DNA of 64,000 bases from Exiguobacterium sp. s124 (GTDB lineage: Bacteria; Bacillota; Bacilli; Exiguobacteriales; Exiguobacteriaceae): positions 1,116,001 to 1,180,000 of the forward strand of contig NZ_JACSKH010000001.1 in assembly GCF_018617485.1 (NCBI RefSeq), read 5' to 3'. This document shows, in pieces, positions 1 through 64,000 of the stretch (its first letter is position 1; each line of letters opens with the position of its first letter). The notes beneath the pieces are model-generated. The model made no database searches and was not told the DNA's origin. It saw only the letters and a list, made by a program, of their open reading frames with translations. The position numbers and the translations under genes were made by a program.

Positions 1-1643
1 TCATCGGACGAATCGTCGATGAAATCAACCGGGGTTCACTTTCGTCGAACACGCTTTGGATGTTGCTAGGCGGTCTGGCTGCCGTCGGAATCGGAAATTA
101 TGTCGCCCGCTTCTTTTGGCGCTATTTTATCTTCGGCGCTTCAATTCGACTGGGGAGAATGCTTCGAAGCCAACTGTATCGGCACTTTACCGATCTTGAT
201 CAACGATTTTACAAAAAGTCACGTGTCGGCGACCTGATGGCTCACGCGACAAACGATGTACAAGCCGTATCCATGACGGCAGGGGCAGGGATTTTAACAC
301 TTGTCGATAGCGTGACGCTTGGAACGTTCGTCATCATCACGATGATTACAACAATCAGTTGGAAGCTCACGCTCGTCGCCTTGCTCCCACTCCCGATCAT
401 GGTCGCTCTGACGACACGATATGGGAAGATGTTACATAGCCGATTTGGGGTCGCCCAAGCGGCATTTTCAGAATTGAATGACAAAGTACAGGAAAGTGTG
501 AGTGGGGTTCGTGTCTTGAAGTCGACCGGGGAAGTCGAACGAGACGTAGACTCGTTCGAGAACTTATCGAGTGAGGTCATGGCAAAAAACGTACGGGTTG
601 CCAAAATCGATGCCCTGTATGATCCAACTATCTTTGGTATTGTCGGTTTGTCGTATATCCTTTCAGTTGGCTATGGGGCGGTCTTGATTGAACAAGGTGA
701 ATTGACAATCGGACAAATTGTAAGCTTCACTGCCTATTTGGCACTATTGACGTGGCCGATGTTAGCTTTTGGATGGCTCTTCAACATCGTCGAGCGTGGA
801 CGGGCGTCATACGACCGGATTGAACGAATGCTCGCCGTCAAACCAGAGATTCAAGATGACCGGATGGCCGCCACGACACTTGCACACTCAGAGGTGGAAG
901 TCGATGTGCGAAACTTTGCGTATGACGATACGGTTGTACTCCATGATGTCCATTTTCGGATTGAGCGTGGGAAGACAATCGGGATTGTTGGAAGGACAGG
1001 TGCAGGTAAGACGACGATTGTCCGTCTGTTGACCCGTGAGTATGACGTAAAAGATGGAAAGATTAAAATCGGAGGCATCAATATCCGCCAAGTGAAAAAA
1101 TCACTGTTAATGGACAAAATTGCGGTCGTGCCACAAGACCATTTCTTATTCTCGGATTCGATTGCGAACAACATCGCTTTCGGAAAACCTGAGGCGAGCA
1201 TGGAGGAAATCATCGAGGCGGCCAAAGTCGCTGAGGTGCATGAAGATATCGTCCGTCTCCCTGAAGGGTATGCGACACTCGTTGGGGAACGTGGAGTGAC
1301 CTTGTCAGGTGGACAGAAACAACGTATATCCATTGCGCGTGCGCTCATGACTGAAGCGGATGTCTTAATCTTAGATGATGCGCTATCTGCCGTAGATGCG
1401 AAGACGGAAGAGTCCATCATCGAACACTTCCGTGTCGGAAATCCTGATCAAGCTCGTGTCATCGTTGCGCATCGCCTCTCTGCTGTGGAACACGCGGATG
1501 AGGTCCTTGTGATCGAAGACGGGAAAATCGTACAGCGTGGGCGTCACGACGAATTGCTTAGAGAAGCAGGTTGGTATCGTGAAACGTATGATCGCCAACA
1601 ACTTGAAGCGATTGTAGAAGGGGGTGGACATGATGAAGCATGA
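1..1643 (+). CDS. yheI: ABC exporter half-transporter, BmrC/YheI-like (5' end outside window)
   Basis: The reading frame is open to the left edge (first full codon at base 3), so the start and part of the membrane domain are missing. The visible part holds the rest of a six-helix ABC exporter membrane domain and a complete nucleotide-binding domain: Walker A GRTGAGKTT near nt 990, signature LSGGQKQR near nt 1303, Walker B LILDDALSAVD near nt 1365. The residue after the Walker B aspartate is Asp instead of the usual catalytic Glu, which is the degenerate-site hallmark of the BmrC (YheI) half of heterodimeric multidrug exporters. The gene overlaps the next one, its presumed partner, by 14 bases. 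Substrate is inferred only (drugs or lipids). Confidence 0.88.
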   Translation, partial: IGRIVDEINRGSLSSNTLWMLLGGLAAVGIGNYVARFFWRYFIFGASIRLGRMLRSQLYRHFTDLDQRFYKKSRVGDLMAHATNDVQAVSMTAGAGILTLVDSVTLGTFVIITMITTISWKLTLVALLPLPIMVALTTRYGKMLHSRFGVAQAAFSELNDKVQESVSGVRVLKSTGEVERDVDSFENLSSEVMAKNVRVAKIDALYDPTIFGIVGLSYILSVGYGAVLIEQGELTIGQIVSFTAYLALLTWPMLAFGWLFNIVERGRASYDRIERMLAVKPEIQDDRMAATTLAHSEVEVDVRNFAYDDTVVLHDVHFRIERGKTIGIVGRTGAGKTTIVRLLTREYDVKDGKIKIGGINIRQVKKSLLMDKIAVVPQDHFLFSDSIANNIAFGKPEASMEEIIEAAKVAEVHEDIVRLPEGYATLVGERGVTLSGGQKQRISIARALMTEADVLILDDALSAVDAKTEESIIEHFRVGNPDQARVIVAHRLSAVEHADEVLVIEDGKIVQRGRHDELLREAGWYRETYDRQQLEAIVEGGGHDEA

Positions 1644-3396
1644 TGTTCAAGAATGGGAAGTCATCAAACGGTTACTCAGCTATGCGAAGCGTTACGGAAA
1701 GTCACTCAGTGTCGCCTTCGTTTTTCTATTGATTGCGACAGGTGCTAAGTTGGCTGGTCCTTTTTTAATCAAAGTATTCATCGATGAATTTGTCACTCCC
1801 GGTGTCTACCCGACGAACTGGGTCATTGCACTCTTCACGGTCTATATGGTTCTTCACTTATCGGCGATCTTATTTGACTATCTGCAATCCATCTCATTCC
1901 AGAAGATTGCATTGAAGATTGTTCAAAACATACGAATGGATATTTTCCGCCACGTCATGGGGATGCGGCTCGCTTATTTTGATCGAACACCAGCGGGCGT
2001 CCTCGTATCAAGAATCACCAATGATACGGAGGCAGTAAAAGAACTGTACGTCGGAGTGATGAGTACATTCGTGCAGTCGGCTGTTCAATTGATTGGGACG
2101 TATATTTTCCTATACATATTAGAACCGCCGCTTGCGACGATGGGACTCGTCTTATTGCCGCTCTTCTGGCTCATCATTTGGGCATATCGTCGTTTCTCAA
2201 CGAAATATTTCGCGCAAGTGAGAGACCTGTTGTCACAGCTAAACGCCCAGTTGAACGAATCAATCAACGGCATGGGGATTATCCAACAGTTTCGTCAAGA
2301 AGAGCGCCTCATTCGTCAGTTTGAAGAGACGAATGAGGCGCACCAGGAGGCACGATATCGCAACTTAAAGCTCGACAGCATGTTGCTACGACCAATCATC
2401 GAACTCCTTCTTGCTTTCTCAATCATTGGGTTGCTTGGATATTACGGGGTGCTCTCGATGAGTGAACAAGTTCAGGTCGGGGTCGTCTACGCGTTCATCA
2501 GTTACATTGAACGGATCTTCCGACCTGTCCTCGATATTATGCAGCGATTGAGTGAGTTCCAACAAGCCGTCGTCTCGGCGGACCGGGTCTTTAAAATCTT
2601 AGATACGGATGAACCCGCTCCAGGGAAACAGATGCCGGGCGAGGCAAAGGTTACAGAAGGAGAAGTGCGATTCGAGGATGTGACATTTAGCTACGACGGA
2701 GAAGTCGACGTATTGAAACAGATTTCATTCGTTGCAAAACCTGGTGAGACGGTCGCGCTCGTTGGACACACCGGAAGTGGGAAAAGTTCAATCATCAACC
2801 TTTTGACCCGCTTTTATCCGTATGGAACTGGTCGAATCACGATTGATGGACAGCCGCTCGAGCAATTTGAAGAGCAAGAACTTCGTCAACAGGTCGGACT
2901 CGTATTGCAGGATCCCTTTTTATTCACCGGGACGATTGAAGAAAATCTGAAACTATTCAATCCAAACATCGATTCAGAACGTGCTCGTGAAGCTGCCGAG
3001 TTCGTCCAGGCACACACATTCATTGAGAAGTTAGATGCGGGGTATGGACACGTCGTCGGAGAGCGTGGCGCGACATTTTCGAGCGGCGAACGGCAATTGC
3101 TCGCATTTGCCCGGACTGTTGCCCGTAATCCAAAAGTACTCATTCTTGATGAGGCAACGAGTTCAATCGATACAGAAACGGAAGAACGTGTACAGATCGC
3201 GCTCGACCGCATGCGCCGTGGCCGTACTACGATTGCAATCGCTCACCGGCTATCAACGATTCAAGATGCTGACTTGATTCTGGTGTTGCACCGTGGAGAA
3301 ATCGTGGAGCGTGGCAATCATCAACAATTATTAAAACAAAATGGTCTATACAAAAAAATGTACGAATTGCAGTCGGGGCAACGTCTGATGTCTTGA
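1630..3396 (+). CDS. yheH: ABC exporter half-transporter, BmrD/YheH-like
   Basis: This is a full-length half-transporter of about 588 residues: N-terminal membrane domain (about 1-320) with ABC exporter loops, then an ATPase domain with Walker A GHTGSGKSS (about 380) and Walker B LILDEATSS (about 506) that keeps the catalytic Glu. The signature motif is degenerate (FSSGERQ instead of LSGGQ). Together with the upstream protein, which has a good signature but lacks the Glu, this gives one consensus and one degenerate ATP site, as in BmrC/BmrD. The ATG at 1630 is preferred over GTG 1624 or ATG 1633 because of the AGAAGGGGG purine run just upstream. A terminator hairpin follows at 3402. Confidence 0.88.
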   Translation: MMKHDVQEWEVIKRLLSYAKRYGKSLSVAFVFLLIATGAKLAGPFLIKVFIDEFVTPGVYPTNWVIALFTVYMVLHLSAILFDYLQSISFQKIALKIVQNIRMDIFRHVMGMRLAYFDRTPAGVLVSRITNDTEAVKELYVGVMSTFVQSAVQLIGTYIFLYILEPPLATMGLVLLPLFWLIIWAYRRFSTKYFAQVRDLLSQLNAQLNESINGMGIIQQFRQEERLIRQFEETNEAHQEARYRNLKLDSMLLRPIIELLLAFSIIGLLGYYGVLSMSEQVQVGVVYAFISYIERIFRPVLDIMQRLSEFQQAVVSADRVFKILDTDEPAPGKQMPGEAKVTEGEVRFEDVTFSYDGEVDVLKQISFVAKPGETVALVGHTGSGKSSIINLLTRFYPYGTGRITIDGQPLEQFEEQELRQQVGLVLQDPFLFTGTIEENLKLFNPNIDSERAREAAEFVQAHTFIEKLDAGYGHVVGERGATFSSGERQLLAFARTVARNPKVLILDEATSSIDTETEERVQIALDRMRRGRTTIAIAHRLSTIQDADLILVLHRGEIVERGNHQQLLKQNGLYKKMYELQSGQRLMS

Positions 3397-3401
3397 ATTG
3401 G

Positions 3402-3429
3402 AAAGGATACCTATTGGGGTGTCCTTTTT
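3402..3429 (+). terminator. Terminator after the ABC exporter pair
   Basis: AAAGGATACC pairs with GGTGTCCTTT (one wobble) around a 5-base loop, followed by a run of T. It lies 5 bases after the stop codon. Confidence 0.75.
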
Positions 3430-3435
3430 CCATGG

Positions 3436-3465
3436 AAAAAAAGCTCGTCACCATAAGTGACGAGC
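3436..3465 (-). terminator. Terminator of the Spo0E-like gene
   Basis: Perfect 9-bp stem GCTCGTCAC / GTGACGAGC with a 5-base loop; on the minus strand it is followed by seven T. It sits just after the minus-strand gene stop. Confidence 0.8.
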
Positions 3466-3473
3466 CATCAAGG

Positions 3474-3656
3474 TTAATTCGAATGCTGATCTTTTTTATG
3501 CTTTGATAGGACGTGACGTGTAATGAGAGAGTCAAGTTCTTGACTGACCAAAATGACTTCTGGTGAGGTCCAAGTGTGTGTTGACGCGATTTTATACAGT
3601 TCATCACGTTTCTGTTCAATGGCCTGGTGTAGTGTATCTGCTGCGGTGACTGCCAC
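3474..3656 (-). CDS. Spo0E-family aspartyl-phosphate phosphatase-like protein
   Basis: This 60-residue protein carries the Spo0E family pattern: a helix starting IEQKRDELYKIA, a short turn, and a second helix with the diagnostic SQELD motif (about residues 38-42) followed by LITRHV. Known members dephosphorylate Spo0A~P-type response regulators. I chose the GTG at 3656 because GGGGG lies seven bases upstream; the frame stays open to an ATG at 3716, but that extension has no ribosome binding site and lies outside the family domain. The gene has its own terminator and is flanked by unrelated genes. Its target cannot be read from the window; the inferred host genus is not known to sporulate, so a role in another phosphorelay is possible. 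Confidence 0.78.
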   Translation of the reverse strand: MAVTAADTLHQAIEQKRDELYKIASTHTWTSPEVILVSQELDSLITRHVLSKHKKDQHSN

Positions 3657-3844
3657 GTTCGTTCCCCCATCATGTAAATTAGAATTTTGCGAACTAGAAT
3701 ATCCAAATCTTAGCACCTACGTTTACAGATGACAAGTTTCATTTCCATTTCAAAAATTACAAAATGATGTTTCATTTCGAAAGAAAAGATTCGAGCAATT
3801 TAAATAGGTTTTCGCTATAATGGTCGTGAAAGGTGGAAATCGTC

Positions 3845-4543
3845 ATGGAAGTCACATTATGGCTCGCATTTGGGGCGGGCGTCTTATCGTTTTTGTCACC
3901 ATGTACGCTCCCGTTATATCCGGTGTTTCTCTCGTATATTACAGGGGTTTCCGTATCTGAATTAAAAAATGAAGGATTGAAACAGCGTACAGCTTGGTTC
4001 CACACGTTTTCGTTCTTGTTCGGCTTTTCAATCGTTTTCCTCGTGCTCGGATTATCGACCTCGTTAATTGCTGATGTATTCATCCAATATAAAGATAGTT
4101 TGCGGATGTTTGGCGCCATTTTAATTTTCGTGTTCGGCGTCTTTTTGGCAGGTCTATGGCAACCGCAGTTTATGATGCGCGAGAAGAAAATGGATATCGG
4201 CGAACGGAAGAGTGGATATTTTGGGACCGTATTAATCGGAATTGGCTTTGCTGCGGGATGGACACCGTGTACGGGTCCAATTTTAGCTGGTGTGATTGCA
4301 CTTGCCGCGACTAACCCGAGTCAAGGTCTCGGCTACATGTTGGCGTATGTCATCGGTTTCGCGATTCCGTTTTTAGTGATGGTCGCGTTTGTTGGCAAAA
4401 TCAAGTACTTAGCACGAAACAGTGCGAAAGTTGCAAAAGTCGGAGGCTATTTGATGATGGCATTCGGCGTATTATTATATTTTGACGGAATGAACCGGTT
4501 CGCTGCTTGGATGAGCGAGCTTGTCGGATTCACCGGATTTTAA
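3845..4543 (+). CDS. ccdA: CcdA, thiol-disulfide membrane protein for cytochrome c maturation
   Basis: CcdA passes reducing equivalents from cytoplasmic thioredoxin across the membrane to extracytoplasmic thiol proteins such as apocytochrome c factors. The 232-residue protein has six predicted membrane segments, with the two conserved family cysteines in SPCTLPLYPVF near the N-terminus and GWTPCTGPI in the fourth segment. The ATG at 3845 has AAAGGTGG about ten bases upstream; a longer GTG start at 3833 would sit inside that site. A TATAAT -10 element at 3817-3822 precedes it. The next gene, ccdC, starts 13 bases downstream, so the two form an operon ended by the hairpin at 5014. Confidence 0.92.
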   Translation: MEVTLWLAFGAGVLSFLSPCTLPLYPVFLSYITGVSVSELKNEGLKQRTAWFHTFSFLFGFSIVFLVLGLSTSLIADVFIQYKDSLRMFGAILIFVFGVFLAGLWQPQFMMREKKMDIGERKSGYFGTVLIGIGFAAGWTPCTGPILAGVIALAATNPSQGLGYMLAYVIGFAIPFLVMVAFVGKIKYLARNSAKVAKVGGYLMMAFGVLLYFDGMNRFAAWMSELVGFTGF

Positions 4544-4556
4544 GGGGTTGACCGAG

Positions 4557-5015
4557 ATGTCAATGTTATGGGGGTCGACTCTCATTGCATTATTGATGGG
4601 GATCGTGGCTAGTTTCGTTCGTGTGAAAGCATCAGCGAAACCGACAAATGCAAAAAAAATCTTAATTCCACCACTTGCCATGACGACCGGGATGATTCAA
4701 TTTTTGATTCCTGCATTTCGTTTGTCATGGTTCGAAGTGCTTGAGGCGTTAGCGGTAGGACTAATCTTTAGTCTGTTCCTCATCAAAACGTCAAACTTTG
4801 AAAAGCGGGATGGAGAAGTGTATCTGTCACGCTCGAAAGCATTTTTTATCGTCGTATTCGCGCTACTCGCGATTCGTACAGCGATGAAAGTTTGGGTCGG
4901 GCATGAAGTCGATATCTTCTCTACAGGTGGGTTGTTCTACTTGATTGCCTGGGGGATGATCGTCCCTTGGCGGATTGCGATGTATCAAAAATATAAACGG
5001 ATTGCGATCACGTAA
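4557..5015 (+). CDS. ccdC: CcdC-like membrane protein (YneJ family)
   Basis: This 152-residue polytopic protein has about four to five hydrophobic segments and matches the CcdC/YneJ family that lies next to ccdA in Bacilli. It is associated with cytochrome c biogenesis in Bacillus subtilis, where its exact role is unclear. The ATG at 4557 follows AAGGGG at about 4541; it begins just after the ccdA stop. The stop codon lies inside the left arm of the strong terminator that follows. In B. subtilis yneK is next; here yneK is found about 2.2 kb away on the other strand. Confidence 0.85.
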   Translation: MSMLWGSTLIALLMGIVASFVRVKASAKPTNAKKILIPPLAMTTGMIQFLIPAFRLSWFEVLEALAVGLIFSLFLIKTSNFEKRDGEVYLSRSKAFFIVVFALLAIRTAMKVWVGHEVDIFSTGGLFYLIAWGMIVPWRIAMYQKYKRIAIT

Positions 5016-5046
5016 AAATGGAGTGGCTCATGGCCACTCCATTTTT
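5014..5046. terminator. Bidirectional terminator between ccdC and the symporter
   Basis: ATGGAGTGGC pairs perfectly with GCCACTCCAT, extended by A-run/T-run pairing to about 15 bp. A on the left and T on the right allow termination in both directions between convergent genes. Confidence 0.85.
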
Positions 5047-5048
5047 GT

Positions 5049-6608
5049 TTACGATTCTTTTGTGACGGCCACTTCCGTCTCCGCATCGATTCCTGTGTTT
5101 GCTTTGACGAGAATACGTTCGTAGTTTCCTGCAACTTCATCGGACTTCGTGACGAGCGTACCGATGATGGCTGCAATGAACCCGAGTGGAATCGAGACGA
5201 TTCCTGGGTTCGAGAGTGGGAAGAGCGCTTCTCCAATGAAAATGGCTGATCCGTCTGGTGCCCAAAGGTTCGGACTAAGTGCGACTAAGATTAAAGAAGA
5301 GAACAACCCGACGACCATTCCCCAGATTGCTCCACCAGTATTGAACCGTCTCCAGAAGATCGTGAAGAGAATGACCGGTAAGTTCGCACTTGCCGCAACA
5401 GCAAAGGCGAGTGATACGAGAAACGCCACGTTCATCGATTGAGCAAAGAATGCAAGTCCCATCGAGACGAGGGCGACTGCAACAGAGGCGATACGAGCGG
5501 CTTTCACTTGCTCCTTCTCTGTTGCTTCCCCTTTACGAATGATATGACCATAGAAGTCATGAGCAAAAGCAGAAGCGGCCGATAAAACGAGCCCGGCGAC
5601 GACAGCAAGAATAGTCGCAAATGCGATTGCCGCTACGAAAGCGAACAAGAGATCGCCACCGAGTACTTGCGCGAGGAGAGGAGCTGCCATGTTACCTGCA
5701 GGGTTCGCAGCGAGAATGGCATCACGTCCAACGAAAGCTGCTGCCCCGAAACCTAAAAAGATTGTCAAAATATAGAAGGCACCGATGATCCATGTCGCAT
5801 ACACTACCGACTGTCTCGCGGTCGGTGCATCTTTGACGGTGAAGAAGCGAATCAAAATGTGTGGAAGACCAGCTGTACCAAGAACGAGCGCCATATTTAA
5901 CGAAATCGTATCGAGCGGAAGCTTGAACTTGTTTCCTGGGTTCAGAAAGTCACTACCAAGCGGTGTGGCTTTGCTCACTTCATTGAACATTGTTGTAATC
6001 GAGAAATCAAACCGTGCGAATACGAGGAACGAGATGATGGCCGTACCAATCATCAATAAGACGGCTTTTGTGATCTGTACCCATGATGTCGCTGTCATGC
6101 CGCCGAACACGACATAGACCGTCATCAATATACCGACAACGACGACACTCGTCGTATATGGGATACCAAGCAACAGCTCGATCAAAGCACCAGCACCTAC
6201 GAGCTGGGCAATCATATAAAAGATGGAGATGACAATCGCATTCATCGCCGCGACGCCACGCACGCGTGGTTTGTTGAAGCGTGCTGCGATCATATCGGCC
6301 ATCGTATACTTTCCAAGGTTGCGGAGCGGCTCCGCGACGAGATAGAGGACGACGAGATAAGCCACGAGGAATCCGATGGAATAGAAAAAGCCATCAAATC
6401 CAGCTAGCGCAATCATACCTGCAATCCCTAAGAAAGAAGCGGCAGACATATAGTCGCCTGCAATCGCGAGACCGTTTTGGAAACCAGTCAACCCACCATC
6501 AGCCGTGTAGAAATCACTGGCGGTTTTCGTTTTTCTTGCTGCGAAGTATGTAATGACAAGGGTGAGACCGACAATGGCAGTAAAGAGGGCAATCGCTGTC
6601 CAGTTCAT
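5049..6608 (-). CDS. actP: Sodium/solute symporter, acetate permease (ActP/YwcA) type
   Basis: This 519-residue protein has about 13 membrane segments of the SSS family and matches the cation/acetate symporter subgroup (N-terminus with FYTADGGLTGFQNGLAIAGD and SAASFLG). Members import acetate and related short monocarboxylates with Na+. It overlaps by four bases (ATGA) with the upstream DUF485 gene, the same pairing as yjcH-actP in E. coli and ywcB-ywcA in B. subtilis. A CcpA cre site and a TGGT-NNN-ACCA palindrome lie upstream of the operon, consistent with carbon control. Exact substrate is inferred. Confidence 0.85.
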   Translation of the reverse strand: MNWTAIALFTAIVGLTLVITYFAARKTKTASDFYTADGGLTGFQNGLAIAGDYMSAASFLGIAGMIALAGFDGFFYSIGFLVAYLVVLYLVAEPLRNLGKYTMADMIAARFNKPRVRGVAAMNAIVISIFYMIAQLVGAGALIELLLGIPYTTSVVVVGILMTVYVVFGGMTATSWVQITKAVLLMIGTAIISFLVFARFDFSITTMFNEVSKATPLGSDFLNPGNKFKLPLDTISLNMALVLGTAGLPHILIRFFTVKDAPTARQSVVYATWIIGAFYILTIFLGFGAAAFVGRDAILAANPAGNMAAPLLAQVLGGDLLFAFVAAIAFATILAVVAGLVLSAASAFAHDFYGHIIRKGEATEKEQVKAARIASVAVALVSMGLAFFAQSMNVAFLVSLAFAVAASANLPVILFTIFWRRFNTGGAIWGMVVGLFSSLILVALSPNLWAPDGSAIFIGEALFPLSNPGIVSIPLGFIAAIIGTLVTKSDEVAGNYERILVKANTGIDAETEVAVTKES

Positions 6609-6934
6609 GATTTCACCTCTTCTTTCAATTGTCTCACGAGTGCATCAAACCGGCGGGCACGTCGACTATAGAGTACGCATAATGTCCACGTCATAATAAA
6701 TTGGGAGAAGGCGAACGCCCATGCCCAAGTGATGTCTCCGACGAGTGGCGTATTCAAAATGGTCGTATAACTTGTTAAAACGGGGAGTGTGAAATAAAAA
6801 ATGAGTGAGAAGATGATAGCTGGAACGATGAATCGATTTTTTTCACGCATCAATCGATGGAACGTTTCGTGCTCTGTGATCGACGGAGCGGAATGACTAC
6901 TGGTCGTTTGTGCAACTTGCGTCACGTCATGCAT
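6605..6934 (-). CDS. DUF485 membrane protein, partner of the acetate symporter
   Basis: The 109-residue protein has two hydrophobic segments (about residues 35-57 and 68-90) and matches the DUF485 family (YjcH/YwcB), small inner-membrane proteins almost always encoded just before ActP-type symporters. The ATG at 6934 has AGGAGG seven bases upstream; a 20-residue N-terminal extension is possible in frame but has no ribosome binding site. The stop overlaps the symporter start (ATGA), so translation is probably coupled. Confidence 0.82.
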   Translation of the reverse strand: MHDVTQVAQTTSSHSAPSITEHETFHRLMREKNRFIVPAIIFSLIFYFTLPVLTSYTTILNTPLVGDITWAWAFAFSQFIMTWTLCVLYSRRARRFDALVRQLKEEVKS

Positions 6935-7033
6935 AAAATTCCTCCTAAGCTGTAAGATAAATCCATTATGCGATGTAAAAATGAGAGGAGTCATGCCTTT
7001 TTTTCATGTCGAATCCTTCAACATTATTGTAAT

Positions 7034-7048
7034 ATTGGTCATACCAAT
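7034..7048. promoter_or_regulatory. TGGT-NNN-ACCA palindrome, possible GntR/FadR-type operator
   Basis: ATTGGT-CAT-ACCAAT is a perfect inverted repeat about 100 bases upstream of the DUF485-symporter start codon. The TGGTNNNACCA core resembles sites of FadR/LutR-type GntR regulators. The regulator is not in the window, so this is an inference from shape. Confidence 0.45.
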
Positions 7049-7052
7049 TCAT

Positions 7053-7066
7053 TGTAAGCGTTTTCA
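7053..7066. promoter_or_regulatory. CcpA cre site upstream of the acetate symporter operon
   Basis: TGTAAGCGTTTTCA matches the cre consensus TGWAANCGNTNWCA at every defined position. It lies 119 bases upstream of the DUF485 start codon, so CcpA control of the symporter is likely. Confidence 0.75.
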
Positions 7067-7161
7067 ATATTGTCTAAAAATTGAACGTTATGTTTGAAAA
7101 GTAAATAGTTTGAGAAAAGGTACTTTTGACCCAATAGGCAAAAAGCACAATTCGACAAATA

Positions 7162-7187
7162 AAAAACTCTACCCAGGTCGGATAGAG
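7162..7187 (-). terminator. Terminator of yneK
   Basis: ACTCTA pairs with TAGAGT around a GC-containing loop, with six T on the minus strand after the stem. It immediately follows the yneK stop. Confidence 0.6.
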
Positions 7188-7188
7188 T

Positions 7189-7620
7189 CTATTGCTGAAA
7201 ATAGTGCTCGTAAGGCGTCCAGTCGATTTGTTCCTCGGCTAGTGCTTTCTTTAAAAACTTATGGTCTCGTTTCGGCGTTGCGGCAATATACCCTTTCACC
7301 ACGAGTTCGGTCGTCATTTTCTTCGCGCGCGATTCGAGCGCAAACTGGCCGATCTTACCAGCGATTTTTCGGATGGCGACGTCACGAAACAGTTCTGGAA
7401 CCGGTGAGACGAGTCGGTCTAATAACGTCCGTGTCTCTGGCGTCCATAGGTGTCGTGTTCTCTCTATATAGTCGTCTTCAATGTCTAGAAGGGAACGTCC
7501 GTCTTCTTTCGGCATTCGTTTTAAAAACTTACGAAACATGAAGTATCCGCCAATCGTCATGAGTCCAATCATGACGAATCCCCAGAATACAATGAAATAC
7601 ATCATCAAGTTTTCTGGCAT
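7189..7620 (-). CDS. yneK: YneK-like DUF2621 membrane protein
   Basis: The 143-residue protein has one N-terminal membrane segment (about 6-28) followed by a soluble, charged domain. Stretches such as GFVMIGLMTIGGYFMFRKFL, PVPELFRDVA and TPKRDHKFL match the DUF2621 family (B. subtilis YneK), whose function is unknown. In B. subtilis yneK follows ccdA-yneI-yneJ; here it is separated from ccdA/ccdC by the acetate symporter pair and is on the opposite strand. Its own terminator follows. Confidence 0.78.
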   Translation of the reverse strand: MPENLMMYFIVFWGFVMIGLMTIGGYFMFRKFLKRMPKEDGRSLLDIEDDYIERTRHLWTPETRTLLDRLVSPVPELFRDVAIRKIAGKIGQFALESRAKKMTTELVVKGYIAATPKRDHKFLKKALAEEQIDWTPYEHYFQQ

Positions 7621-7798
7621 CGTCTTTCCCCCGTTCTATACATTCACTTGCTATCATCGTTAGTATACAAAAAAGAATCCATTTGCAAAAGGAGCACGTC
7701 TCGTTAGGATAGACGAACTCAACCGATTTCGTTAGAATAGATAGCGTTGCTACGAGAATAAGCATGAAGTGAGTCGAGAAAGGAAAGGTCTATCACAT

Positions 7799-9397
7799 AT
7801 GAGCCAATTGAAACAAGAAGTCGAGAGACGCCGAATATTCGGGATCATCTCTCACCCGGATGCGGGTAAGACGACATTAACAGAGAAATTACTTTTGCAC
7901 GGTGGCGCGATTCGTGAAGCCGGTACCGTCAAAGCGCGTAAAAATTCAAAACATGCGAAGTCAGACTGGATGGAAATTGAGAAGCAGCGTGGAATCTCGG
8001 TTACATCGTCTGTCATGCAATTCATCTATCAAGATAAAGTCGTATCAATCATGGATACACCAGGTCACAATGACTTTGGTGAAGACACATACCGCGTATT
8101 GACATCGGTCGACAGCGCGGTCATGGTCATCGATGCAGCTAAAGGGATCGAGACGCAGACGAAAAAACTTTTCCAAGTGTGTCGGATGCGCGGTATTCCA
8201 ATCTTTACGTTCATGAACAAATTAGACCGTCAGGCAAAAGACCCGCTCGAATTGATGGAAGAACTTGAGGAAGTACTCGGCATGCCTTCCGTTGCCATCA
8301 CATGGCCAATCGGGAGTGGGATGCAGTTCGAAGGGGTCTATGACCGGATGAAAAATGAAGTTCATTTGTTCCGCGGAGACAAGTCAACCCTTCAATTAAG
8401 TGAGGACGGGGTAAACGACCCGGTGCTCGCTGATCATCTATCTGAAGAAAACTTGACGAATCTTCGCGATGAGATTGACCTTCTCGACGGAGCGGGGAAC
8501 GAGATTGATGTAGAGGCGATTCAGAGCGGTAAGTTGACGCCTGTATTCTTCGGGACGGCACTCGTTGACTTCGGTGTGACTGCGTTCTTGAACCATTATT
8601 TGGAGATGTCTCCAGCTCCAGAAGCCCGTAAATCGAACGTAGGCCCAATCAATCCGACATCAGAAGACTTCAGTGGGTTCGTCTTTAAGATTCAAGCCAA
8701 CATGAACCCGGCTCACCGTGACCGGATTGCATTCGTCCGCATCTGTTCAGGTGTGTTCGAGCGTGGAATGGACGTCACGCTTACCCGGACTGGTAAGAAA
8801 ATCAAATTGAGCCAGTCTACACAACTGATGGCCAACGATCGTGAAACGGTCGACCAAGCGTTCGCAGGAGATGTCATCGGGATCTATGACTCAGGTACGT
8901 ATCAAATCGGGGACACGATCACGACATCGAAGCAAAAGATCGCCTTTGAAGCATTGCCGACTTTCCCACCTGAGTTGTTTATGCGTGTGTCGCCTGTCAA
9001 CTCGCTCAAGTCGAAACACTTCCACAAAGGTGTAGAGCAACTCGCGCAAGAAGGGGCAATCCAAGTTTATCGAAACGAATACAATGAGATTTATCTCGGT
9101 GCGGTCGGCCAACTCCAGTTCGAAGTGTTTGAATATCGTTTGAACAATGAATATGGCGTAGACATCCGGATGGAACCTGTATCGTACAGCGTTGCACGTT
9201 GGGTGAAGGACAAGGAATTGAAAGCGTTGAAACCTTTCCAGGACTCACGGAACATGCTCGTTACAGACCGTTGGGAACGTCCAGTCTTCCTTTTCGCGAA
9301 CGAGTTCACGTATGAGCGGTTCGCTGAACGTCATGCAGACGATTTGACGCTCGTCGAGGCACTTGATGTCAACGAAGAGATTGGAACAGAAGAATAA
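7799..9397 (+). CDS. prfC: Peptide chain release factor 3
   Basis: RF3 is a translational GTPase that recycles RF1/RF2 from the ribosome after peptide release. The 532-residue protein, the usual RF3 length, shows the GTPase motifs in order: SHPDAGKTTLTEKL (about 20-33), RGIS switch, DTPGHNDFGEDTYR, and NKLDR. The RF3-specific C-terminal domain follows. The ATG at 7799 has AAGGAAAGG about ten bases upstream; an in-frame ATG at 7829-equivalent positions is not better placed. A plausible promoter (TTGCAA, 16-bp spacer, TAGGAT) lies at 7683-7710. A terminator follows the stop. Confidence 0.95.
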   Translation: MSQLKQEVERRRIFGIISHPDAGKTTLTEKLLLHGGAIREAGTVKARKNSKHAKSDWMEIEKQRGISVTSSVMQFIYQDKVVSIMDTPGHNDFGEDTYRVLTSVDSAVMVIDAAKGIETQTKKLFQVCRMRGIPIFTFMNKLDRQAKDPLELMEELEEVLGMPSVAITWPIGSGMQFEGVYDRMKNEVHLFRGDKSTLQLSEDGVNDPVLADHLSEENLTNLRDEIDLLDGAGNEIDVEAIQSGKLTPVFFGTALVDFGVTAFLNHYLEMSPAPEARKSNVGPINPTSEDFSGFVFKIQANMNPAHRDRIAFVRICSGVFERGMDVTLTRTGKKIKLSQSTQLMANDRETVDQAFAGDVIGIYDSGTYQIGDTITTSKQKIAFEALPTFPPELFMRVSPVNSLKSKHFHKGVEQLAQEGAIQVYRNEYNEIYLGAVGQLQFEVFEYRLNNEYGVDIRMEPVSYSVARWVKDKELKALKPFQDSRNMLVTDRWERPVFLFANEFTYERFAERHADDLTLVEALDVNEEIGTEE

Positions 9398-9402
9398 TTT
9401 GT

Positions 9403-9430
9403 AAACACCTCAGTTTTGAGGTGTTTTTTT
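9403..9430 (+). terminator. Terminator of prfC
   Basis: AAACACCTCA pairs with TGAGGTGTTT around GTTT, followed by T's. Confidence 0.88.
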
Positions 9431-9457
9431 GTCGTTTATCCCTTTCTGAATGAATTG

Positions 9458-9472
9458 ATAAGTTTTACTTAT
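9458..9472. promoter_or_regulatory. CcpC-type citrate box upstream of aconitase
   Basis: ATAA-GTTTTAC-TTAT is exactly the ATAA-N7-TTAT dyad bound by the LysR-type regulator CcpC at the citB promoter of B. subtilis. Its centre is about 60 bases upstream of a start site predicted from TATTAT (9516-9521), close to the -66 position known there. A further ATAA half-site occurs at 9523-9527. No ccpC gene is in the window. Confidence 0.65.
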
Positions 9473-9592
9473 GACTAATTTGTGACGGAATGTATTTTAC
9501 GTCACGCTATACTTGTATTATGATAAATATGTGAAAAGTAAGCGATTACGCATTGTCGTGTGGTCGGCGCTTTCAAAAAGGGGGAAATTGCA

Positions 9593-12307
9593 ATGGAACA
9601 GACGAATGTTTTAGACGCCTTCGCATCTCGGACAACGTTCGAGGCGAACGGGCAATCGTATGATTTTTATCGATTGAAAAAGTTAGAAGAAGAAGGGTTA
9701 ACGAACATCAGTCGTTTACCTTACTCGATTCGCGTTCTTCTCGAATCGGTACTCCGTCAACAAGACGGTCGCGCGATTACAAAAGAACATGTCGAGAACT
9801 TGGCAAAATGGGGTACTGCCGACGTCTCGAAAGACATTGACGTACCGTTCAAGCCGGCACGAGTCGTACTTCAAGATTTCACAGGTGTACCGACAGTCGT
9901 AGATCTCGCGTCACTTCGTAAAGCGATGGCGGACCTAGGTGGAGACCCGAACAAAATCAACCCAGAAATCCCTGTCGATCTCGTCGTCGACCACTCTGTT
10001 CAAGTAGATGCGTACGGATTTGCAGGCGCATTGATGAAAAACATGGATATCGAATTCGAACGTAACGAAGAGCGTTATAAGTTCTTACGTTGGGCTCAGA
10101 CGGCATTCGACAACTACCGTGCCGTGCCACCAGCAACGGGTATCGTTCACCAAGTAAACTTGGAGTACTTGGCATCTGTCGTCCTTGAGAAAGACGATGG
10201 AGCAGGTACGGTTGCGTATCCGGATTCACTCGTCGGGACGGATTCGCATACAACGATGATCAACGGACTTGGTGTCCTTGGTTGGGGAGTAGGAGGAATC
10301 GAGGCGGAAGCGAGTATGCTCGGCCAACCGTCATACTTCCCAGTACCAGAAGTCGTCGGTGTTAAAATCATCGGTGAAGTCAATCCAGGCGTGACAGCGA
10401 CAGACGTTGCCCTCGTCGTGACAGAGATGCTCCGTCATGAAAAAGTTGTCGGCAAATTCGTTGAATTCTTCGGCCCATCGCTTCACACGATGCCACTCTC
10501 AGACCGTGCGACAATCGCAAACATGGCTCCAGAATACGGTGCGACATGTGGATTCTTCCCAGTCGATACGGAAACATTGAACTATATGCGTACAACCGGC
10601 CGTTCTGAAGAATTGATTTCACTCGTTGAAGAATACTCAAAAGCAAACGACCTCTTCTACACGCCAGATCAAGCTGATCCGACGTTCACGAAAGTGTTGA
10701 CGCTCGACTTGTCGAAAGTTCAACCTTCACTTGCAGGTCCGAAACGTCCGCAAGACCGAATCAACCTCTCAGACGTTCAAACTTCGTTCATCGATAGTTT
10801 AAGCGCTCCTGCTGGGAACAGTGGTTTCGGACTTGACCGCTCGGAACTCGAGAAGAAGGCAACTATCAACTATGAAGATGGAGCAGTCGACATGAGCACG
10901 GGAGATGTAGCGATTGCTGCAATCACGAGCTGTACGAACACGTCAAACCCTTACGTTATGGTCGGTGCTGGACTCGTTGCGAAGAAAGCGGTAGAGCGCG
11001 GCTTGACTGTTCCGAAATACGTGAAGACATCACTCGCACCAGGTTCGAAAGTCGTAACGGACTATCTCGACAAAGCCGGCTTGACTTCTTACTTGGACGA
11101 ACTCGGCTTCAACACAGTCGGTTACGGCTGTACGACATGTATCGGAAACTCGGGTCCACTTGACCGTGAAGTCGAAGAAACAATCACGGAGAACGACTTG
11201 CTCGTATCTTCTGTCCTTTCTGGGAACCGTAACTTTGAAGGACGCGTTCACCCGCTCGTGAAAGCGAACTTCTTGGCGTCACCACCACTCGTCGTCGCTT
11301 ACGCACTCGCGGGATCGGTTAACTTCGACATCATGAACGATTCGTTCGGTACGGACAAAGATGGAAATGAAGTGTACTTCAAAGACATCTGGCCATCAAA
11401 CGATGAAATCAAAATGGTCGTACAAGACGTCGTTTCACCAGAAGCGTTCCGTAAAGAGTATGAAACTGTCTTCACTGGTAACGAACGCTGGAACGCGCTT
11501 GACGTACCAGAAGGTAACTTGTATGACTTCTCAGACGAGTCGACATACATCCAAAACCCACCGTTCTTCGAACAACTCGAACCAGAAGCTGGGGAAGTGC
11601 ATGCATTAAATGGATTACGCGTCATCGGGAAGTTCGCGGATTCGGTCACGACTGACCATATCTCGCCAGCTGGATCGTTCTCGAAAACGACACCAGCCGG
11701 TCAATATCTCCTTTCAAAAGGAGTAGAACCGATCGACTTCAACTCATATGGATCACGCCGTGGTAACCATGAAGTCATGATGCGTGGTACGTTTGCAAAC
11801 ATCCGTATCCGTAACCAAGTCGCACCAGGTACAGAAGGTGGATTCACGACTTACTGGCCAACAGGTGAGATCATGCCGATGTACGATGCAGCGATGAAGT
11901 ATAAAGAACAAGGTACTGGTCTTGTCGTCCTTGCTGGAAACGACTACGGAATGGGATCATCTCGTGACTGGGCAGCGAAAGGAACAAACCTCCTTGGCAT
12001 TCGTGCGGTCATCGCACAAAGTTTCGAGCGGATTCACCGTTCAAACCTTGTCATGATGGGTGTGCTTCCACTTCAATTCTTAGAGGGTGAATCAGCAGAG
12101 TCACTCGGATTGACTGGTGAGGAGGCAATCGATATCCAAGTCGATGAGTCTGTTCGTCCACGCGATATCTTAAACGCAAAAGCGACACACGAAAACGGTA
12201 CGGTGACAGAGTTCAAAGTCATCGCTCGTTTCGACTCGGAAGTGGAAATTGATTACTACCGTCACGGTGGAATCTTACAGATGGTTCTCCGTAACAAACT
12301 CAAATAA
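9593..12307 (+). CDS. acnA: Aconitate hydratase
   Basis: Aconitase isomerises citrate to isocitrate in the TCA cycle with a 4Fe-4S cluster. The 904-residue protein is full length for the AcnA/CitB (IRP-like) class. Cluster ligands are visible as [11 protein letters not shown] (about 450) and [13 protein letters not shown] (about 515), and the C-terminal swivel domain has the [10 protein letters not shown] substrate motif. The ATG at 9593 has an AAAAGGGGG site ten bases upstream. The upstream region carries a CcpC-type box. A 12-bp stem terminator follows the gene. Confidence 0.96.
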
Positions 12308-12320
12308 ACAATCGCTGATC

Positions 12321-12351
12321 AAACCTTCCTTTGAAAAAAGGAAGGTTTTTT
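12321..12351 (+). terminator. Terminator of acnA
   Basis: AAACCTTCCTTT pairs with AAAGGAAGGTTT around GAAA, followed by six T. Confidence 0.9.
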
Positions 12352-12421
12352 CATGAATATGCGATTTTATGGTGAAAGTTTTAAAAGAATCGGGAACAGG
12401 AAGACAGGGAGGGGTGTGCTT

Positions 12422-12916
12422 ATGGTGCAGGAAGAAAATAAGGGCAAGAGTTGGTGGAAACGATTGACACAGCAAAAAGAGGTAGAACCTGATCGGGAAA
12501 TCGACATCACTTTACCTGAATTGCGTCATGCGATTCACGAATATGAACAGACGCTGCCAAAAGGCGTCAATCGTACGGTCCTACTCGATGACACGCAAGA
12601 AATTGACACCAAGCGATTGAAACATCATTTGTCCGGGGTACCGAAACAACGCTTCTATATGTCTAAGGAGACGTTTCATATCGTTCCGGAAGAAGAACGT
12701 GATGTCATTTATGAGATGGACCAAGTGCAACGTGCTCTAGACCTTTACATGGACCAAGAAAAGAAACTGCCACTTCGTAAATTTCAAGACGCATTGCAAT
12801 TAGATTTGACCCGGCTCCGTGATGGCGGCTACCTTAAGACATTGCCAAAAAGACCGTACTATGTGGTGGATGAAACGTTGATTGTTTCACTTGAACCAAA
12901 GGAAACGTCTTCTTGA
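12422..12916 (+). CDS. Conserved hypothetical protein, DUF3939-like
   Basis: A 164-residue soluble, charged protein without signal or membrane segment. Its two halves look like repeats: LRHAIHEYEQTLPKGVN with SGVPKQRFYMSKETFHIV, then VQRALDLYMDQEKKLP with LKTLPKRPYYVVDETLIV. This layout resembles Bacillus DUF3939 proteins, from memory and not certain; no function is known. The ATG at 12422 follows GGGAGGGG. It stands alone between the aconitase terminator and the BCCT transporter. Confidence 0.6.
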   Translation: MVQEENKGKSWWKRLTQQKEVEPDREIDITLPELRHAIHEYEQTLPKGVNRTVLLDDTQEIDTKRLKHHLSGVPKQRFYMSKETFHIVPEEERDVIYEMDQVQRALDLYMDQEKKLPLRKFQDALQLDLTRLRDGGYLKTLPKRPYYVVDETLIVSLEPKETSS

Positions 12917-13041
12917 CAAGACACCTATCTATTTTGCGGTAAATGACACATTTATGGACAGTTAGGGTTGAGACTTGTTTAAAAAGTATGTTAGGGTGGA
13001 AAACGTATATGAAAATAGAAAATTAAATAGGAGTGATTTTT

Positions 13042-14607
13042 ATGGAACGGAAAAGCCGTGTGACGCCTGTATTCGTCATATCTGCAATCATAACGGGATT
13101 ATTCACAATCTGGGGATTATTTCCCGAAAGTCTTCTCGGAAATGCTAGTTTATTGAACGTGACGAGCACGTTACAAGGTTGGCTATCGAACGGGATGGGC
13201 TGGTTCTACTTATTAAGTGCGACCGGATTCTTACTCGTTGCCATCTTTTTAATCTTCTCTCGATACGGTTCGATTCGTCTTGGTAAAGATACGGACCGAC
13301 CTGAGTTTAGTTACATGTCATGGTTCGCCATGTTATTCAGTGCGGGAATGGGGATTGGGCTCATCTTCTGGGGAGCAGCAGAGCCATTGCTCCACTTCCA
13401 TTCGCCACCTTTCTCTTCATTGACACCTGAAGGAGACGCACGGACAGCGATGCGCTATGCCTTCTTCCACTGGGGCTTCCACCCGTGGGCAATCTATGCC
13501 ATGATCGCACTTGCCATCGCTTACTCAACATTCAGAAAAGGACGCCCTGCGACGATTGGGGAAACAATCGGTTCGCTCGTCCACAACCGCTACGAAAAAC
13601 CTGTGAAACAAACGGTCGATATTCTTGCAGTCATTGCGACGGCATTTGGGGTGGCGACTTCACTCGGTTTTGGTGCTCAACAGATTGCCGGTGGTCTTCA
13701 TTATCTCATCCCTGGGGTGCCGAACGCCTTCGTGACACAGTTGATCATCATCGCCGTCGTAACGGTGCTTTATATGATCAGTGCTTCTACCGGCCTTGAT
13801 AAAGGGATTCGTATCTTGAGTAATACGAACATTTTCTTGGCAATCGTTTTACTCGTCGCGACGATGTTCGCCGGACCGACAGCATTCATTTTCGACTTAT
13901 TCACACAAACCGTCGGAACATACTTGCAACAACTTCCTGGTATGAGTTTCCGTACAGCTGCGTTCGAACCGGTTGAACGTGAATGGATCAACGGCTGGAC
14001 AATTTTCTATTGGGCTTGGTGGATTTCTTGGTCACCATTCGTCGGAACATTTATCGCACGCGTATCGAAAGGTCGGACAATTCGTGAGTTTATCATCGGA
14101 ATCCTGCTCGTCCCAACATCATTCGGGCTCTTATGGTTCTCCGTTTTCGGCGGTTCAGCAATCTGGGCTGACTTGTTCGGTGGATACGACTTGATTGGTC
14201 AAGTGAACGAAATCGGGACAGAGGTCGGACTCTTCGCATTGTTTGATACGTTCGGTGGTTTTGGGACAGTACTCAGTATTGTTGCCATCTTCTTGATCTC
14301 GACATTCTTTATTACGTCTGCCGACTCTGCGACATACGTACTCGGGATGCTCACATCGAATGGGAAGCTCGTTCCTCCGATGGGCATTAAAATGACGTGG
14401 GGTGTCATTCAATCATCAATCGCAGCTGTGCTTCTATACGCAGGTGGACTAGATGCCCTGCAAGCCGTAGCAATTCTCGCAGCCTTCCCATTCATCTTCG
14501 TTCTCGTCTTTATGATTGTCGCCTTGTTCAAAGACTTGGCCGATGAACCAGATGAGCGAGATAAATGGTTAGAGGCACAAAAGAAAGATGAAGATAAATT
14601 AGGATAA
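13042..14607 (+). CDS. opuD: BCCT-family glycine betaine transporter, OpuD-like
   Basis: This 521-residue, 12-helix betaine/carnitine/choline transporter takes up an osmoprotectant with Na+. Family motifs are clear: FSAGMGIGLIFWGAAEP (about 95-111) and the substrate-region motif FYWAWWISWSPFVGTFIARV (about 320-339), plus ITSADSAT further on. Overall it reads most like B. subtilis OpuD, which imports glycine betaine; other quaternary amines cannot be excluded. The ATG at 13042 follows TAGGAGTGA. It is monocistronic, with a strong terminator after it. Confidence 0.85.
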   Translation: MERKSRVTPVFVISAIITGLFTIWGLFPESLLGNASLLNVTSTLQGWLSNGMGWFYLLSATGFLLVAIFLIFSRYGSIRLGKDTDRPEFSYMSWFAMLFSAGMGIGLIFWGAAEPLLHFHSPPFSSLTPEGDARTAMRYAFFHWGFHPWAIYAMIALAIAYSTFRKGRPATIGETIGSLVHNRYEKPVKQTVDILAVIATAFGVATSLGFGAQQIAGGLHYLIPGVPNAFVTQLIIIAVVTVLYMISASTGLDKGIRILSNTNIFLAIVLLVATMFAGPTAFIFDLFTQTVGTYLQQLPGMSFRTAAFEPVEREWINGWTIFYWAWWISWSPFVGTFIARVSKGRTIREFIIGILLVPTSFGLLWFSVFGGSAIWADLFGGYDLIGQVNEIGTEVGLFALFDTFGGFGTVLSIVAIFLISTFFITSADSATYVLGMLTSNGKLVPPMGIKMTWGVIQSSIAAVLLYAGGLDALQAVAILAAFPFIFVLVFMIVALFKDLADEPDERDKWLEAQKKDEDKLG

Positions 14608-14612
14608 TCCGG

Positions 14613-14638
14613 AAGGGTCTCATGCGAGACCCTTTTTT
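14613..14638 (+). terminator. Terminator of opuD-like gene
   Basis: AAGGGTCTC pairs with GAGACCCTT around ATGC, then T's. Confidence 0.9.
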
Positions 14639-14709
14639 CAGTCAAAAATATTTTGCTTGTCCTCTTAGCTAGTGTAGGATAGTAAGTGAAGAAACGAGGA
14701 GGATAGGCG

Positions 14710-15387
14710 ATGAAACAACAGATAAAAAAACGGTTGAGCTGGGTCATTTTGGCCGGCATCCTCATTGTCGGAGCATTGCTCGCTTATAATTTTTACGTAC
14801 TCATGAATTTGAATGGTGAAGAGACAGAACAGGTTGAGCCTTTCTACTCGAATGTCGTAATTGGGTACCAAGAGCGTAAACTTCCGAAAGAAGGGGAAAC
14901 ACTCGAAGAACGAGAATATCTCGTCACGTATGATGAAAACGGACATTTCGTCTCTGAAGTCGTGACGGGTCCAAACGTGGGCGCAAAAGCGGAATGGGAC
15001 GGAGAGACGTATTTGGAGTTTAATCCAGATGGAGAAGAAGTCCTGCGACAAGAGACCAATTCTGGAGCAGTCGCACCACATCCTTTCTTGTCACGTGCTA
15101 CGAACGAACAGATTCGTAAATGGTTAGATGATGGCACGCTCGGATCGAGTGAAGGTGAGACGAACTTGGTCGGTCGAACCGCACAAGCGTATGTAAAATC
15201 TGAATCGGCTGAAACGGTTCCGGAAGAATGGATTGAAAATTATCCATCTATTTTCAGTGAAGAAGAGAATAAAGAGACAGTCACATATTATGTTGATGCG
15301 AACGAACGGATTTTGCTAGCGGCAGAATCGCGGAATAACGGGAAGTTGTTCCATTCGATTCGGATGACATCTTTTGAATCAAGATAA
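14710..15387 (+). CDS. Hypothetical membrane-anchored extracytoplasmic protein
   Basis: I do not recognise this family. The 225-residue protein has a basic N-terminus and one hydrophobic segment (about 10-32), then a hydrophilic acidic domain rich in Glu, so it is probably anchored with its C-terminus outside. No Cys is found near the hydrophobic segment, so it is not a lipoprotein. The ATG at 14710 follows GAGGAGGATAG. A hairpin with a weak T-tract (15395-15419) separates it from the AAA+ gene 56 bases downstream. Confidence 0.72.
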   Translation: MKQQIKKRLSWVILAGILIVGALLAYNFYVLMNLNGEETEQVEPFYSNVVIGYQERKLPKEGETLEEREYLVTYDENGHFVSEVVTGPNVGAKAEWDGETYLEFNPDGEEVLRQETNSGAVAPHPFLSRATNEQIRKWLDDGTLGSSEGETNLVGRTAQAYVKSESAETVPEEWIENYPSIFSEEENKETVTYYVDANERILLAAESRNNGKLFHSIRMTSFESR

Positions 15388-15394
15388 TCCGATG

Positions 15395-15419
15395 GGGAGC
15401 AGACGTCATGTCGGCTCCC
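15395..15419 (+). terminator. Hairpin, possible weak terminator
   Basis: GGGAGC-A-GAC pairs with GTC-G-GCTCCC around GTCAT; the following TTGTCGTC is only a weak T-tract. Confidence 0.45.
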
Positions 15420-15443
15420 TTGTCGTCTGAAAGGGAGAACAGG

Positions 15444-17702
15444 ATGAAACAAATTCAAGTTGAACAAGTTCAAACGGATTTGACGAACTGGGAAGCTGGA
15501 GAAAAGATCAATGAGGCGGCACTCTTATCCTACGCGCACTGGTCACGTGCGACTGGACATGAGGAGGAGTTGATTCGTTCATTGACCTTGCTCGCTACGC
15601 ATCGACTCGAGAAGAAAGAATCGATGGACCCGTTATTGAACCGCTGGGTAAAAGAGTTGGAGTCGATGAATGCGTTGCCCCCTGAATTACGTCTATTTCA
15701 ATTGAATGAGCAATTGCGGCGTTCGAAGCAAGCACTTCAAATCGATTGGCCGACACTTCGCGAAGCGGATTATGCCTCGATGAAAGTACAAATTTTGACA
15801 GAATACGAGTCCAAAACATCTGCGTTACTCGACCAACTTGACCAACTGCATGATGAGGTGGAAGCGGCGAAGTCTGATTTACGTGACTCTGAATGGCGGG
15901 GACAACTCGAGAAAATCTTTGAAGCCATCATCGAGGCGATGCAGGAGGTTGCGTCTTTAGAAGATGATACGGCATCTCTGCTCGCATCGATGCAAGGAAA
16001 TTACTTCAGTCGAGAAGCGTTTCGTCGCTTCGGTGAACGTGTTGTGCTCGTCAAGGAGCGACTCGATACAATCTGTCAGTTGTTGCCGGAGCGTAAGAGC
16101 GAGACGCGTTCGAGCGCAATCGAATCACTCGAGGAAATGATCGGTCTTGACGATATAAAAGAGCGTGTGAAGGCGTGGTATCGTTTTCTTCTCTTCCAAA
16201 AGGAACGTGAAAAAGCAGGGTTTTCATCAAAGCACCAACCCTCCCTCCATCTCGTGTTCACGGGTAATCCTGGGACCGGGAAGACGACGCTTGCTCGACT
16301 TATGGCAGAAATCTATTTCGAGCTTGGTTTGCTTAGTCGCCCAGATCTCGTCGAGGCAGATCGCTCAAGCCTCGTCGGGGCGTACGTCGGACAAACGGAA
16401 GAACAAGTGATGAATAAGGTGAAAGAGGCAGAAGGTGGCGTTTTGTTCATCGACGAGGCATACGCGTTAAAACGCCAAGATGCGAGCGGAAGCGATTACG
16501 GACAAGCGGCAATCGATACGCTCGTCGCAGCGATGACGAGTGGCGAATATGCTGGGAAGTTTGTCGTCATCCTTGCCGGTTATCCAGAAGAAATGCGCCA
16601 TTTCCTACTCGCAAACCCAGGTTTACGCTCAAGATTCCCAGAATCAAATCATTATGAGCTACCTAACTATCGGGATGAGGAATTAGTTGCTATTGGAGAA
16701 AAGGTGGCACAGGAAAACAATTACGTGTTAACGGAAGAGGCGAAACGTGCACTTCTAACGCGGATTGACCGCGAACGAGTCGATTCGACGTTTGGGAACG
16801 CGCGAACGGTTCATAACATTTTACTCGATGCGATGTTTAAGAAGGGTTCTCGTTTTGGTGCGGATGCTCCTTTAGATGAAATGGCGCTCTTGAACGAAGA
16901 AGACTTTGATCAACCGATAGATGATTCACACTCAGTATCGCTAGACGATTTGGTCGGTATGGAAGAAGCTAAAGCACAGTTAGCGGAGATTGAAGCACTC
17001 GTAAATGTGCAAAAGAAACGTAAAGCGCTCGGTTTGAAGACGGCGCCGGTCCAGCTCCATATGACACTCACTGGAAATAGTGGTACAGGAAAAACAACTT
17101 TTGCATATTTGTACGCCCAAATGCTGAAGCGTACAGGGTATTTGAAGCGTGGGCATGTCAACGTCGTCAGCCGAGCAGATCTAGTCAGTGGTTATGTGGG
17201 GCAGACCGCTCAAAAAACCAAAGCGGCGATTCGTGACGCACTCGGTGGTGTACTGCTCATTGACGAAGCGTATAGCCTGAATGGGGGAGCGAACGACTAC
17301 GGCCGAGAAGCAATCGATACACTTGTGGATGAGATGCCAAAACATGGAGAGAATCTTGTTGTCGTCCTTGCGGGATATGAAGGCCCAATGCGACGGTTGA
17401 TTGAGTCCAATCCAGGATTAAGTAGTCGTATGAAACGCACGATTCATTTTGAGGATTATTCGCAAGAACAGTTAGTGGAAATCGCAACGAACTACGCAAA
17501 TCAATTTGGCTACGTCATAGATGAGGAAGCGATGGATGCGTTATCGACACGATTAGGTGAAATCAAACACGCGAATGCACGGACTGCCTTGTCCGTCATT
17601 GATGAGTCAATTGCTCGTCAATCATATCGACTCATGTCGGAGGAAGAGAACGAGACGTCACTCCAACAATTATTAGTAGTAGATATTAAGAGTAAACTAT
17701 AA
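15444..17702 (+). CDS. Tandem CbxX/SpoVK-type AAA+ ATPase
   Basis: The 752-residue protein has an N-terminal helical region (about 1-210, with a coiled-coil-like stretch near 110-160) and two complete AAA+ domains of the CbxX/CfxQ (SpoVK) class. The first has Walker A GNPGTGKTT (about 274) and Walker B GGVLFIDEAYAL (about 332); the second has GNSGTGKTT (about 543) and GGVLLIDEAYSL (about 601). Both Walker B motifs keep the catalytic Glu and both domains have the SRFPE/SRMKR-type sensor region, so both look active. B. subtilis SpoVK has one such domain. Partner and substrate are unknown; no Rubisco or type VII secretion genes are adjacent. The ATG at 15444 follows AAAGGGAG. Confidence 0.85.
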   Translation: MKQIQVEQVQTDLTNWEAGEKINEAALLSYAHWSRATGHEEELIRSLTLLATHRLEKKESMDPLLNRWVKELESMNALPPELRLFQLNEQLRRSKQALQIDWPTLREADYASMKVQILTEYESKTSALLDQLDQLHDEVEAAKSDLRDSEWRGQLEKIFEAIIEAMQEVASLEDDTASLLASMQGNYFSREAFRRFGERVVLVKERLDTICQLLPERKSETRSSAIESLEEMIGLDDIKERVKAWYRFLLFQKEREKAGFSSKHQPSLHLVFTGNPGTGKTTLARLMAEIYFELGLLSRPDLVEADRSSLVGAYVGQTEEQVMNKVKEAEGGVLFIDEAYALKRQDASGSDYGQAAIDTLVAAMTSGEYAGKFVVILAGYPEEMRHFLLANPGLRSRFPESNHYELPNYRDEELVAIGEKVAQENNYVLTEEAKRALLTRIDRERVDSTFGNARTVHNILLDAMFKKGSRFGADAPLDEMALLNEEDFDQPIDDSHSVSLDDLVGMEEAKAQLAEIEALVNVQKKRKALGLKTAPVQLHMTLTGNSGTGKTTFAYLYAQMLKRTGYLKRGHVNVVSRADLVSGYVGQTAQKTKAAIRDALGGVLLIDEAYSLNGGANDYGREAIDTLVDEMPKHGENLVVVLAGYEGPMRRLIESNPGLSSRMKRTIHFEDYSQEQLVEIATNYANQFGYVIDEEAMDALSTRLGEIKHANARTALSVIDESIARQSYRLMSEEENETSLQQLLVVDIKSKL

Positions 17703-17733
17703 TACACTATTGGTAGGAAAGAAGGATGATTCA

Positions 17734-18150
17734 ATGCACACGATTCAAATCCCAGTAAGATATCAAGAAACGGACATGATGGGAATCGTCTATCATGCCA
17801 ACTATTTAGTTTATTTAGAAATAGCTCGCACCGAACTGTTGCGTCAACTCGGTGTCGAATATAAAGACATGGAAGAGGCAGGATTCGTTTCACCCGTGAC
17901 GAACGTTTCTATGGACTACAAGCGAAGCGTCACATTTGGTGATACGGTTCATGTCCGTGTCTGGGTTGATCAGTACTCGAAAATCAGAACGATTTATGGG
18001 TACGAGTTAACGAACCAAGCCGGGGAACTCGTTGGCACCGCCAAGACAACTCATGTGGTCGTCAAACGGGGAGATTTTAAACCGATTCGCCTTGATCGGG
18101 AATTCCCAAAATGGCATGACATGTATATGAACGTCATGAATCCTGTCTAA
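17734..18150 (+). CDS. Acyl-CoA thioesterase, YbgC/FcbC-type hotdog fold
   Basis: The 138-residue protein carries the 4-hydroxybenzoyl-CoA thioesterase signature near its N-terminus: RYQETDMMGIVYHANYLVY, with the catalytic Asp in ETD and the conserved VYHANY. It should hydrolyse short or aromatic acyl-CoA thioesters in the cytosol; the physiological substrate is unknown. The ATG at 17734 follows GAAAGAAGG. It starts 31 bases after the AAA+ gene and may be cotranscribed with it; a terminator follows. Confidence 0.85.
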   Translation: MHTIQIPVRYQETDMMGIVYHANYLVYLEIARTELLRQLGVEYKDMEEAGFVSPVTNVSMDYKRSVTFGDTVHVRVWVDQYSKIRTIYGYELTNQAGELVGTAKTTHVVVKRGDFKPIRLDREFPKWHDMYMNVMNPV

Positions 18151-18165
18151 GAATCTTCTGTCTTC

Positions 18166-18204
18166 GTACCGTCAGTATGGTATCATATCTTGACGGTACT
18201 TTTT
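18166..18204 (+). terminator. Terminator after the thioesterase gene
   Basis: GTACCGTCA pairs with TGACGGTAC across a 16-base loop, followed by five T. Confidence 0.75.
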
Positions 18205-18228
18205 GTTATCTAGAAAGGGGAAGATCGC

Positions 18229-19101
18229 ATGCGATATCCATCAGTTTTGATGGTTTGCGGCACCTTGACGTTCATGTTAGCCGGATGTACGACAAACGAG
18301 CAAGTTGAACCGAAAGAACCAACGACACAGTCATCAACAATAGATGAACCACAGACAGAACCAAATGAACCGACTTCAGATCAAGAAGAGGTCGAGACCG
18401 AGTCTCAGACTGACGAGGAGACGACGGAATCTGAATCGGAAGTCGAAGAAGAGCCGGCTGAGCCGTCAACAACGGAAGAACCGACAATACCTGTTCAACC
18501 GATTGAAATAGGCGGTGTGGCAAATTTAGATTTAGAAGAATTGATTCTCGTCAATAAACAAATTGCATTGCCTGCCAATTATCAACCGAGCGACTTGGTT
18601 GAGGCCAAAATCGACTTTGTCGATTCGTCGGTCGGTGATCGGAGGATGATGCGCAAAGAAGCAGCACGTGCGATTGAAAGTTTAATGAGTGACGCAAAAG
18701 CGGCTGGAATTGATTTGAAAGGAACGAGCGCGTTTCGTTCATACGGTTATCAAGTAACGCTATTCAACGCTTATGTTGAACGGGACGGGAAGGAGCAAGC
18801 GATGAAATACTCCGCTCCACCCGGACACTCTGAACACCAGACCGGTCTTGCAATCGACGTATCGAGCGCTTCTGTCAATTATCAGCTCACACAAAGCCTT
18901 GGGGAAACGGTTGAAGGAAAATGGTTGGCAGACCATGCTCACGAGTATGGCTTTATCGTTCGCTACCAAAAGGCGTTTGAGGAAGAGACGGGCTACATGT
19001 ATGAACCTTGGCACTTACGCTATATTGGGACTAAACATGCCAAAGAAGTGCATACATTGAATCAGCCATTTGATCGATATATTGAGGAATATATGAAGTA
19101 A
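18229..19101 (+). CDS. D-alanyl-D-alanine carboxypeptidase lipoprotein, VanY/LdcB type
   Basis: A 290-residue M15B peptidase that trims D-Ala (or L,D-linked residues) from peptidoglycan stem peptides outside the cell. The signal peptide ends in a lipobox, LAGC (about 17-20), followed by a long acidic Glu/Thr/Ser-rich linker (about 22-95). The catalytic part has the zinc motif in GHSEHQTGLAIDVS (about 201-214) and EPWHLRY near the C-terminus, which provide the His, Asp, His and Glu residues. The ATG at 18229 follows AAAGGGGAAG. plsY begins 11 bases downstream. Confidence 0.88.
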   Translation: MRYPSVLMVCGTLTFMLAGCTTNEQVEPKEPTTQSSTIDEPQTEPNEPTSDQEEVETESQTDEETTESESEVEEEPAEPSTTEEPTIPVQPIEIGGVANLDLEELILVNKQIALPANYQPSDLVEAKIDFVDSSVGDRRMMRKEAARAIESLMSDAKAAGIDLKGTSAFRSYGYQVTLFNAYVERDGKEQAMKYSAPPGHSEHQTGLAIDVSSASVNYQLTQSLGETVEGKWLADHAHEYGFIVRYQKAFEEETGYMYEPWHLRYIGTKHAKEVHTLNQPFDRYIEEYMK

Positions 19102-19112
19102 GGGGAATTGCA

Positions 19113-19733
19113 ATGCCATATGTGACAGAAATCATCATTATTATTTTAAGCTATTTACTCGGTTCGATTCCGTTTGCGCTCATCATCGGTAAGCTCGGCT
19201 ATCGAGTAGATGTTCGAGAACATGGGAGCGGAAACCTAGGCACGACGAATACGTTCCGTGTTCTCGGTAAAAAGGCTGGCATCCTTGTTCTGCTCGGTGA
19301 CATGGGGAAAGGACTGGTCGCTGCACTACTACCTCTCTTGTTTGGAAGTGAGATGAGTCTATTACTTGCGGGGATTCCGTCAGTCATTGGACATTCTTAT
19401 CCGATCTTTGCGAAATTTAAAGGTGGAAAATCGGTGGCGACAAGCGGAGGCGTTCTCTTAGCGGCGTTTCCGTGGTTCTTCTTTGTCGTCGTCGGCACGT
19501 TTATTGTGACACTTCTTATTTCACGGATGGTTTCTCTTTCTTCCATGGCTGCGGCTGTAGTCGGGCTTGTGACGGCCACAGCGTATAGTTTAGTGACAGA
19601 GGATTGGTTGCCGCTAATCGTCATTGTACCACTCGCCTTGTTTATCATCATCAAACATCGCACCAATTGGCAACGCATACGAGCGGGGAAAGAACCGAAA
19701 GTGCCTCTTTTTCAAAATAAGCATAAATCTTAA
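19113..19733 (+). CDS. plsY: Glycerol-3-phosphate acyltransferase
   Basis: PlsY transfers the acyl group from acyl-phosphate to glycerol 3-phosphate, the first step of phospholipid synthesis. The 206-residue membrane protein has the three family motifs: GSIPFALIIGK near residues 17-27, GSGNLGTTNTFR (about 38-49), and KFKGGKSVATSGG (about 99-111). It starts 11 bases after the carboxypeptidase gene with AAGGGG upstream, so the two may be cotranscribed. A terminator follows. Confidence 0.95.
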   Translation: MPYVTEIIIIILSYLLGSIPFALIIGKLGYRVDVREHGSGNLGTTNTFRVLGKKAGILVLLGDMGKGLVAALLPLLFGSEMSLLLAGIPSVIGHSYPIFAKFKGGKSVATSGGVLLAAFPWFFFVVVGTFIVTLLISRMVSLSSMAAAVVGLVTATAYSLVTEDWLPLIVIVPLALFIIIKHRTNWQRIRAGKEPKVPLFQNKHKS

Positions 19734-19741
19734 TTCATCTA

Positions 19742-19770
19742 GGTGCGTCTGATTCAGACGTGCCTTTTTT
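19742..19770 (+). terminator. Terminator of plsY
   Basis: GGTGCGTCTG pairs with CAGACGTGCC (two wobbles) around a short ATT loop, then six T. Confidence 0.8.
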
Positions 19771-19906
19771 GTGCATTGTTGTTGATTTACACAAGGAAGA
19801 AACAAAATCATGTTGGATTTGCTCGTTCTTTACTTTCAATTTACGATAAATTTACATCCGTTCGTTACACTAGAAAAGGAAAGATTTTAGTGGAGGAGGC
19901 AGGGAC

Positions 19907-20677
19907 GTGTCTTTAATCGGTGAAGAACGTAAACAGAAAATTGTCGAATGGATCGAACGAGAAGGAAAAGTGAAGACGAGCGAATTGATCGAACGCTTGA
20001 ACGTGTCAGGAGAATCGATTCGACGCTATTTAGAAGAACTAGAGAAAGAACACCGTATCAAACGTGTTTATGGGGGTGCCGTCCTCCATCAGAGCATGTC
20101 CTTTCAGCCAATCGTGATTGCCAACATGGATGGAATCCGACGCATCGCATATACGGCATTCCAATTAATTCCGGACGATACGTTAGTCTATATCGGTCAC
20201 GGTGTCGCGGCCGAACAAGTAGCGTCTCGTCTACGCGGACGTAACGTAACAGTGGTCACCCCATCTCTAACGGTCGCGAAAGCGCTATTTGAGCAGCGAG
20301 CGAAAGGAGTGCTCGGTGGCGAAATACAGTTGTTAGGTGGTACAATCGACCCGAAACATCTCGTGACGACGGGAGAGCAAGTCCTTGCACAACTTCAAAC
20401 ATATATGTTCGATCTTGCCATCTTGTCTGTTGAGGGGGTCGATGCGACTCTTGGTCTAACGTGCGATGCTTATGGGCTCACCAGTATTACGCAGGCTGTG
20501 ATGTCTCAAAGTCGCGAAACGTTCTTATTGACAGACCATACACAGTTGAACCAACAAAAACGGTATCGAGTCTGTGATTTTTCGAAGGTAACGGCCATCA
20601 TCTCTGATTTTCCGGAACCTCAAGAATTTAAAGGCGTCTTAGCCGAACATGGTGTGGATTGGAAATTCGCACCGTAA
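19907..20677 (+). CDS. DeoR-family transcriptional regulator
   Basis: The 256-residue protein has a DeoR-type winged helix at the N-terminus (EERKQKIVEWIEREGKVK, then the recognition helix around SGESIRRYLEELEKE, and the RVYGGAV wing), followed by a sugar-phosphate-isomerase-like sensor domain (about 70-250). Members usually repress carbohydrate genes in response to a phosphosugar. The GTG at 19907 is chosen because GGAGGAGGCAGGG lies just upstream. cutC starts 13 bases after the stop, so they form an operon; no sugar gene is next to it, and its regulon is not visible. Confidence 0.87.
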   Translation: MSLIGEERKQKIVEWIEREGKVKTSELIERLNVSGESIRRYLEELEKEHRIKRVYGGAVLHQSMSFQPIVIANMDGIRRIAYTAFQLIPDDTLVYIGHGVAAEQVASRLRGRNVTVVTPSLTVAKALFEQRAKGVLGGEIQLLGGTIDPKHLVTTGEQVLAQLQTYMFDLAILSVEGVDATLGLTCDAYGLTSITQAVMSQSRETFLLTDHTQLNQQKRYRVCDFSKVTAIISDFPEPQEFKGVLAEHGVDWKFAP

Positions 20678-20690
20678 AAGGAGCGATTAC

Positions 20691-21344
20691 ATGAAAATAG
20701 AAGTAATAGTCACAACGTTATCTGAAGCAATCCAAGCGGAACAACTCGGGGCGGATCGACTCGAGCTGATAGCGGATATGGAAAAGGGTGGCATCACACC
20801 AAGCTTCGGGACGATTCGGAATGTAGTTGAACACGTCTCGGTTCCGGTACACGTTATGATTCGACCGCATACACGTTCGTTCCATTTTAACGAGGATGAC
20901 GTCGAAACGATGCTCGCCGATATCGGTTTATGCCGTGAACTCGGAGTTGATGGAATTGTCTTTGGTGCATTGACACAGGACGGGGCAATCGATGAACGGA
21001 TTTTAGGAGAGGTCATTAAGCATAAAGGGGAAATGACACTCACGTTCCATCGTGCTTTCGATGCATCTCGTGATGTATTTGAATCGATTGATGTCTTAAA
21101 TGACTTTCCGGAAGTCGATCTTTTATTGACGTCAGGCGGTGCGAACACAGCACTCGAAGGAATCGAGACATTAGAGCGGCTTAAAGAACAAGCAGAGATG
21201 ACAATCCTACCGGGAGCTGGCATCACAACAGAGACGTTACCTACCTTAAAAGCTCGACTTGGAGTAGACATGGTACACGTCGGCAATGGTGTACGGACAG
21301 ATGGCCAGTTCGATGAGTCTAAGTTCAAACAACTTCGAGGATAA
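20691..21344 (+). CDS. cutC: CutC family protein
   Basis: A 217-residue TIM-barrel protein of the CutC family, historically linked to copper homeostasis although the molecular role is disputed. Visible family features are GADRLELIADMEKGGITPS (about 19-37), HVMIRPHTRSFHFN (about 54-67), TFHRAFD and LTSGG, and the late GAGIT motif. The ATG at 20691 follows AAAAGGAG, and the gene is tightly coupled to the DeoR regulator upstream. A wobble-containing terminator follows. Confidence 0.9.
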   Translation: MKIEVIVTTLSEAIQAEQLGADRLELIADMEKGGITPSFGTIRNVVEHVSVPVHVMIRPHTRSFHFNEDDVETMLADIGLCRELGVDGIVFGALTQDGAIDERILGEVIKHKGEMTLTFHRAFDASRDVFESIDVLNDFPEVDLLLTSGGANTALEGIETLERLKEQAEMTILPGAGITTETLPTLKARLGVDMVHVGNGVRTDGQFDESKFKQLRG

Positions 21345-21354
21345 GTCAAAGCGG

Positions 21355-21378
21355 AAAGCAGTCGTATGACTGTTTTTT
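21355..21378 (+). terminator. Terminator of cutC
   Basis: AAAGCAGTC pairs with GACTGTTTT (one G-T wobble) around GTAT; the T-run follows and merges into the promoter of the next gene. Confidence 0.65.
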
Positions 21379-21387
21379 TGCTATAAT
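21378..21387 (+). promoter_or_regulatory. Extended -10 promoter of the DUF975 gene
   Basis: TTGCTATAAT contains the TGnTATAAT extended -10 element; no good -35 is visible. It lies about 30 bases before the DUF975 start codon. Confidence 0.5.
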
Positions 21388-21416
21388 GAAAGAAAATGAT
21401 AAGTGTAGGTGAACTC

Positions 21417-22061
21417 ATGCAATCTTCTGTTTACAAACAATATGCGCTTCGAATGCTCTCTGGAAAGTGGGGCATATCTTTGCTCGTCGTCTTGACTGTT
21501 ATGGTCATACAAGCGATGATTACGACGCGTCTCGACCTTTCCACAAATGATCCTGAAGTTCTCATGACTTCAGTGGCGTTGTTGTATGGAGCGACCGTAT
21601 TGCTCGCGCCGATTGAACTCGGGAAAAATTGGGTGTTTCTTCAAGTTGCTAAAGACGAAAAGCCCAAGTTTGGATTATTGATTGAAGCGTTCGGGTCACT
21701 AAAAGACTATTCGCGTGCAGTGGTTTATTATGCGGTGTTCTATTTAGGGTTAAACGTGTTGATGTTATTCTTGATTGTGCCTGGCGTATGGTTTTATTTG
21801 ACGTATCGAATCGCGCCATTCATTATGCGTGACGAACCAGATCTTTCGGCATTCCAGGCAATGCGAAAGAGTCGGTTAATGATGAAAGGGCACAAACAGA
21901 CGCTGTTAAAACTGTTCGCAAGTTTTATCGGATGGTACGCGCTCGTTCTTCTCACTGGCGGACTCGCTTATATCTTTGTCACGCCTTATCTTCAAACAGC
22001 AATTTCAGGACTTTACTTAGAAATGAAGGCATCTTATCTCGCAAAACAACCGGTCGGGTAA
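21417..22061 (+). CDS. DUF975 family membrane protein
   Basis: A 214-residue protein with about five hydrophobic segments. The region YRIAPFIMRDEPDLSAFQAM, followed by SRLMMKGHK and FIGWYALVLLTGG, matches the DUF975 family, integral membrane proteins of unknown function common in Firmicutes. The ATG at 21417 has AGGTGA five bases upstream and is preferred to the ATG at 21396. It is preceded by an extended -10 promoter and followed by an 11-bp perfect hairpin shared with the converging gene. Confidence 0.78.
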   Translation: MQSSVYKQYALRMLSGKWGISLLVVLTVMVIQAMITTRLDLSTNDPEVLMTSVALLYGATVLLAPIELGKNWVFLQVAKDEKPKFGLLIEAFGSLKDYSRAVVYYAVFYLGLNVLMLFLIVPGVWFYLTYRIAPFIMRDEPDLSAFQAMRKSRLMMKGHKQTLLKLFASFIGWYALVLLTGGLAYIFVTPYLQTAISGLYLEMKASYLAKQPVG

Positions 22062-22073
22062 TCCGACCGGTTG
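22047..22073. terminator. Bidirectional terminator between convergent genes
   Basis: CAACCGGTCGG pairs perfectly with CCGACCGGTTG around GTAAT. A short T-run follows only on the minus strand, and the stop codon of the DUF975 gene lies in the loop. Confidence 0.75.
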
Positions 22074-22080
22074 AATACGT

Positions 22081-22308
22081 TTAATGCTGATCTGTCTTTT
22101 TCGGGTTAGGGGCGTCTTCAAAATCTTGCTTTTCTTGTTCTGACGCATCCGCATGCCACTTTTTCGCTTGTTCGGTGGCAATCGGTATCGCTTTCGTCTC
22201 AGAATAGCCTTGTGCGAGCAATGCGTTCGCAATATCGATGGCTTTCTTTTTTACAAGTGGATCGAAGTTTTTCAGTGATTCCGGATAGTCTCTCATGTTC
22301 CATGGCAC
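22081..22308 (-). CDS. Small YdaT-like protein
   Basis: A 75-residue hydrophilic protein. PWNMRDYPESLKN, then KKAIDIANALL and KAIPIATEQAKKW, resembles the N-terminal part of the B. subtilis general-stress-associated protein YdaT, whose function is unknown; the C-terminal domain of YdaT is absent here. I chose the GTG at 22308 because AAGGAGG lies seven bases upstream and the sequence then begins with the conserved PW; an ATG 11 codons upstream lacks a site. It is the last gene of the minus-strand run exporter-dehydrogenase-this gene. Confidence 0.7.
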   Translation of the reverse strand: MPWNMRDYPESLKNFDPLVKKKAIDIANALLAQGYSETKAIPIATEQAKKWHADASEQEKQDFEDAPNPKKTDQH

Positions 22309-22353
22309 GAAAATCGCCTCCTTCACTCCTACTAATTCCACAAACGGGATGAT

Positions 22354-23226
22354 TCAAACGTCTTGGTTGAGATAATACTCGATGAGCGCTTGCGTCCCGT
22401 TCTCCCCGTATCCATTGTCTTCGAGGATTGAGTAAAGACGATGAGCCAGTTCAAGTCCAGGTAATGTTACGTGGAGCTCGTTCGCACTTTCAATGGCGAG
22501 CGTCATGTCTTTTATAAAATGTTTGATAAAGAAACCAGGAGCATAATCTTCGACGATCATACGTGGAACTAAATTTTCCAGTGTCCAGCTACCCGCTGCC
22601 CCTCCGCGAATCGTACGGATGAGTGCTTCCGGGTCAAGACCTGCTCGTTTGCTGAACGCGAGCATTTCTGCATTTCCCATCATCGTTCCGGCAATTGCGA
22701 TTTGGTTGGCGAGTTTCGCGTATTGACCGCTCCCAGCATACCCCATCCGCTCAATTGACTGTCCCATTGCTTCAAATAAAGGTTTCGCCTTGTTGAAGGC
22801 AAACTCCCCGCCTCCGACCAAAATGGATAACGTTCCATTTTTTGCGCCGATGTCACCGCCTGTGACCGGTGCATCAAGTGGGAGAAGACTCCGTTCGATC
22901 GCCGTTTCTGCGATGCGTTCGGCAAGCTTGGGAGAGGAGGTGGTCATGTCGATCAACAGTGTCCCCGGTTCCGCAGAATCGAGGATGTTTCCGTCCCCAA
23001 AATAGATAGATTCGACATCTGACGGGTAACCGACGATGGTGATGACGGCATCAGCATCTTCGCAGACGTCTCGAATCGATTCACACCATGTCACACCTTC
23101 TTCGAGTAGAGAAGTGGCCTTCTCCTTCGTGCGTGTATAAGCTTTTACGTCAAAGCCATGTTTCATCAAATTTCGTACCATGGATTGGCCCATTACCCCG
23201 AGACCGATAAATCCGATTGTTTTCAT
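22354..23226 (-). CDS. ykwC: NAD(P)-dependent beta-hydroxyacid dehydrogenase, YkwC-like
   Basis: The 290-residue protein belongs to the 3-hydroxyisobutyrate/tartronate semialdehyde dehydrogenase family. It has the N-terminal nucleotide fold GFIGLGVMGQSMVRNLMK (about 5-22), the substrate motif DAPVTGGDIGAKNGTLSI (about 117-134) and the catalytic Lys region GQYAKLANQ (about 167-175). Members oxidise beta-hydroxyacids; the substrate here is unknown. Its ATG overlaps the stop of the upstream ABC exporter by four bases. Confidence 0.87.
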   Translation of the reverse strand: MKTIGFIGLGVMGQSMVRNLMKHGFDVKAYTRTKEKATSLLEEGVTWCESIRDVCEDADAVITIVGYPSDVESIYFGDGNILDSAEPGTLLIDMTTSSPKLAERIAETAIERSLLPLDAPVTGGDIGAKNGTLSILVGGGEFAFNKAKPLFEAMGQSIERMGYAGSGQYAKLANQIAIAGTMMGNAEMLAFSKRAGLDPEALIRTIRGGAAGSWTLENLVPRMIVEDYAPGFFIKHFIKDMTLAIESANELHVTLPGLELAHRLYSILEDNGYGENGTQALIEYYLNQDV

Positions 23227-24953
23227 GTTGATTGTCCCCCTAATAATTGTTGTGAGACGAGTCGCTGATAAAGAGCGTTCTCGTTTAAAAGTTGCTCATG
23301 TTTTCCAATCCCGCTGATGCGTCCATCTTCTAACACGACGATTTGGTCGGCATGTCTGACGGTCGATAAGCGATGGGCGATCACGAGCGTGGTTCTTCCG
23401 ACCATAAGCCGATCGAGCGCTTCTTGGACGACGCGTTCCGATTCTGAGTCAAGGCTTGATGTCGCTTCATCAAGCAATAGAATTTGTGGGTTGCGTAACA
23501 ATGCTCTGGCAATTGCAAGACGTTGTCGTTGTCCTCCTGACAAGCGAATACCACGTTCTCCAATCTCCGTCTCGAGTTGCTCGGGCATCGCTTCAATGAA
23601 AGACCACGCATTGGCCATCTCACACGCTTCTTTAATTTTCTCATCACTTACTTCATGCTGAAGGCCGTAGATGATGTTTGTCCGAACAGAACCCGACAGG
23701 ACAGGAGAGTCTTGGGCGACATAACCGACGATTTGACGCCACGTGTCACGACCGTATGTCTGAATGTCATGATTGCCGTACCGGATCAGTCCTCCCGTCG
23801 GGGTATAAAACTGTTCAACAAGCGAAAAGAGTGTCGTTTTACCTGCGCCGCTTCGACCAACGATAGCGGTCGTCGCACCTGGCGAAACGTGAAGGGATAG
23901 CCTTTGTAAAACAGGCTCTGTCCCGTAATGAAACGTTACATCCTCGAAGAATAGATCAGCCTGTTCGATGGATTCTTGACGTGTGCTGTATGGTTCTGGA
24001 ACAACGTCGAGTAATTCGGCAATCCGTTCAGTTGCGCCACGAGCTTTTTGAAGTCTTGTTAGAAATTCACTCATCGTGATAAGTGGCGTGATGATCTGGA
24101 ACACATACAACATGAAGGCGAGCAGTTCACCAGTCGATAAGGCTCCTGTCGAAACACGATAGGCACCAAACCCGAGAATAGCAATCAACATCCCCGTCAA
24201 CGTGACGTTCAGGAGAGGGATGAGAATGGCTTGGATTCGCCCTTCTTTCACTCCGTAATCGAATAACGTCTCGATTTTTACTTTACCTGTACTCACTTCC
24301 ATTTGTTCTGTCGCCTGTGACTTGACGAGTCGAATTTCACTGAGTAGTTCCGCAAAGAATCCAGACAAGTTTCCGAGCTCCTGTTGCGTTTCTTTCGCGA
24401 TGATTCGAAGTTTTCGACCGAGTGGTATAACGATGACAAGCGTGGTCGGCACTGAAAACAAGATGACGAGCGTCATTTGCCAATCGAGCGTGAACAAGAT
24501 GGCGACGGCACCGATGACCGAGACGAAGGAGGTCAACAATCGGACACTTTGTTCGGATAACAACTGTTGCAGTGTCGTCGTATCATTGTTTAAACGAGAG
24601 ACGAGTTCACCCGATTTGATTCCATCGTAAAACGGGATAGGTAGTTTGATGAGATGGTCCCACAATGTCGTACGAAGATTGGCGACGACACGTTGACCGA
24701 CGATATGTAGCCAGTAGATCGATAACGCACTCGTGATGACCTGGACGAGAAACGCAATGATAAAGTATGCGAGCCATTCGGGTGTCAACAGGTCGCTACT
24801 CCAACGGTCGACGACGCGTTGCAGGATGAGTGGAATCGCTAGCGATGCAACGGCTTGGAGGAGCGAAATCAGAATGGCTCCGACAAACAATCCTTTAGGA
24901 GGGTTCGCGATTTTAAAAAGCTGGAAAAACGTCTTCCACGTTGATGATTTCAT
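23223..24953 (-). CDS. bmrA: ABC exporter, BmrA-like homodimeric multidrug transporter
   Basis: A 576-residue full half-transporter: six-helix membrane domain (about 1-310) and ATPase domain with Walker A GRSGAGKTT (about 370), signature LSGGQRQR (about 473) and Walker B LLLDEATSSLD with the catalytic Glu, so both sites of a homodimer would be functional. The membrane domain reads closest to BmrA (YvcC) of B. subtilis, an exporter of drugs. The ATG at 24953 is chosen because GGAGGAGG lies ten bases upstream; a TTG at 24962 is too close to that site. The downstream dehydrogenase gene overlaps by ATGA. Confidence 0.87.
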   Translation of the reverse strand: MKSSTWKTFFQLFKIANPPKGLFVGAILISLLQAVASLAIPLILQRVVDRWSSDLLTPEWLAYFIIAFLVQVITSALSIYWLHIVGQRVVANLRTTLWDHLIKLPIPFYDGIKSGELVSRLNNDTTTLQQLLSEQSVRLLTSFVSVIGAVAILFTLDWQMTLVILFSVPTTLVIVIPLGRKLRIIAKETQQELGNLSGFFAELLSEIRLVKSQATEQMEVSTGKVKIETLFDYGVKEGRIQAILIPLLNVTLTGMLIAILGFGAYRVSTGALSTGELLAFMLYVFQIITPLITMSEFLTRLQKARGATERIAELLDVVPEPYSTRQESIEQADLFFEDVTFHYGTEPVLQRLSLHVSPGATTAIVGRSGAGKTTLFSLVEQFYTPTGGLIRYGNHDIQTYGRDTWRQIVGYVAQDSPVLSGSVRTNIIYGLQHEVSDEKIKEACEMANAWSFIEAMPEQLETEIGERGIRLSGGQRQRLAIARALLRNPQILLLDEATSSLDSESERVVQEALDRLMVGRTTLVIAHRLSTVRHADQIVVLEDGRISGIGKHEQLLNENALYQRLVSQQLLGGQST

Positions 24954-25061
24954 ATTGAACAATCCTCCTCCCTTCTTACTTTCGCTGTTTCAAAATCGGG
25001 TGTCAAGACGTCGAATCGAACGAATGAGTCATGCTAGAATAAAAAGGAGAGGTGATACGTG

Positions 25062-26168
25062 ATGAAATGGATTCACACGGCCGATTGGCATCTAGGTAAG
25101 ATTGTCCATGGTCGTCATATGACAGAAGATCAACGAAATATTTTATTCCATTCGTTTTTACAAATCGTCGATGAGGAAAAACCTGATGCGGTCGTCATCG
25201 CGGGAGACTTGTATGACCGTGCCGTACCGCCAGTCGAGGCTGTCGATTTGCTAGATGAGATGTGGCGGGAATTGGTATTAAAACGAGAGATTCCGGTCGT
25301 CGCCATCGCCGGAAACCATGATTCTGCTGAGCGGCTCGAATATAGTTCAAAACTATTGAGACAAGTAGGGCTACATATCGTCGGTAAACTAGACCCAGAT
25401 GCGGGTCCGCTTGAAGTAGCCGGAATCCCGTTTTACCCAATCCCGTTCCTTGAGCCGGCTCGGGTTCGACACGTTTTGGGAATCGATACGATTCGTACAC
25501 ATCATGACGCACTAAAAGCCGTCATAGAAGCATTTGGTTTGATTGAAAAGAATGCGGTCTCAGTCGGACATAGTTTTGTCGCAGGTGGACTTGAAACCGA
25601 TTCGGAGCGTCAATTATCGATTGGTACTGCCGGGCAGGTCGCGAAAGGGTTGTATGACCCCTTTTCGTATACGGCTCTCGGTCATCTACATAATCGTGAT
25701 GCGATTCAAGCAGAACGGATTGCGTATAGTGGTTCTCTCATGAAATATTCATTCTCTGAGGTCAACCATGAAAAATCAGTGGATATCGTAGAATGGGACG
25801 GGCAATGGAAGCGACGACGTCGAACGTTGACACCTGAACGTGATATGAGACAACTCACGGGAACGTTACACGAGCTTCTCGCGCCGTCATTTTATCAGCA
25901 ACAACAGACAGATGATTATTTAAAGATTGTGCTGACCGATGATAAAGCACTTTTTGACCCGATGGCGAAGCTTCGCACTGTCTACCCGAACATTCTCCAT
26001 CTCGAATTGGAACTGTTGCGACGACAAGAACAAACATCCACATTTGAACGGGAAACGCTCGAGCGACAATCGGTCGAAGAGGTGTATTTACAGTTCTTTG
26101 AAGCCGTGCATGATCGCACGGCCTCGGATGCCTTGAAACAAATGATTGAAGAAGGTGATGTCAGATGA
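25062..26168 (+). CDS. sbcD: Exonuclease SbcCD, nuclease subunit D
   Basis: SbcD is the Mre11-like Mn2+-dependent nuclease of the SbcCD complex, which opens DNA hairpins and protein-blocked ends. The 368-residue protein shows the calcineurin-like phosphoesterase motifs in order: HTADWHLGK (about 4-12), AGDLYDRA (about 46-53), AGNHDSAERL (about 83-92), then VGHSFV and GHLHN. The ATG at 25062 follows AAAGGAGAGGTG; the GTG codon just before it is also possible. sbcC starts within its last codons (ATGA overlap), the usual arrangement. Confidence 0.95.
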   Translation: MKWIHTADWHLGKIVHGRHMTEDQRNILFHSFLQIVDEEKPDAVVIAGDLYDRAVPPVEAVDLLDEMWRELVLKREIPVVAIAGNHDSAERLEYSSKLLRQVGLHIVGKLDPDAGPLEVAGIPFYPIPFLEPARVRHVLGIDTIRTHHDALKAVIEAFGLIEKNAVSVGHSFVAGGLETDSERQLSIGTAGQVAKGLYDPFSYTALGHLHNRDAIQAERIAYSGSLMKYSFSEVNHEKSVDIVEWDGQWKRRRRTLTPERDMRQLTGTLHELLAPSFYQQQQTDDYLKIVLTDDKALFDPMAKLRTVYPNILHLELELLRRQEQTSTFERETLERQSVEEVYLQFFEAVHDRTASDALKQMIEEGDVR

Positions 26169-29100
26169 GACCGGTTGAATTGAAGATTCAAGCATTCGGA
26201 CCGTATGCAGAACGTGAAACGATTGATTTTACGCAATTAGTGGGCAGATCGATGTTTGTCGTAAGTGGTCGCACGGGAGCAGGGAAGACTACTATCTTTG
26301 ATGCAATGACATTCGCCCTATATGGTCGAGCGAGTGGTGCGCTTCGAAATGCGAGTGATTTCAGAAGTCAATACGCTCAAGCTGAAATGAAGACGGAGGT
26401 CGACTTCTCGTTCACAATTCGTGGTGATCGCTATCGGATTGTGCGACAACCACAACAACCTCACCCTAAAAACAAAACACCCATCCCGCATGAGGCCGTT
26501 CTGTATGAATGGGAGGACGGTTGGAAGCCGGTAGCAACAAAAGTGAACGAGGTTCAAGAACAAATTGAGTCGATCCTACAATTATCGTATGAACAATTTA
26601 GCCAAATCTTGTTACTCCCTCAAAACCAATTTAGACAATTGCTCGACTCGAACTCAAATGAGAAGCAACAAATCTTGCAATCTATATTCAAAACAGAGGC
26701 GTATCGTGCTTTCCAAGAGCGATGGGCAGAACGTTTCAGTAGTTATCGGAAACAAGTTGAATGGGCGGTCGAACGAACACGACTCAAGTTACTCGAGCTC
26801 GAAGACGAAGCGATAGAGGATGTTTCGACAAAATCGATCGATGTGATCCATCACTGGCTGAATGAACGCGAACAACACTTGATCACAACAGCTGAGATGG
26901 CAGCAGACCAAAAACAAGTTCATTCGAAAACCTTTGAACAGGCTCGTGCCGAATTAGAACAAGCGAGAGCACTTGTCAGTTTATTTCAAGAACAACAAGA
27001 AACCGTGCAAGCCCTCAATCAATTTCTAAAAGGGGAGACAGAACGAAACGAACGTCACGAGCTGTTGCGGCATTTAGAAGCAGCCGCAACTATTCGTCCA
27101 GTCCATGATCGACTATTAGAAATGGAGAAACATGTTCTCCGTATGACGATAGAGGACGAAGCATCTTCTAAAAAGCTCGAACAATTACAACAAAAACAAT
27201 CTTCTTTATCGGAGCAACAAGTTGCGATTGAAGAGGACAAACAAAAAATCTTATCCCTTCAAGAGCGACTCCGTCTAATTGATGAGATGTTACCTCGAAT
27301 GAAAGAGCGAGCCGAACACGTAACTCATCGTGAGCAACTGACGAAGCGTGCGAAGGATTTAAGTACTTTCCCTAAAGAAGCGCGACTTCAAGAACTACAA
27401 GAGCGTGAGCGACATTTCGTTGAAACGTTGGCAATTGAACCAGAAGAACGTGCGATTGATGCAGAGCGATATGTCGACCGATTATTGTATTTGGATAAAC
27501 TTGAAACAAAGATGAACAAGTTATCGGATCAACTCGCCGCTTGTGAGCGGGACGGAAAAGAAGTACAGCGACTGCATGCCATTCAGCAAGAATTAATGAA
27601 TAAATATAAACAACAAGAACAGATGAATATGGCAAGACAACTAAGTGAAGCGTTGGAAGATGGCGAACCGTGCCCAGTATGTGGTTCGCGTCATCATGAT
27701 GTTCCACAGTTCGAAGAAGCAGTCGAGTATTTGGATGAAAGAGAATCCGCTATGACGCGACTTGAAGAACTGTCAACACGTCTGATTGAAGCGAGAGCCG
27801 ATTATCGTTCACTTCATCAACAGCTTGAAACGGTTCGAAGAGAATTTGACGAAGGGTTAAAGGACGTTCAAGTGGAATCGTCATTGACAGAAGAAATCAA
27901 AAAATGGCAAACGCATACGAATCGTCTACAACGTGAGGAGCGGACTCGTCTCGAGAATGAACGGACGTTGCGTCAACTAACCGGCGAAATGAGACAACTC
28001 GAAGAAGAGCGACGTAACCAGTTCGAAGAGCGTCAACGTGTTCTCGCAGAACTTGAAGCAACACAACAAAAGTTGAACGCGCTCGGTCAAACAGAGGAAG
28101 CAACGTTAGAAGGATTACAAACCGAACGGACGGAGCGACAAAATCTTCTCACGGCACTGACTAAAAAAGTCGAGTCGTTCAATCATGACTTCGAAATCGT
28201 CAAAAAAGAAACGTGGAAAGAGGAAGAACGGCTCACTTTGCTACGTCAACAACTCGTAGAGGCGAGAGGGCAATTTGATATACAAAGAACGATATGGAGT
28301 GAGCAGTTAGAAGCCGCTCGATTGACTCAGGAGCGATACGAACAACTTGCCAGTCGAATCGACCAGCGGACAAAGATGCAGGAAGACTTGCAACGTGAAG
28401 AAGAAGAAGGGATCCGGCTTCGACATCGTATTCAAATGATTGAGGAGAAACTAGGAACCGTAGAACGACCTGACTTGCAGTCGATTGAAATGAAGGTCAA
28501 TGAGGCCAAAGCGTTATACGAACGAGCGTCAGAACATTTCATTTCCTCACAAGATGCTTTATTTAGACATCGTCAAATCGTATCAGAGTGGCATGTACTT
28601 CGTGAGGAAACAGCGCGCGAAGAACAGAAGCTAGAGACCATCAAGTTGATTGCTGAAACCGGAAAGGGAATTAATCCTCAAAAGATGACGTTTGAGACAT
28701 ACGTACAAACGGCCTTTTTTGACCAAATCTTACATGCTGCAAATATTCATTTAGACCAGATGACAAGTGGTCAGTTCCGACTCGAACGCAAAGTAGAGAC
28801 GGCGAAAGGAAACGCAAAATCTGGACTGGAACTCCTTGTGTTTGATGCATATACCGGTCAATCACGGCGCGTTCAAAACCTTTCTGGAGGAGAAGGGTTT
28901 AAAGCGTCTCTCTCACTCGCACTCGGACTTGCGGAAGTGGTGCAACAATTGAGCGGGGGCGTCAGTCTCGAAACGATGCTCATCGATGAAGGATTCGGGA
29001 CGCTCGATGCCGAATCTTTAGACCAAGCGATTGAATTATTGATGTCTTTACAGGCGACCGGACGCCTTGTCGGGGTCATCAGTCATGTCCAGGAATTGAA

Positions 29101-29173
29101 AGATCGCGTCGATGCCCGAATCGAAGTGAAAAAATCTAGAAGCGGGTCAACGATCCAGCTGATTGTGGAGTGA
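26165..29173 (+). CDS. sbcC: Exonuclease SbcCD, ATPase subunit C
   Basis: SbcC is the Rad50-like SMC ATPase that holds the SbcD nuclease. The 1002-residue protein has the N-terminal Walker A GRTGAGKTTIFDAMTFALYG (about 36-55), two very long Glu/Gln/Arg-rich coiled-coil arms, a zinc-hook CPVC motif in the middle (about 502-505), and the C-terminal signature LSGGEGFKASLSLALG (about 903) with Walker B MLIDEGFGTLD. It overlaps sbcD by four bases, so translation is coupled. Confidence 0.95.
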   Translation: MRPVELKIQAFGPYAERETIDFTQLVGRSMFVVSGRTGAGKTTIFDAMTFALYGRASGALRNASDFRSQYAQAEMKTEVDFSFTIRGDRYRIVRQPQQPHPKNKTPIPHEAVLYEWEDGWKPVATKVNEVQEQIESILQLSYEQFSQILLLPQNQFRQLLDSNSNEKQQILQSIFKTEAYRAFQERWAERFSSYRKQVEWAVERTRLKLLELEDEAIEDVSTKSIDVIHHWLNEREQHLITTAEMAADQKQVHSKTFEQARAELEQARALVSLFQEQQETVQALNQFLKGETERNERHELLRHLEAAATIRPVHDRLLEMEKHVLRMTIEDEASSKKLEQLQQKQSSLSEQQVAIEEDKQKILSLQERLRLIDEMLPRMKERAEHVTHREQLTKRAKDLSTFPKEARLQELQERERHFVETLAIEPEERAIDAERYVDRLLYLDKLETKMNKLSDQLAACERDGKEVQRLHAIQQELMNKYKQQEQMNMARQLSEALEDGEPCPVCGSRHHDVPQFEEAVEYLDERESAMTRLEELSTRLIEARADYRSLHQQLETVRREFDEGLKDVQVESSLTEEIKKWQTHTNRLQREERTRLENERTLRQLTGEMRQLEEERRNQFEERQRVLAELEATQQKLNALGQTEEATLEGLQTERTERQNLLTALTKKVESFNHDFEIVKKETWKEEERLTLLRQQLVEARGQFDIQRTIWSEQLEAARLTQERYEQLASRIDQRTKMQEDLQREEEEGIRLRHRIQMIEEKLGTVERPDLQSIEMKVNEAKALYERASEHFISSQDALFRHRQIVSEWHVLREETAREEQKLETIKLIAETGKGINPQKMTFETYVQTAFFDQILHAANIHLDQMTSGQFRLERKVETAKGNAKSGLELLVFDAYTGQSRRVQNLSGGEGFKASLSLALGLAEVVQQLSGGVSLETMLIDEGFGTLDAESLDQAIELLMSLQATGRLVGVISHVQELKDRVDARIEVKKSRSGSTIQLIVE

Positions 29174-29179
29174 TAGATT

Positions 29180-29962
29180 GTGAAACAGATGGTGACGAAA
29201 TCAATTCTCATCAATTATTTGAAAGAAGCGGGAATCCGACCAGGAGAATCCTTGTTCGTGCATACCTCGCTCTCTAAACTCGGATGGGTATGTGGCGGTG
29301 CGCAGACCGTGATTGAAGCGTTGCAAGAAGTAGTGGGAGCATCAGGACTAATCATGATGGCGACTCAGACAGGAGACAATTCAGATCCGGCTGAATGGGA
29401 GGCGCCACCTGTCCCGGTTGAATGGTGGCAGACGATTCGCGCCGAAATGCCACCTTATGACCAAGAAAAGACATCAACTCGCGGAATGGGACGTGTCCCA
29501 GAGCTGTTTCGGAATTATCCGAACGTTTATCGAAGTGCACATCCGATGTGGTCTGTTGCTGCATGGGGAAAAGATGCAGCAGCAATCGTTTCTGATCATA
29601 CGATTGATGTCGGATTCGGTCCAGGCTCTCCAATCGAACGTATGATTGAACGAAATGCTCGCGTCCTCCATCTAGGGTCGCCACTCGATGCGACGACGCT
29701 TTGGCACTATGCCGAGTATGGGATTGATGGCCCGACAAAAACTTTCGGTTGTGCCGTTCTCGAAGATGGTAAACGCGAATGGCGGACGTTTGATCATACC
29801 GACGTGAACAGCGATCCCTTTGGAGCAATCGGAGAAAATATCGTCAAACAAAAAGACGTTCAGATGTTTTCCATCAACGAAGCGACGTGCTATCTGATTC
29901 CAGCTAATACGTGGGAGCCGGTTCAACACGCTTTAATTGCACTCCGTAGCTGGTTGAGATAA
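29180..29962 (+). CDS. AAC(3)-family N-acetyltransferase, YokD-like
   Basis: The 260-residue protein matches the aminoglycoside 3-N-acetyltransferase family: N-terminal VHTSLSKLGWVCGGAQTVI (about 26-44), MGRVPELFR (about 102-110), the RSAHPMWSVAAWG region with the conserved His (about 117-129), and the C-terminal half. Members use acetyl-CoA; chromosomal homologues such as YokD often have no proven resistance function. The GTG at 29180 follows GTGGAGTGA, six bases after the sbcC stop. Resistance should not be assumed. Confidence 0.83.
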   Translation: MKQMVTKSILINYLKEAGIRPGESLFVHTSLSKLGWVCGGAQTVIEALQEVVGASGLIMMATQTGDNSDPAEWEAPPVPVEWWQTIRAEMPPYDQEKTSTRGMGRVPELFRNYPNVYRSAHPMWSVAAWGKDAAAIVSDHTIDVGFGPGSPIERMIERNARVLHLGSPLDATTLWHYAEYGIDGPTKTFGCAVLEDGKREWRTFDHTDVNSDPFGAIGENIVKQKDVQMFSINEATCYLIPANTWEPVQHALIALRSWLR

Positions 29963-29990
29963 TGAATGCAGAATCGAGGGGAAGAAATAA

Positions 29991-30878
29991 ATGAATCGTT
30001 GGATGAAAATAGTGAGTGTTGCTGTAGTCGTGATTTTGATTGTGGCGGGGTTGGCAATCGGTGGAATCTCGGCTCATATCGGTGATCAGTTGACGTCACC
30101 TGAGCGAGAAACGTTAACATATACTCCAAAATCACTCGGATTGAAGTATGAGAATGTGACAATCCAATCTGAAGAAGGACATGACTTATATGGATGGTGG
30201 ATTCCACATCCAACACCTCGCGCGACAATCGTCTTTGCCCACGGATATGGAAAGAATAGAGAACAGGATGACTTGCCGCTTAAAGAGTTGATTCCAGAAT
30301 TTCATGAACAAGGATATCAATTTTTAACGTTCGACTTCCGAGGATCAGGGATTTCTGAAGGAGACCGTGTAACGGTCGGTGCGAAAGAACAATCGGACTT
30401 ACAAGCCGCCATCCAATATGCGAAAGGTCGTTCAGACGGCCCAATCGTACTTTACGGAATTTCCATGGGGGCGGCGACGGCTCTCTCTACGGCTGACGAT
30501 GTTGAAGTAGCAGCAGTCATCGCAGATAGTCCGTTTAGTGATTTGCGAAATTATCTCGAGACAAATCTTCCGGTGTGGAGTGACCTACCAAACGTTCCTT
30601 TCACGCCTGTCATCATGACAGTGACCCCTTGGTTCACAGGACTCGATGCGGATCTCGTCTCACCAATTCAAGACATTCAAGCGATTGAGGCGCCGATTTT
30701 GTTAATCCATAGTGCGGGTGACGATGCGATTCCGGTCTCAGAAAGTGAAAAACTGGCGAGCGTACGGGACGGTGTCGAGCTATGGGTGACGGAGAACGAT
30801 GGACATGTCGGATCGTATCAATCATTCCAGACTGAATATCGTCAACAGATTTTCGATTTTCTAGAACGGTCATTGTAA
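29991..30878 (+). CDS. Membrane-anchored alpha/beta hydrolase
   Basis: A 295-residue protein with an N-terminal hydrophobic anchor or signal (about 5-27) and an alpha/beta hydrolase domain. The oxyanion region VFAHGYGKNRE (about 77-87), nucleophile elbow YGISMGAAT with Ser at about 159, an acid in the HSAGDDAIPV loop and the late ENDGHVG His form the triad. It reads like the YqkD/BAAT-like subgroup; the substrate is unknown. Start at 29991 follows GGGGAAG. A paralogous hydrolase is found at 62526-63449. Confidence 0.83.
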   Translation: MNRWMKIVSVAVVVILIVAGLAIGGISAHIGDQLTSPERETLTYTPKSLGLKYENVTIQSEEGHDLYGWWIPHPTPRATIVFAHGYGKNREQDDLPLKELIPEFHEQGYQFLTFDFRGSGISEGDRVTVGAKEQSDLQAAIQYAKGRSDGPIVLYGISMGAATALSTADDVEVAAVIADSPFSDLRNYLETNLPVWSDLPNVPFTPVIMTVTPWFTGLDADLVSPIQDIQAIEAPILLIHSAGDDAIPVSESEKLASVRDGVELWVTENDGHVGSYQSFQTEYRQQIFDFLERSL

Positions 30879-30880
30879 GC

Positions 30881-30907
30881 AAAGGGGCGCATTTGTGGCC
30901 CCTTTTT
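30881..30907 (+). terminator. Terminator of the hydrolase gene
   Basis: AAAGGGGC pairs with GCCCCTTT around a 9-base loop, followed by T's. Confidence 0.82.
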
Positions 30908-30947
30908 GATATGATTGCAGACGAGACCAATGAAAGAAGGGTGCAAC

Positions 30948-31796
30948 ATGGATTTTTTACAATTATTTCAGTTTCTCTTGCTCGGTACGTTGATTGGAAT
31001 CTTGAGCGGTTTCTTCGGAATCGGGGGAGGAATCTTGCTTACGCCTCTCCTTCTCGTCTTCGGATATGAAGCGAGTGCGGCAATCGCACTCAGTCTCATG
31101 TTGACGCTCGGTTCAACGACGGCAGGCACGATCTCACATATTCGTTTACGGAACGTGAACGTGTCTCACGCGCTATGGATTGGTGTGTTCGGGATTGTAG
31201 GGACTTGGATTGCTACACCTCTCGTTTTTTACTTAGAAGGGGTGGACGGAGCCACATTAATCATCTCCCTCGTCTATATTGCTTTACTCACGTACTTTGC
31301 GATTTCATTCTTCCGGTCGAAACAACATGTCGAAGGCAGCGTTGGGACAGACTCTGTACCACGACTTGGAATCATCGGTGTTTTTGCAGGTTTTATCTCT
31401 TCTTTGATGGGAGTAAGTGGAGGATTCGTTTTGACCCCACTTCAAGTCAAGTTACTTAACACTGAAATGAAACGAGCGGTCGGGACGAGTATTTCAGCAG
31501 CTCTCCTCATCGTTGTCTCAGGCGTGATTAGTTATGCCGTAGCAGGCGCTGATACGAACTATTGGCATGGACTTGCTTTAATTGCTGGTGCAATGATTGG
31601 ATCTCCGTTTGGGGCCAAACAGTTGCAACGCTTCAGTTCACAACATGTCAAAAAAGCACTCGGTGGCTTTTATATCACGGTCGCATTTAGTGTGGCGCTT
31701 AATTTAGTCGGGTGGAACACGGCTTCACTGGCACTTCTGGTCACATTAGCACTTCTTTTTATTATCACACTAGTCATTCGACCTCGTAAAAAATAA
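30948..31796 (+). CDS. TSUP (TauE/SafE) family membrane permease
   Basis: The 282-residue protein has about eight membrane segments and the duplicated TauE/SafE motif: GFFGIGGGILLTPLLL (about 22-37) and again SSLMGVSGGFVLTPLQV (about 152-168). Family members export sulfite, sulfoacetate or other organosulfur anions; the substrate here is unknown and no sulfur genes are adjacent. The ATG at 30948 follows AGAAGGG. A strong hairpin follows immediately. Confidence 0.87.
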   Translation: MDFLQLFQFLLLGTLIGILSGFFGIGGGILLTPLLLVFGYEASAAIALSLMLTLGSTTAGTISHIRLRNVNVSHALWIGVFGIVGTWIATPLVFYLEGVDGATLIISLVYIALLTYFAISFFRSKQHVEGSVGTDSVPRLGIIGVFAGFISSLMGVSGGFVLTPLQVKLLNTEMKRAVGTSISAALLIVVSGVISYAVAGADTNYWHGLALIAGAMIGSPFGAKQLQRFSSQHVKKALGGFYITVAFSVALNLVGWNTASLALLVTLALLFIITLVIRPRKK

Positions 31797-31820
31797 ACCC
31801 CGTCCTTGGACGGGGTTTTA
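31795..31820. terminator. Bidirectional terminator between convergent genes
   Basis: AAACCCCGTCC pairs with GGACGGGGTTT; A-run on the left and T-run on the right serve both the permease and the converging small gene. Confidence 0.85.
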
Positions 31821-32015
31821 ACGTCTAGCAATATGATCAATGTTCTCTTGAATCTCTCCAACTTTTGCTTTAGCCTCGCGGAGTCTGCGCTCAAATGCTT
31901 CTGTGTCACGTTTCTCATGAGACGACTTGTCAATTCCTTGACGTTGCCCTTTGTCAGAGCGTTGATAAAAGTGGGTTGCTTTTTGTAAGCGTTTTTTAAA
32001 CGTCGAGTCGCTCAT
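31818..32015 (-). CDS. Small charged hypothetical protein
   Basis: A 65-residue highly charged protein rich in Lys, Arg and Glu, predicted helical, with no membrane segment or Cys. I do not recognise a family. The ATG at 32015 follows GAAGGGGG, a good site. It is monocistronic between a bidirectional terminator and bioY. Confidence 0.6.
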   Translation of the reverse strand: MSDSTFKKRLQKATHFYQRSDKGQRQGIDKSSHEKRDTEAFERRLREAKAKVGEIQENIDHIARR

Positions 32016-32079
32016 AGGGACACCCCCTTCCATACTTCATTTATTCCACATATGGAAACGGGTGAAACGTTTGAAAGCT

Positions 32080-32610
32080 TTATGAAGCGAGTGAACGTCT
32101 TACTTGAGCATTCTCAGAAATTTTTACAGCTAAGATCGCAGCAAGCACGGCTTTGAGTGAATCGCCAAAAATAAATGGGATATTCACTTTGAGTGCATCA
32201 ATGAACGACATTCCCAGAACGAGCTCAAGTCCAATGCTACCGAATAAATACACGAGGCCGAGGCCGAATAACAGATTATATCCAATCAATCCAGGAATCG
32301 AGCGATGTCGTTCGCTGAACCAGCCGATGAAGAAAGCTGCGATTGGGAATCCAATCAAATATCCGACTGTCGGTCCTACGAATGGGGCGAACCCTCCTTG
32401 ACCGCTCAGGACTGGAAGTCCAATCAATCCGAGTAATAAATACACGATGACCGCCAAAAATCCTTTTCGTGCACCGAATACACCAGCAATTGTCATAATG
32501 GCTAATGTTTGAAGTGTGATAGGAACTGGACCGATTGGTATTTCAATGAAGCCGATACTTGCGATGAGTGCTGCGCCGAAGGCGATTTGAGTCATGTCTT
32601 GAATCTTCAT
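32080..32610 (-). CDS. bioY: BioY, biotin ECF transporter S component
   Basis: BioY binds biotin in the membrane and works alone or with a shared energising module. The 176-residue, six-helix protein has the BioY features GPVPITLQTLAIM (about 27-39), GARKGFLAVIVYLLLG and GGFAPFVGPTVGYLIG (about 72-87). The ATG at 32610 follows AAAAGGGG. GTTAAC repeats upstream form a BirA-type operator. No EcfA/EcfT genes are adjacent, apart from the dedicated YkoDC module 26 kb away. Confidence 0.93.
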   Translation of the reverse strand: MKIQDMTQIAFGAALIASIGFIEIPIGPVPITLQTLAIMTIAGVFGARKGFLAVIVYLLLGLIGLPVLSGQGGFAPFVGPTVGYLIGFPIAAFFIGWFSERHRSIPGLIGYNLLFGLGLVYLFGSIGLELVLGMSFIDALKVNIPFIFGDSLKAVLAAILAVKISENAQVRRSLAS

Positions 32611-32627
32611 ATGTAAACCCCTTTTCA

Positions 32628-32654
32628 GTTAACGTTAACAATATAAAAGTTAAC
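32628..32654. promoter_or_regulatory. BirA-type biotin operator upstream of bioY
   Basis: GTTAAC occurs at 32628, 32634 and 32649. The outer pair is separated by 15 bases, the spacing of BirA operators (half-sites around GTTAAC with N14-15), and lies 18-44 bases upstream of the bioY start codon. Biotin-dependent repression is inferred. Confidence 0.72.
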
Positions 32655-32708
32655 ATGGGTTTGAGAGGTTGGCAAGTCATTTTTATGAAACGTGATTGAA
32701 TCAATAAA

Positions 32709-32740
32709 ACATCGTCTCAGCAATATGACTGAGACGATGT
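32709..32740 (-). terminator. Terminator of argGH
   Basis: ACATCGTCTCAG pairs perfectly with CTGAGACGATGT around an 8-base loop, with TTTT downstream on the minus strand. Confidence 0.85.
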
Positions 32741-32743
32741 CGA

Positions 32744-34132
32744 TTAAAGTGTGGTCATCGCATTGATGCATTCCGAAGCTTCTTTTAACTGTTCACGAAC
32801 GGCATTAAATCCTGTGCCACCGTAACTATTACGACGTGCAACTGCCTGTTCAGGGGTCAAGGCGAGGTACACATCTTCTTGAATCAAAGCAGAATGTGTT
32901 TGGAACACAGACATCGGTAGTTCGCGTAGATATAGACGTTCATCGACGCAGTATTTGACGAGTTTCCCAGTTACTTCATGCGCTTCACGGAACGGCATGC
33001 CTTTTGCCGTCAAATAATCAGCAAGCTCGGTAGCATTTGAAAAGTCGCGCTCTGTTGCTTGCTTCATCGTGTCCGGGTGGAACGTCAATTCATTCATCAT
33101 CCCGGCCATAATACTTAGCGATCCTTGAACGGTTTTGACCGTGTCAAACATACCTTCTTTGTCCTCTTGCAAATCTTTATTATACGCGAGAGGAAGTCCT
33201 TTCATAAGGGTCAACAATCCCATCAAGTTTCCGATAACGCGACCTGATTTCCCACGTACGAGCTCGGCCATGTCTGGGTTTTTCTTCTGTGGCATCATGC
33301 TTGAACCGGTCGAGAACGTATCAGACACGGTAATGAAGCGATATTCTTCACTTGCCCAAAGAATCAACTCCTCACAAAAACGCGAGAGATGCATCATGAG
33401 CATCGATGCGTTCGACAAGAACTCGAGAATGAAATCGCGATCACTGACGGCGTCTAAACTGTTCGGATAGACACGATTAAATCCGAGTAATTCAGCCGAA
33501 CGAGCACGGTCAATTGGGAACGTTGTCCCAGCAAGTGCACCGGCACCGAGCGGTGACCAGTCGATTCGCTTCAAACTGTCACTGAAGCGTTCTTTGTCTC
33601 GTTCGAGCATCCAAAAGTAGGCGAGTAAATGATGTGCCAAAGAAATCGGCTGAGCACGTTGGAGGTGCGTATAGCCAGGCATAATCGTCTCTACATTTTC
33701 TGAGGCGTGTGCATATAACTCATGTTGAAACGATTCAATCAATTGAATGACTTCTTTTACTCGTTCTTTCAAGTAAAGGTGCATATCCGTCGCGACTTGA
33801 TCATTACGACTACGTGCCGTATGCATTTTCCCAGCAATCGGACCAATCTCTTCATGGAGCAACGCCTCTAAATTCATATGGATGTCTTCATGATACACCT
33901 CAAACGTCAACTCGCCTGCGATTGCTTTTTGTTTAAGTTGTTGTAATCCTTGAAGGAGTTGTTTCACTTCGTCATGGGAGAGGATGTGTTGCTCCCCGAG
34001 CATCGTCACATGCGCCATACTGCCTTCTAAATCTTCAAGGACGAGTTGAGCATCAAATTCAATCGAGGCCCCGAATGCATCGACCCAATCGCTGGCCGTC
34101 TTCTCGAAACGCCCTCCCCATAATTTACTCAT
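32744..34132 (-). CDS. argH: Argininosuccinate lyase
   Basis: ArgH splits argininosuccinate to arginine and fumarate, the last step of arginine synthesis. The 462-residue protein is full length for the fumarase/aspartase superfamily, with the signature loop [20 protein letters not shown] (about 278-297, catalytic Ser in GSS) and [13 protein letters not shown] (about 103-115). Its start overlaps the end of argG by eight bases, so the two are translationally coupled. Confidence 0.97.
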
Positions 34133-35336
34133 TAATGAACGCCCCTTTTTCCATCAATACCTCTGACTGTACTTTTGTAGGGAGACCCCATAGTTTGATA
34201 AATCCAACGGCTGCTTGTTGATCGAACGTGTCTGCAGATGTATACGTCGCAAGTTCCTCGTCATAAAGCGAGATTGGTGACTTACGTCCGTCTACAATTG
34301 CTTGTCCTTTGAACAGTTTCATCCGCACCGTACCTGTGACGGTCTGTTGCGTCTCGTCGATGAAAGCGAGTAGTGCTTTCGTGAGAGGAGAGTACCAAAG
34401 TCCGTTATAAATCGTCTCCGTCAACTTTTGCTCGACAATCGGTTTGAAATGCGCAACTTCACGCACAAGCGTCAATGCCTCAAGCGCCTTATGAGCTGTG
34501 ATCAACGTCATTGCGCCAGGAGCCTCATACACTTCACGTGATTTGATTCCAACGACACGGTTCTCAATGTGGTCGATTTTACCGACGCCATGTGCACCTG
34601 CGACAATATTCAACTCTTTTAGAATATCTGTGAACGATTGGCTTTGACCATTGATGGCCACCGGAACCCCGTTCTTGAACTCGAGCTCAAGATAAGTCGG
34701 CTCATGCGGTGTATTTTCAAGAGCTGCCGTCAACTCATAAGCGCTCTCTGGTGGTGCGGCCCATGGGTCCTCTAAAATGCCGCATTCAATCGCACGTCCC
34801 CAAATGTTTTGGTCGATCGAGAAAGGTTCCTCTTGAACGATTGGGATTGGGATATTGTGTTTCGCTGCGTATGCGATCTCTTCTTCACGTGACCATTTCC
34901 ACTCACGAACAGGTGCAACGATTTCAAGTGACGGATCGAGTGCATGGATGGACACTTCAAAACGAACTTGGTCGTTTCCTTTTCCCGTACATCCGTGTGC
35001 CACGGCAACTGCACCTTCTGCTTGAGCAACTTCAACCAATTTTTTCGAGATGAGAGGGCGTGATAGAGCGGATACGAGTGGGTATACGCCTTCGTATAAC
35101 GTATGCGCCTGCATCGAATAACGAGCAAAGTCACTCACGAATTCATCGACCGCGTCGATGACGATGGATTTTTTAGCCCCAACTTTAATCGCCTTCTGTT
35201 GGATTTTTTCTAAGTCTTTTCCTTCTCCGACGTTTAAGCATACGGCAATGACGTCATAGCCTTGTTCATCCAACCATTTGATTGCAACTGATGTATCTAG
35301 TCCTCCAGAGTAAGCCAATACGAGTTTCTGTTTCAA
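34125..35336 (-). CDS. argG: Argininosuccinate synthase
   Basis: ArgG joins citrulline and aspartate using ATP. The 403-residue protein starts with the PP-loop [15 protein letters not shown] (about 8-22) and contains [17 protein letters not shown] (about 111-127), both diagnostic for the family. It is the first gene of argGH. An ARG-box-like sequence lies just before its ribosome binding site, suggesting ArgR/AhrC repression. Confidence 0.97.
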
Positions 35337-35352
35337 AATGTGAGCACCCCTT

Positions 35353-35370
35353 ATGAATAATTATTAATTT
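35353..35370. promoter_or_regulatory. ARG-box-like site upstream of argG
   Basis: ATGAATAATTATTAATTT resembles the ArgR/AhrC consensus (WNTGAATWWWWATTCANW), with the second half imperfect. It ends 17 bases from the argG start codon and is followed by a further AT-rich partial repeat to about 35383. Confidence 0.5.
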
Positions 35371-35433
35371 TTATTTATAAATATACGACTTAGTGTAAGG
35401 GATAATAAACACTGTGGCAACCCTTTTTTGAAA

Positions 35434-35466
35434 AGAAAAAAATGACCACGAAACATTCGTGGTCAT
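35434..35466 (-). terminator. Terminator of the CapA-like gene
   Basis: ATGACCACGA pairs with TCGTGGTCAT around AACAT, with a T-run on the minus strand. It begins at the stop codon. Confidence 0.85.
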
Positions 35467-36599
35467 CATTGTTCGATTGTAAGCTCGGGTAGCCATTGCG
35501 ACATATGGTTGCTGACAGGGGAAAAGAGTTCAGGTTTTGCTGATTTTAATGGAACAACTTCATAATATCCCTCTGATGATTTCTGTGTGAACGTTGGATA
35601 GAACATCGGATTTTTTAACTCAAACGTTGAAACGTCATCTTCCGTCGTTTTGACGACATCAATCCCAATAATGCCGCCCGTATTTCGATCATCTCCTTGT
35701 TGTCCAGACAGGAAGTTACCGAGAGAGTACACGACGAATGTTTGATTGCCATCAACTCCTTCAAGCATCTTTGGTGGTTGGAGGACGTGTGGGTGATGAC
35801 CGATGATAATGTCGACCCCAAGGTCCGCCAGCTTCTGAGTAAGTTCTGTCTGACTCTCATTCGGTAACGTTTCGTACTCTGTGCCAAAGTGTAGAGAGAC
35901 GACTGTCAAATCAGTCGTTTGCTCGGCCTTCTCGATTTCAGGTCGCATCTGCTCAAGGTCAATATAGTTGACGTGGTAAGGTTGCTTCGGAATGACACCA
36001 TTCGTCCCATACGTATAGGCTAAAAAAGAAAAAGAAATCTCATTTGCCGTCAACGTCCGAATGTTTGCCTTATCTTCCTCAGACAGGAATGAACCTGTGT
36101 AAGGCATACCGATTTCATTCCAGTGATTAATCGAATTCTCAATCGCACGTACTCCTCGATCCAGTGTATGATTGTTCGCCGTCGTGACTAAATCAATTCC
36201 GGCTCGTTGCAGAGCATCACCAATCTCAAACGGGCTGTTGAAAGCAGGATAACTTGATAATCCGATTTCACTCCCACCAATCATACTCTCTTGGTTGGCA
36301 ATTGCTACATCCGCTCGTTCTAAAATCGGTGCGACCCGTTCGAAGGAAGAGTCAAAATCAAACCCGTCATTGACACGAGCCGCGTTATATACTGAGTCAT
36401 GCAACAATACATCGCCGATAGCATAGACCGAAGCCGTCGTAATGACTGGTTCAGGTTCGGCTGGTGGCTCTTCAACGGGTGTTTGCACGACTGGTTCCTC
36501 GGTTTCGACTTGAGTGGTCGAGGAAGATTGTCCGCAGCCGAATAGGAGGATCAGGCTTGAAGTAAAAGCGAGATGAGAAATATATTTAATTGCTTTCAT
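35466..36599 (-). CDS. CapA/PgsA-family metallophosphatase-like lipoprotein
   Basis: The 377-residue protein starts with a lipoprotein signal peptide ending in LFGC (about 20-23), then a Glu/Pro/Val-rich linker, then the CapA domain: AIGDVLLHDSV (about 67-77), ANQESMIGG, TTANNHTLDRGVRA (about 145-158), SLHFGTEYE and GHHPHVLQ (about 271-278). These are the metal-binding motifs of the PGA_cap family linked to poly-gamma-glutamate capsules. No pgsB/C is nearby, so a capsule role is not supported by context. The ATG at 36599 follows AAAAGGAGG. Confidence 0.85.
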   Translation of the reverse strand: MKAIKYISHLAFTSSLILLFGCGQSSSTTQVETEEPVVQTPVEEPPAEPEPVITTASVYAIGDVLLHDSVYNAARVNDGFDFDSSFERVAPILERADVAIANQESMIGGSEIGLSSYPAFNSPFEIGDALQRAGIDLVTTANNHTLDRGVRAIENSINHWNEIGMPYTGSFLSEEDKANIRTLTANEISFSFLAYTYGTNGVIPKQPYHVNYIDLEQMRPEIEKAEQTTDLTVVSLHFGTEYETLPNESQTELTQKLADLGVDIIIGHHPHVLQPPKMLEGVDGNQTFVVYSLGNFLSGQQGDDRNTGGIIGIDVVKTTEDDVSTFELKNPMFYPTFTQKSSEGYYEVVPLKSAKPELFSPVSNHMSQWLPELTIEQ

Positions 36600-36683
36600 C
36601 AATAATAACCTCCTTTTCAAAGTGGAATCATCCTTAATATAAATTATTCGTTAAAAACTAGAAAAATCCTTGTATGTAAAAAT

Positions 36684-36704
36684 GGCAGGTCAAGAAGACC
36701 TGCC
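36684..36704 (-). terminator. Terminator of putP
   Basis: GGCAGGTC pairs with GACCTGCC around AAGAA; on the minus strand the stem is followed by ATTTTT. Confidence 0.82.
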
Positions 36705-36711
36705 AGGACGA

Positions 36712-38199
36712 TTATTTAATATGTTCTTTCACCATGTCACGCATTTGGTCGAATTCACGTTGAATGATTTCACTTGGTTTAGGTGTCATGAGACTGACGA
36801 CATAAATAGCAAGAGCGGACAGGAAGAACGCAGGGATCATTTCATAGAGCGTTCCGAACGTGCCAAAAAGTGAAGACGCGTAGTTCTTCCAGAGGATGAC
36901 GACGAATGCACCGGTCAACATCCCGGCAAGGGCGCCTTGACGAGTCGTCCGTTTCCAAAAGAGACTGAACAGAATGAGAGGTCCAAATGATGAACCAAAT
37001 CCTGCCCAAGCATAACCGACAAGATTTAAGATGGTGTCATCTGCATCGAGCGCGAGTACAATCGATACGACAGAGACGAGAATGACAGTGATACGACCGA
37101 CCATGACGAGTTCACGGTCACCTGCGTCCTTACGGAAGAATTTTTGATAAAAGTCTGTCGTCGCTGCACTTGATGAGACGAGCAATTGTGATGAAATGGT
37201 CGACATGATGGCAGCAAGAAGAGCCGCCAATAACACACCGGTGACCAAATCAGGGAACAATAAGTCTGATAGATTAATAAAAATGTTTTCTGGATTATCG
37301 ATTGTCAGTCCTTGTTGCGTGTAATAGGCAAGACCAAACAATCCGGTCGCCATCGCCCCGACGACAGTGAAGACCATCCAAGAGATTCCAATGCGACGTG
37401 CTGTTTTAATGTCTTCTAGTTTTCCAATTGCCATAAAGCGTACGATGATGTGAGGTTGACCGAAATATCCGAGGCCCCACGCGAATAAAGAAATGATACC
37501 AATCAGCGATTGTCCCGTCCAAGGGTCAAGTAACGCTTCATCGATATCCCGAACCGTGTCTAATGCGTTCGAGACACCATCCGTTGCCATAATGGCGATC
37601 GCCGGTACAAAAATGAGCGCAAAAAGCATAATCAATCCTTGAACGAAGTCCGTCCAGCTTACGGCTAAAAAACCACCGATGAACGTATACAGAATGATAA
37701 TCGATGCAAGAATGATAACGCCTGTCACAAACTCGATGTCAAAGACGGCATTGAACAGTCGTCCACCTGCAACGAACCCACTCGTCGCATACAACGTGAA
37801 AAAGATGAGCGTGACAGCAGCAGAAAAGGAACGTAACAATCCTTTTGAGTCTTTGAATCGCTTCTCAAAAAAATCTGGAATTGTGATCGCATCATCCGAT
37901 ATGTAGGAATAAATGCGCAATCTCGGAGCGACCAATAACCAGTTCAAGTAGGCGCCGATTGTCAACCCGATGACAATCCAGCCGCTTGAGATTCCCGTGG
38001 CATACATCGCACCAGGTAATCCCATCAAGAGCCACCCACTCATGTCAGACGCGCCAGCAGATAAAGCGGCGACGCCGGGTCCGAGTGCCCGTCCGCCTAA
38101 CATATAATCTCCGATACTGCTTGTTCTTCGATATGCGATGATCCCAAGTAAGACCATCAGTGCCATGTATAAGACAATGGACACTAAAATTCCGTTCAT
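36712..38199 (-). CDS. putP: Sodium/proline symporter
   Basis: The 495-residue SSS-family transporter reads as PutP/OpuE: YMLGGRALGPGVAALSAGAS (about 31-50) with DMSGWLLMGLPG, and the mid-protein Na+ site region with ILVSVVSIVLAL. It imports L-proline with Na+ for nutrition or osmoprotection. The ATG at 38199 is better spaced from the GGGGGG run than the ATG at 38205. A consensus cre site and a GTGATA palindrome lie just upstream, so carbon control is likely. Confidence 0.9.
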   Translation of the reverse strand: MNGILVSIVLYMALMVLLGIIAYRRTSSIGDYMLGGRALGPGVAALSAGASDMSGWLLMGLPGAMYATGISSGWIVIGLTIGAYLNWLLVAPRLRIYSYISDDAITIPDFFEKRFKDSKGLLRSFSAAVTLIFFTLYATSGFVAGGRLFNAVFDIEFVTGVIILASIIILYTFIGGFLAVSWTDFVQGLIMLFALIFVPAIAIMATDGVSNALDTVRDIDEALLDPWTGQSLIGIISLFAWGLGYFGQPHIIVRFMAIGKLEDIKTARRIGISWMVFTVVGAMATGLFGLAYYTQQGLTIDNPENIFINLSDLLFPDLVTGVLLAALLAAIMSTISSQLLVSSSAATTDFYQKFFRKDAGDRELVMVGRITVILVSVVSIVLALDADDTILNLVGYAWAGFGSSFGPLILFSLFWKRTTRQGALAGMLTGAFVVILWKNYASSLFGTFGTLYEMIPAFFLSALAIYVVSLMTPKPSEIIQREFDQMRDMVKEHIK

Positions 38200-38226
38200 C
38201 AACATCCCCCCGAAAGATATAAAATA

Positions 38227-38240
38227 TGAAAACGCTTTCA
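38227..38240. promoter_or_regulatory. CcpA cre site upstream of putP
   Basis: TGAAAACGCTTTCA fits TGWAANCGNTNWCA exactly and is itself a near-perfect palindrome. It lies 28 bases upstream of the putP start and downstream of a TTGACA (38258-38263, minus strand), in a position where CcpA would block transcription. Confidence 0.78.
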
Positions 38241-38255
38241 GTGATAGAATATCAC
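38241..38255. promoter_or_regulatory. GTGATA-GAA-TATCAC palindrome in the putP promoter
   Basis: A perfect 6+6 inverted repeat directly abutting the cre site and lying within the spacer after TTGACA. The cognate regulator is not evident; binding is an inference from symmetry and position. Confidence 0.4.
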
Positions 38256-38319
38256 TTTGTCAAAATATTGTCACAAGAGCTGGGGAGATGTAAAGATGTT
38301 TTTGATATCTGGTCTTAAG

Positions 38320-38877
38320 TTATCGAAATGTGCAAGAGACGAGATGGTCATTGACAAGGCCTGTCGCTTGTAGGTGGGCATAAACCGTGGTTGGCCCTAA
38401 AAATTTAAATCCACGCCGCTTCAGGTCTTTACTCAATCGCTCAGACAATTCTGTCGTTGCGGGGACTTCATCAAGTCGCTCCCACGAATTGATGATCGGC
38501 TTATGATCAACGAACGACCAAATATATGAATCGAACGAGCCAAACTCTTCCTGTAGTTTGATGAACTGTTTCGCGTTATTGATGGATGCTTCAATTTTTC
38601 GTCGGTTCCGGACAATTCCGCTATCTGCCATGAGTCTCTCAATATCTGCTTCTGTAAAACGTGCTACTTCGTTCACCTCGAAATTCGCATAGGCGGAGCG
38701 ATAGTTTTCACGCTTTCTTAAAATCGTGATCCAACTGAGTCCAGCCTGTGCACTCTCAAGTGTCAGACACTCAAAATGTTTTTGGTCATCGTGAACTGGA
38801 TTGCCCCATTCCTCGTCATGATAGCGAACGTAGAGCGGGTCATTCCCACACCACGGGCAGCGAAGTGTTTCTTGCAT
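38320..38877 (-). CDS. tag: DNA-3-methyladenine glycosylase I
   Basis: Tag removes 3-methyladenine from alkylated DNA. The 185-residue protein has the N-terminal zinc and recognition residues RCPWCGNDPLYVRYHDEEWG (about 6-25), SWITILRKRENYR (about 49-61) and the C-terminal LQATGLVNDHLVSC with the second zinc ligands. The ATG at 38877 follows AAAAAGGAG and gives the usual length. It is divergent from the DedA gene. Confidence 0.94.
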   Translation of the reverse strand: MQETLRCPWCGNDPLYVRYHDEEWGNPVHDDQKHFECLTLESAQAGLSWITILRKRENYRSAYANFEVNEVARFTEADIERLMADSGIVRNRRKIEASINNAKQFIKLQEEFGSFDSYIWSFVDHKPIINSWERLDEVPATTELSERLSKDLKRRGFKFLGPTTVYAHLQATGLVNDHLVSCTFR

Positions 38878-38969
38878 CTCAATCAACTCCTTTTTATATA
38901 AGTGTAGCATGTCTCAACGATTACTCGTTTGGAAGGTTGGGTATAAAGTGGGGGAATGGAGGCATCAAA

Positions 38970-39587
38970 ATGAGTGACTGGATGATTTCGATAATCGAAC
39001 AATATGGATACATAGGAATCGCGTTCATGATTTTTATTGAGAACGTCTTTCCGCCGATCCCTTCTGAAGTCGTATTACTCTTTGGTGGTTTTTTTGCAGT
39101 CAAGACTGATTTATCAATCATACTCGTGATTGTCGCTTCGACGGTTGGAGCTATTTTAGGGGCAGTATTACTTTACGGACTTGGTCTCTTATTTGATGTC
39201 GAACAGATTGAAAAGTGGACGAAGAAATATGGGAAGTGGCTTCGTCTTAATATCGATGACGTTAAAAAAGCGGATGCCTGGTTTGATCGCTATGGAGGAT
39301 GGATGGTCTTCTTCGGTCGATTGATGCCAGTCGTTCGAAGTCTCATCTCTATCCCGGCTGGTATGTCAAATATGCCATTTCTGAAGTTTTTACTTCTCAG
39401 TACTGCCGGAACGGCAATTTGGAATACGATCCTCATCATGGTCGGGATGAAGGTTGGTGAGAACTGGAAAGATATTCTCGCCTACCTGGATGCGTATTCT
39501 TACACGATTTACGGCCTGCTCCTCGTTGGGGTGATCGCTTATGTTATTTGGCGTAAAAAACGGCACAAAAAACTAGCAAAAGACTAA
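38970..39587 (+). CDS. DedA-family membrane protein
   Basis: A 205-residue polytopic protein of the DedA family, linked to membrane homeostasis and, in several members, undecaprenyl-phosphate or lipid scrambling. Characteristic features are the N-terminal FIENVFPPIPSEVVLLFGGF (about 24-43), and FFGRLMPVVRSLISIPAGMS (about 112-131) with the conserved Arg residues and Pro. The ATG at 38970 follows GGAATGGAGG. Confidence 0.9.
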   Translation: MSDWMISIIEQYGYIGIAFMIFIENVFPPIPSEVVLLFGGFFAVKTDLSIILVIVASTVGAILGAVLLYGLGLLFDVEQIEKWTKKYGKWLRLNIDDVKKADAWFDRYGGWMVFFGRLMPVVRSLISIPAGMSNMPFLKFLLLSTAGTAIWNTILIMVGMKVGENWKDILAYLDAYSYTIYGLLLVGVIAYVIWRKKRHKKLAKD

Positions 39588-39590
39588 ATG

Positions 39591-39627
39591 AAAAAGCGGG
39601 TGGACCTATGAATGGGTTCGCCCGCTT
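39591..39627 (-). terminator. Terminator of the CPA2 antiporter gene
   Basis: AAGCGGG pairs with CCCGCTT with inner complementarity; on the minus strand it ends in TTTTT. It lies between convergent genes. Confidence 0.65.
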
Positions 39628-40795
39628 ACTCTTCTTTTTTCTTCTCGGGTAATACTTTTGTAAGTGTTCGTTCTGTCTTCTCGGCCAAATATTCAGAGAA
39701 GCGGAATAAGATAATACCGACAATGGCTGATACGAAAATGTAGAGACCAACAAATAAGTTGATTGCACCGTTCGAGAGGGCGGTAAACAAGATGGAGAAC
39801 TCTCCACGAGGAGCGAGAGAGAAGCCGGCTTCATTTGCCTGAACACGAGATAACCCGTAGATCCTGCCTCCGACACGACCGACAATCCATTTCGACAAAA
39901 CACCCCAAACAATCAAGACAAAGAATAGTGCGTTAACGATGACACCTTTCTCCAAATTGATTGATATTCCAAATGAAATAAAGAAAATGGGGAGAAACAA
40001 ATCACGAACTGGTACAGTCAAACGTTTAAGCGGACGAACGTCATGGATATCAGCTAGCATGATTCCGGCAATGAAGGCTCCTAAAATCTCAGAAAGCCCA
40101 AATACCATACCGATCCCAGCGAAGAAGAGGATAAGTCCAATAAGACCGATACTCGCATCATCCTGACGCAACAAATGTTTCGAGAACTTTTGTTGTTTTG
40201 ATACAAAATTTGAACCAATAAACAACAGCACACCAAAAATGAGGAATCCGGCAAACACTTTGCCAACGTCAGTCATGGCTATCGGTTCCTCTTGAATAAT
40301 GAATGGGGCAATCGTAAGCAGGAGTGGTGCAAAAATATCTTCGAAAATAAGTAGAGCGAGTACGAATTCTTTAATATCTTCATGTTTTTCGGAGTGGCGC
40401 TCAAGCAGTTTCGCCGAGATGGAAGAGCTCGTCGCATACAATACGGCACCAATCAGGAAGGCACGTGGAAAGTCCAACCCGAACAGCAAGGCGATTCCGA
40501 ATGAGACACCAAATGAAAGGACGATGTCCAGAACGCCCGCCTTCCATACTCTTCGCATCCGTTTCCAAAGTTCACGCAACGGAAACTTTAAACCGAGCAG
40601 GAAAAATAACAGAATAATCCCGATTTCACCCGCAATTTTAAATACCTCGTTTCCGTCCCAGAAAAAGCCGACTCCAACACCAATGGCGATAAACGCTAAA
40701 ATACTAGGAAAGTACAGGCGTTCAATAAGGAGGCTGAAGACGGAGATGAGCGTGAGCGCCAGTCCGAGCAACACGATGATGTTCAATCCATCCAT
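39626..40795 (-). CDS. CPA2-family cation:proton antiporter
   Basis: The 389-residue protein has about 12 membrane segments of the monovalent cation:proton antiporter-2 family (KefB/KhtU-like): SILAFIAIGVGVGFFW (about 31-46), LLFFLLGLKFPL (about 62-73), the ion-site stretch ALLIFEDIFAPLLL (about 147-160) with Glu-Asp, and RGEFSILFTAL (about 327-337). It ends in a charged tail without the TrkA-N/TrkA-C domains seen in Kef proteins. The ion (K+, Na+ or NH4+) is not determined. The GNAT gene is 25 bases upstream in the same operon. Confidence 0.85.
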   Translation of the reverse strand: MDGLNIIVLLGLALTLISVFSLLIERLYFPSILAFIAIGVGVGFFWDGNEVFKIAGEIGIILLFFLLGLKFPLRELWKRMRRVWKAGVLDIVLSFGVSFGIALLFGLDFPRAFLIGAVLYATSSSISAKLLERHSEKHEDIKEFVLALLIFEDIFAPLLLTIAPFIIQEEPIAMTDVGKVFAGFLIFGVLLFIGSNFVSKQQKFSKHLLRQDDASIGLIGLILFFAGIGMVFGLSEILGAFIAGIMLADIHDVRPLKRLTVPVRDLFLPIFFISFGISINLEKGVIVNALFFVLIVWGVLSKWIVGRVGGRIYGLSRVQANEAGFSLAPRGEFSILFTALSNGAINLFVGLYIFVSAIVGIILFRFSEYLAEKTERTLTKVLPEKKKEE

Positions 40796-40820
40796 AAGTC
40801 ATCTCCTTCGTTGAGGGGTA

Positions 40821-41246
40821 TTAACTTTCTGATTGATTCCACTGGTACTCCATGCCAACTGATTCAGGACGTGAATAGTCAAAGCCGAATTGTCGATATA
40901 ATCCATCCGCCGGAATATCTGCGATCAGACTGATGATAGCCGTCTCATCCGCTTCCTTTAAAATCCACTCCATTAAATTCTCCATAATTAGCTTTCCAAG
41001 GCCGAGGCCTTGACACTCTGGATCAACGACGATGTCGACTAGATGAAAGACCATCCCGCCGTCCCCGACGACTCGTCCCATTCCGACGATCTCATCATCT
41101 AAATATAAACAGACACCAAATAATGTGTTTTTAAGACCTTTGATTGTACTTTCATCCGATCGCCGAGGCATTCCCGCCTTCACACGTAACGACTGATGTT
41201 GTTCCGGTGTCGGTGTCTCAACTTTAACAGTAACTTCATTGACCAT
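40821..41246 (-). CDS. GNAT-family N-acetyltransferase
   Basis: A 141-residue acetyltransferase with the acetyl-CoA binding motif VVDPECQGLGLGKLIMENLM (about 73-92, Q/RxxGxG/A type) and the C-terminal LYRQFGFDY. The substrate is unknown. The ATG at 41246 follows AGGGGGA; longer in-frame starts would overlap the divergent glpP promoter and have no site. It is the first gene of an operon with the CPA2 antiporter. Confidence 0.83.
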   Translation of the reverse strand: MVNEVTVKVETPTPEQHQSLRVKAGMPRRSDESTIKGLKNTLFGVCLYLDDEIVGMGRVVGDGGMVFHLVDIVVDPECQGLGLGKLIMENLMEWILKEADETAIISLIADIPADGLYRQFGFDYSRPESVGMEYQWNQSES

Positions 41247-41362
41247 ACTAAAATCCCCCTCTACACAAGTTAATTTTATTTTCCCACTATATTGAATGAG
41301 TAAACCTTGATTTCTGAAAATGGCTATCGGCATAATGAGAGAAGAGACAGGGGGAATTGCGG

Positions 41363-41908
41363 ATGTTACATGGACAATCGATCTTGCCCGCGATAAGGGA
41401 TATGCGCGATCTAGAACGATTTTTGTCAAGTGAACTTGAGTTAGGCGTATTGCTTGAGGTTCATATGAGTCGTTTAGAGTCAATTTTCAAACTGCTGGAG
41501 AAGCATCAAAAAAAGGTATTCGTTCATATGGATTTAATCCAAGGCATGAAAGCGGATGAATTTGCGACCGAATACGTCTGCCAAACGTTTAAACCGTTCG
41601 GAATCATCTCGACGAAAGGAAACGTCATCGTTAAGGCGAAACAAAATAATGTGATGACGGTACAACGGTTATTTTTAATTGACTCGACGTCGTTAGAAAA
41701 GAGTATCAGACATATTGAACGGTCAAAACCAGACTATATTGAGGTGCTTCCAGGAATTGTGCCGAAATATATTCGACGAGTGCAGGAGCGGACCGGTATA
41801 CCGGTATTTGCAGGTGGACTCATTGAGACGACAGAAGAAGTGAACGAAGCCCTTGCTGCTGGAGCAAGCGTCATTACGACATCGAATCGTAAACTGTGGA
41901 CTGAGTAA
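41363..41908 (+). CDS. glpP: Glycerol uptake operon antiterminator GlpP
   Basis: GlpP is an RNA-binding regulator that, with glycerol 3-phosphate, prevents termination in glp leader transcripts. The 181-residue protein has the expected TIM-barrel-like sequence: VFVHMDLIQGMKADEFATE (about 53-71), GIISTKGN, and the C-terminal PVFAGGLIETTEEVNEAL with phosphate-binding GG. The ATG at 41363 has AGGGGGA seven bases upstream. No glpF, glpK or glpD lies in the window, so its targets are elsewhere. An SDR gene follows 40 bases later. Confidence 0.9.
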   Translation: MLHGQSILPAIRDMRDLERFLSSELELGVLLEVHMSRLESIFKLLEKHQKKVFVHMDLIQGMKADEFATEYVCQTFKPFGIISTKGNVIVKAKQNNVMTVQRLFLIDSTSLEKSIRHIERSKPDYIEVLPGIVPKYIRRVQERTGIPVFAGGLIETTEEVNEALAAGASVITTSNRKLWTE

Positions 41909-41948
41909 GCTACATTGGGGTATACATTCTTCTAGGAGGGATGAATAG

Positions 41949-42653
41949 ATGAAAGACGTGATGATTATTACAGGAGTGACTCATGGGATTGGATATGCGC
42001 TCGCAAATGCGTTTGTAGACCAATATGAAGTGATTGGGTTAGATATTGAGGATGACCCGCATATTAAAGGGATGCTCTTTTATCAAGTTGATCTTGGAAA
42101 TACAGAGGAATTACAACGTGTATTTGAAGACATCAAGACACGTGTCGGACGTGCCCACGTTTTGATTAACAATGGTGGAATCGCCTCACTTGTCAAGCCA
42201 ATTGACGAACTGAATGTCGATACGTTTAAACGAGTTATCGATGTCAATTTAGTCGGCACTTTTACTTGTGCAAAATACTTTTTAGAACTAAATCATGATG
42301 AATCGTACGGTCGGATTGTCAACATGGCCTCTACAAGGGCTTCTCAAAATGAACCTCACTGGGATGCATACGGCGCCTCAAAAGGTGGAATTGTCGGTTT
42401 GACTCACTCGCTAGCCATTTCATTGAGTGAACGACCCGTAACGGTAAATGCAATCAGCCCAGGGTGGATTCATACGTCAGAAGATAGCTTACGTGAAGTC
42501 GATCATCGTCAACACCCGTCAGGACGAGTCGGGGAACCGGATGATATCGTCCGAGCTGTAAGCTATTTGATTGACCGAAACAATGACTTTGTCAATGGTC
42601 ATAATCTAGTTGTAGATGGTGGAATGACGAAAAAAATGATTTATGAAGAATGA
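41949..42653 (+). CDS. Short-chain dehydrogenase/reductase
   Basis: The 234-residue protein has the classical SDR layout: cofactor motif TGVTHGIG (about 8-15), Asp at the end of the second strand (GLDIED) suggesting NAD(H) preference, NNGG (about 77-80), catalytic Ser in NMASTRAS, YGASK (about 140-144) and PGW. The substrate is unknown. The ATG at 41949 follows AGGAGGGATG. It is probably cotranscribed with glpP; a link to polyol metabolism is only suggested by this neighbour. Confidence 0.85.
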   Translation: MKDVMIITGVTHGIGYALANAFVDQYEVIGLDIEDDPHIKGMLFYQVDLGNTEELQRVFEDIKTRVGRAHVLINNGGIASLVKPIDELNVDTFKRVIDVNLVGTFTCAKYFLELNHDESYGRIVNMASTRASQNEPHWDAYGASKGGIVGLTHSLAISLSERPVTVNAISPGWIHTSEDSLREVDHRQHPSGRVGEPDDIVRAVSYLIDRNNDFVNGHNLVVDGGMTKKMIYEE

Positions 42654-42752
42654 TAAGGCTATATACCCAATTCCGCTTTAAAATTAGATTATTTAGGCCT
42701 ATATCCGGGTAATTAATAAAGAGTTTATACCCGAGATTAGGAGGAAGGTGCT

Positions 42753-43601
42753 ATGAATCCCCTTGTAGAAGAAGCACTCCGCTTTTCATCGATTCGTCAT
42801 GGAGGACAACATCGCAAAGGTTCATCGATTCCATATTTGTCACATCCATATTCAGTTGCATTGCTTCTTGAAACGGATCAGCAACCGTCAACGGTCGTGG
42901 CAGCAGGGCTCCTTCATGACTTGATTGAAGATACGAATACGGAACCGAAAGAAATTTTAGCAAGATTTGGTCCAGACGTGTTACGGCTCGTACTTGCCGT
43001 CTCTGAGAAAAATCGGGAGGAAACATGGGAACAACGAAAACGAAAGACTTTGCAACACATCTCCTTTCTACAATTTGATGAGGTCGCACTCCTCGTGGCG
43101 GACAAGCTACATAATCTCCGTTCCATCCGCTATGATTTAGAGATGGAAGGGATGACGGTGTGGCAACGCTTTAAACGTCCGATGCGAGACCAATCTTGGT
43201 ATTATCATCAGTTACTTCTTGCGTTCGAACCATTTAGTAGTTCGACAGACTTGATTGGTCTGTACGAACAAGAACTCAATTCCTTATTTTATGGCGGAAA
43301 TAATGAAAAAGATCGGAAAGTGGCAAGACTCTTTGAATCAATTCTTACCTGTTTTATCGAGGATGAATGGGTTCAAGAAGCGGCACCACTTTGTCAAACT
43401 GCATATGAACTAAAAGAGATTGTTGCTCGTGCGTCGGTGGATGAGGCTGAGGTACATGAATTTCGTGAACAACTCGAGCGAGCTGGTTGGAACACACCTT
43501 TGTCGGCGCCTTTATTAGCTGCAATGCAAGAACTGGGCTATCGAACTGCCTTAGATGCGCCGGATTTTGTCACACTCATGCGCCGCTCGATTGTCAACTA
43601 G
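42753..43601 (+). CDS. HD-domain phosphohydrolase, RelA/SpoT-hydrolase-like
   Basis: A 282-residue protein whose N-terminal half is an HD domain: SIRHGGQHRKGSSIPYLSHP (about 13-32), the HD pair in GLLHDLIEDT (about 52-61), and VADKLHNLRSI (about 112-122). This pattern is that of the (p)ppGpp hydrolase domain and relatives; the synthetase domain is absent. The C-terminal 120 residues are unassigned. A small alarmone hydrolase role is possible, not shown. The ATG at 42753 follows AGGAGGAAGG. TATACCC repeats lie upstream; the Mn riboswitch promoter begins inside its last codons. Confidence 0.8.
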   Translation: MNPLVEEALRFSSIRHGGQHRKGSSIPYLSHPYSVALLLETDQQPSTVVAAGLLHDLIEDTNTEPKEILARFGPDVLRLVLAVSEKNREETWEQRKRKTLQHISFLQFDEVALLVADKLHNLRSIRYDLEMEGMTVWQRFKRPMRDQSWYYHQLLLAFEPFSSSTDLIGLYEQELNSLFYGGNNEKDRKVARLFESILTCFIEDEWVQEAAPLCQTAYELKEIVARASVDEAEVHEFREQLERAGWNTPLSAPLLAAMQELGYRTALDAPDFVTLMRRSIVN

Positions 43602-43619
43602 GACGGTTCATGCTATAGT
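43591..43619 (+). promoter_or_regulatory. Promoter of the Mn riboswitch transcript
   Basis: TTGTCA and TGCTATAGT (extended -10) with a 17-bp spacer. The -35 overlaps the end of the HD-domain gene. The predicted start is about 43626, just before the aptamer. Confidence 0.7.
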
Positions 43620-43627
43620 CAAATGGA

Positions 43628-43721
43628 AGATAAAAAGGGGAGTAGCGACCACAATCGTGGTCGATGGGTCGTCATTACAGTGCGCATGCACTCGGTCCAT
43701 CGAGCTTTTACAAGTCCGCAA
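43628..43721 (+). ncRNA. yybP-ykoY (manganese) riboswitch aptamer
   Basis: The leader contains AAAGGGGAGTAGC at 43634-43646, the highly conserved signature of the yybP-ykoY motif, then a hairpin (GCGACCAC/GTGGTCG region), and the second conserved strand around GTCATTACAG and CGGTCCATCGAG. The RNA senses Mn2+ and usually turns on metal exporters. A long hairpin terminator follows at 43721, and a cation exporter gene is downstream. The 3' boundary is approximate. Confidence 0.85.
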
Positions 43722-43766
43722 GACCTTTTTATGGGCGTTTTTGTCGTCCATAAAAAGGTCTTTTTT
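43721..43766 (+). terminator. Riboswitch-controlled terminator
   Basis: AGACCTTTTTATGGGCG pairs with CGTCCATAAAAAGGTCT (17 bp, one wobble) followed by six T, located between the aptamer and the exporter start codon. Confidence 0.88.
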
Positions 43767-43788
43767 GTTTACCCAAGGAGGAGAAAAA

Positions 43789-44778
43789 ATGGTATTTGTT
43801 TATTTCTTATTGGCTGCGGCCATAACGGTCTACGCCGCTATCAAGTTGTCTACGTACGCCGATGTTATGACGGAAAAGTCAAAAATGGGCGGGATGCTCG
43901 TTGGTACCGTTCTTTTGGCGGGGGCAACCTCATTACCTGAAGTGACGACGAGTATCTCGGCGGTCATGATTGATAACCCGGACATCGCCATCGGAAACAT
44001 GCTTGGTTCTAACTTATTCAACATTTTTATTTTGGCAATGTTTGATCTTTATTTCCGTCAAAAACAACTCTTCAACTATGCGAGCCGTGATCATTTATAT
44101 ACGGCGGGACTTGGTCTATTACTGACTGTTACGACATTGGTCGCCTTGATTGTCCGTGTCGATATGACGTTTATCGGAATTGGCGTGGATGCCCTTTTAA
44201 TCGCTATTCTTTATGGGATCGGAATTTACTATATTGGGAAGCAACCGAAAGAGCCAGTCGCTGAACATGAAGTGGAAGAAGAGGTTGTCGTCAGCAAGTA
44301 TGAAGATATCACGTTGAAACGAGCTGGATTTGGATTTTTGATTGCTGCCGTCCTCATCATGGCGGCCGGAACAGCACTCTCCATCACGGGTGACCAGATT
44401 GCCGTCGTCACAGGATTCGGTTCAAGTTTTGTCGGTAGCTTTTTGATTGCGGCATCAACGTCTTTACCTGAAGCGGTCGCCGTGTTTATGGCACTTAAAC
44501 TTCGAAACGTCAACTTGGCGTTCGGATCGATTCTCGGAAGTAACATCTTTAACATGCTCATTATCGCTATGTCAGACGTCTTCTATCGCAATGGTTCGAT
44601 TTTGGCAGACGTATCTACGTCACATCTCGTATCAGCGGTCGGTATCACGATTCTATCAATCCTTGTCATGTACAGCGTGCTTCGACAAAACGTCACCTCG
44701 AAGGTACGCTACGTCATTCCTTCACTACTTGTCGTCGTCGTTTACTTTGTTTCGTCTTATTTGATTTTCATCGGATGA
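43789..44778 (+). CDS. CaCA-family cation exchanger, probable Mn2+/Ca2+ exporter
   Basis: The 329-residue membrane protein has the two inverted alpha repeats of the Na+/Ca2+ exchanger (YrbG-like) family: ATSLPEVTTSIS with GNMLGSNLFNIFILAM in the first half, and STSLPEAVAVFMAL with GSILGSNIFNMLIIAM in the second. A short acidic loop (EHEVEEEVVV) joins them. The Mn riboswitch in its leader suggests it exports Mn2+, perhaps as well as Ca2+. The ATG at 43789 follows AAGGAGGAG; a longer in-frame start at 43555 would run through the riboswitch and is not credible. Confidence 0.88.
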   Translation: MVFVYFLLAAAITVYAAIKLSTYADVMTEKSKMGGMLVGTVLLAGATSLPEVTTSISAVMIDNPDIAIGNMLGSNLFNIFILAMFDLYFRQKQLFNYASRDHLYTAGLGLLLTVTTLVALIVRVDMTFIGIGVDALLIAILYGIGIYYIGKQPKEPVAEHEVEEEVVVSKYEDITLKRAGFGFLIAAVLIMAAGTALSITGDQIAVVTGFGSSFVGSFLIAASTSLPEAVAVFMALKLRNVNLAFGSILGSNIFNMLIIAMSDVFYRNGSILADVSTSHLVSAVGITILSILVMYSVLRQNVTSKVRYVIPSLLVVVVYFVSSYLIFIG

Positions 44779-44782
44779 TTCG

Positions 44783-44813
44783 ATGCATCAGCTTCTTGCT
44801 GATGCATTTTTTT
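44783..44813 (+). terminator. Terminator of the cation exporter
   Basis: ATGCATCAGC pairs with GCTGATGCAT around TTCTT, then seven T. Confidence 0.9.
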
Positions 44814-44868
44814 GTGGGAATGTGAAGCAGTCGCTTCGGGTATAGAGGAAGGGAGAGGAGGGGTGGCG

Positions 44869-45930
44869 ATGCAAATGCATGAAGTAGGAGTACGTGATGC
44901 GTATTCAATTCTAATCCCGGCCTATAACCCTGATGGTGCACTCGTCACACTTGTAGAGAAATTGAGAGCAGACGGATTCTCGACAATTATCGTCGTGAAT
45001 GATGGAAGTGATGCATCGTCCGATTCAATTTTTCGGGAGCTAGGTTCAATCGTCGATGTGGTGTTAGCACATGAACAGAATCGAGGAAAAGGAGCAGCAC
45101 TAAAGACTGGTTTACGCTATATTGTGGAGAATTATACTGATAAGTTAGGTGTCATCACGGTAGATGCCGATGGACAACATCTTCCTAAGGATGTCGTCAA
45201 TGTATATGAGGAGGGTGTAAGTAAGCCGCACCATCTAATCATGGGATGTCGTGATTTCAGTGGTGACAAGATCCCCCTTAGAAGTCGCTTTGGTAACCAG
45301 GCGACGCGACTCGTCATGTTAATCGGGAGCGGATTGAAATTGAAAGACACACAGACTGGTCTACGTGCCATACCGATGCGATACGTGAGACAGTTGCTCG
45401 ACATTCCTGGGAACCGATACGAGTTCGAGATGAATATGCTGACGTTCACCAAACGCTTGCAGGTCCCCATTCAACAGACGACCATCCAGACGGTATATGA
45501 GAACGAAAATGACTCGTCCCATTTCAGACCGATTTTAGATTCGATATTAATCTATCGCATGTTTTTGATGTATTCGGCATCATCCGTCGCATCGTTCCTT
45601 GTCGACGTGGGTATGTATGCAGTCTTTATCTATTTATTGTCACCGTACTTCGATACAACCCATGTCATCGTGGCAACGGTACTCGCACGAATCATTTCCT
45701 CTTTATTCAACTATTTCGTCAATCGGAAAGTCGTCTTTCATTCAAAAGCGCGACGATCACTTTCCAAATATTTTTCTCTCGTCGTTCTCCAGATGGCGAT
45801 CTCGGCAATACTGGTATATATCCTGTTTCTATTATTTAGACAAGGAGAAGTTATCTTAAAAATTATTGTCGACAGTTTTCTCTTTTTCATCAGCTATTAT
45901 GTTCAAAAGCGATGGATCTTCAAAAAATAA
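44869..45930 (+). CDS. Family 2 glycosyltransferase fused to a GtrA-like membrane domain
   Basis: The 353-residue protein joins an N-terminal GT-A glycosyltransferase (DPM1-like: ILIPAYNPDG about 15-24, VVNDGSDASS about 40-49, DADGQH about 98-103) to a C-terminal GtrA-type domain of four membrane segments (about 225-350, ending YVQKRWIFKK). The soluble part probably makes a polyprenyl-phosphate sugar and the GtrA part flips or anchors it, for modification of wall polymers. The ATG at 44869 follows GAGGAGGGG. It is monocistronic. Confidence 0.86.
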   Translation: MQMHEVGVRDAYSILIPAYNPDGALVTLVEKLRADGFSTIIVVNDGSDASSDSIFRELGSIVDVVLAHEQNRGKGAALKTGLRYIVENYTDKLGVITVDADGQHLPKDVVNVYEEGVSKPHHLIMGCRDFSGDKIPLRSRFGNQATRLVMLIGSGLKLKDTQTGLRAIPMRYVRQLLDIPGNRYEFEMNMLTFTKRLQVPIQQTTIQTVYENENDSSHFRPILDSILIYRMFLMYSASSVASFLVDVGMYAVFIYLLSPYFDTTHVIVATVLARIISSLFNYFVNRKVVFHSKARRSLSKYFSLVVLQMAISAILVYILFLLFRQGEVILKIIVDSFLFFISYYVQKRWIFKK

Positions 45931-45957
45931 CCGGCTACGAGATCGTGGCCGGTTTAG
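45929..45957. terminator. Bidirectional terminator between convergent genes
   Basis: AACCGGCTACGA pairs with TCGTGGCCGGTT (one wobble) around GA, with A6 on the left and TTT on the right. Confidence 0.78.
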
Positions 45958-46520
45958 TATGCGAGTGTACCTGTTTTCACAGAGGTGTAGCGATGTAACT
46001 CACGGGGACTCATAATACCTGTCTTTTGCATCATGTCGCGCATTAAGAGCGCACAGACCCGCGCATCTTCTGCAGCGTCGTGGTGAATGAACGGGACATT
46101 CAAGTAGTCTGCCATCGTGTTTAACTTATGGTTCGCTAATCCTGGATAGAGTTTTCGTGACAGTTTGACAGTGCACCCGTACTCAATCGTTGGAAAATCG
46201 TACAAGTCATATTTCACGATTGCCTTTCTCAAGGCCCCCATATCAAATGAGGCGTTATGTGCGATGACGAGGTCGACTTCTCGTAAAATCGGGTAAAGAG
46301 AGGCAAGTACTTCCGGTAACGCTGGGGCATCCCACACGTCGCTCGGACGAATGCCGTGGACACGGATGTTACCCATATCAAAGTCCTCCTCTGGATTGAC
46401 AAGTCGTTGATCAGTGTCGATGACTTCTCCGTTTTTGAGGATACTCCATCCGACAGAACAGATACTGCGACTGTCTCGGTTTGCGGTCTCCACATCGAGC
46501 GCGAGAATGGTATGTTGCAT
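45954..46520 (-). CDS. DEDDh 3'-5' exonuclease, DnaQ-like
   Basis: The 188-residue protein has the three exonuclease motifs: ALDVETA (Exo I, Asp and Glu, about 7-13), VIAHNASFDMGALRKA (Exo II, about 85-100) and HHDAAEDARV (Exo III, His and Asp, about 147-156). It resembles the DNA polymerase III epsilon subunit and free-standing proofreading-like exonucleases. Cellular role unknown (repair or nucleotide turnover). It stands alone on the minus strand. Confidence 0.88.
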   Translation of the reverse strand: MQHTILALDVETANRDSRSICSVGWSILKNGEVIDTDQRLVNPEEDFDMGNIRVHGIRPSDVWDAPALPEVLASLYPILREVDLVIAHNASFDMGALRKAIVKYDLYDFPTIEYGCTVKLSRKLYPGLANHKLNTMADYLNVPFIHHDAAEDARVCALLMRDMMQKTGIMSPRELHRYTSVKTGTLAY

Positions 46521-46547
46521 GGTGCTTCACCTTCTTTCTTTGCAATA

Positions 46548-46572
46548 AAAAAAGTCTAACAGAAAGTTAGAC
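46548..46572 (-). terminator. Terminator of the Cys-rich protein gene
   Basis: GTCTAAC pairs with GTTAGAC around AGAAA, with seven T after it on the minus strand. Confidence 0.8.
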
Positions 46573-46583
46573 GAATGTCGTGG

Positions 46584-46919
46584 TTAAGCAGCGACGAGTG
46601 TACGACACGCTTCTGCACAGCGCTCACATGCTTTCGCGCAAGCTTGGCAGTGGTCATGCAAGTGGCGACCACACTCGACGGCACATGTATCACACACCTG
46701 AGCGCACAATGCGACAATTGGTTTAGAGAAAGCTGAATCTGTTTCTAAGGCGTTTAACGCCAACGTGCAAATGTCAGAGCATTCCCTTGTCAGTCGAATG
46801 CATTCGGTGAACATGTGCAAATCTTCTTCTTGTAAACTTTTTGAAAAACAATGATTACAGGCGCGCATGCATTCAATCACGCTCGTCAATGTCTCTTCTA
46901 CAGATGTGCGTTCCATCAT
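46584..46919 (-). CDS. Cys-rich four-helix-bundle copper-storage-like protein (DUF326)
   Basis: A 111-residue helical protein with 15 Cys, mostly in CxxxC/CxxC spacings along four helices (ECMRACNHC, ECIRLTRECSDIC, LCAQVCDTCAVEC, HCQACAKACERCAEAC). This is the pattern of the DUF326/Csp family, in which Cys residues lining a four-helix bundle store many Cu(I) ions. There is no signal peptide, so it would act in the cytosol (Csp3-like). No copper ATPase is adjacent. The ATG at 46919 follows AAGGGGG. Confidence 0.87.
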   Translation of the reverse strand: MMERTSVEETLTSVIECMRACNHCFSKSLQEEDLHMFTECIRLTRECSDICTLALNALETDSAFSKPIVALCAQVCDTCAVECGRHLHDHCQACAKACERCAEACRTLVAA

Positions 46920-46991
46920 AAAGTCCCCCTTGTATGAAAAAGTCTACCTTACCTTACCCGTTCAACAAGGGATTGAATCGCATAACATCAA

Positions 46992-47022
46992 TAAAAAAGT
47001 CACATCTCATTTGAGATGTGAC
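46992..47022 (-). terminator. Terminator of the tRNA-Ala gene
   Basis: GTCACATCTCA pairs with TGAGATGTGAC, with a run of T following on the minus strand. Confidence 0.82.
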
Positions 47023-47029
47023 AGATTAA

Positions 47030-47102
47030 TGGAGCATAGGGGGCTCGAACCCCTGACCTCTACGCTGCCAGCGTAGCGCTCTCCCAGCTGAGCTAATGCC
47101 CC
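47030..47102 (-). tRNA. tRNA-Ala (anticodon GGC)
   Basis: On the minus strand the 73-base sequence folds into a full cloverleaf: acceptor GGGGCAT/ATGCTCC with discriminator A, D-arm GCTCAGCTGGGAGAGC, anticodon arm CTACG-CTGGCAG-CGTAG with anticodon GGC, and T-arm with GGTTCGAGCCC. The CCA end is not encoded. A hairpin terminator follows eight bases downstream. Confidence 0.95.
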
Positions 47103-47225
47103 GTTTGAAATCATTATATCATCCTAGTATTCGACATGGCAATTCCCTTTTTCATTTTAGGTTTATAAAAATTGAAGCATGGGAATTTCATGTTAGACGT
47201 TATATTAAGAAAGTAGGTGTGTTTC

Positions 47226-48089
47226 ATGGAAATGATTTTATTGGCGCTCTTACCAGCACTCATGTGGGGGAGTATCCCGCTCATCGTGTCGAAAGTGGGA
47301 GGGAAACCGATTCAGCAATTGATTGGTACGACCATCGGAGCCATGATCATGGCAGGAATCATCGCCCTCGTTTTCAGACCAGAGTTCACGACTCTTGCGA
47401 TTGTGACCGGGTTTATTTCTGGGGCGTTTTGGGCGCTCGGTCAATATTTACAGTTCCAATCGTTCCAAATCTTAAGTGTCTCAAAGGCGATGCCAATTAG
47501 TACCGGCATGCAACTCGTCGGGACGTCTCTCTTCGGGGTCATCGTACTCGGTGACTGGAAGACGACGACAGAGCTGTGGTTAGGGTTTTCTGCGCTCGTC
47601 TTGATTATCATCGGGGCGACAATGACTTCGTATCAACAGAAGAAAGACAAAGACAGCGCCGGTGCATTGAAGAAGGGGTTACTGGTCCTATTCGTCTCAA
47701 GTATCGGTTACGTCACATATGCTGTCTTGACGAACTATTTTGAGGTGGACGGAATCACTGCAATCCTTCCACAATCAGTCGGGATGTTCATCGCGGCGCT
47801 TCTCTTCAGTCTTCGGGAGAAGGACGTGAAGAAAATCGATCCACGTACGTTCAAAAATATCTTGGCAGGTCTTGCCTGGGGAATCGGGAACTTCGGTCTC
47901 TTCGTCTCGAGCGGAGAAGTCGGAATTGCCACTTCCTTCGCTTTATCTCAATTGAACGTCGTCGTGGCGACACTCGGTGGAATCTATCTATTGAAAGAAG
48001 AGAAGACGACAAAAGAACGTGTCTTTGTCTTTATGGGAATCGGTCTCATTGTCGTCGCTGGATTTATGCTTGGGATTGCCAAGAGTTAA
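47226..48089 (+). CDS. glcU: Glucose/ribose uptake permease, GlcU-like (GRP family)
   Basis: A 287-residue, ten-helix transporter of the drug/metabolite superfamily. Features of GRP-family glucose permeases are the N-terminal LPALMWGSIPLIVSKVGG (about 8-25), GAFWALGQYLQFQSF (about 66-80), PISTGMQLVGTSLFG and the second-half repeat GIGNFGLFVSSGEVG. It would import glucose with H+, independent of the PTS. The ATG at 47226 follows TAGGTG. No glucose dehydrogenase gene is adjacent, unlike the B. subtilis glcU-gdh operon. Confidence 0.87.
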   Translation: MEMILLALLPALMWGSIPLIVSKVGGKPIQQLIGTTIGAMIMAGIIALVFRPEFTTLAIVTGFISGAFWALGQYLQFQSFQILSVSKAMPISTGMQLVGTSLFGVIVLGDWKTTTELWLGFSALVLIIIGATMTSYQQKKDKDSAGALKKGLLVLFVSSIGYVTYAVLTNYFEVDGITAILPQSVGMFIAALLFSLREKDVKKIDPRTFKNILAGLAWGIGNFGLFVSSGEVGIATSFALSQLNVVVATLGGIYLLKEEKTTKERVFVFMGIGLIVVAGFMLGIAKS

Positions 48090-48112
48090 ATTTCGATGAT
48101 GAAATGAAAAGA

Positions 48113-48160
48113 ACCCTGAATGTTCACTCGGTCTAGAGTGCCATTCAGGGTCTTTCTTTT
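48113..48160 (+). terminator. Terminator of glcU
   Basis: ACCCTGAATG pairs with CATTCAGGGT and an inner CACTC/GAGTG stem; CTTTCTTTT follows. Confidence 0.82.
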
Positions 48161-48299
48161 GAGTAAATTTTAATCGTTAAAAGGAGAGCAGGAGATGACG
48201 TAATCGATAGGGAAGTAATCCCATGTTGCGTTCGTCATATAGGACGTGCAACGCATTCGTGATGAATCAAAAAAATGTAGAGTAAAGGAGAAAACAATC

Positions 48300-48722
48300 A
48301 TGGAATCAAATGTAGTGACGATCTCGACGCTTGTGGATACACCAATCGAAAAAGTCTGGGAACTCTGGACAGCCCCTGATCATATCAAACAATGGAATCA
48401 TGCATCTGAAGATTGGCATACGACCGAAGCGGAGAATGACTTACGCGTCGGTGGGAAGTTTCGCAGTCGGATGGAAGCAAAAGACAACAGTATGGGGTTC
48501 GATTTTGAAGGCGTGTATGAGGAAATTCAAGTGAACGAGATTATTCAATATCGCCTCGATGATGAACGGAGAGTGAGAATTTCATTCGCACCAGAAGGTG
48601 ATCAGACAAAGATTGTTGAAACGTTTGATGCGGACTCGATGAATCCGGTTGAGTTGCAACGTCAAGGATGGCAGGCAATCCTCGACAATTTCACTCGATA
48701 TGCGAATGAGAAGAATAAGTAA
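48300..48722 (+). CDS. SRPBCC/AHSA1-domain protein
   Basis: The 140-residue protein is a START-like (AHSA1/CalC) domain: VDTPIEKVWELWTAPDHIKQW (about 12-32), GGKFRSRM (about 54-61) and the C-terminal QRQGWQAILDNFTRY helix. Such proteins bind small hydrophobic ligands or act as Hsp90 activators; no specific role can be assigned. The ATG at 48300 follows AAAGGAG, and an upstream extension is not supported. Confidence 0.84.
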   Translation: MESNVVTISTLVDTPIEKVWELWTAPDHIKQWNHASEDWHTTEAENDLRVGGKFRSRMEAKDNSMGFDFEGVYEEIQVNEIIQYRLDDERRVRISFAPEGDQTKIVETFDADSMNPVELQRQGWQAILDNFTRYANEKNK

Positions 48723-48744
48723 GGTGATCGAGTAATCTAATAAT

Positions 48745-48782
48745 CAGCAGTATATATGATGAAGTTTACATGTATACTGCTG
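48745..48782. other. Inverted repeat after the SRPBCC gene
   Basis: CAGCAGTATA pairs with TATACTGCTG around 18 bases, 23 bases after the stop codon; only TTT follows on the plus strand, so it may be a weak terminator. Confidence 0.4.
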
Positions 48783-48984
48783 TTTGGCATGATAGCAATA
48801 AAAACCGCTTGTATATGTATATGTATATGTAGAGGATGTTATCTTTAGAATCGATCATGAACAACAAAATGAGATCGTTAAATCTAATACAGTGGCCCAA
48901 AAACTATGAAAAGTTGGATCATGCAATTCCGTAAGTAAATATGACAGGTGATGCAAAGAGTACATACATAAATACATTGTGAAA
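48783..48984. other. AT-rich stretch without a supported gene
   Basis: No open frame with a ribosome binding site. It contains three tandem TATATG units near 48811-48831 and a 25-codon frame at 48857 without a site. It is richer in A+T than the flanking genes. Confidence 0.5.
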
Positions 48985-49080
48985 TTAAGCAAACGCTTCA
49001 AACACAGGCATCATAAACGGAAGCGAAAACATCATAACGATCGAAAAAATAAAGGTTGCCATAAATCGTGAGAACTTCAT
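48985..49080 (-). CDS. 31-residue hydrophobic peptide, coupled to the 74-residue gene
   Basis: This short frame starts at ATG 49080, which overlaps the TGA stop of the upstream small gene (ATGA), and encodes 31 residues: MKFSRFMATFIFSIVMMFSL, then PFMMPVFEAFA. It is one membrane segment with a basic N-terminus, Met- and Phe-rich. Translational coupling and the single clean frame support it as a real gene; I recognise no family. It could be a membrane subunit or regulator of the partner, or a remnant of a longer protein. Confidence 0.55.
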   Translation of the reverse strand: MKFSRFMATFIFSIVMMFSLPFMMPVFEAFA

Positions 49081-49301
49081 TTTCTTCTCCACTTCAAAGA
49101 AATGGCAAAGGCAGTCAATCCTCCTATGACGACGACATAATAAACGGAATAGAAGACAAACTCTCCAATATCCTCAAAACTACTAAACGTATTTTCCATA
49201 ATCATTGGATCAGACAACATACCGATTGTCACAATCGGCAAAAAGAAGACCCAAAAACGTTTCCAAAAATACGTGCGGTACGACGACTCATTTGAAATCA
49301 C
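49077..49301 (-). CDS. Small two-helix membrane protein of unknown function
   Basis: A 74-residue protein with two predicted membrane segments (about 14-30 and 48-68) and a basic end (KWRRK). I recognise no family. The GTG at 49301 follows AGGAGGGG with six bases of spacing, a strong site. Its stop overlaps the start of the 31-residue peptide gene. Confidence 0.65.
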   Translation of the reverse strand: MISNESSYRTYFWKRFWVFFLPIVTIGMLSDPMIMENTFSSFEDIGEFVFYSVYYVVVIGGLTAFAISLKWRRK

Positions 49302-49403
49302 TAGTAGCCCCTCCTATCAGTTCCATACTTTACCATATTGTAACATGAACCTCTTATGAACAAATAGTTGAAATTTGGGTATTATACAATTTTTACTACA
49401 TGT

Positions 49404-49437
49404 AAAAACAGCGAGTGCATCACATGTACCCGCTGCT
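49404..49437 (-). terminator. Terminator of the DM13 gene
   Basis: CAGCGAGT pairs with ACCCGCTG (one mismatch) with TTTTT following on the minus strand. Confidence 0.6.
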
Positions 49438-49446
49438 TAATATTGA

Positions 49447-49971
49447 TTATTCACTCGTCGTGCTCAATTCACCCGTCCCGAACGTTGCACTAAAAGCACG
49501 ACACCAAATCACCACCGTGCTATATTCTGTCAAATCGACATCAGCCGGAACCAAATAGTTTTGATTTCCCGTGTTTCCCTTAAGTGCTCCGAGTCTAATC
49601 CCTTCAGACACTTCCACGCCTGGTTTCGTCAAATAAACAAACAAGTCAGGACCGTTCGTCGTCTCAAACTCTTCAAATCGCAGGTAAGTTCCGTCTTCTG
49701 CTTCAACTGAGCGAATCATACCGGTCGTCTCATAATTTTTCTCCCCGTCCATGAACACACCCGCTACTTCGGTTGGACTCGGTTGTGCTTCCGGTGTTTC
49801 GGACGTCTCTTGATCTGATTCCTCTTCCTCTGGAGCTGGTGATTCGACAGCTGTCGGTGGTAATCCTTCGTCGACCGTCTCGGTTAAAAATAGTGGAGAG
49901 ATGAGCCACCAGGCGATTGCGATGATGGCGATCCCGATGATCCCGATGATGATTTTTGTCCGAGTCTTCAT
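49447..49971 (-). CDS. DM13-domain membrane-anchored protein
   Basis: The 174-residue protein has an N-terminal anchor (about 6-26), a Glu/Pro/Ser-rich linker (about 40-68), and a DM13 domain (about 72-170): YLRFEEFETTNGPDLFVYL, GALKGNTGNQNYLVP, and VVIWCRAFSATFG with the single conserved Cys. DM13 domains are proposed to have a redox or electron-transfer role through this Cys. The ATG at 49971 follows AAAAGGAGG. The neighbouring msrA, upstream on the same strand but with its own terminator, also concerns oxidative damage. Confidence 0.85.
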   Translation of the reverse strand: MKTRTKIIIGIIGIAIIAIAWWLISPLFLTETVDEGLPPTAVESPAPEEEESDQETSETPEAQPSPTEVAGVFMDGEKNYETTGMIRSVEAEDGTYLRFEEFETTNGPDLFVYLTKPGVEVSEGIRLGALKGNTGNQNYLVPADVDLTEYSTVVIWCRAFSATFGTGELSTTSE

Positions 49972-50033
49972 CAATGAATCCTCCTTTTCGGATGTATGAA
50001 CCATTAATAGTCTTTCCCGATTATTGGTCTTAT

Positions 50034-50062
50034 AAAAAGACGCGAATGCTGAAATTCGCGTC
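50034..50062 (-). terminator. Terminator of msrA
   Basis: GACGCGAAT pairs with ATTCGCGTC around GCTGAA, with TTTTT after it on the minus strand. Confidence 0.85.
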
Positions 50063-50071
50063 TGATGACCG

Positions 50072-50596
50072 TTATACGGTTTCAGTCCAGTTCTCCTCGA
50101 TGAACTCGTCACGTCCCGAGATGGAACGGTCTTCCTTGTAATGCTTCGGATTCTTTTTATGATAATCCTGATGGTAGTCTTCTGCAGCGAAGAATGTCGT
50201 CGCCGGAATAATTTTCGTGACGATCGGAGCCGTGAAGCGCCCGCTTGCCGCCAACACATCACGACTCGCTTCGGCAGCGACGCGTTGTTCCTCTGTGTGA
50301 TAGAAGATAGCTGGGGCATACTGAGGTCCCCGGTCTTGGAACTGCCCCTCGTCGTCCGTCGGATCGGTCTGAATCCAATACAGTTCAAGCAGACGTTCAT
50401 ACGAGAATAATGCTGGATCATATGTGATTTGAACGACTTCGAAGTGCCCCGTCGTCCCGGTTTTTACTTGTTCATATGTCGGATTGTCGACCTGTCCGCC
50501 CATATAGCCGGATAGGATGCCTTCAATCCCTGGTAATTCTTCAAATGGTGTCACCATGCACCAAAAACAGCCGCCTGCGAATGTTGCTTTTTCCAT
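50072..50596 (-). CDS. msrA: Peptide methionine-S-sulfoxide reductase
   Basis: MsrA reduces methionine-S-sulfoxide in proteins. The 174-residue protein starts with the active-site motif GGCFWC (Cys10 nucleophile, Cys13), then GYMGGQVDNPTYEQV (about 30-44) and HFEVVQI; the late AAEDYHQDYHKKNP is also typical. There are only these two Cys, so recycling would use Cys13. The gene sits behind a SAM-I riboswitch and terminator, so it should be induced when SAM, hence methionine, is low. No msrB is nearby. Confidence 0.95.
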   Translation of the reverse strand: MEKATFAGGCFWCMVTPFEELPGIEGILSGYMGGQVDNPTYEQVKTGTTGHFEVVQITYDPALFSYERLLELYWIQTDPTDDEGQFQDRGPQYAPAIFYHTEEQRVAAEASRDVLAASGRFTAPIVTKIIPATTFFAAEDYHQDYHKKNPKHYKEDRSISGRDEFIEENWTETV

Positions 50597-50629
50597 ACTG
50601 TCGTTCCCTCCAAATCGTCATTCAACAAA

Positions 50630-50661
50630 AAAGCGCTCACGTCGGATGACATGAGCGCTTT
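50630..50661 (-). terminator. SAM riboswitch terminator upstream of msrA
   Basis: AAAGCGCTCA pairs with TGAGCGCTTT with a further inner helix; T's follow on the minus strand. It lies between the S-box aptamer and the msrA ribosome binding site. Confidence 0.85.
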
Positions 50662-50664
50662 CGT

Positions 50665-50767
50665 CATATCGTCCAAGGTTTCCCTTGCTGGTCGTAGCAC
50701 CTTGCCTAAGGCAGGTTGCTGTGAAGTCGCGGAGCCAGATCTCTCGTTCACTCTTGATATCGATATG
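50665..50767 (-). ncRNA. SAM-I (S-box) riboswitch aptamer
   Basis: Read on the minus strand: P1 CATATCG pairs with CGATATG (50761-50767 with 50665-50671); ATCAAGAG opens the conserved core; CTGGCTCC and GACTTCACAGCAACCT match the S-box J strands; P3 ACCTGCC-TTA-GGCAAGGT is followed by GCTACGACCAGC; P4 is CAAGG-GAAA-CCTTG. The AGCAACC...GGTGCTA arrangement is diagnostic. It is followed by a terminator and msrA. Confidence 0.88.
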
Positions 50768-50781
50768 TAGTTGGTGAGAGC

Positions 50782-50811
50782 ATCATACCACCCTCAAAAT
50801 ACATTCGTCAA
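50782..50811 (-). promoter_or_regulatory. Promoter of the S-box/msrA transcript
   Basis: TTGACG and TATGAT with an 18-bp spacer on the minus strand; the -35 overlaps the stop codon of the small gene upstream. Confidence 0.6.
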
Positions 50812-50969
50812 TGATTCGGTTTTCGTTTCAACTGAAAAATCGTCAAGACGATGATGAACCCAATCAACGCGATGGAGATGAACGTGCCATACGGCACATT
50901 TTCACCGTATAGCTGCAAGGAAAATAGACCGAATACGGCGAGCAACACGAATACGTAGGAGCGCGTCAT
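50808..50969 (-). CDS. 53-residue small membrane protein
   Basis: A small protein with two hydrophobic segments (about 5-21 and 28-46) and a basic C-terminus (QLKRKPNH). I recognise no family. The ATG at 50969 has AGGAGG five bases upstream, an excellent site, which supports it as a gene. It lies divergent to the amidase gene. Confidence 0.65.
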   Translation of the reverse strand: MTRSYVFVLLAVFGLFSLQLYGENVPYGTFISIALIGFIIVLTIFQLKRKPNH

Positions 50970-51081
50970 AGGAACCTCCTGTTTTTTCTTAAGTGTAACA
51001 AGAACACATCGACTTGGCGATGAGAAAAGGAAATCAAGGACATAACACGAATAAAGGGGGGAGGTAAAGGAGGAATGAACA

Positions 51082-52488
51082 ATGAAACAATCACAATTGT
51101 TAGAGCTGACAATCGAAGACGCGCATCGTGGCTTTAAAGAAGGGGTATTCACAGCACGAGACGTGACCGCGTATTATCTAAAAAGGATTGCGACATATAA
51201 TGAGCGACTCCACGCCGTCATCCAGGTGAATCCGGACGCACTTTTCGAGGCAGAGGCGGCAGACCGGGCCTATAAAAAAGGGGTACGCAAACCACTACTC
51301 GGGATTCCCGTATTGATCAAAGATAATATCGAAACGGCAGGACTGATGCGTACGACGGCAGGTGCTGCCGCGATGCGACATCATTTCGCAGGTCGGGATG
51401 CCGAGCTCGTCAAACGGTTACGGGCTGACGGGGCCATCATTCTCGGTAAAGCAAACCTGTCCGAATGGGCCAACTTCTTGACAGAAGACATGCCGAACGG
51501 TTGGAGTGCCGTCGGTGGCCAGACGATGAATCCATATGGCGACGGGTTGGATGTCGGAGGATCAAGTTCAGGGTCGGCATCTGCGGTCGCTGCAAATTTA
51601 ACGCTTCTTGCAGTTGGATCTGAGACGAGTGGTTCAATCGTACACCCGAGCGTGCATAATGGCATCGTCGGAATCAAGCCGACCGTCGGATTGATCAGCC
51701 GCTCAGGAATCATCCCGATTTCACGTTCTCAAGATACGGCTGGACCGATGGGGCGTACGCTACGTGATGCGGTCATCGCGTTACAAACGATGTGTAGTGA
51801 GGACTCGGAAGATCCGTCGACATGGGATACCCCTGTCGGACCGCCTTATGTGACATGTCTTGATGTCCGTCAAGCGGTCGGAATGCGTGTCGGGTTCATC
51901 AAACCTGACATTTCAGACGAAGAAGTTGGGTTGTATGACCAGGCGGTCCGGTTGCTACGTCAAGCCGAGGTTGAACTCGTCGAGGTCACCCTACCAAAGC
52001 ATACGGGGCTTGAACAAGCAGACATCCTGTTCGATGAATTCAAGCTCGGGATCGAGGCCTATCTTGCGAACACGACCGTGCCTTTTAAGACGCTTTCTGA
52101 CTTGATCGAGTGGAACGCAGAACACCCTGAATCGATTCCGCACGGTCAAACCATTTTTGAAGAAGCGAACGCCCGATCTGGGAAACTGATTGAAGCGAGC
52201 TATCTCGACCGTCGCATCGAGGACGTTCGTTTAGCGAAAACAGAAGGGATTGACGCGTTGCTTGCGTCGCATAAACTTGATGCGATCGTCTTACCACATG
52301 ATGCGAACTATGACATGGCGGCGAAAGCAGGGCATCCGACGATCACAATACCCTATAAACGAAAAGCGAGCGGCGCCCCGTTCGGTCTATCATTCACGGG
52401 GACGAGCTATTCGGAACGTGATTTGATTCGTGTCGCCTATGCGTTCGAACAGTTCATCACTCGTCCGACGCCTCCTGATTATTCGTAA
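51082..52488 (+). CDS. Amidase-signature hydrolase
   Basis: The 468-residue protein belongs to the amidase signature family with a Ser-cisSer-Lys triad: Lys in PVLIKDNIETAG (about 79), GGSSSGSA (about 157-164) and GSETSGSIV (about 179-187, both catalytic Ser). It hydrolyses amide bonds; GatA-like and peptide or aryl amidases share this fold, but gatC/gatB are absent, so it is probably a free amidase of unknown substrate. The ATG at 51082 follows AAAGGAGG. It is monocistronic. Confidence 0.88.
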   Translation: MKQSQLLELTIEDAHRGFKEGVFTARDVTAYYLKRIATYNERLHAVIQVNPDALFEAEAADRAYKKGVRKPLLGIPVLIKDNIETAGLMRTTAGAAAMRHHFAGRDAELVKRLRADGAIILGKANLSEWANFLTEDMPNGWSAVGGQTMNPYGDGLDVGGSSSGSASAVAANLTLLAVGSETSGSIVHPSVHNGIVGIKPTVGLISRSGIIPISRSQDTAGPMGRTLRDAVIALQTMCSEDSEDPSTWDTPVGPPYVTCLDVRQAVGMRVGFIKPDISDEEVGLYDQAVRLLRQAEVELVEVTLPKHTGLEQADILFDEFKLGIEAYLANTTVPFKTLSDLIEWNAEHPESIPHGQTIFEEANARSGKLIEASYLDRRIEDVRLAKTEGIDALLASHKLDAIVLPHDANYDMAAKAGHPTITIPYKRKASGAPFGLSFTGTSYSERDLIRVAYAFEQFITRPTPPDYS

Positions 52489-52489
52489 G

Positions 52490-52518
52490 TTGCACCCGTC
52501 TCTGACGTCCGCTACAAT
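52490..52518 (+). promoter_or_regulatory. Promoter of rlmN
   Basis: TTGCAC and TACAAT separated by 17 bases, 36 bases before the rlmN start codon. Confidence 0.65.
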
Positions 52519-52553
52519 GGTACGTATGCGGATTAGAGAAAGGACAGGTTAGA

Positions 52554-53615
52554 ATGAAATCATCTATATACGGGTTGACGTTCGATCAACTCACAAACGA
52601 GTGTACGGAAGCAGGATACGGTGCCTTCCATGCACGTCAAGTCTGGGACTCGCTATACATCGATCGAGTCAAATCGATGGACGCGCTAAACGTCCGTGAC
52701 GAGGTACGCGATTACTTAACAGAGAAATATGTCATCTCGACACAAGAACTGTTCGTCAAACAAGAAGCGGGAGACGGGACGGTCAAATTTTTACTTAAAC
52801 TTCACGACGGGCACTATATCGAGACAGTGCTCATGCGCCATAAATACGGTCGTTCGGTCTGTGTGACGACACAGGTCGGTTGTAATATCGGTTGCAGCTT
52901 CTGTGCGAGCGGTTTGTTGAAGAAGACACGTGACTTGACGGCTGGTGAGGTAGTCGAACAAATCATGACCGTCCAACATTTCCTCGATGAAGAAGGGGAA
53001 GGGGATCGCGTCAGTCATATCGTCGTCATGGGAATCGGCGAACCGTTCGATAACTTTGAGAACTTGGTCGACTTCTTGCGCGTCGTCAAAGATGAGCGTG
53101 GTCTTGCGATCGCCCCACGTAAAATCAACGTGTCGACGAGTGGTCTCGCGGACAAGATTTACAAGTTCGCAGACCTCGACTTGCGGATCAACTTGGCACT
53201 TTCACTCCATGCACCGAACGATGAGCTTCGGACTCGCATCATGAAAATCAACCGTGCGTTTCCGCTTGATAAACTCATGCCATCGATTCGTTATTACGTC
53301 GAGAAGACGAATAAACGCATCACGTTTGAGTACATCTTGCTATCGAAAGTGAATGATTTACCGGAACATGCGGAAGAATTGGCTAATTTGATTGAAGACA
53401 TCAAAGACAAGTCTTACATCAACTTGATTCCGTATAACCCGGTCAACGAGCATATTCAATATGAACGAAGCACACCTGAAGATATCATGGCATTCTATGA
53501 TATCTTGAAGAAACGTGGCGTCAACACGGGTGTCCGTCTCGAGCACGGGACAGACATCGATGCAGCTTGCGGTCAGCTCCGCAGTAAGCATATGAACGTC
53601 GAGGGTGCGAAGTGA
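52554..53615 (+). CDS. rlmN: Dual-specificity 23S rRNA/tRNA adenine-C2 methyltransferase
   Basis: RlmN is a radical-SAM enzyme that methylates A2503 of 23S rRNA and A37 of some tRNAs at C2. The 353-residue protein has the cluster motif CNIGCSFC (Cys at about 110, 114 and 117), VVMGIGEPFDN (about 160-170), and the late DIDAACGQLRSKH holding the second methyl-carrier Cys (about 341). The variant reads as RlmN of lactobacilli rather than the resistance enzyme Cfr, since the flanking residues are of RlmN type. A good promoter precedes it. Confidence 0.92.
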   Translation: MKSSIYGLTFDQLTNECTEAGYGAFHARQVWDSLYIDRVKSMDALNVRDEVRDYLTEKYVISTQELFVKQEAGDGTVKFLLKLHDGHYIETVLMRHKYGRSVCVTTQVGCNIGCSFCASGLLKKTRDLTAGEVVEQIMTVQHFLDEEGEGDRVSHIVVMGIGEPFDNFENLVDFLRVVKDERGLAIAPRKINVSTSGLADKIYKFADLDLRINLALSLHAPNDELRTRIMKINRAFPLDKLMPSIRYYVEKTNKRITFEYILLSKVNDLPEHAEELANLIEDIKDKSYINLIPYNPVNEHIQYERSTPEDIMAFYDILKKRGVNTGVRLEHGTDIDAACGQLRSKHMNVEGAK

Positions 53616-53619
53616 CGAG

Positions 53620-53648
53620 AGGCCTCTCCGATAGCGGAGAGGCCTTTT
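53620..53648. terminator. Terminator between rlmN and the methyltransferase
   Basis: AGGCCTCTCCG pairs perfectly with CGGAGAGGCCT around ATAG, followed by TTTT. Confidence 0.88.
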
Positions 53649-53650
53649 GT

Positions 53651-54250
53651 TTACCTTTTTTGACCGACATACTGGATGACGGAAGAGTCACCGTGATGGA
53701 GTGACCCTTCTTCGCGCCATACAACCACCTCATGTAAGATGAGCGGTACGAAATCGTCCTCTAGTTGGTGGAACATTTCTTCAGAATAGAGAAGTGAGAC
53801 GTCTTGTGGTCCGCCTGTGCCGTAAGCGAGTTGATTTGTAGAGTACACTTCGGTCAGGAATACACCACCAGGTCGAAGCGTTCTTTGAATTCCGGCGAAC
53901 ACTTTTTCTCTGACATGTTGAGGAAAGTGACCGAAGATACAGATGACCACATCATACGCATCTTGCGACCAATCCGCTTCATTCAAGTCAATCTGTTTCG
54001 TCTGAAGGGAGACGTTTCGCGAAATCGCCAAGCGCTCCGCTTTTTCGAGCCCTACTTTCGAAGCGTCCCACATCTCGACGTCGAATCCGAGTGTGGCGAG
54101 CCACACGGCGTTCCGACCTTCTCCTTCAGCGATGGCTAACACGCGTCTCCCTTTAAGCTGGTGTGTTGTGATGTAGTCGCGTAAAAATTGATTCGGCTCG
54201 GTCCCATACACATATTCATCCGTATTGTAACGTTCGTTCCATTTCGACAA
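53651..54250 (-). CDS. Class I SAM-dependent methyltransferase, TehB-like
   Basis: A 199-residue protein with a Rossmann-fold methyltransferase core: KWNERYNTDEYVYGTEPN at the N-terminus, the SAM motif VLAIAEGEGRNAVWLA (about 37-52), DASKVGLEKA (about 62-71) and DVVICIFGHF (about 100-109). The substrate (tellurite or a small thiol/metalloid in TehB relatives) is unknown. I prefer the TTG at 54250, eight bases after GAGGAG; GTG codons upstream are too close to the site. Confidence 0.78.
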   Translation of the reverse strand: MSKWNERYNTDEYVYGTEPNQFLRDYITTHQLKGRRVLAIAEGEGRNAVWLATLGFDVEMWDASKVGLEKAERLAISRNVSLQTKQIDLNEADWSQDAYDVVICIFGHFPQHVREKVFAGIQRTLRPGGVFLTEVYSTNQLAYGTGGPQDVSLLYSEEMFHQLEDDFVPLILHEVVVWREEGSLHHGDSSVIQYVGQKR

Positions 54251-54396
54251 ACCATCCACTCCTCTCACTTTTCCTTAAATATAGCAAAACAATGAGACTC
54301 AGATGGAAATCCTTCACGATTTTCTGAATTCATGCTTAGTCCAGTTGGGAGAGGGGAATAGATTTCTGAACTAATGGATAGAGTGGAGGCTAAGTA

Positions 54397-55278
54397 ATGG
54401 AGAGAGTAGATGCGTCGTTGTGGATTCGGGTACGTAATACGCTAGGTGAAGGTCCTTGTTGGGATGCTGAGTTGAAGCGTTTTTATTGGGTGGATATCGA
54501 AGGTCATACGTTGTGGTGGTATGACGAACGAGAAGATGAAATTTCTTCTTTTGAGGTCGGGAAACAAGTCGGTTTCGTCATTCCAAAAGTGACGGACGGT
54601 GTCGTCCTTGGTCTAAAAGACGGGATTTATGAATGGGATGAAATCAATCGGGAACTAAATAAAATTGTCGAATTGGATGATCCCGACGGTCGATTACGTT
54701 TTAATGATGGGAAAGCCGATCCATATGGTCGTATTTTTGCGGGCACACTCCACCTCGAAGATGAAGAAAATCAAGCGACATTGTATCGGGTCGATCGTGA
54801 TGGAACGACGACATCATTGATGGATGAGTTGACGCTTTCGAACGGATTGACGTGGTCTCCTGACCATTCCGTTTTTTATCATATCGATACACCGACTGAA
54901 AAAATCCGGAAGTATGATTTTGATTTGAAGACAGGAACAATTTCGAACGGAGAGGTCGTCATCGATTTTTCGGAGGAAGAAGGCTTTCCTGACGGGATGA
55001 CGTCCGATTCTGAAGGTTGTCTATGGGTTGCGCATTACGCGGGTGGAAGAGTATCGCGGTGGGACCCGTCAACAGGCGAAAAGTTACTTGAAGTCCATGT
55101 TCCCGCACCAAATGTCACTTCATGTGCCTTTGTCGGAGATGGACTCAATCGATTAGCTATCACGACGGCTCGTGAAGGAATGGATGAGGAGGCGCTTTCT
55201 GAATATCCGGATGCGGGATCGGTATTTATCATCGACACAGAAGTGAAAGGGATGCCATTGTATCGTTTCGGTCGCTGA
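54397..55278 (+). CDS. SMP-30/gluconolactonase/LRE family hydrolase
   Basis: The 293-residue six-bladed beta-propeller has the family metal-site residues in TLGEGPCWD (Glu, about 15-23), RFNDGKADPYGRIFAGT (Asn/Asp, about 101-117), LSNGLTWS (about 144-151) and FPDGMTSDSEGCLWVA (about 195-210). It likely opens a sugar lactone in the cytosol. The ATG at 54397 follows GGAGG. A small gene follows 12 bases after the stop. Confidence 0.88.
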   Translation: MERVDASLWIRVRNTLGEGPCWDAELKRFYWVDIEGHTLWWYDEREDEISSFEVGKQVGFVIPKVTDGVVLGLKDGIYEWDEINRELNKIVELDDPDGRLRFNDGKADPYGRIFAGTLHLEDEENQATLYRVDRDGTTTSLMDELTLSNGLTWSPDHSVFYHIDTPTEKIRKYDFDLKTGTISNGEVVIDFSEEEGFPDGMTSDSEGCLWVAHYAGGRVSRWDPSTGEKLLEVHVPAPNVTSCAFVGDGLNRLAITTAREGMDEEALSEYPDAGSVFIIDTEVKGMPLYRFGR

Positions 55279-55290
55279 GGAGGAAGTTCG

Positions 55291-55557
55291 ATGGTGAAAC
55301 GACTGTTAGTTCGAGCTGGAATTGGGTTGGCAGTTGCTGCAGCGGTCAAGATTGGGATTCAAAAGTTACAAGAAAATCGAACGCGTGAAGAAGATCATTC
55401 GTATCTCGATCCGAAGTGGGATGAAGTGCCAAGTATTGATTCGGATAAAGATGAGGATGAGGTCGGATTGACTCAACTCGATTCGATTTATCGGGCTGAA
55501 TGGCAGGCGAATGCTTATCCACGCTCGGAGGCAGAACGAAAAGCATTGGAAGAATAA
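55291..55557 (+). CDS. Small membrane-anchored acidic protein, unknown
   Basis: An 88-residue protein with an N-terminal hydrophobic, Ala-rich segment (about 5-24) and an acidic C-terminal part (DSDKDEDEVGL). No family is recognised. It has a strong GAGGAGG site and starts 12 bases after the SMP-30 stop, so it is the second gene of that operon, ended by a hairpin at 55571. Confidence 0.7.
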   Translation: MVKRLLVRAGIGLAVAAAVKIGIQKLQENRTREEDHSYLDPKWDEVPSIDSDKDEDEVGLTQLDSIYRAEWQANAYPRSEAERKALEE

Positions 55558-55570
55558 TTGTATTTTCTTC

Positions 55571-55597
55571 AAAAACACGTCCATGTGGCGTGTTTTT
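55571..55597 (+). terminator. Terminator after the small acidic protein gene
   Basis: AAAAACACG pairs with CGTGTTTTT around a short loop, with T's. Confidence 0.7.
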
Positions 55598-55599
55598 TA

Positions 55600-55651
55600 T
55601 TGACAAAAGTAAGGAACGACTCCATTATACAAAGAGTAATGATTACGATTT
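55600..55651 (+). promoter_or_regulatory. Promoter and Zur box of the zigA/yciC-like gene
   Basis: TTGACA (55600-55605) and CATTAT with a 17-bp spacer, followed at 55631-55651 by a near-perfect Zur box: AAAGAGTAAT-G-ATTACGATTT against the B. subtilis consensus AAATCGTAATNATTACGATTT (two mismatches). The box overlaps the expected transcription start, so zinc-bound Zur should repress. Confidence 0.82.
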
Positions 55652-55665
55652 AATGGAGGTCCATC

Positions 55666-56865
55666 ATGAAACGAATTCCAATTACAGTACTTTCGGGTTA
55701 TCTCGGTAGCGGGAAGACGACACTGCTCAACCACATCTTACATAACCGAGAACATAAAAAATATGCGGTCATCGTGAATGATATGAGCGAGTTGAATATC
55801 GACGAGAAGCTGATTGATCAGGGCGGGTTCTCGCGGACCGATGAAAAGCTAGTCGAACTCTCGAACGGGTGTATCTGTTGCACGCTGCGGGAAGATTTGT
55901 TGACGGCTGTCTATGACTTAACAAAAGACCGTGAGCTCGATGGGATCATCATCGAGTCATCAGGAATCTCTGAACCAATTCCTGTCGCGCAGACATTCAC
56001 GTATGCCGATGACGCTCTTGGGATTGATTTGACGAGCCGTGTGTACATCGATGCGATGGTCACGGTCGTCGATGCATACCGTTTCTTCAAAGATTTCAAT
56101 TCTGGTGAATCGCTCATGGAGCGTCAACAAGCCGTCGACACCGGTGACGTCCGTGAAGTAGTCGATTTGCTCGTCGACCAAGTCGAATTTGCGGATATCA
56201 TCGTATTGAATAAGGCGGACCGTGTGTCCGAAGGGGAACTACAGGAGATGGAGGGGTTACTCCAAACACTGAACCCGAGTGCGAGATTGTTGACGTCGAC
56301 ATACTCGAACGTCGCGTTAGAAGACCTTCTAGACGTCCAGTTATTCGATTTTGATCAGGCGATGCGCGCTGCAGGGTGGATCCAAGAACTCGAGTCGGAA
56401 GAACATACGCCGGAAACGGAAGAGTATGGCATCAGCTCATTTGTCTACCGGCGCCGTCGACCGTTCCACCCTGAACGTTTGATGCACTGGATGGAACATT
56501 ATCCAGAAGAAATCGTCCGTGCAAAAGGATTTTTATGGATTGCGACAAGAAACGACCTCGCTTGTCTGTTTTCACAGGCAGGGTATGCATCAACGCTTGA
56601 ACATGCAGGTCGTTGGCTTGCGACGTTACCTGCAAGTGAACGTGAGGAGATGTTTGCTGCTGAACCTGACCTTCGTGAGGATTACATCGAGCCATACGGG
56701 GATCGGCAAAATGAGTTGGTGCTCATCGGTCAACGAATGGAACGGGAAGCGGTCGAGCAATCGCTTGATGCCTGTTTATTGACGGACGAAGAGATGTCGT
56801 CATCGTGGGATACGTTCCATGACCCACTTCCGGGTTCAGGTCATCTCGTCACATATTCAGATTGA
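55666..56865 (+). CDS. yciC: COG0523 GTPase, ZigA/YciC-type zinc metallochaperone
   Basis: The 399-residue protein is a G3E-family GTPase: Walker [17 protein letters not shown] (about 9-24), the metal-binding CICC in [13 protein letters not shown] (about 66-78), Walker B-like [11 protein letters not shown] (about 93-103), NKAD (about 179), and the C-terminal CobW domain (about 265-365). Zur-controlled members are thought to help zinc reach essential enzymes when zinc is low. The Zur box upstream supports zinc rather than cobalt or nitrile hydratase metallation. ATG at 55666 follows ATGGAGG. Confidence 0.9.
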
Positions 56866-56868
56866 CCG

Positions 56869-56897
56869 TTTACAAAAGATTGAAACATCGCTATACT
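56869..56897 (+). promoter_or_regulatory. Promoter of the TPP riboswitch transcript
   Basis: TTTACA and TATACT separated by 17 bases, about 30 bases upstream of the aptamer. Confidence 0.7.
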
Positions 56898-56927
56898 GTG
56901 ACTGCATAAGTAACCGCATATCAATGA

Positions 56928-57015
56928 CTGCACTAGGGGTGCTTCGGCTGAGATGAGAGCATGGCTCCGATCCCTTATAACTCGATCCAGGTAATACTGG
57001 CGTGAGGAAGTGCGG
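56928..57015 (+). ncRNA. TPP (THI-box) riboswitch
   Basis: P1 CTGCACT pairs with AGTGCGG (one wobble). Between them lie the hallmark strands GGGGTGC, CTGAGATGAGAG and, on the 3' side, CTCGATCCAGGTAATACTGGCGTGAGGAAG. These match the thi element, which binds thiamine pyrophosphate and shuts off downstream genes. Confidence 0.97.
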
Positions 57016-57049
57016 CACTTTCTCTATGCAAGTTTGTATAGATTTTGTT

Positions 57050-57078
57050 GCTGCATTCTCATGAATGCGGCTTTTTTT
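57050..57078 (+). terminator. TPP riboswitch terminator
   Basis: GCTGCATTC pairs with GAATGCGGC (one wobble) around TCAT, followed by seven T, between the aptamer and ykoF. Confidence 0.88.
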
Positions 57079-57107
57079 ATGCAAACACATTTAGAGGGGG
57101 AAACAAA

Positions 57108-57698
57108 ATGAATGAATCATGTGGTACGAGCCCAATCGTCGGGTTTCGATTCACACTGAGCCCGATGACAGACGACTTCGTCGGGACAATCAAAGGTGCA
57201 CTAAAACGAACGGATCTATCAGGCGTGTGGCGCCATACGGACGATGTGTCGACGGTTATCCGTGGGCGAGCCGAGCATGTATTTGACGTCGCCCGAACAG
57301 TTTTGAGTCTTGCCTCAGAGGAAGGAAAGCATGTTTCGATGAGCGGAACGTTCTCCGTTGGATGTCCGGGAGATTCGATTGGGGATGAAGCGCTCGAGGC
57401 ACCGCCACAACCACTGAACGGATCCTCAAGAGAACAGTATGTCTCCTCACAGTTCGCACTTTATCCGATGGGTACTGAACATTACATGGACCTCATCTAC
57501 GAGGAAATCGAGCAAGCGAAACAGGTCGGTGTCTATAATGACTCTATGCACTATGCGTCAGGTATTCATGGGAATTTGGATGATGTGTTCTCGTATTACG
57601 AGGCGGCGTTCAAACGGACGCGCGAGAAGAATCAACATGTCGTCATGACGGTGACGTTCAGCGTGAACAGTCCGTCACACGGAGGTCGACATGCTTAA
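57108..57698 (+). CDS. ykoF: Thiamine/HMP-binding protein YkoF
   Basis: The 196-residue protein has two similar halves, each a ferredoxin-like YkoF domain: VGFRFTLSPMTDDF (about 11-24) with VWRHTDDVSTVIRG, and the second copy SSQFALYPMGTEHYMDLI with VYNDSMHYASGIHG. YkoF binds thiamine or its HMP moiety in the cytosol and is part of the ykoFEDC operon. The ATG at 57108 follows AGAGGGGG. It ends inside the start of ykoE (8-base overlap). Confidence 0.92.
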   Translation: MNESCGTSPIVGFRFTLSPMTDDFVGTIKGALKRTDLSGVWRHTDDVSTVIRGRAEHVFDVARTVLSLASEEGKHVSMSGTFSVGCPGDSIGDEALEAPPQPLNGSSREQYVSSQFALYPMGTEHYMDLIYEEIEQAKQVGVYNDSMHYASGIHGNLDDVFSYYEAAFKRTREKNQHVVMTVTFSVNSPSHGGRHA

Positions 57699-58266
57699 AT
57701 CGTGGAAATTAAAAGAGGTCGTCCTCGTCTCCGTATTGTCTGTCGTCTTTGCCGTCGTCTACTTATTGTTCGTCCATATTGGGAACTTATGGGCAGGATT
57801 GATCGGACCGATCGCCTACGAGTGGATTTTCGGTATCTGGTTTATCGTGTCGATCATCTCGGCGTACATCATCCGGAAGCCTGGTGCCGCCTTCATCTCA
57901 GAAGTGATGGCTGCGACAATCGAGATGTTGATTGGAAACGCGATTGGACCGCGCATCATCTTGGTCGGAATCGTTCAAGGTTTAGGAGCGGAAGCTGTCT
58001 TTGCGATGACGGGTTACCGCCGCTATGAGCTGTGGGTACTCATGCTTGCAGGATTCGGGTCCGCCGTCACGAGTTTCGTCTATACATATTTCATGAGTGG
58101 GTTCGCGATGCTAGAACCTGGTTATGTGGCGACGATGTTCGGACTTCGAGCTGTCAGTGGGATGGTTATCGCAGGAATCGGAGGAAAGTTACTTAGTGAT
58201 TTGTTGCTAAAGACAGGTTCCCTTCGCGGCTATGCGATTTCACGAAGTGGGAACGTCCATGGTTGA
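57691..58266 (+). CDS. ykoE: ECF transporter S component YkoE (thiamine precursor)
   Basis: A 191-residue membrane protein with about six segments, the substrate-binding subunit of the HMP/thiamine ECF importer. EWIFGIWFIVSIISAYIIRK (about 44-63), GAAFISEVMAATIEMLIGN (about 65-83) and GIVQGLGAEAVFAMTGYRRY (about 91-110) are characteristic of YkoE. Its ATG follows GGAGG, overlapping the ykoF end; ykoD overlaps its last eight bases. Confidence 0.93.
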   Translation: MLKSWKLKEVVLVSVLSVVFAVVYLLFVHIGNLWAGLIGPIAYEWIFGIWFIVSIISAYIIRKPGAAFISEVMAATIEMLIGNAIGPRIILVGIVQGLGAEAVFAMTGYRRYELWVLMLAGFGSAVTSFVYTYFMSGFAMLEPGYVATMFGLRAVSGMVIAGIGGKLLSDLLLKTGSLRGYAISRSGNVHG

Positions 58267-59602
58267 GACCGAATCACTCCACTTTCAATTCCCAGAGAGT
58301 TTAGATGCGATTCTTGAAGATGTCACCGTATCGATCCGACCAGGTCGTACGATGTTAAGTGGGGCGAGCGGGAGCGGGAAGTCGACCTTTCTTGCGCTAT
58401 GCAACCGTCTCTTCCCCGAGAATTGTGACGGCATTCTCCAAGGTAGACTCAAACTGTTCGGGAGGTTGCACGACGATTATGTACCAGGCGAAATCAATCA
58501 ACGTGTCGGGACGGTGTTCCAAGATCCGGACACGCAATTTGTCATGGAGCGTGTGGATGAAGAACTCATCTTCACGCTTGAGAACTTGTCGACACCTATC
58601 TCAGAAATCGAACGACGCGTGACGGAGATCCTCGAATCATTACAGTTAAGTGCCTATCGAACCCGTGAAATCGATTCGTTATCAGGTGGGGAGAAACAGC
58701 GAATCGCCGTCGCATGTGCTTTAGTCGGAAGACCTGAATGGCTGCTGCTCGATGAACCGTTGACTCATCTTGACCCGGTGACCGCGTACGAATTTGTGGA
58801 ATGGCTCGATCGAGTGACAGGACTGAACGTCATCGTCGTTGAACATCGTCCTCACCTATGGGGTGATTACTTTGACTGGCATATTGAATTAGAGCGAGGG
58901 CGTATCGTTCGGAATGAATCCTTTTGCCCGGTCGATGACTTTGCATTTATAAAGTCAAACGCTTCGCTAAAAAATCCTTATCACTACACGATCGAAGAGG
59001 TCAGACGTGATTCATTTCAGCTGAAAAGATCGGAGCTTCATGTCCGAGCAGGAGAAGTGATTGCCATACTTGGTCCGAATGGGAGCGGGAAGTCCACGTT
59101 TTTAAGAAGCTTAACGGAACATGACCGACGGGTTGGGCTCGTACCGCAATCGCCGGAACATTTATTTTTCATGAATTCTGTCGAAAGTGAGTTACAGTTT
59201 GGTCATGAAGATTCGATTGAAAGCGTTTTATCTGACATGTCGCTTCTTGATCAGCGACATCTCCATCCGTTATCTCTCAGTCACGGACAAAAACGGAGGC
59301 TCGCAGTTGCAATCCAGTCGCTAACGAACAAACAGTTGCTCGCATTCGATGAACCGACAGCGGGTCAAGACGAACCGTCATTGCATGCGCTCGAGCTGTT
59401 GATGAAGCGACATGCTGAAATGGGTCGAACGATTCTATTCGTGACCCACGACTTGTCGTTCGCCCGCATCGCCAACACGTTTTATTTGATGAAGGACGGG
59501 GAACTTTCAGGACCATTTAAAGATGAACTCTGGCAGGACACGGAGACACTTCGTCATTATCAGTTGCAAGGGAGGAGAGCGCGATGTCACTCCATGACAT
59601 GA
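58259..59602 (+). CDS. ykoD: ECF transporter duplicated ATPase YkoD
   Basis: The 447-residue protein contains both energising ATPases in one chain. Domain 1 has Walker A GASGSGKST (about 36-44), signature LSGGEKQR and Walker B WLLLDEPLTHLD; domain 2 has GPNGSGKST (about 278-286), signature LSHGQKRR and FDEPTAGQD. Both keep the catalytic Glu. The ATG at 59602-region overlap with ykoC and the 8-base overlap with ykoE show tight coupling. It powers uptake with YkoC and YkoE. An upstream in-frame start at 58232 lacks a site. Confidence 0.92.
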   Translation: MVETESLHFQFPESLDAILEDVTVSIRPGRTMLSGASGSGKSTFLALCNRLFPENCDGILQGRLKLFGRLHDDYVPGEINQRVGTVFQDPDTQFVMERVDEELIFTLENLSTPISEIERRVTEILESLQLSAYRTREIDSLSGGEKQRIAVACALVGRPEWLLLDEPLTHLDPVTAYEFVEWLDRVTGLNVIVVEHRPHLWGDYFDWHIELERGRIVRNESFCPVDDFAFIKSNASLKNPYHYTIEEVRRDSFQLKRSELHVRAGEVIAILGPNGSGKSTFLRSLTEHDRRVGLVPQSPEHLFFMNSVESELQFGHEDSIESVLSDMSLLDQRHLHPLSLSHGQKRRLAVAIQSLTNKQLLAFDEPTAGQDEPSLHALELLMKRHAEMGRTILFVTHDLSFARIANTFYLMKDGELSGPFKDELWQDTETLRHYQLQGRRARCHSMT

Positions 59603-60318
59603 ATCCGACGGTGAAATTTCTGACATTGACGTTCGTCATGTTCGGTCTCGCATTGTTTTACAATCCATGGACCCAGCTCGTGATCGTAGTAGGGACGGTA
59701 CTGATTCAATGGATGGCAACCAATGTCTCATGGAAAAGATGGCTACTTTTCTTGATCCCTTTTCTCATCACGGCGCTCGGAACGTTTTGGACAACGCTCG
59801 TTTTCGGAAAAGACCTCGGGGGAGAGACATTGGTGACCATTCTGAGTCAGGAAGTCACAATTGAGGAGAGGGATGTCGCGATTGCCCTCAGCCTTCGCGT
59901 ATTGGCGTTCACGGTCCTCTCGCTTCTTTTCATGTTGACGACGGATTCAAAGCGGTTCGTCATGAGTCTGATGCAACAGGCGAAGTTGTCACCGACAATC
60001 GCCTATAGCGCGCTCGTCGGGTTCCGTTTCATTCCTCTTTTAAAACGGGAACTGCAACAACTTCAATATGCACATCGCCTACGGGGTGTCCCACTCGATA
60101 CGAGATGGGAACGTCTACGGCACGTACCGAAATTACTGTTGCCACTCCTTGCCGGATCGATTCGAAGAGCGGAGCGTGTCGCCTTCTCGATGGAAGCGAG
60201 AGGGTTTACAGGCGGAAAACGGACGATTTATGACAGGGTTGAAGTCAAATCAAGTGATTTTATATGGTCAGGTGTCTTTTTCGCGTTGTTTGGATTTGCC
60301 ATCTGGGCAGGAATATAA
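59584..60318 (+). CDS. ykoC: ECF transporter transmembrane (T) component YkoC
   Basis: A 244-residue EcfT-family protein with about five membrane segments and the cytoplasmic coupling helices: GFRFIPLLKRELQQLQYAHRLRG region (two stretches, about 143-166) and AFSMEARGF (about 199-207), which dock on the ATPases. It completes ykoFEDC. The ATG at 59584 follows GGGAGGAG and overlaps the ykoD end by 19 bases. Confidence 0.93.
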   Translation: MSLHDMNPTVKFLTLTFVMFGLALFYNPWTQLVIVVGTVLIQWMATNVSWKRWLLFLIPFLITALGTFWTTLVFGKDLGGETLVTILSQEVTIEERDVAIALSLRVLAFTVLSLLFMLTTDSKRFVMSLMQQAKLSPTIAYSALVGFRFIPLLKRELQQLQYAHRLRGVPLDTRWERLRHVPKLLLPLLAGSIRRAERVAFSMEARGFTGGKRTIYDRVEVKSSDFIWSGVFFALFGFAIWAGI

Positions 60319-60324
60319 AAAAGG

Positions 60325-60350
60325 AATGGCCGCCAAAGGGGGCGGCCATT
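60325..60350. terminator. GC-rich hairpin after ykoC
   Basis: AATGGCCGCC pairs perfectly with GGCGGCCATT around AAAGGG. On the plus strand no T-run follows; on the minus strand the stem is followed by CCTTTTTT, so it best terminates leftward transcription coming through the repeat from the 60512 gene. Confidence 0.72.
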
Positions 60351-60368
60351 AGTGCGGCTGGTCCCACT

Positions 60369-60464
60369 GCGCCCCGACTCCTGCAGGAAAGCAATCCGAT
60401 GGAGACCCAGCAGCGACTTGAGTCGCGATGCGGCTCCGGGATTGCCTGCGGAAAGCGTGGGCGC
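60369..60464. repeat. Structured GC-rich intergenic element, Bacillales dispersed-repeat-like
   Basis: A 96-base GC-rich element between convergent genes. Nested complementary pairs: GCGCCC/GGGCGC (60369/60459), CTGCAG/CTGCGG (60381/60446, with wobble), GCAATCC/GGATTGC (60391/60439) and a central hairpin GCGACT-TG-AGTCGC (60413-60426). Phrases GACTCCTGCAGGAAAGC, GGAGACCCAGCAG and CTGCGGAAAGCG resemble, from memory, a repeat scattered between genes in many Bacillales. No protein-coding frame or transposase is visible. Function unknown. Confidence 0.6.
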
Positions 60465-60511
60465 CGAAAGGACGAGTACGAACATGTTATTTGTCAACAA
60501 GCTGTGACAAC

Positions 60512-61099
60512 TCACTCGGAGTCGTCTTTTTTTGTTTCTTTTACGATTCGAAACTTTGGTTTGATTGATTCATTGTTGAACGCCTCGAGCACTGTGTTTT
60601 CGTTGGCCATACGGATCTGTTGTGGTTCACCTTTGGCCGTCGTACCAATGCAGTACATGTTTGACTCGTAATCGGCAAAGAGCGACTTATAGGATGTCGC
60701 ATGGTGCATCAATCGACCAGGTGAACCCCAACCGACGATGATCATGCCATTGCTTGCTGCTACCTCTTGCAACGTCTCTTCGACATAGTGATAGTTTGTC
60801 TCGTCGAGTTGTGATTCCACATACGGAAGATTATCATTGATGGCAAGTGTCGGCACAAGGCTGATGACACGCATCTCCCGAATCGGCTGTGACAAATGAT
60901 TTTGCATCAACATATAGGCACGTTGCGTTGTCGTACCTGATAAGAAAGCATCGCTCATTCGTGGTGAATAAATGATGACGGCACAAATGACCCCGTCTTC
61001 CACATCCGTGAACTCATACGTTCGCATATAGCGTTTTGTTTTATCTTCATTGAAGATTGATTTTACGCGGATGGTTACTTCTTCTACATGCGTATTCAT
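60512..61099 (-). CDS. Conserved hypothetical protein, possibly DUF1643-like
   Basis: A 195-residue soluble protein. The core has VISLVPTLAINDNLP (about 79-93) and GMIIVGWGSPG (about 118-128) followed by CIGTTAKGEPQQIRM; this resembles DUF1643 proteins, which have an NLF..., an aWG and a lgxTkdGxPxHP stretch, but the match is weak. The ATG at 61099 has GAGG seven bases upstream. It may be the second gene after the transglycosylase-type gene, with a 28-base gap. Confidence 0.6.
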   Translation of the reverse strand: MNTHVEEVTIRVKSIFNEDKTKRYMRTYEFTDVEDGVICAVIIYSPRMSDAFLSGTTTQRAYMLMQNHLSQPIREMRVISLVPTLAINDNLPYVESQLDETNYHYVEETLQEVAASNGMIIVGWGSPGRLMHHATSYKSLFADYESNMYCIGTTAKGEPQQIRMANENTVLEAFNNESIKPKFRIVKETKKDDSE

Positions 61100-61127
61100 T
61101 TCCATTCCTCACTTTTTCATGTAAGCA

Positions 61128-61820
61128 TCAGCCGAGTGTTTTGAACCACTCGATGTATCGAATCGTATAATAGGCGACATGTTGACTGATTGTGTCCCGT
61201 TCTTCAGGGATGTACGTCACGTTTGTTTCGTAATTTTCATAGTATGTCATAACATCGTTAACATACTGCTCACTCCGGTTGTACTCGAAGATAGCATTTC
61301 GAATAGATGTGGTAGAATCCGTTTTCTTCCCACCGTGTTCACTTAAATAATACGCCGCGGTATGTGCGGAATCAATAAGACTATGTGGGTCTGCTTTCCC
61401 GTCTCCATTCCCGTCACGACCGAGACCACCGTACTGGTCGATCAATGCAAGGTCTGTCAAATCGACTTCGTCTTCTGGGACGTCACCTTTTTGGTCATCC
61501 GTATCATATTCCCAACCGAGCCAAGTACGAGGCATGAATTGGAATGGTCCGATCGCACCAACGGATGAGCGCATGGAAGAACTGTGAGAGAAAATCGTCT
61601 CGACGCGATGTACGGCGGCAAGCAAATGCCAGTCCACATCGTATGCGTCAGCAGCGTCCTGATAGACAGCGATGTGAGCGTTCGGTACGCCATGCTCACC
61701 ATAATAGGTTCGATACAATCCATTGTTTACTTTATCGTGTTGACCGAGCCAGCCGATTGCCCCGAGCAAAAGCACGAGCACAATGATAAAACCGGTCAAT
61801 CGCAGCATCATACGTTTCAA
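61128..61820 (-). CDS. Membrane-anchored lytic transglycosylase
   Basis: The 230-residue protein has a basic N-terminus and an anchor (about 8-26), then an SLT/MltB-like domain: HLLAAVHRVETIFSHSS (about 65-81, catalytic Glu in VET), VGAIGPFQFMPRTWLG (about 87-102), a Gly/Asp-rich loop (DQYGGLGRDGNGDGKADP, about 127-144, possible metal site) and AAYYLSEHGG with FEYNRSEQYVNDVM. It cuts peptidoglycan glycan strands outside the membrane. Confidence 0.86.
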   Translation of the reverse strand: MKRMMLRLTGFIIVLVLLLGAIGWLGQHDKVNNGLYRTYYGEHGVPNAHIAVYQDAADAYDVDWHLLAAVHRVETIFSHSSSMRSSVGAIGPFQFMPRTWLGWEYDTDDQKGDVPEDEVDLTDLALIDQYGGLGRDGNGDGKADPHSLIDSAHTAAYYLSEHGGKKTDSTTSIRNAIFEYNRSEQYVNDVMTYYENYETNVTYIPEERDTISQHVAYYTIRYIEWFKTLG

Positions 61821-61897
61821 GATACCGCCTCCTAGCTTTTAGACAATACCCGAATAGTGTAGCATATAGCTAAGAGTAAGGACAGGAGTGGATATGG

Positions 61898-62593
61898 ATG
61901 CTCGAACGATTGATTTTTACGGCAATTATTGGATACATGTTGATTGTCCAAATATTCAACGCAAAATTGATCCGTCCATTGATTGAGACGAAGGGACGGG
62001 CGTGGGTGTACGATCAAACCGTAAAATCAGCATGGGGACTGACCTTGTTGATTGTCGCCCTCATATTCTTATTTCAAGTACCGCCATCCGAAGTTGGTTT
62101 AACATTCGCGCCAGAAACGGGCAACGAACAGGCGTGGCAAGTCTTTTTCCTATCATGTATCCTCGTTGCATTTACGCTCGTCTTTTATTTATTGGTCAAG
62201 ACCTCATCAAAACTTCGTCGAGCATTGCGTCCTTATTATGAGCTCGATTTAGAAAAATTGCTCCTGCCAAGAACGAAGAATGAGGAGCAGGCATGGAGCG
62301 CCGTCTCGGTCACGGCCGGCGTGACCGAAGAGTTTATTTTCAGAGGAGTGCTCTTGTACACAATCTCCCTCTATATAGAGGTACCGAATCTGACACTTGC
62401 CTTGATCGGAGGTGCCCTGTTCGGCATGGCCCATGCCTATCAAGGGATCAAAGGTGTCGTTACGACAGGCGTCGTCGGTTTCGGTCTCGGTCTCTTATAT
62501 CTAGGGATGGGTGTCCTGTGGCCGGTCATGGTCTTGCATGCACTGCTTGACTTGATTGCTGGACCAATCCATGTCGACGTAAAAAACGATTGA
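61898..62593 (+). CDS. CPBP intramembrane metalloprotease
   Basis: The 231-residue protein has about six to seven membrane segments and the CAAX/CPBP (Abi) motifs: TEEFIFRG (EExxxR, about 147-154), FGMAHAYQG (FxxxH, about 174-182) and HALLDLI (HxxxD, about 213-219). Such proteases act on prenylated or membrane substrates, or protect against bacteriocins; the role here is unknown. The ATG at 61898 follows AGGAGTGG. Its last 68 bases overlap the end of the convergent hydrolase gene. Confidence 0.86.
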   Translation: MLERLIFTAIIGYMLIVQIFNAKLIRPLIETKGRAWVYDQTVKSAWGLTLLIVALIFLFQVPPSEVGLTFAPETGNEQAWQVFFLSCILVAFTLVFYLLVKTSSKLRRALRPYYELDLEKLLLPRTKNEEQAWSAVSVTAGVTEEFIFRGVLLYTISLYIEVPNLTLALIGGALFGMAHAYQGIKGVVTTGVVGFGLGLLYLGMGVLWPVMVLHALLDLIAGPIHVDVKND

Positions 62594-63449
62594 CCGCGTC
62601 TTCATATGCAGGCGCGTCCTTGATCATACAATCCGTATGTTCCGCCCCGTCAATCAATAGCAAGTCATTTTGCCGGTTCAGTGCGTTCATCTCGACTGAC
62701 ATCCACGTTGGGACGAAATCATCTTTTGATCCGTGTACGAATAAGATCGGGGTCGTCGTTTCGGTGACGGCCTTTTTCGGTTGTACTTGCTTCATCGTGA
62801 ACCCGGCACGTGACCATAAGAAATAATTGATACCGGGAAGGAAAAGTTCTGCCGGTATCCGGTGTAACTCCTTCAACTGGTATCGCATCAGGTGACCCAT
62901 ATCGTCAAACGGACATTCTGCGATGACGAAATCGACATCTGTGAGAGGGGTCGTCTGAAGGACCGTCGCGGCACCCATCGAGACCCCGTGAAGACCAATT
63001 TGGTCGACCGATTCATTTATTTTCAACCATTCGATCCAATCAATCATATCGATTTTTTCATGATATCCGTAAGAAGCATAAATCCCTTCGGATTCCCCAT
63101 GAGACCTCAAATCGACAGCGAGCAAGTTATAACCGAGGCGATGGAACATGGCAAGATGAGGAGCCATGAAACTATGAGAAGCGGTATACCCATGAACGAA
63201 TACAATCCACTTCGTCGATGCGTCATTTCGATAAATCCGTCCGTAGAGTCGATAATCGTCCCTCGACTGAATCGAGACGTGCTCGAACGGGACATCATGA
63301 TAGAAGGCGCGATCCTCTTCTGTGTACGGAGCGAGTAACATCTCCGGTGTTTTCCGTTTCCCTCGAGTCATCCGTTTGAAGGCATAGTAGCTGATTGCGT
63401 AATAACTTGTGAAAAGTGAAGCTAATCCGATTTGCCATTTCCGTTGCAT
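62526..63449 (-). CDS. Alpha/beta hydrolase with N-terminal membrane segment
   Basis: The 307-residue protein has an N-terminal hydrophobic segment (about 6-22) and an alpha/beta hydrolase domain: VFVHGYTASHSF (about 84-95), nucleophile elbow GVSMGAAT with Ser at about 160, acid in GSKDDFVPTW (about 239-248) and His in DGAEHTDCM (about 265-273). It resembles the hydrolase at 29991 in architecture. The ATG at 63449 follows AAAGGAG. The C-terminal 23 codons lie antisense to the CPBP gene. Confidence 0.84.
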   Translation of the reverse strand: MQRKWQIGLASLFTSYYAISYYAFKRMTRGKRKTPEMLLAPYTEEDRAFYHDVPFEHVSIQSRDDYRLYGRIYRNDASTKWIVFVHGYTASHSFMAPHLAMFHRLGYNLLAVDLRSHGESEGIYASYGYHEKIDMIDWIEWLKINESVDQIGLHGVSMGAATVLQTTPLTDVDFVIAECPFDDMGHLMRYQLKELHRIPAELFLPGINYFLWSRAGFTMKQVQPKKAVTETTTPILFVHGSKDDFVPTWMSVEMNALNRQNDLLLIDGAEHTDCMIKDAPAYEDAVNRFLRRHGLVQQSSQAVHARP

Positions 63450-63627
63450 AATACCGACTCCTTTCACCGTTATTGTACCCGAAATGAAGACAAATCGTCC
63501 TATTTTCATACATAAGAAGAACGCATACGCACAATAACTCCTTAGGTTGGATAACATATAATCACTCGTTTTAGATGTGAGTCAACGCTATGATCAATAA
63601 ACAATCTACAAGGGAGTGGGAATCACG

Positions 63628-64000
63628 ATGGAGCGAACGGATATCTTTCGAATGATTCAAAGCATATTGAGCAATCCAAACGGCACACTTGATCGGGGAG
63701 TAACTTTTAAGTGGACAAGCGATGGAAACATACGAGTCGTCGGACTCGTGTTTGATTTGTTGCTAGACCGCTATTTTTTACACAACAAAACGAGTATATC
63801 CACCGAGGTACAGGAAATCGCAATGTCAACCGGATGTAGACCAGAAGAGGTCGTCCGGGCGTTTGCCTGTCTCTCGGGGATTCGACTCGAATCCAATCAT
63901 ATAGTGGAGCGGTTCATGGTGATCGAAGAAGCGATGATTTCTCGAAGCGGAGAAATTGGAGTCACCGTACGTTTCGGCGGTTGGCTCACATATCAGCTCC
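63628..64000 (+). CDS. Unknown protein, cut by the right edge
   Basis: An open frame starts at ATG 63628 after AAGGGAGTGGG and is still open at the window end (124 codons visible, MERTDIFRMIQSILSNPNG at the start). The visible part is soluble and mixed alpha/beta. A segment like EVQEIAMSTGCRPEEVVRAF with DRYFLHNKT could be a winged-helix (DnaD/Rep-like) region, but this is only an impression. No family is recognised. Confidence 0.6.
   Translation, partial: MERTDIFRMIQSILSNPNGTLDRGVTFKWTSDGNIRVVGLVFDLLLDRYFLHNKTSISTEVQEIAMSTGCRPEEVVRAFACLSGIRLESNHIVERFMVIEEAMISRSGEIGVTVRFGGWLTYQL

Follow-up and report, generated by a model that had tools for sequence, protein, structure and literature searches.

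The closest described systems offer little to place either of the two small membrane-protein frames considered here, a 74-codon frame (gene 1) and a 31-codon frame (frame 2) overlapping its end. For gene 1, no Pfam model passes the cut-off, and the sole family listed, DUF805 (PF05656), had E 0.057 and fell short with 14.3 bits where 25.7 are required, and was listed at E 5 for none of five gene-1 homologues scanned. NCBIfam returned no listing for gene 1, and across the rest of its family it gave a scatter of models, none of them shared by more than three of 16 members (best E 4.7e-4). Comparison with the PDB gave gene 1 neither a sequence match nor a fold match, the query model being of moderate confidence, and PADLOC at E 0.1 assigned no family to gene 1, to one of its homologues or to two four-helix proteins. 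Frame 2 was likewise without a listing in Pfam; an earlier, preliminary description of this DNA had stated that neither product falls into a recognised family. Literature searches on Exiguobacterium small membrane proteins, pseudogenes and remnant coupled frames gave no title or abstract opening that dealt with gene 1 or frame 2. The nearest likenesses lie instead in two unnamed families, one of two-helix proteins occurring in Exiguobacterium, Sporosarcina, Bacillus niameyensis and Fredinandcohnia, and one of four-helix proteins in Bacilli, with about 128-131 residues and a YGxxxSxLS(E/D) motif.

Both frames lie on the minus strand of the window (the whole stretch of 64,000 nucleotides that was analysed) and overlap as originally described, with 74 amino acids read from a GTG, 31 from an ATG, and a shared ATGA (49080-49077) in which the stop of gene 1 coincides with the start of frame 2. 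Gene 1 (49301..49077) is an intact frame according to the ORF list, its homologues, their alignment, hydropathy and a structural model, and the strong ribosome-binding site ascribed to it could be read directly as AGGAGG (49315-49310) 8 nt 5' of the GTG. Frame 2 (49080..48985), established from the ORF list, its translation and homology, ends in TAA; the ORF list has it begin at an upstream GTG (49092), and the ATG form was translated separately. Upstream of gene 1, and on the same strand, are a DM13-domain gene (49450-49971; Pfam E 2e-20) and an MsrA-like gene, the latter named by eye, while an AHSA1-domain gene (48300-48719; Pfam E 1.7e-24) faces gene 1 and frame 2 from the other side. A minus-strand hairpin followed by a T run (49408..49436) lies 3' of the DM13-domain gene; its fold has a z-score of -2.12, with five of 200 shuffles folding equally well, and it is absent from the list produced by a terminator scan. 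It is probably the terminator of the DM13-domain gene, and gene 1 would then belong to a separate transcript. For a known regulatory RNA of the sort that would accompany a small hydrophobic toxin or stress peptide, Rfam gave no match over 48700-49460 at E 1, a scan that an undescribed RNA would escape. The AT-rich character attributed to this patch was borne out by a GC content of 0.34-0.38 in the 500-base windows of 48500-49499, compared with 0.40-0.55 in the remaining windows of 45-53 kb. Elsewhere in the window, positions 47030-47102 (minus strand) encode a tRNA-Ala with anticodon GGC, and the ORFs of 35-69 codons listed there are by-products of that tRNA.

Gene 1 is clearly conserved among relatives of the source organism. 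Used as a single query it matched five of 18 other congeneric genomes (46-50% identity, E 3e-22 to 1e-19), and a six-member profile detected it, at E 0.01, in 26 of 37 other genomes of the source's family, a count in which three genomes (G006, G010 and G015) are doubtful, seem to carry another protein and were set aside. With a sixteen-member profile searched against 398 Bacilli, 24 genomes including the source were positive and every one belonged to the source's family, amounting to 23 of the 37 relatives there and none of the 360 other Bacilli sampled. An alignment query of the GTDB collection yielded 16 loci (10 from Exiguobacterium, four from Sporosarcina, and one each from Bacillus niameyensis and Fredinandcohnia quinoae), whereas a single-sequence scan of genome contigs with gene 1 found no relative. 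Across the family alignment FWKR is invariant close to the beginning, the loop is acidic and carries the motif EPxIxxNPFxxLEDYGEF, and a W stands near the end. The window's gene 1 resembles the other members in length, in its two hydrophobic segments, in the FWKR, in the acidic loop and in a W-R near the end, and it keeps 18 of the 21 columns that are invariant among the other 15 canonical members; it differs from them in its divergence, the highest of any canonical member (41-47% identity to the others, with a long branch), and in stopping a few residues earlier. Synonymous sites were saturated in comparisons with congeners. In E. qingdaonense (L003) the gene has a DM13-type gene on one side and on the other a gene named by eye as a RhaT-like transporter, and because genes of these two types also flank gene 1 in the window, where the AHSA1-domain gene additionally intervenes, the two copies occupy the same genomic site. 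Gene 1 is an intact, conserved member of an unnamed family of two-helix membrane proteins.

Several observations concern the wider family. Homologues of gene 1 are broken in G034 (contig 2, about 107954-108189; L051/L064), where the match runs across two frames, and in G035 (contig 1, about 1334407; L060), where an in-frame TGA interrupts it; the family seems dispensable in some species. Eight g2 genomes (L052-L059) carry a distinct sub-branch with FFWKRYFYVFFPLF...LEDIGEF, two aligned members of which share 28% identity with the window's gene 1. The three doubtful genomes mentioned above encode proteins of 82-84 residues (L061, L062 and L063) with a MEFHLPK start and an ELEDVG-like segment, which are borderline matches to the gene-1 profile at E about 1e-4.

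Hydropathy agrees with the preliminary description in giving the 74-residue product two hydrophobic segments (residues 18-34 and 53-69), and it gives frame 2 a single one. The net charges of the 74-residue product, +2 at the N-terminus, -4 in the loop and +4 at the C-terminus, lead to the prediction that both ends are inside, and an AlphaFold model places helices at residues 5-29 and 45-73 (mean pLDDT 75, pTM 0.38). The product of gene 1 is thus predicted to cross the membrane as a small hairpin, its two ends on the inner side and its acidic loop outside. By eye, no constant neighbour was seen at seven gene-1 loci beyond the close clade, from which we infer that the protein works alone; at two of these seven, L033 and L035, similar hydrolase-like proteins are encoded upstream of gene 1, on strands that differ. 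As to function, it is possible, and we put it forward tentatively, that the product of gene 1, standing alone, assists or modulates a larger membrane protein.

Frame 2 behaves differently, and the searches with the two peptides gave divided results: whereas gene 1 had its matches among the congeners, the 31-residue query, at a threshold of E 10, matched none of the 18 other genomes of the genus and nothing in plasmid or phage records. Its one close intact relative is the protein encoded by a 128-codon gene on contig 46 of G342, a genome from another family of Bacilli. When this protein was compared by tblastn with the whole window, its residues 1-63 fell on 49080-48892 without a gap, Met1 on Met1, with 51% identity and E 3.9e-14, the next-best match in the window having E 0.06. 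The homology thus continues well beyond the end of frame 2, and the recognisable stretch of 63 codons (49080-48892, minus strand; free of indels by this comparison and by a reverse profile search) is interrupted by in-frame stops at codons 32 (TAA), 54 (TGA) and 59 (TAG). Past codon 63 no homology is recognisable, and residues 64-128 of the G342 protein have no counterpart recognisable to tblastn in the window. Each side of the first stop reveals the relationship by itself: the stub formed by frame 2 and the part following its stop, each compared alone with the G342 protein, gave scores that none of 5000 shuffles reached.

Comparisons within the genus point the same way. A 53-residue read-through of the locus, with X at the stop, matched four-helix proteins of 131 residues encoded by ten other genomes of the genus (E 1.8e-4 to 0.019), and a profile of these ten proteins (A3) had its top place in the source genome at the frame 2 locus, with three stops (E 9.7e-4). 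Against this profile the read-through scored 26.6 bits and codons 33-53 alone 15.8 bits, in each case with no equal among 20000 shuffles; the stub alone was weak, its 5.7 bits being equalled or bettered by 323 of 20000 shuffles. Codons 1-63 of the broken gene align with the four-helix family without a gap, and the locus departs from it in having three stops and an unrecognisable second half, and frame 2 lacks the intact frame of about 128-131 codons that characterises the family, which makes it a remnant and not a working member. We therefore interpret frame 2, on the strength of this homology, as the 5' end of a four-helix membrane-protein pseudogene and not as a micro-protein gene. Its start is a true gene start, given the homology to an intact longer protein, and the 31-residue peptide is the first helix of a former four-helix protein.

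That frame 2 is instead a chance frame of a T-rich strand, never part of any gene, is an idea to which its length alone would be congenial: when the T-rich strand of this region was simulated with a first-order model, 24% of ATGA starts stayed open for at least 31 codons, and 6% both did so and contained a stretch at least as hydrophobic as that of frame 2, so that the length by itself is within chance. An ATGA without a known partner also terminates two of 17 distinct homologous gene-1 ends. Length and composition fit, but the gap-free match of 63 codons from Met1 and the failure of any shuffle to equal the stub's score against the G342 protein rule this origin out, and we assign it a vanishingly small probability.

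The preliminary description suggested, besides decayed genes, a small membrane complex or a stress peptide pair. In a working pair of this kind the two-helix protein and a 31-residue one-helix partner would be made in a fixed ratio through the ATGA. The overlap, a GGAG at workable distance from the ATG and the hydrophobicity of both products are what such a pair would be expected to show, but the GGAG falls inside the W-R-x-K codons of gene 1 itself, which are conserved, and occurs at this position in nine of the 17 homologous gene-1 ends. Together with the restriction of the 31-residue frame to the source among the congeners and its absence from plasmid and phage records, and above all with a homology that runs past its stop, this leaves the proposed complex of two peptides without support, and we give very little credence to a working pair. 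A related idea, that the front end of the dead gene has been retained since the break as a useful short peptide, draws on the 31 codons still being open behind a start and a ribosome-site-like sequence. Here base identity to the G342 gene is informative, at 52 of 93 bases within the stub and 57 of 84 past its stop; the stub thus shows no sign of having been kept better than the dead part, and with an open length that chance alone can supply, retention of the peptide is highly unlikely.

Finally, gene 1 and the stub might be pieces of one four-helix gene, or of two tandem copies, with gene 1 as a C-terminal half. Gene 1 does weakly resemble that half (7.6 bits; 35 residues at 29% identity by tblastn), but a profile-profile comparison of the families gave a probability of 0.2% and aligned a different part, and many genomes carry gene 1 as a conserved protein in its own right, of comparable length. 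We consider a common gene extremely improbable and did not retain gene 1 as half of the four-helix family, the resemblance being weak and the profile comparison unsupportive; of the two, frame 2 alone derives from a longer protein. For frame 2, the lack of matches among the congeners and its place in a longer protein answer to the grounds on which the preliminary description said that its reading would fall. The suggestion that the locus holds decayed genes accordingly stands for frame 2, a broken four-helix gene, and falls for gene 1, which is intact and conserved.

Intact relatives of the four-helix protein were found in ten congeners and, at E 1e-4, in 28 of the 159 genomes searched from G342's family; unlike the copy studied here, none of them adjoins gene 1 at the loci examined. 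Neither Pfam nor NCBIfam had a model above its cut-off for the members scanned. Longer intact relatives of about 155-160 residues, with the motif YGVxxSxxSDW, occur in the source genome (L109, contig 1, about 28939-29088) and in congeners (L104, L107 and L108), and those scanned again yielded no passing model from either database. A 'hypothetical protein' encoded on a plasmid of Planococcus maritimus (NZ_CP101820.1, 54805-55005; L160), near a tyrosine recombinase gene, is a weak four-helix match (35.8%, E 5e-3). Gene 1 had no match in the plasmid search, and a pattern and tblastn search of viral contigs found no relative of either family; cargo of phages or plasmids was set aside as an explanation, with this one weak four-helix match on a plasmid as the only hit.

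As for how the locus arose, it very likely descends from an old arrangement of two genes in which the first survives and the second is the broken four-helix gene. In the ancestral state the start of gene 2 would have overlapped the stop of gene 1 in the ATGA, and gene 2 would have been translated by coupling to gene 1; it would then have decayed, acquiring three in-frame stops and losing its second half from recognition, with gene 1 alone remaining. Because Met1 of the G342 protein aligns with the ATG within the ATGA, this overlap is probably the true coupled start of gene 2, and a genuinely coupled pair of genes has probably left its trace at this one locus. Among 132 loci, adjacent matches to both families were confined to those of the source genome, and former coupling accordingly rests on a single locus; L030, which matches both profiles, was left out of the count because its four-helix match is weak (9.3 bits), about 3.5 kb off and on the opposite strand. 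In G342's family, a search for gene 1 gave three weak partial matches in 159 genomes, none of them convincing.

Import of the gene pair from another lineage, followed by decay of gene 2, would fit these data. In the gene-1 tree the window's copy has a branch of 1.02, compared with a median of 0.12, and lies apart from its syntenic congeners, in a topology whose bootstrap is unsettled and for which the tool warned that placement of the long row is unsure. Between the source genome (G000) and G009, third positions differed at 46 of 74 in gene 1 and 68 of 174 in the DM13-domain gene (p 0.0013), a count that includes amino-acid changes; at four-fold sites the figures were 8 of 12 and 36 of 79 (p 0.22), and this lack of a significant difference weakens the case for import. 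Fast change of gene 1 in place is a possible alternative. A more elaborate scenario, in which a coupled two-gene membrane complex of another lineage was imported into the gene 1 site and lost its second partner, with the 31-residue first helix maybe still made as a modulator of gene 1, we regard as a long shot.

Altogether, the locus shows a gene decaying in an ordinary way next to a conserved small membrane-protein gene that has no name. It illustrates how a hydrophobic mini-frame, when it opens in an ATGA overlap and has a ribosome-site-like sequence before it, can mimic a new small-protein gene and yet be the front of a decayed one. The analysis also brought out two membrane-protein families of Bacilli that have no accepted Pfam or NCBIfam family in the scans made, and gene 1, being intact and conserved, is a suitable subject for work on small proteins.
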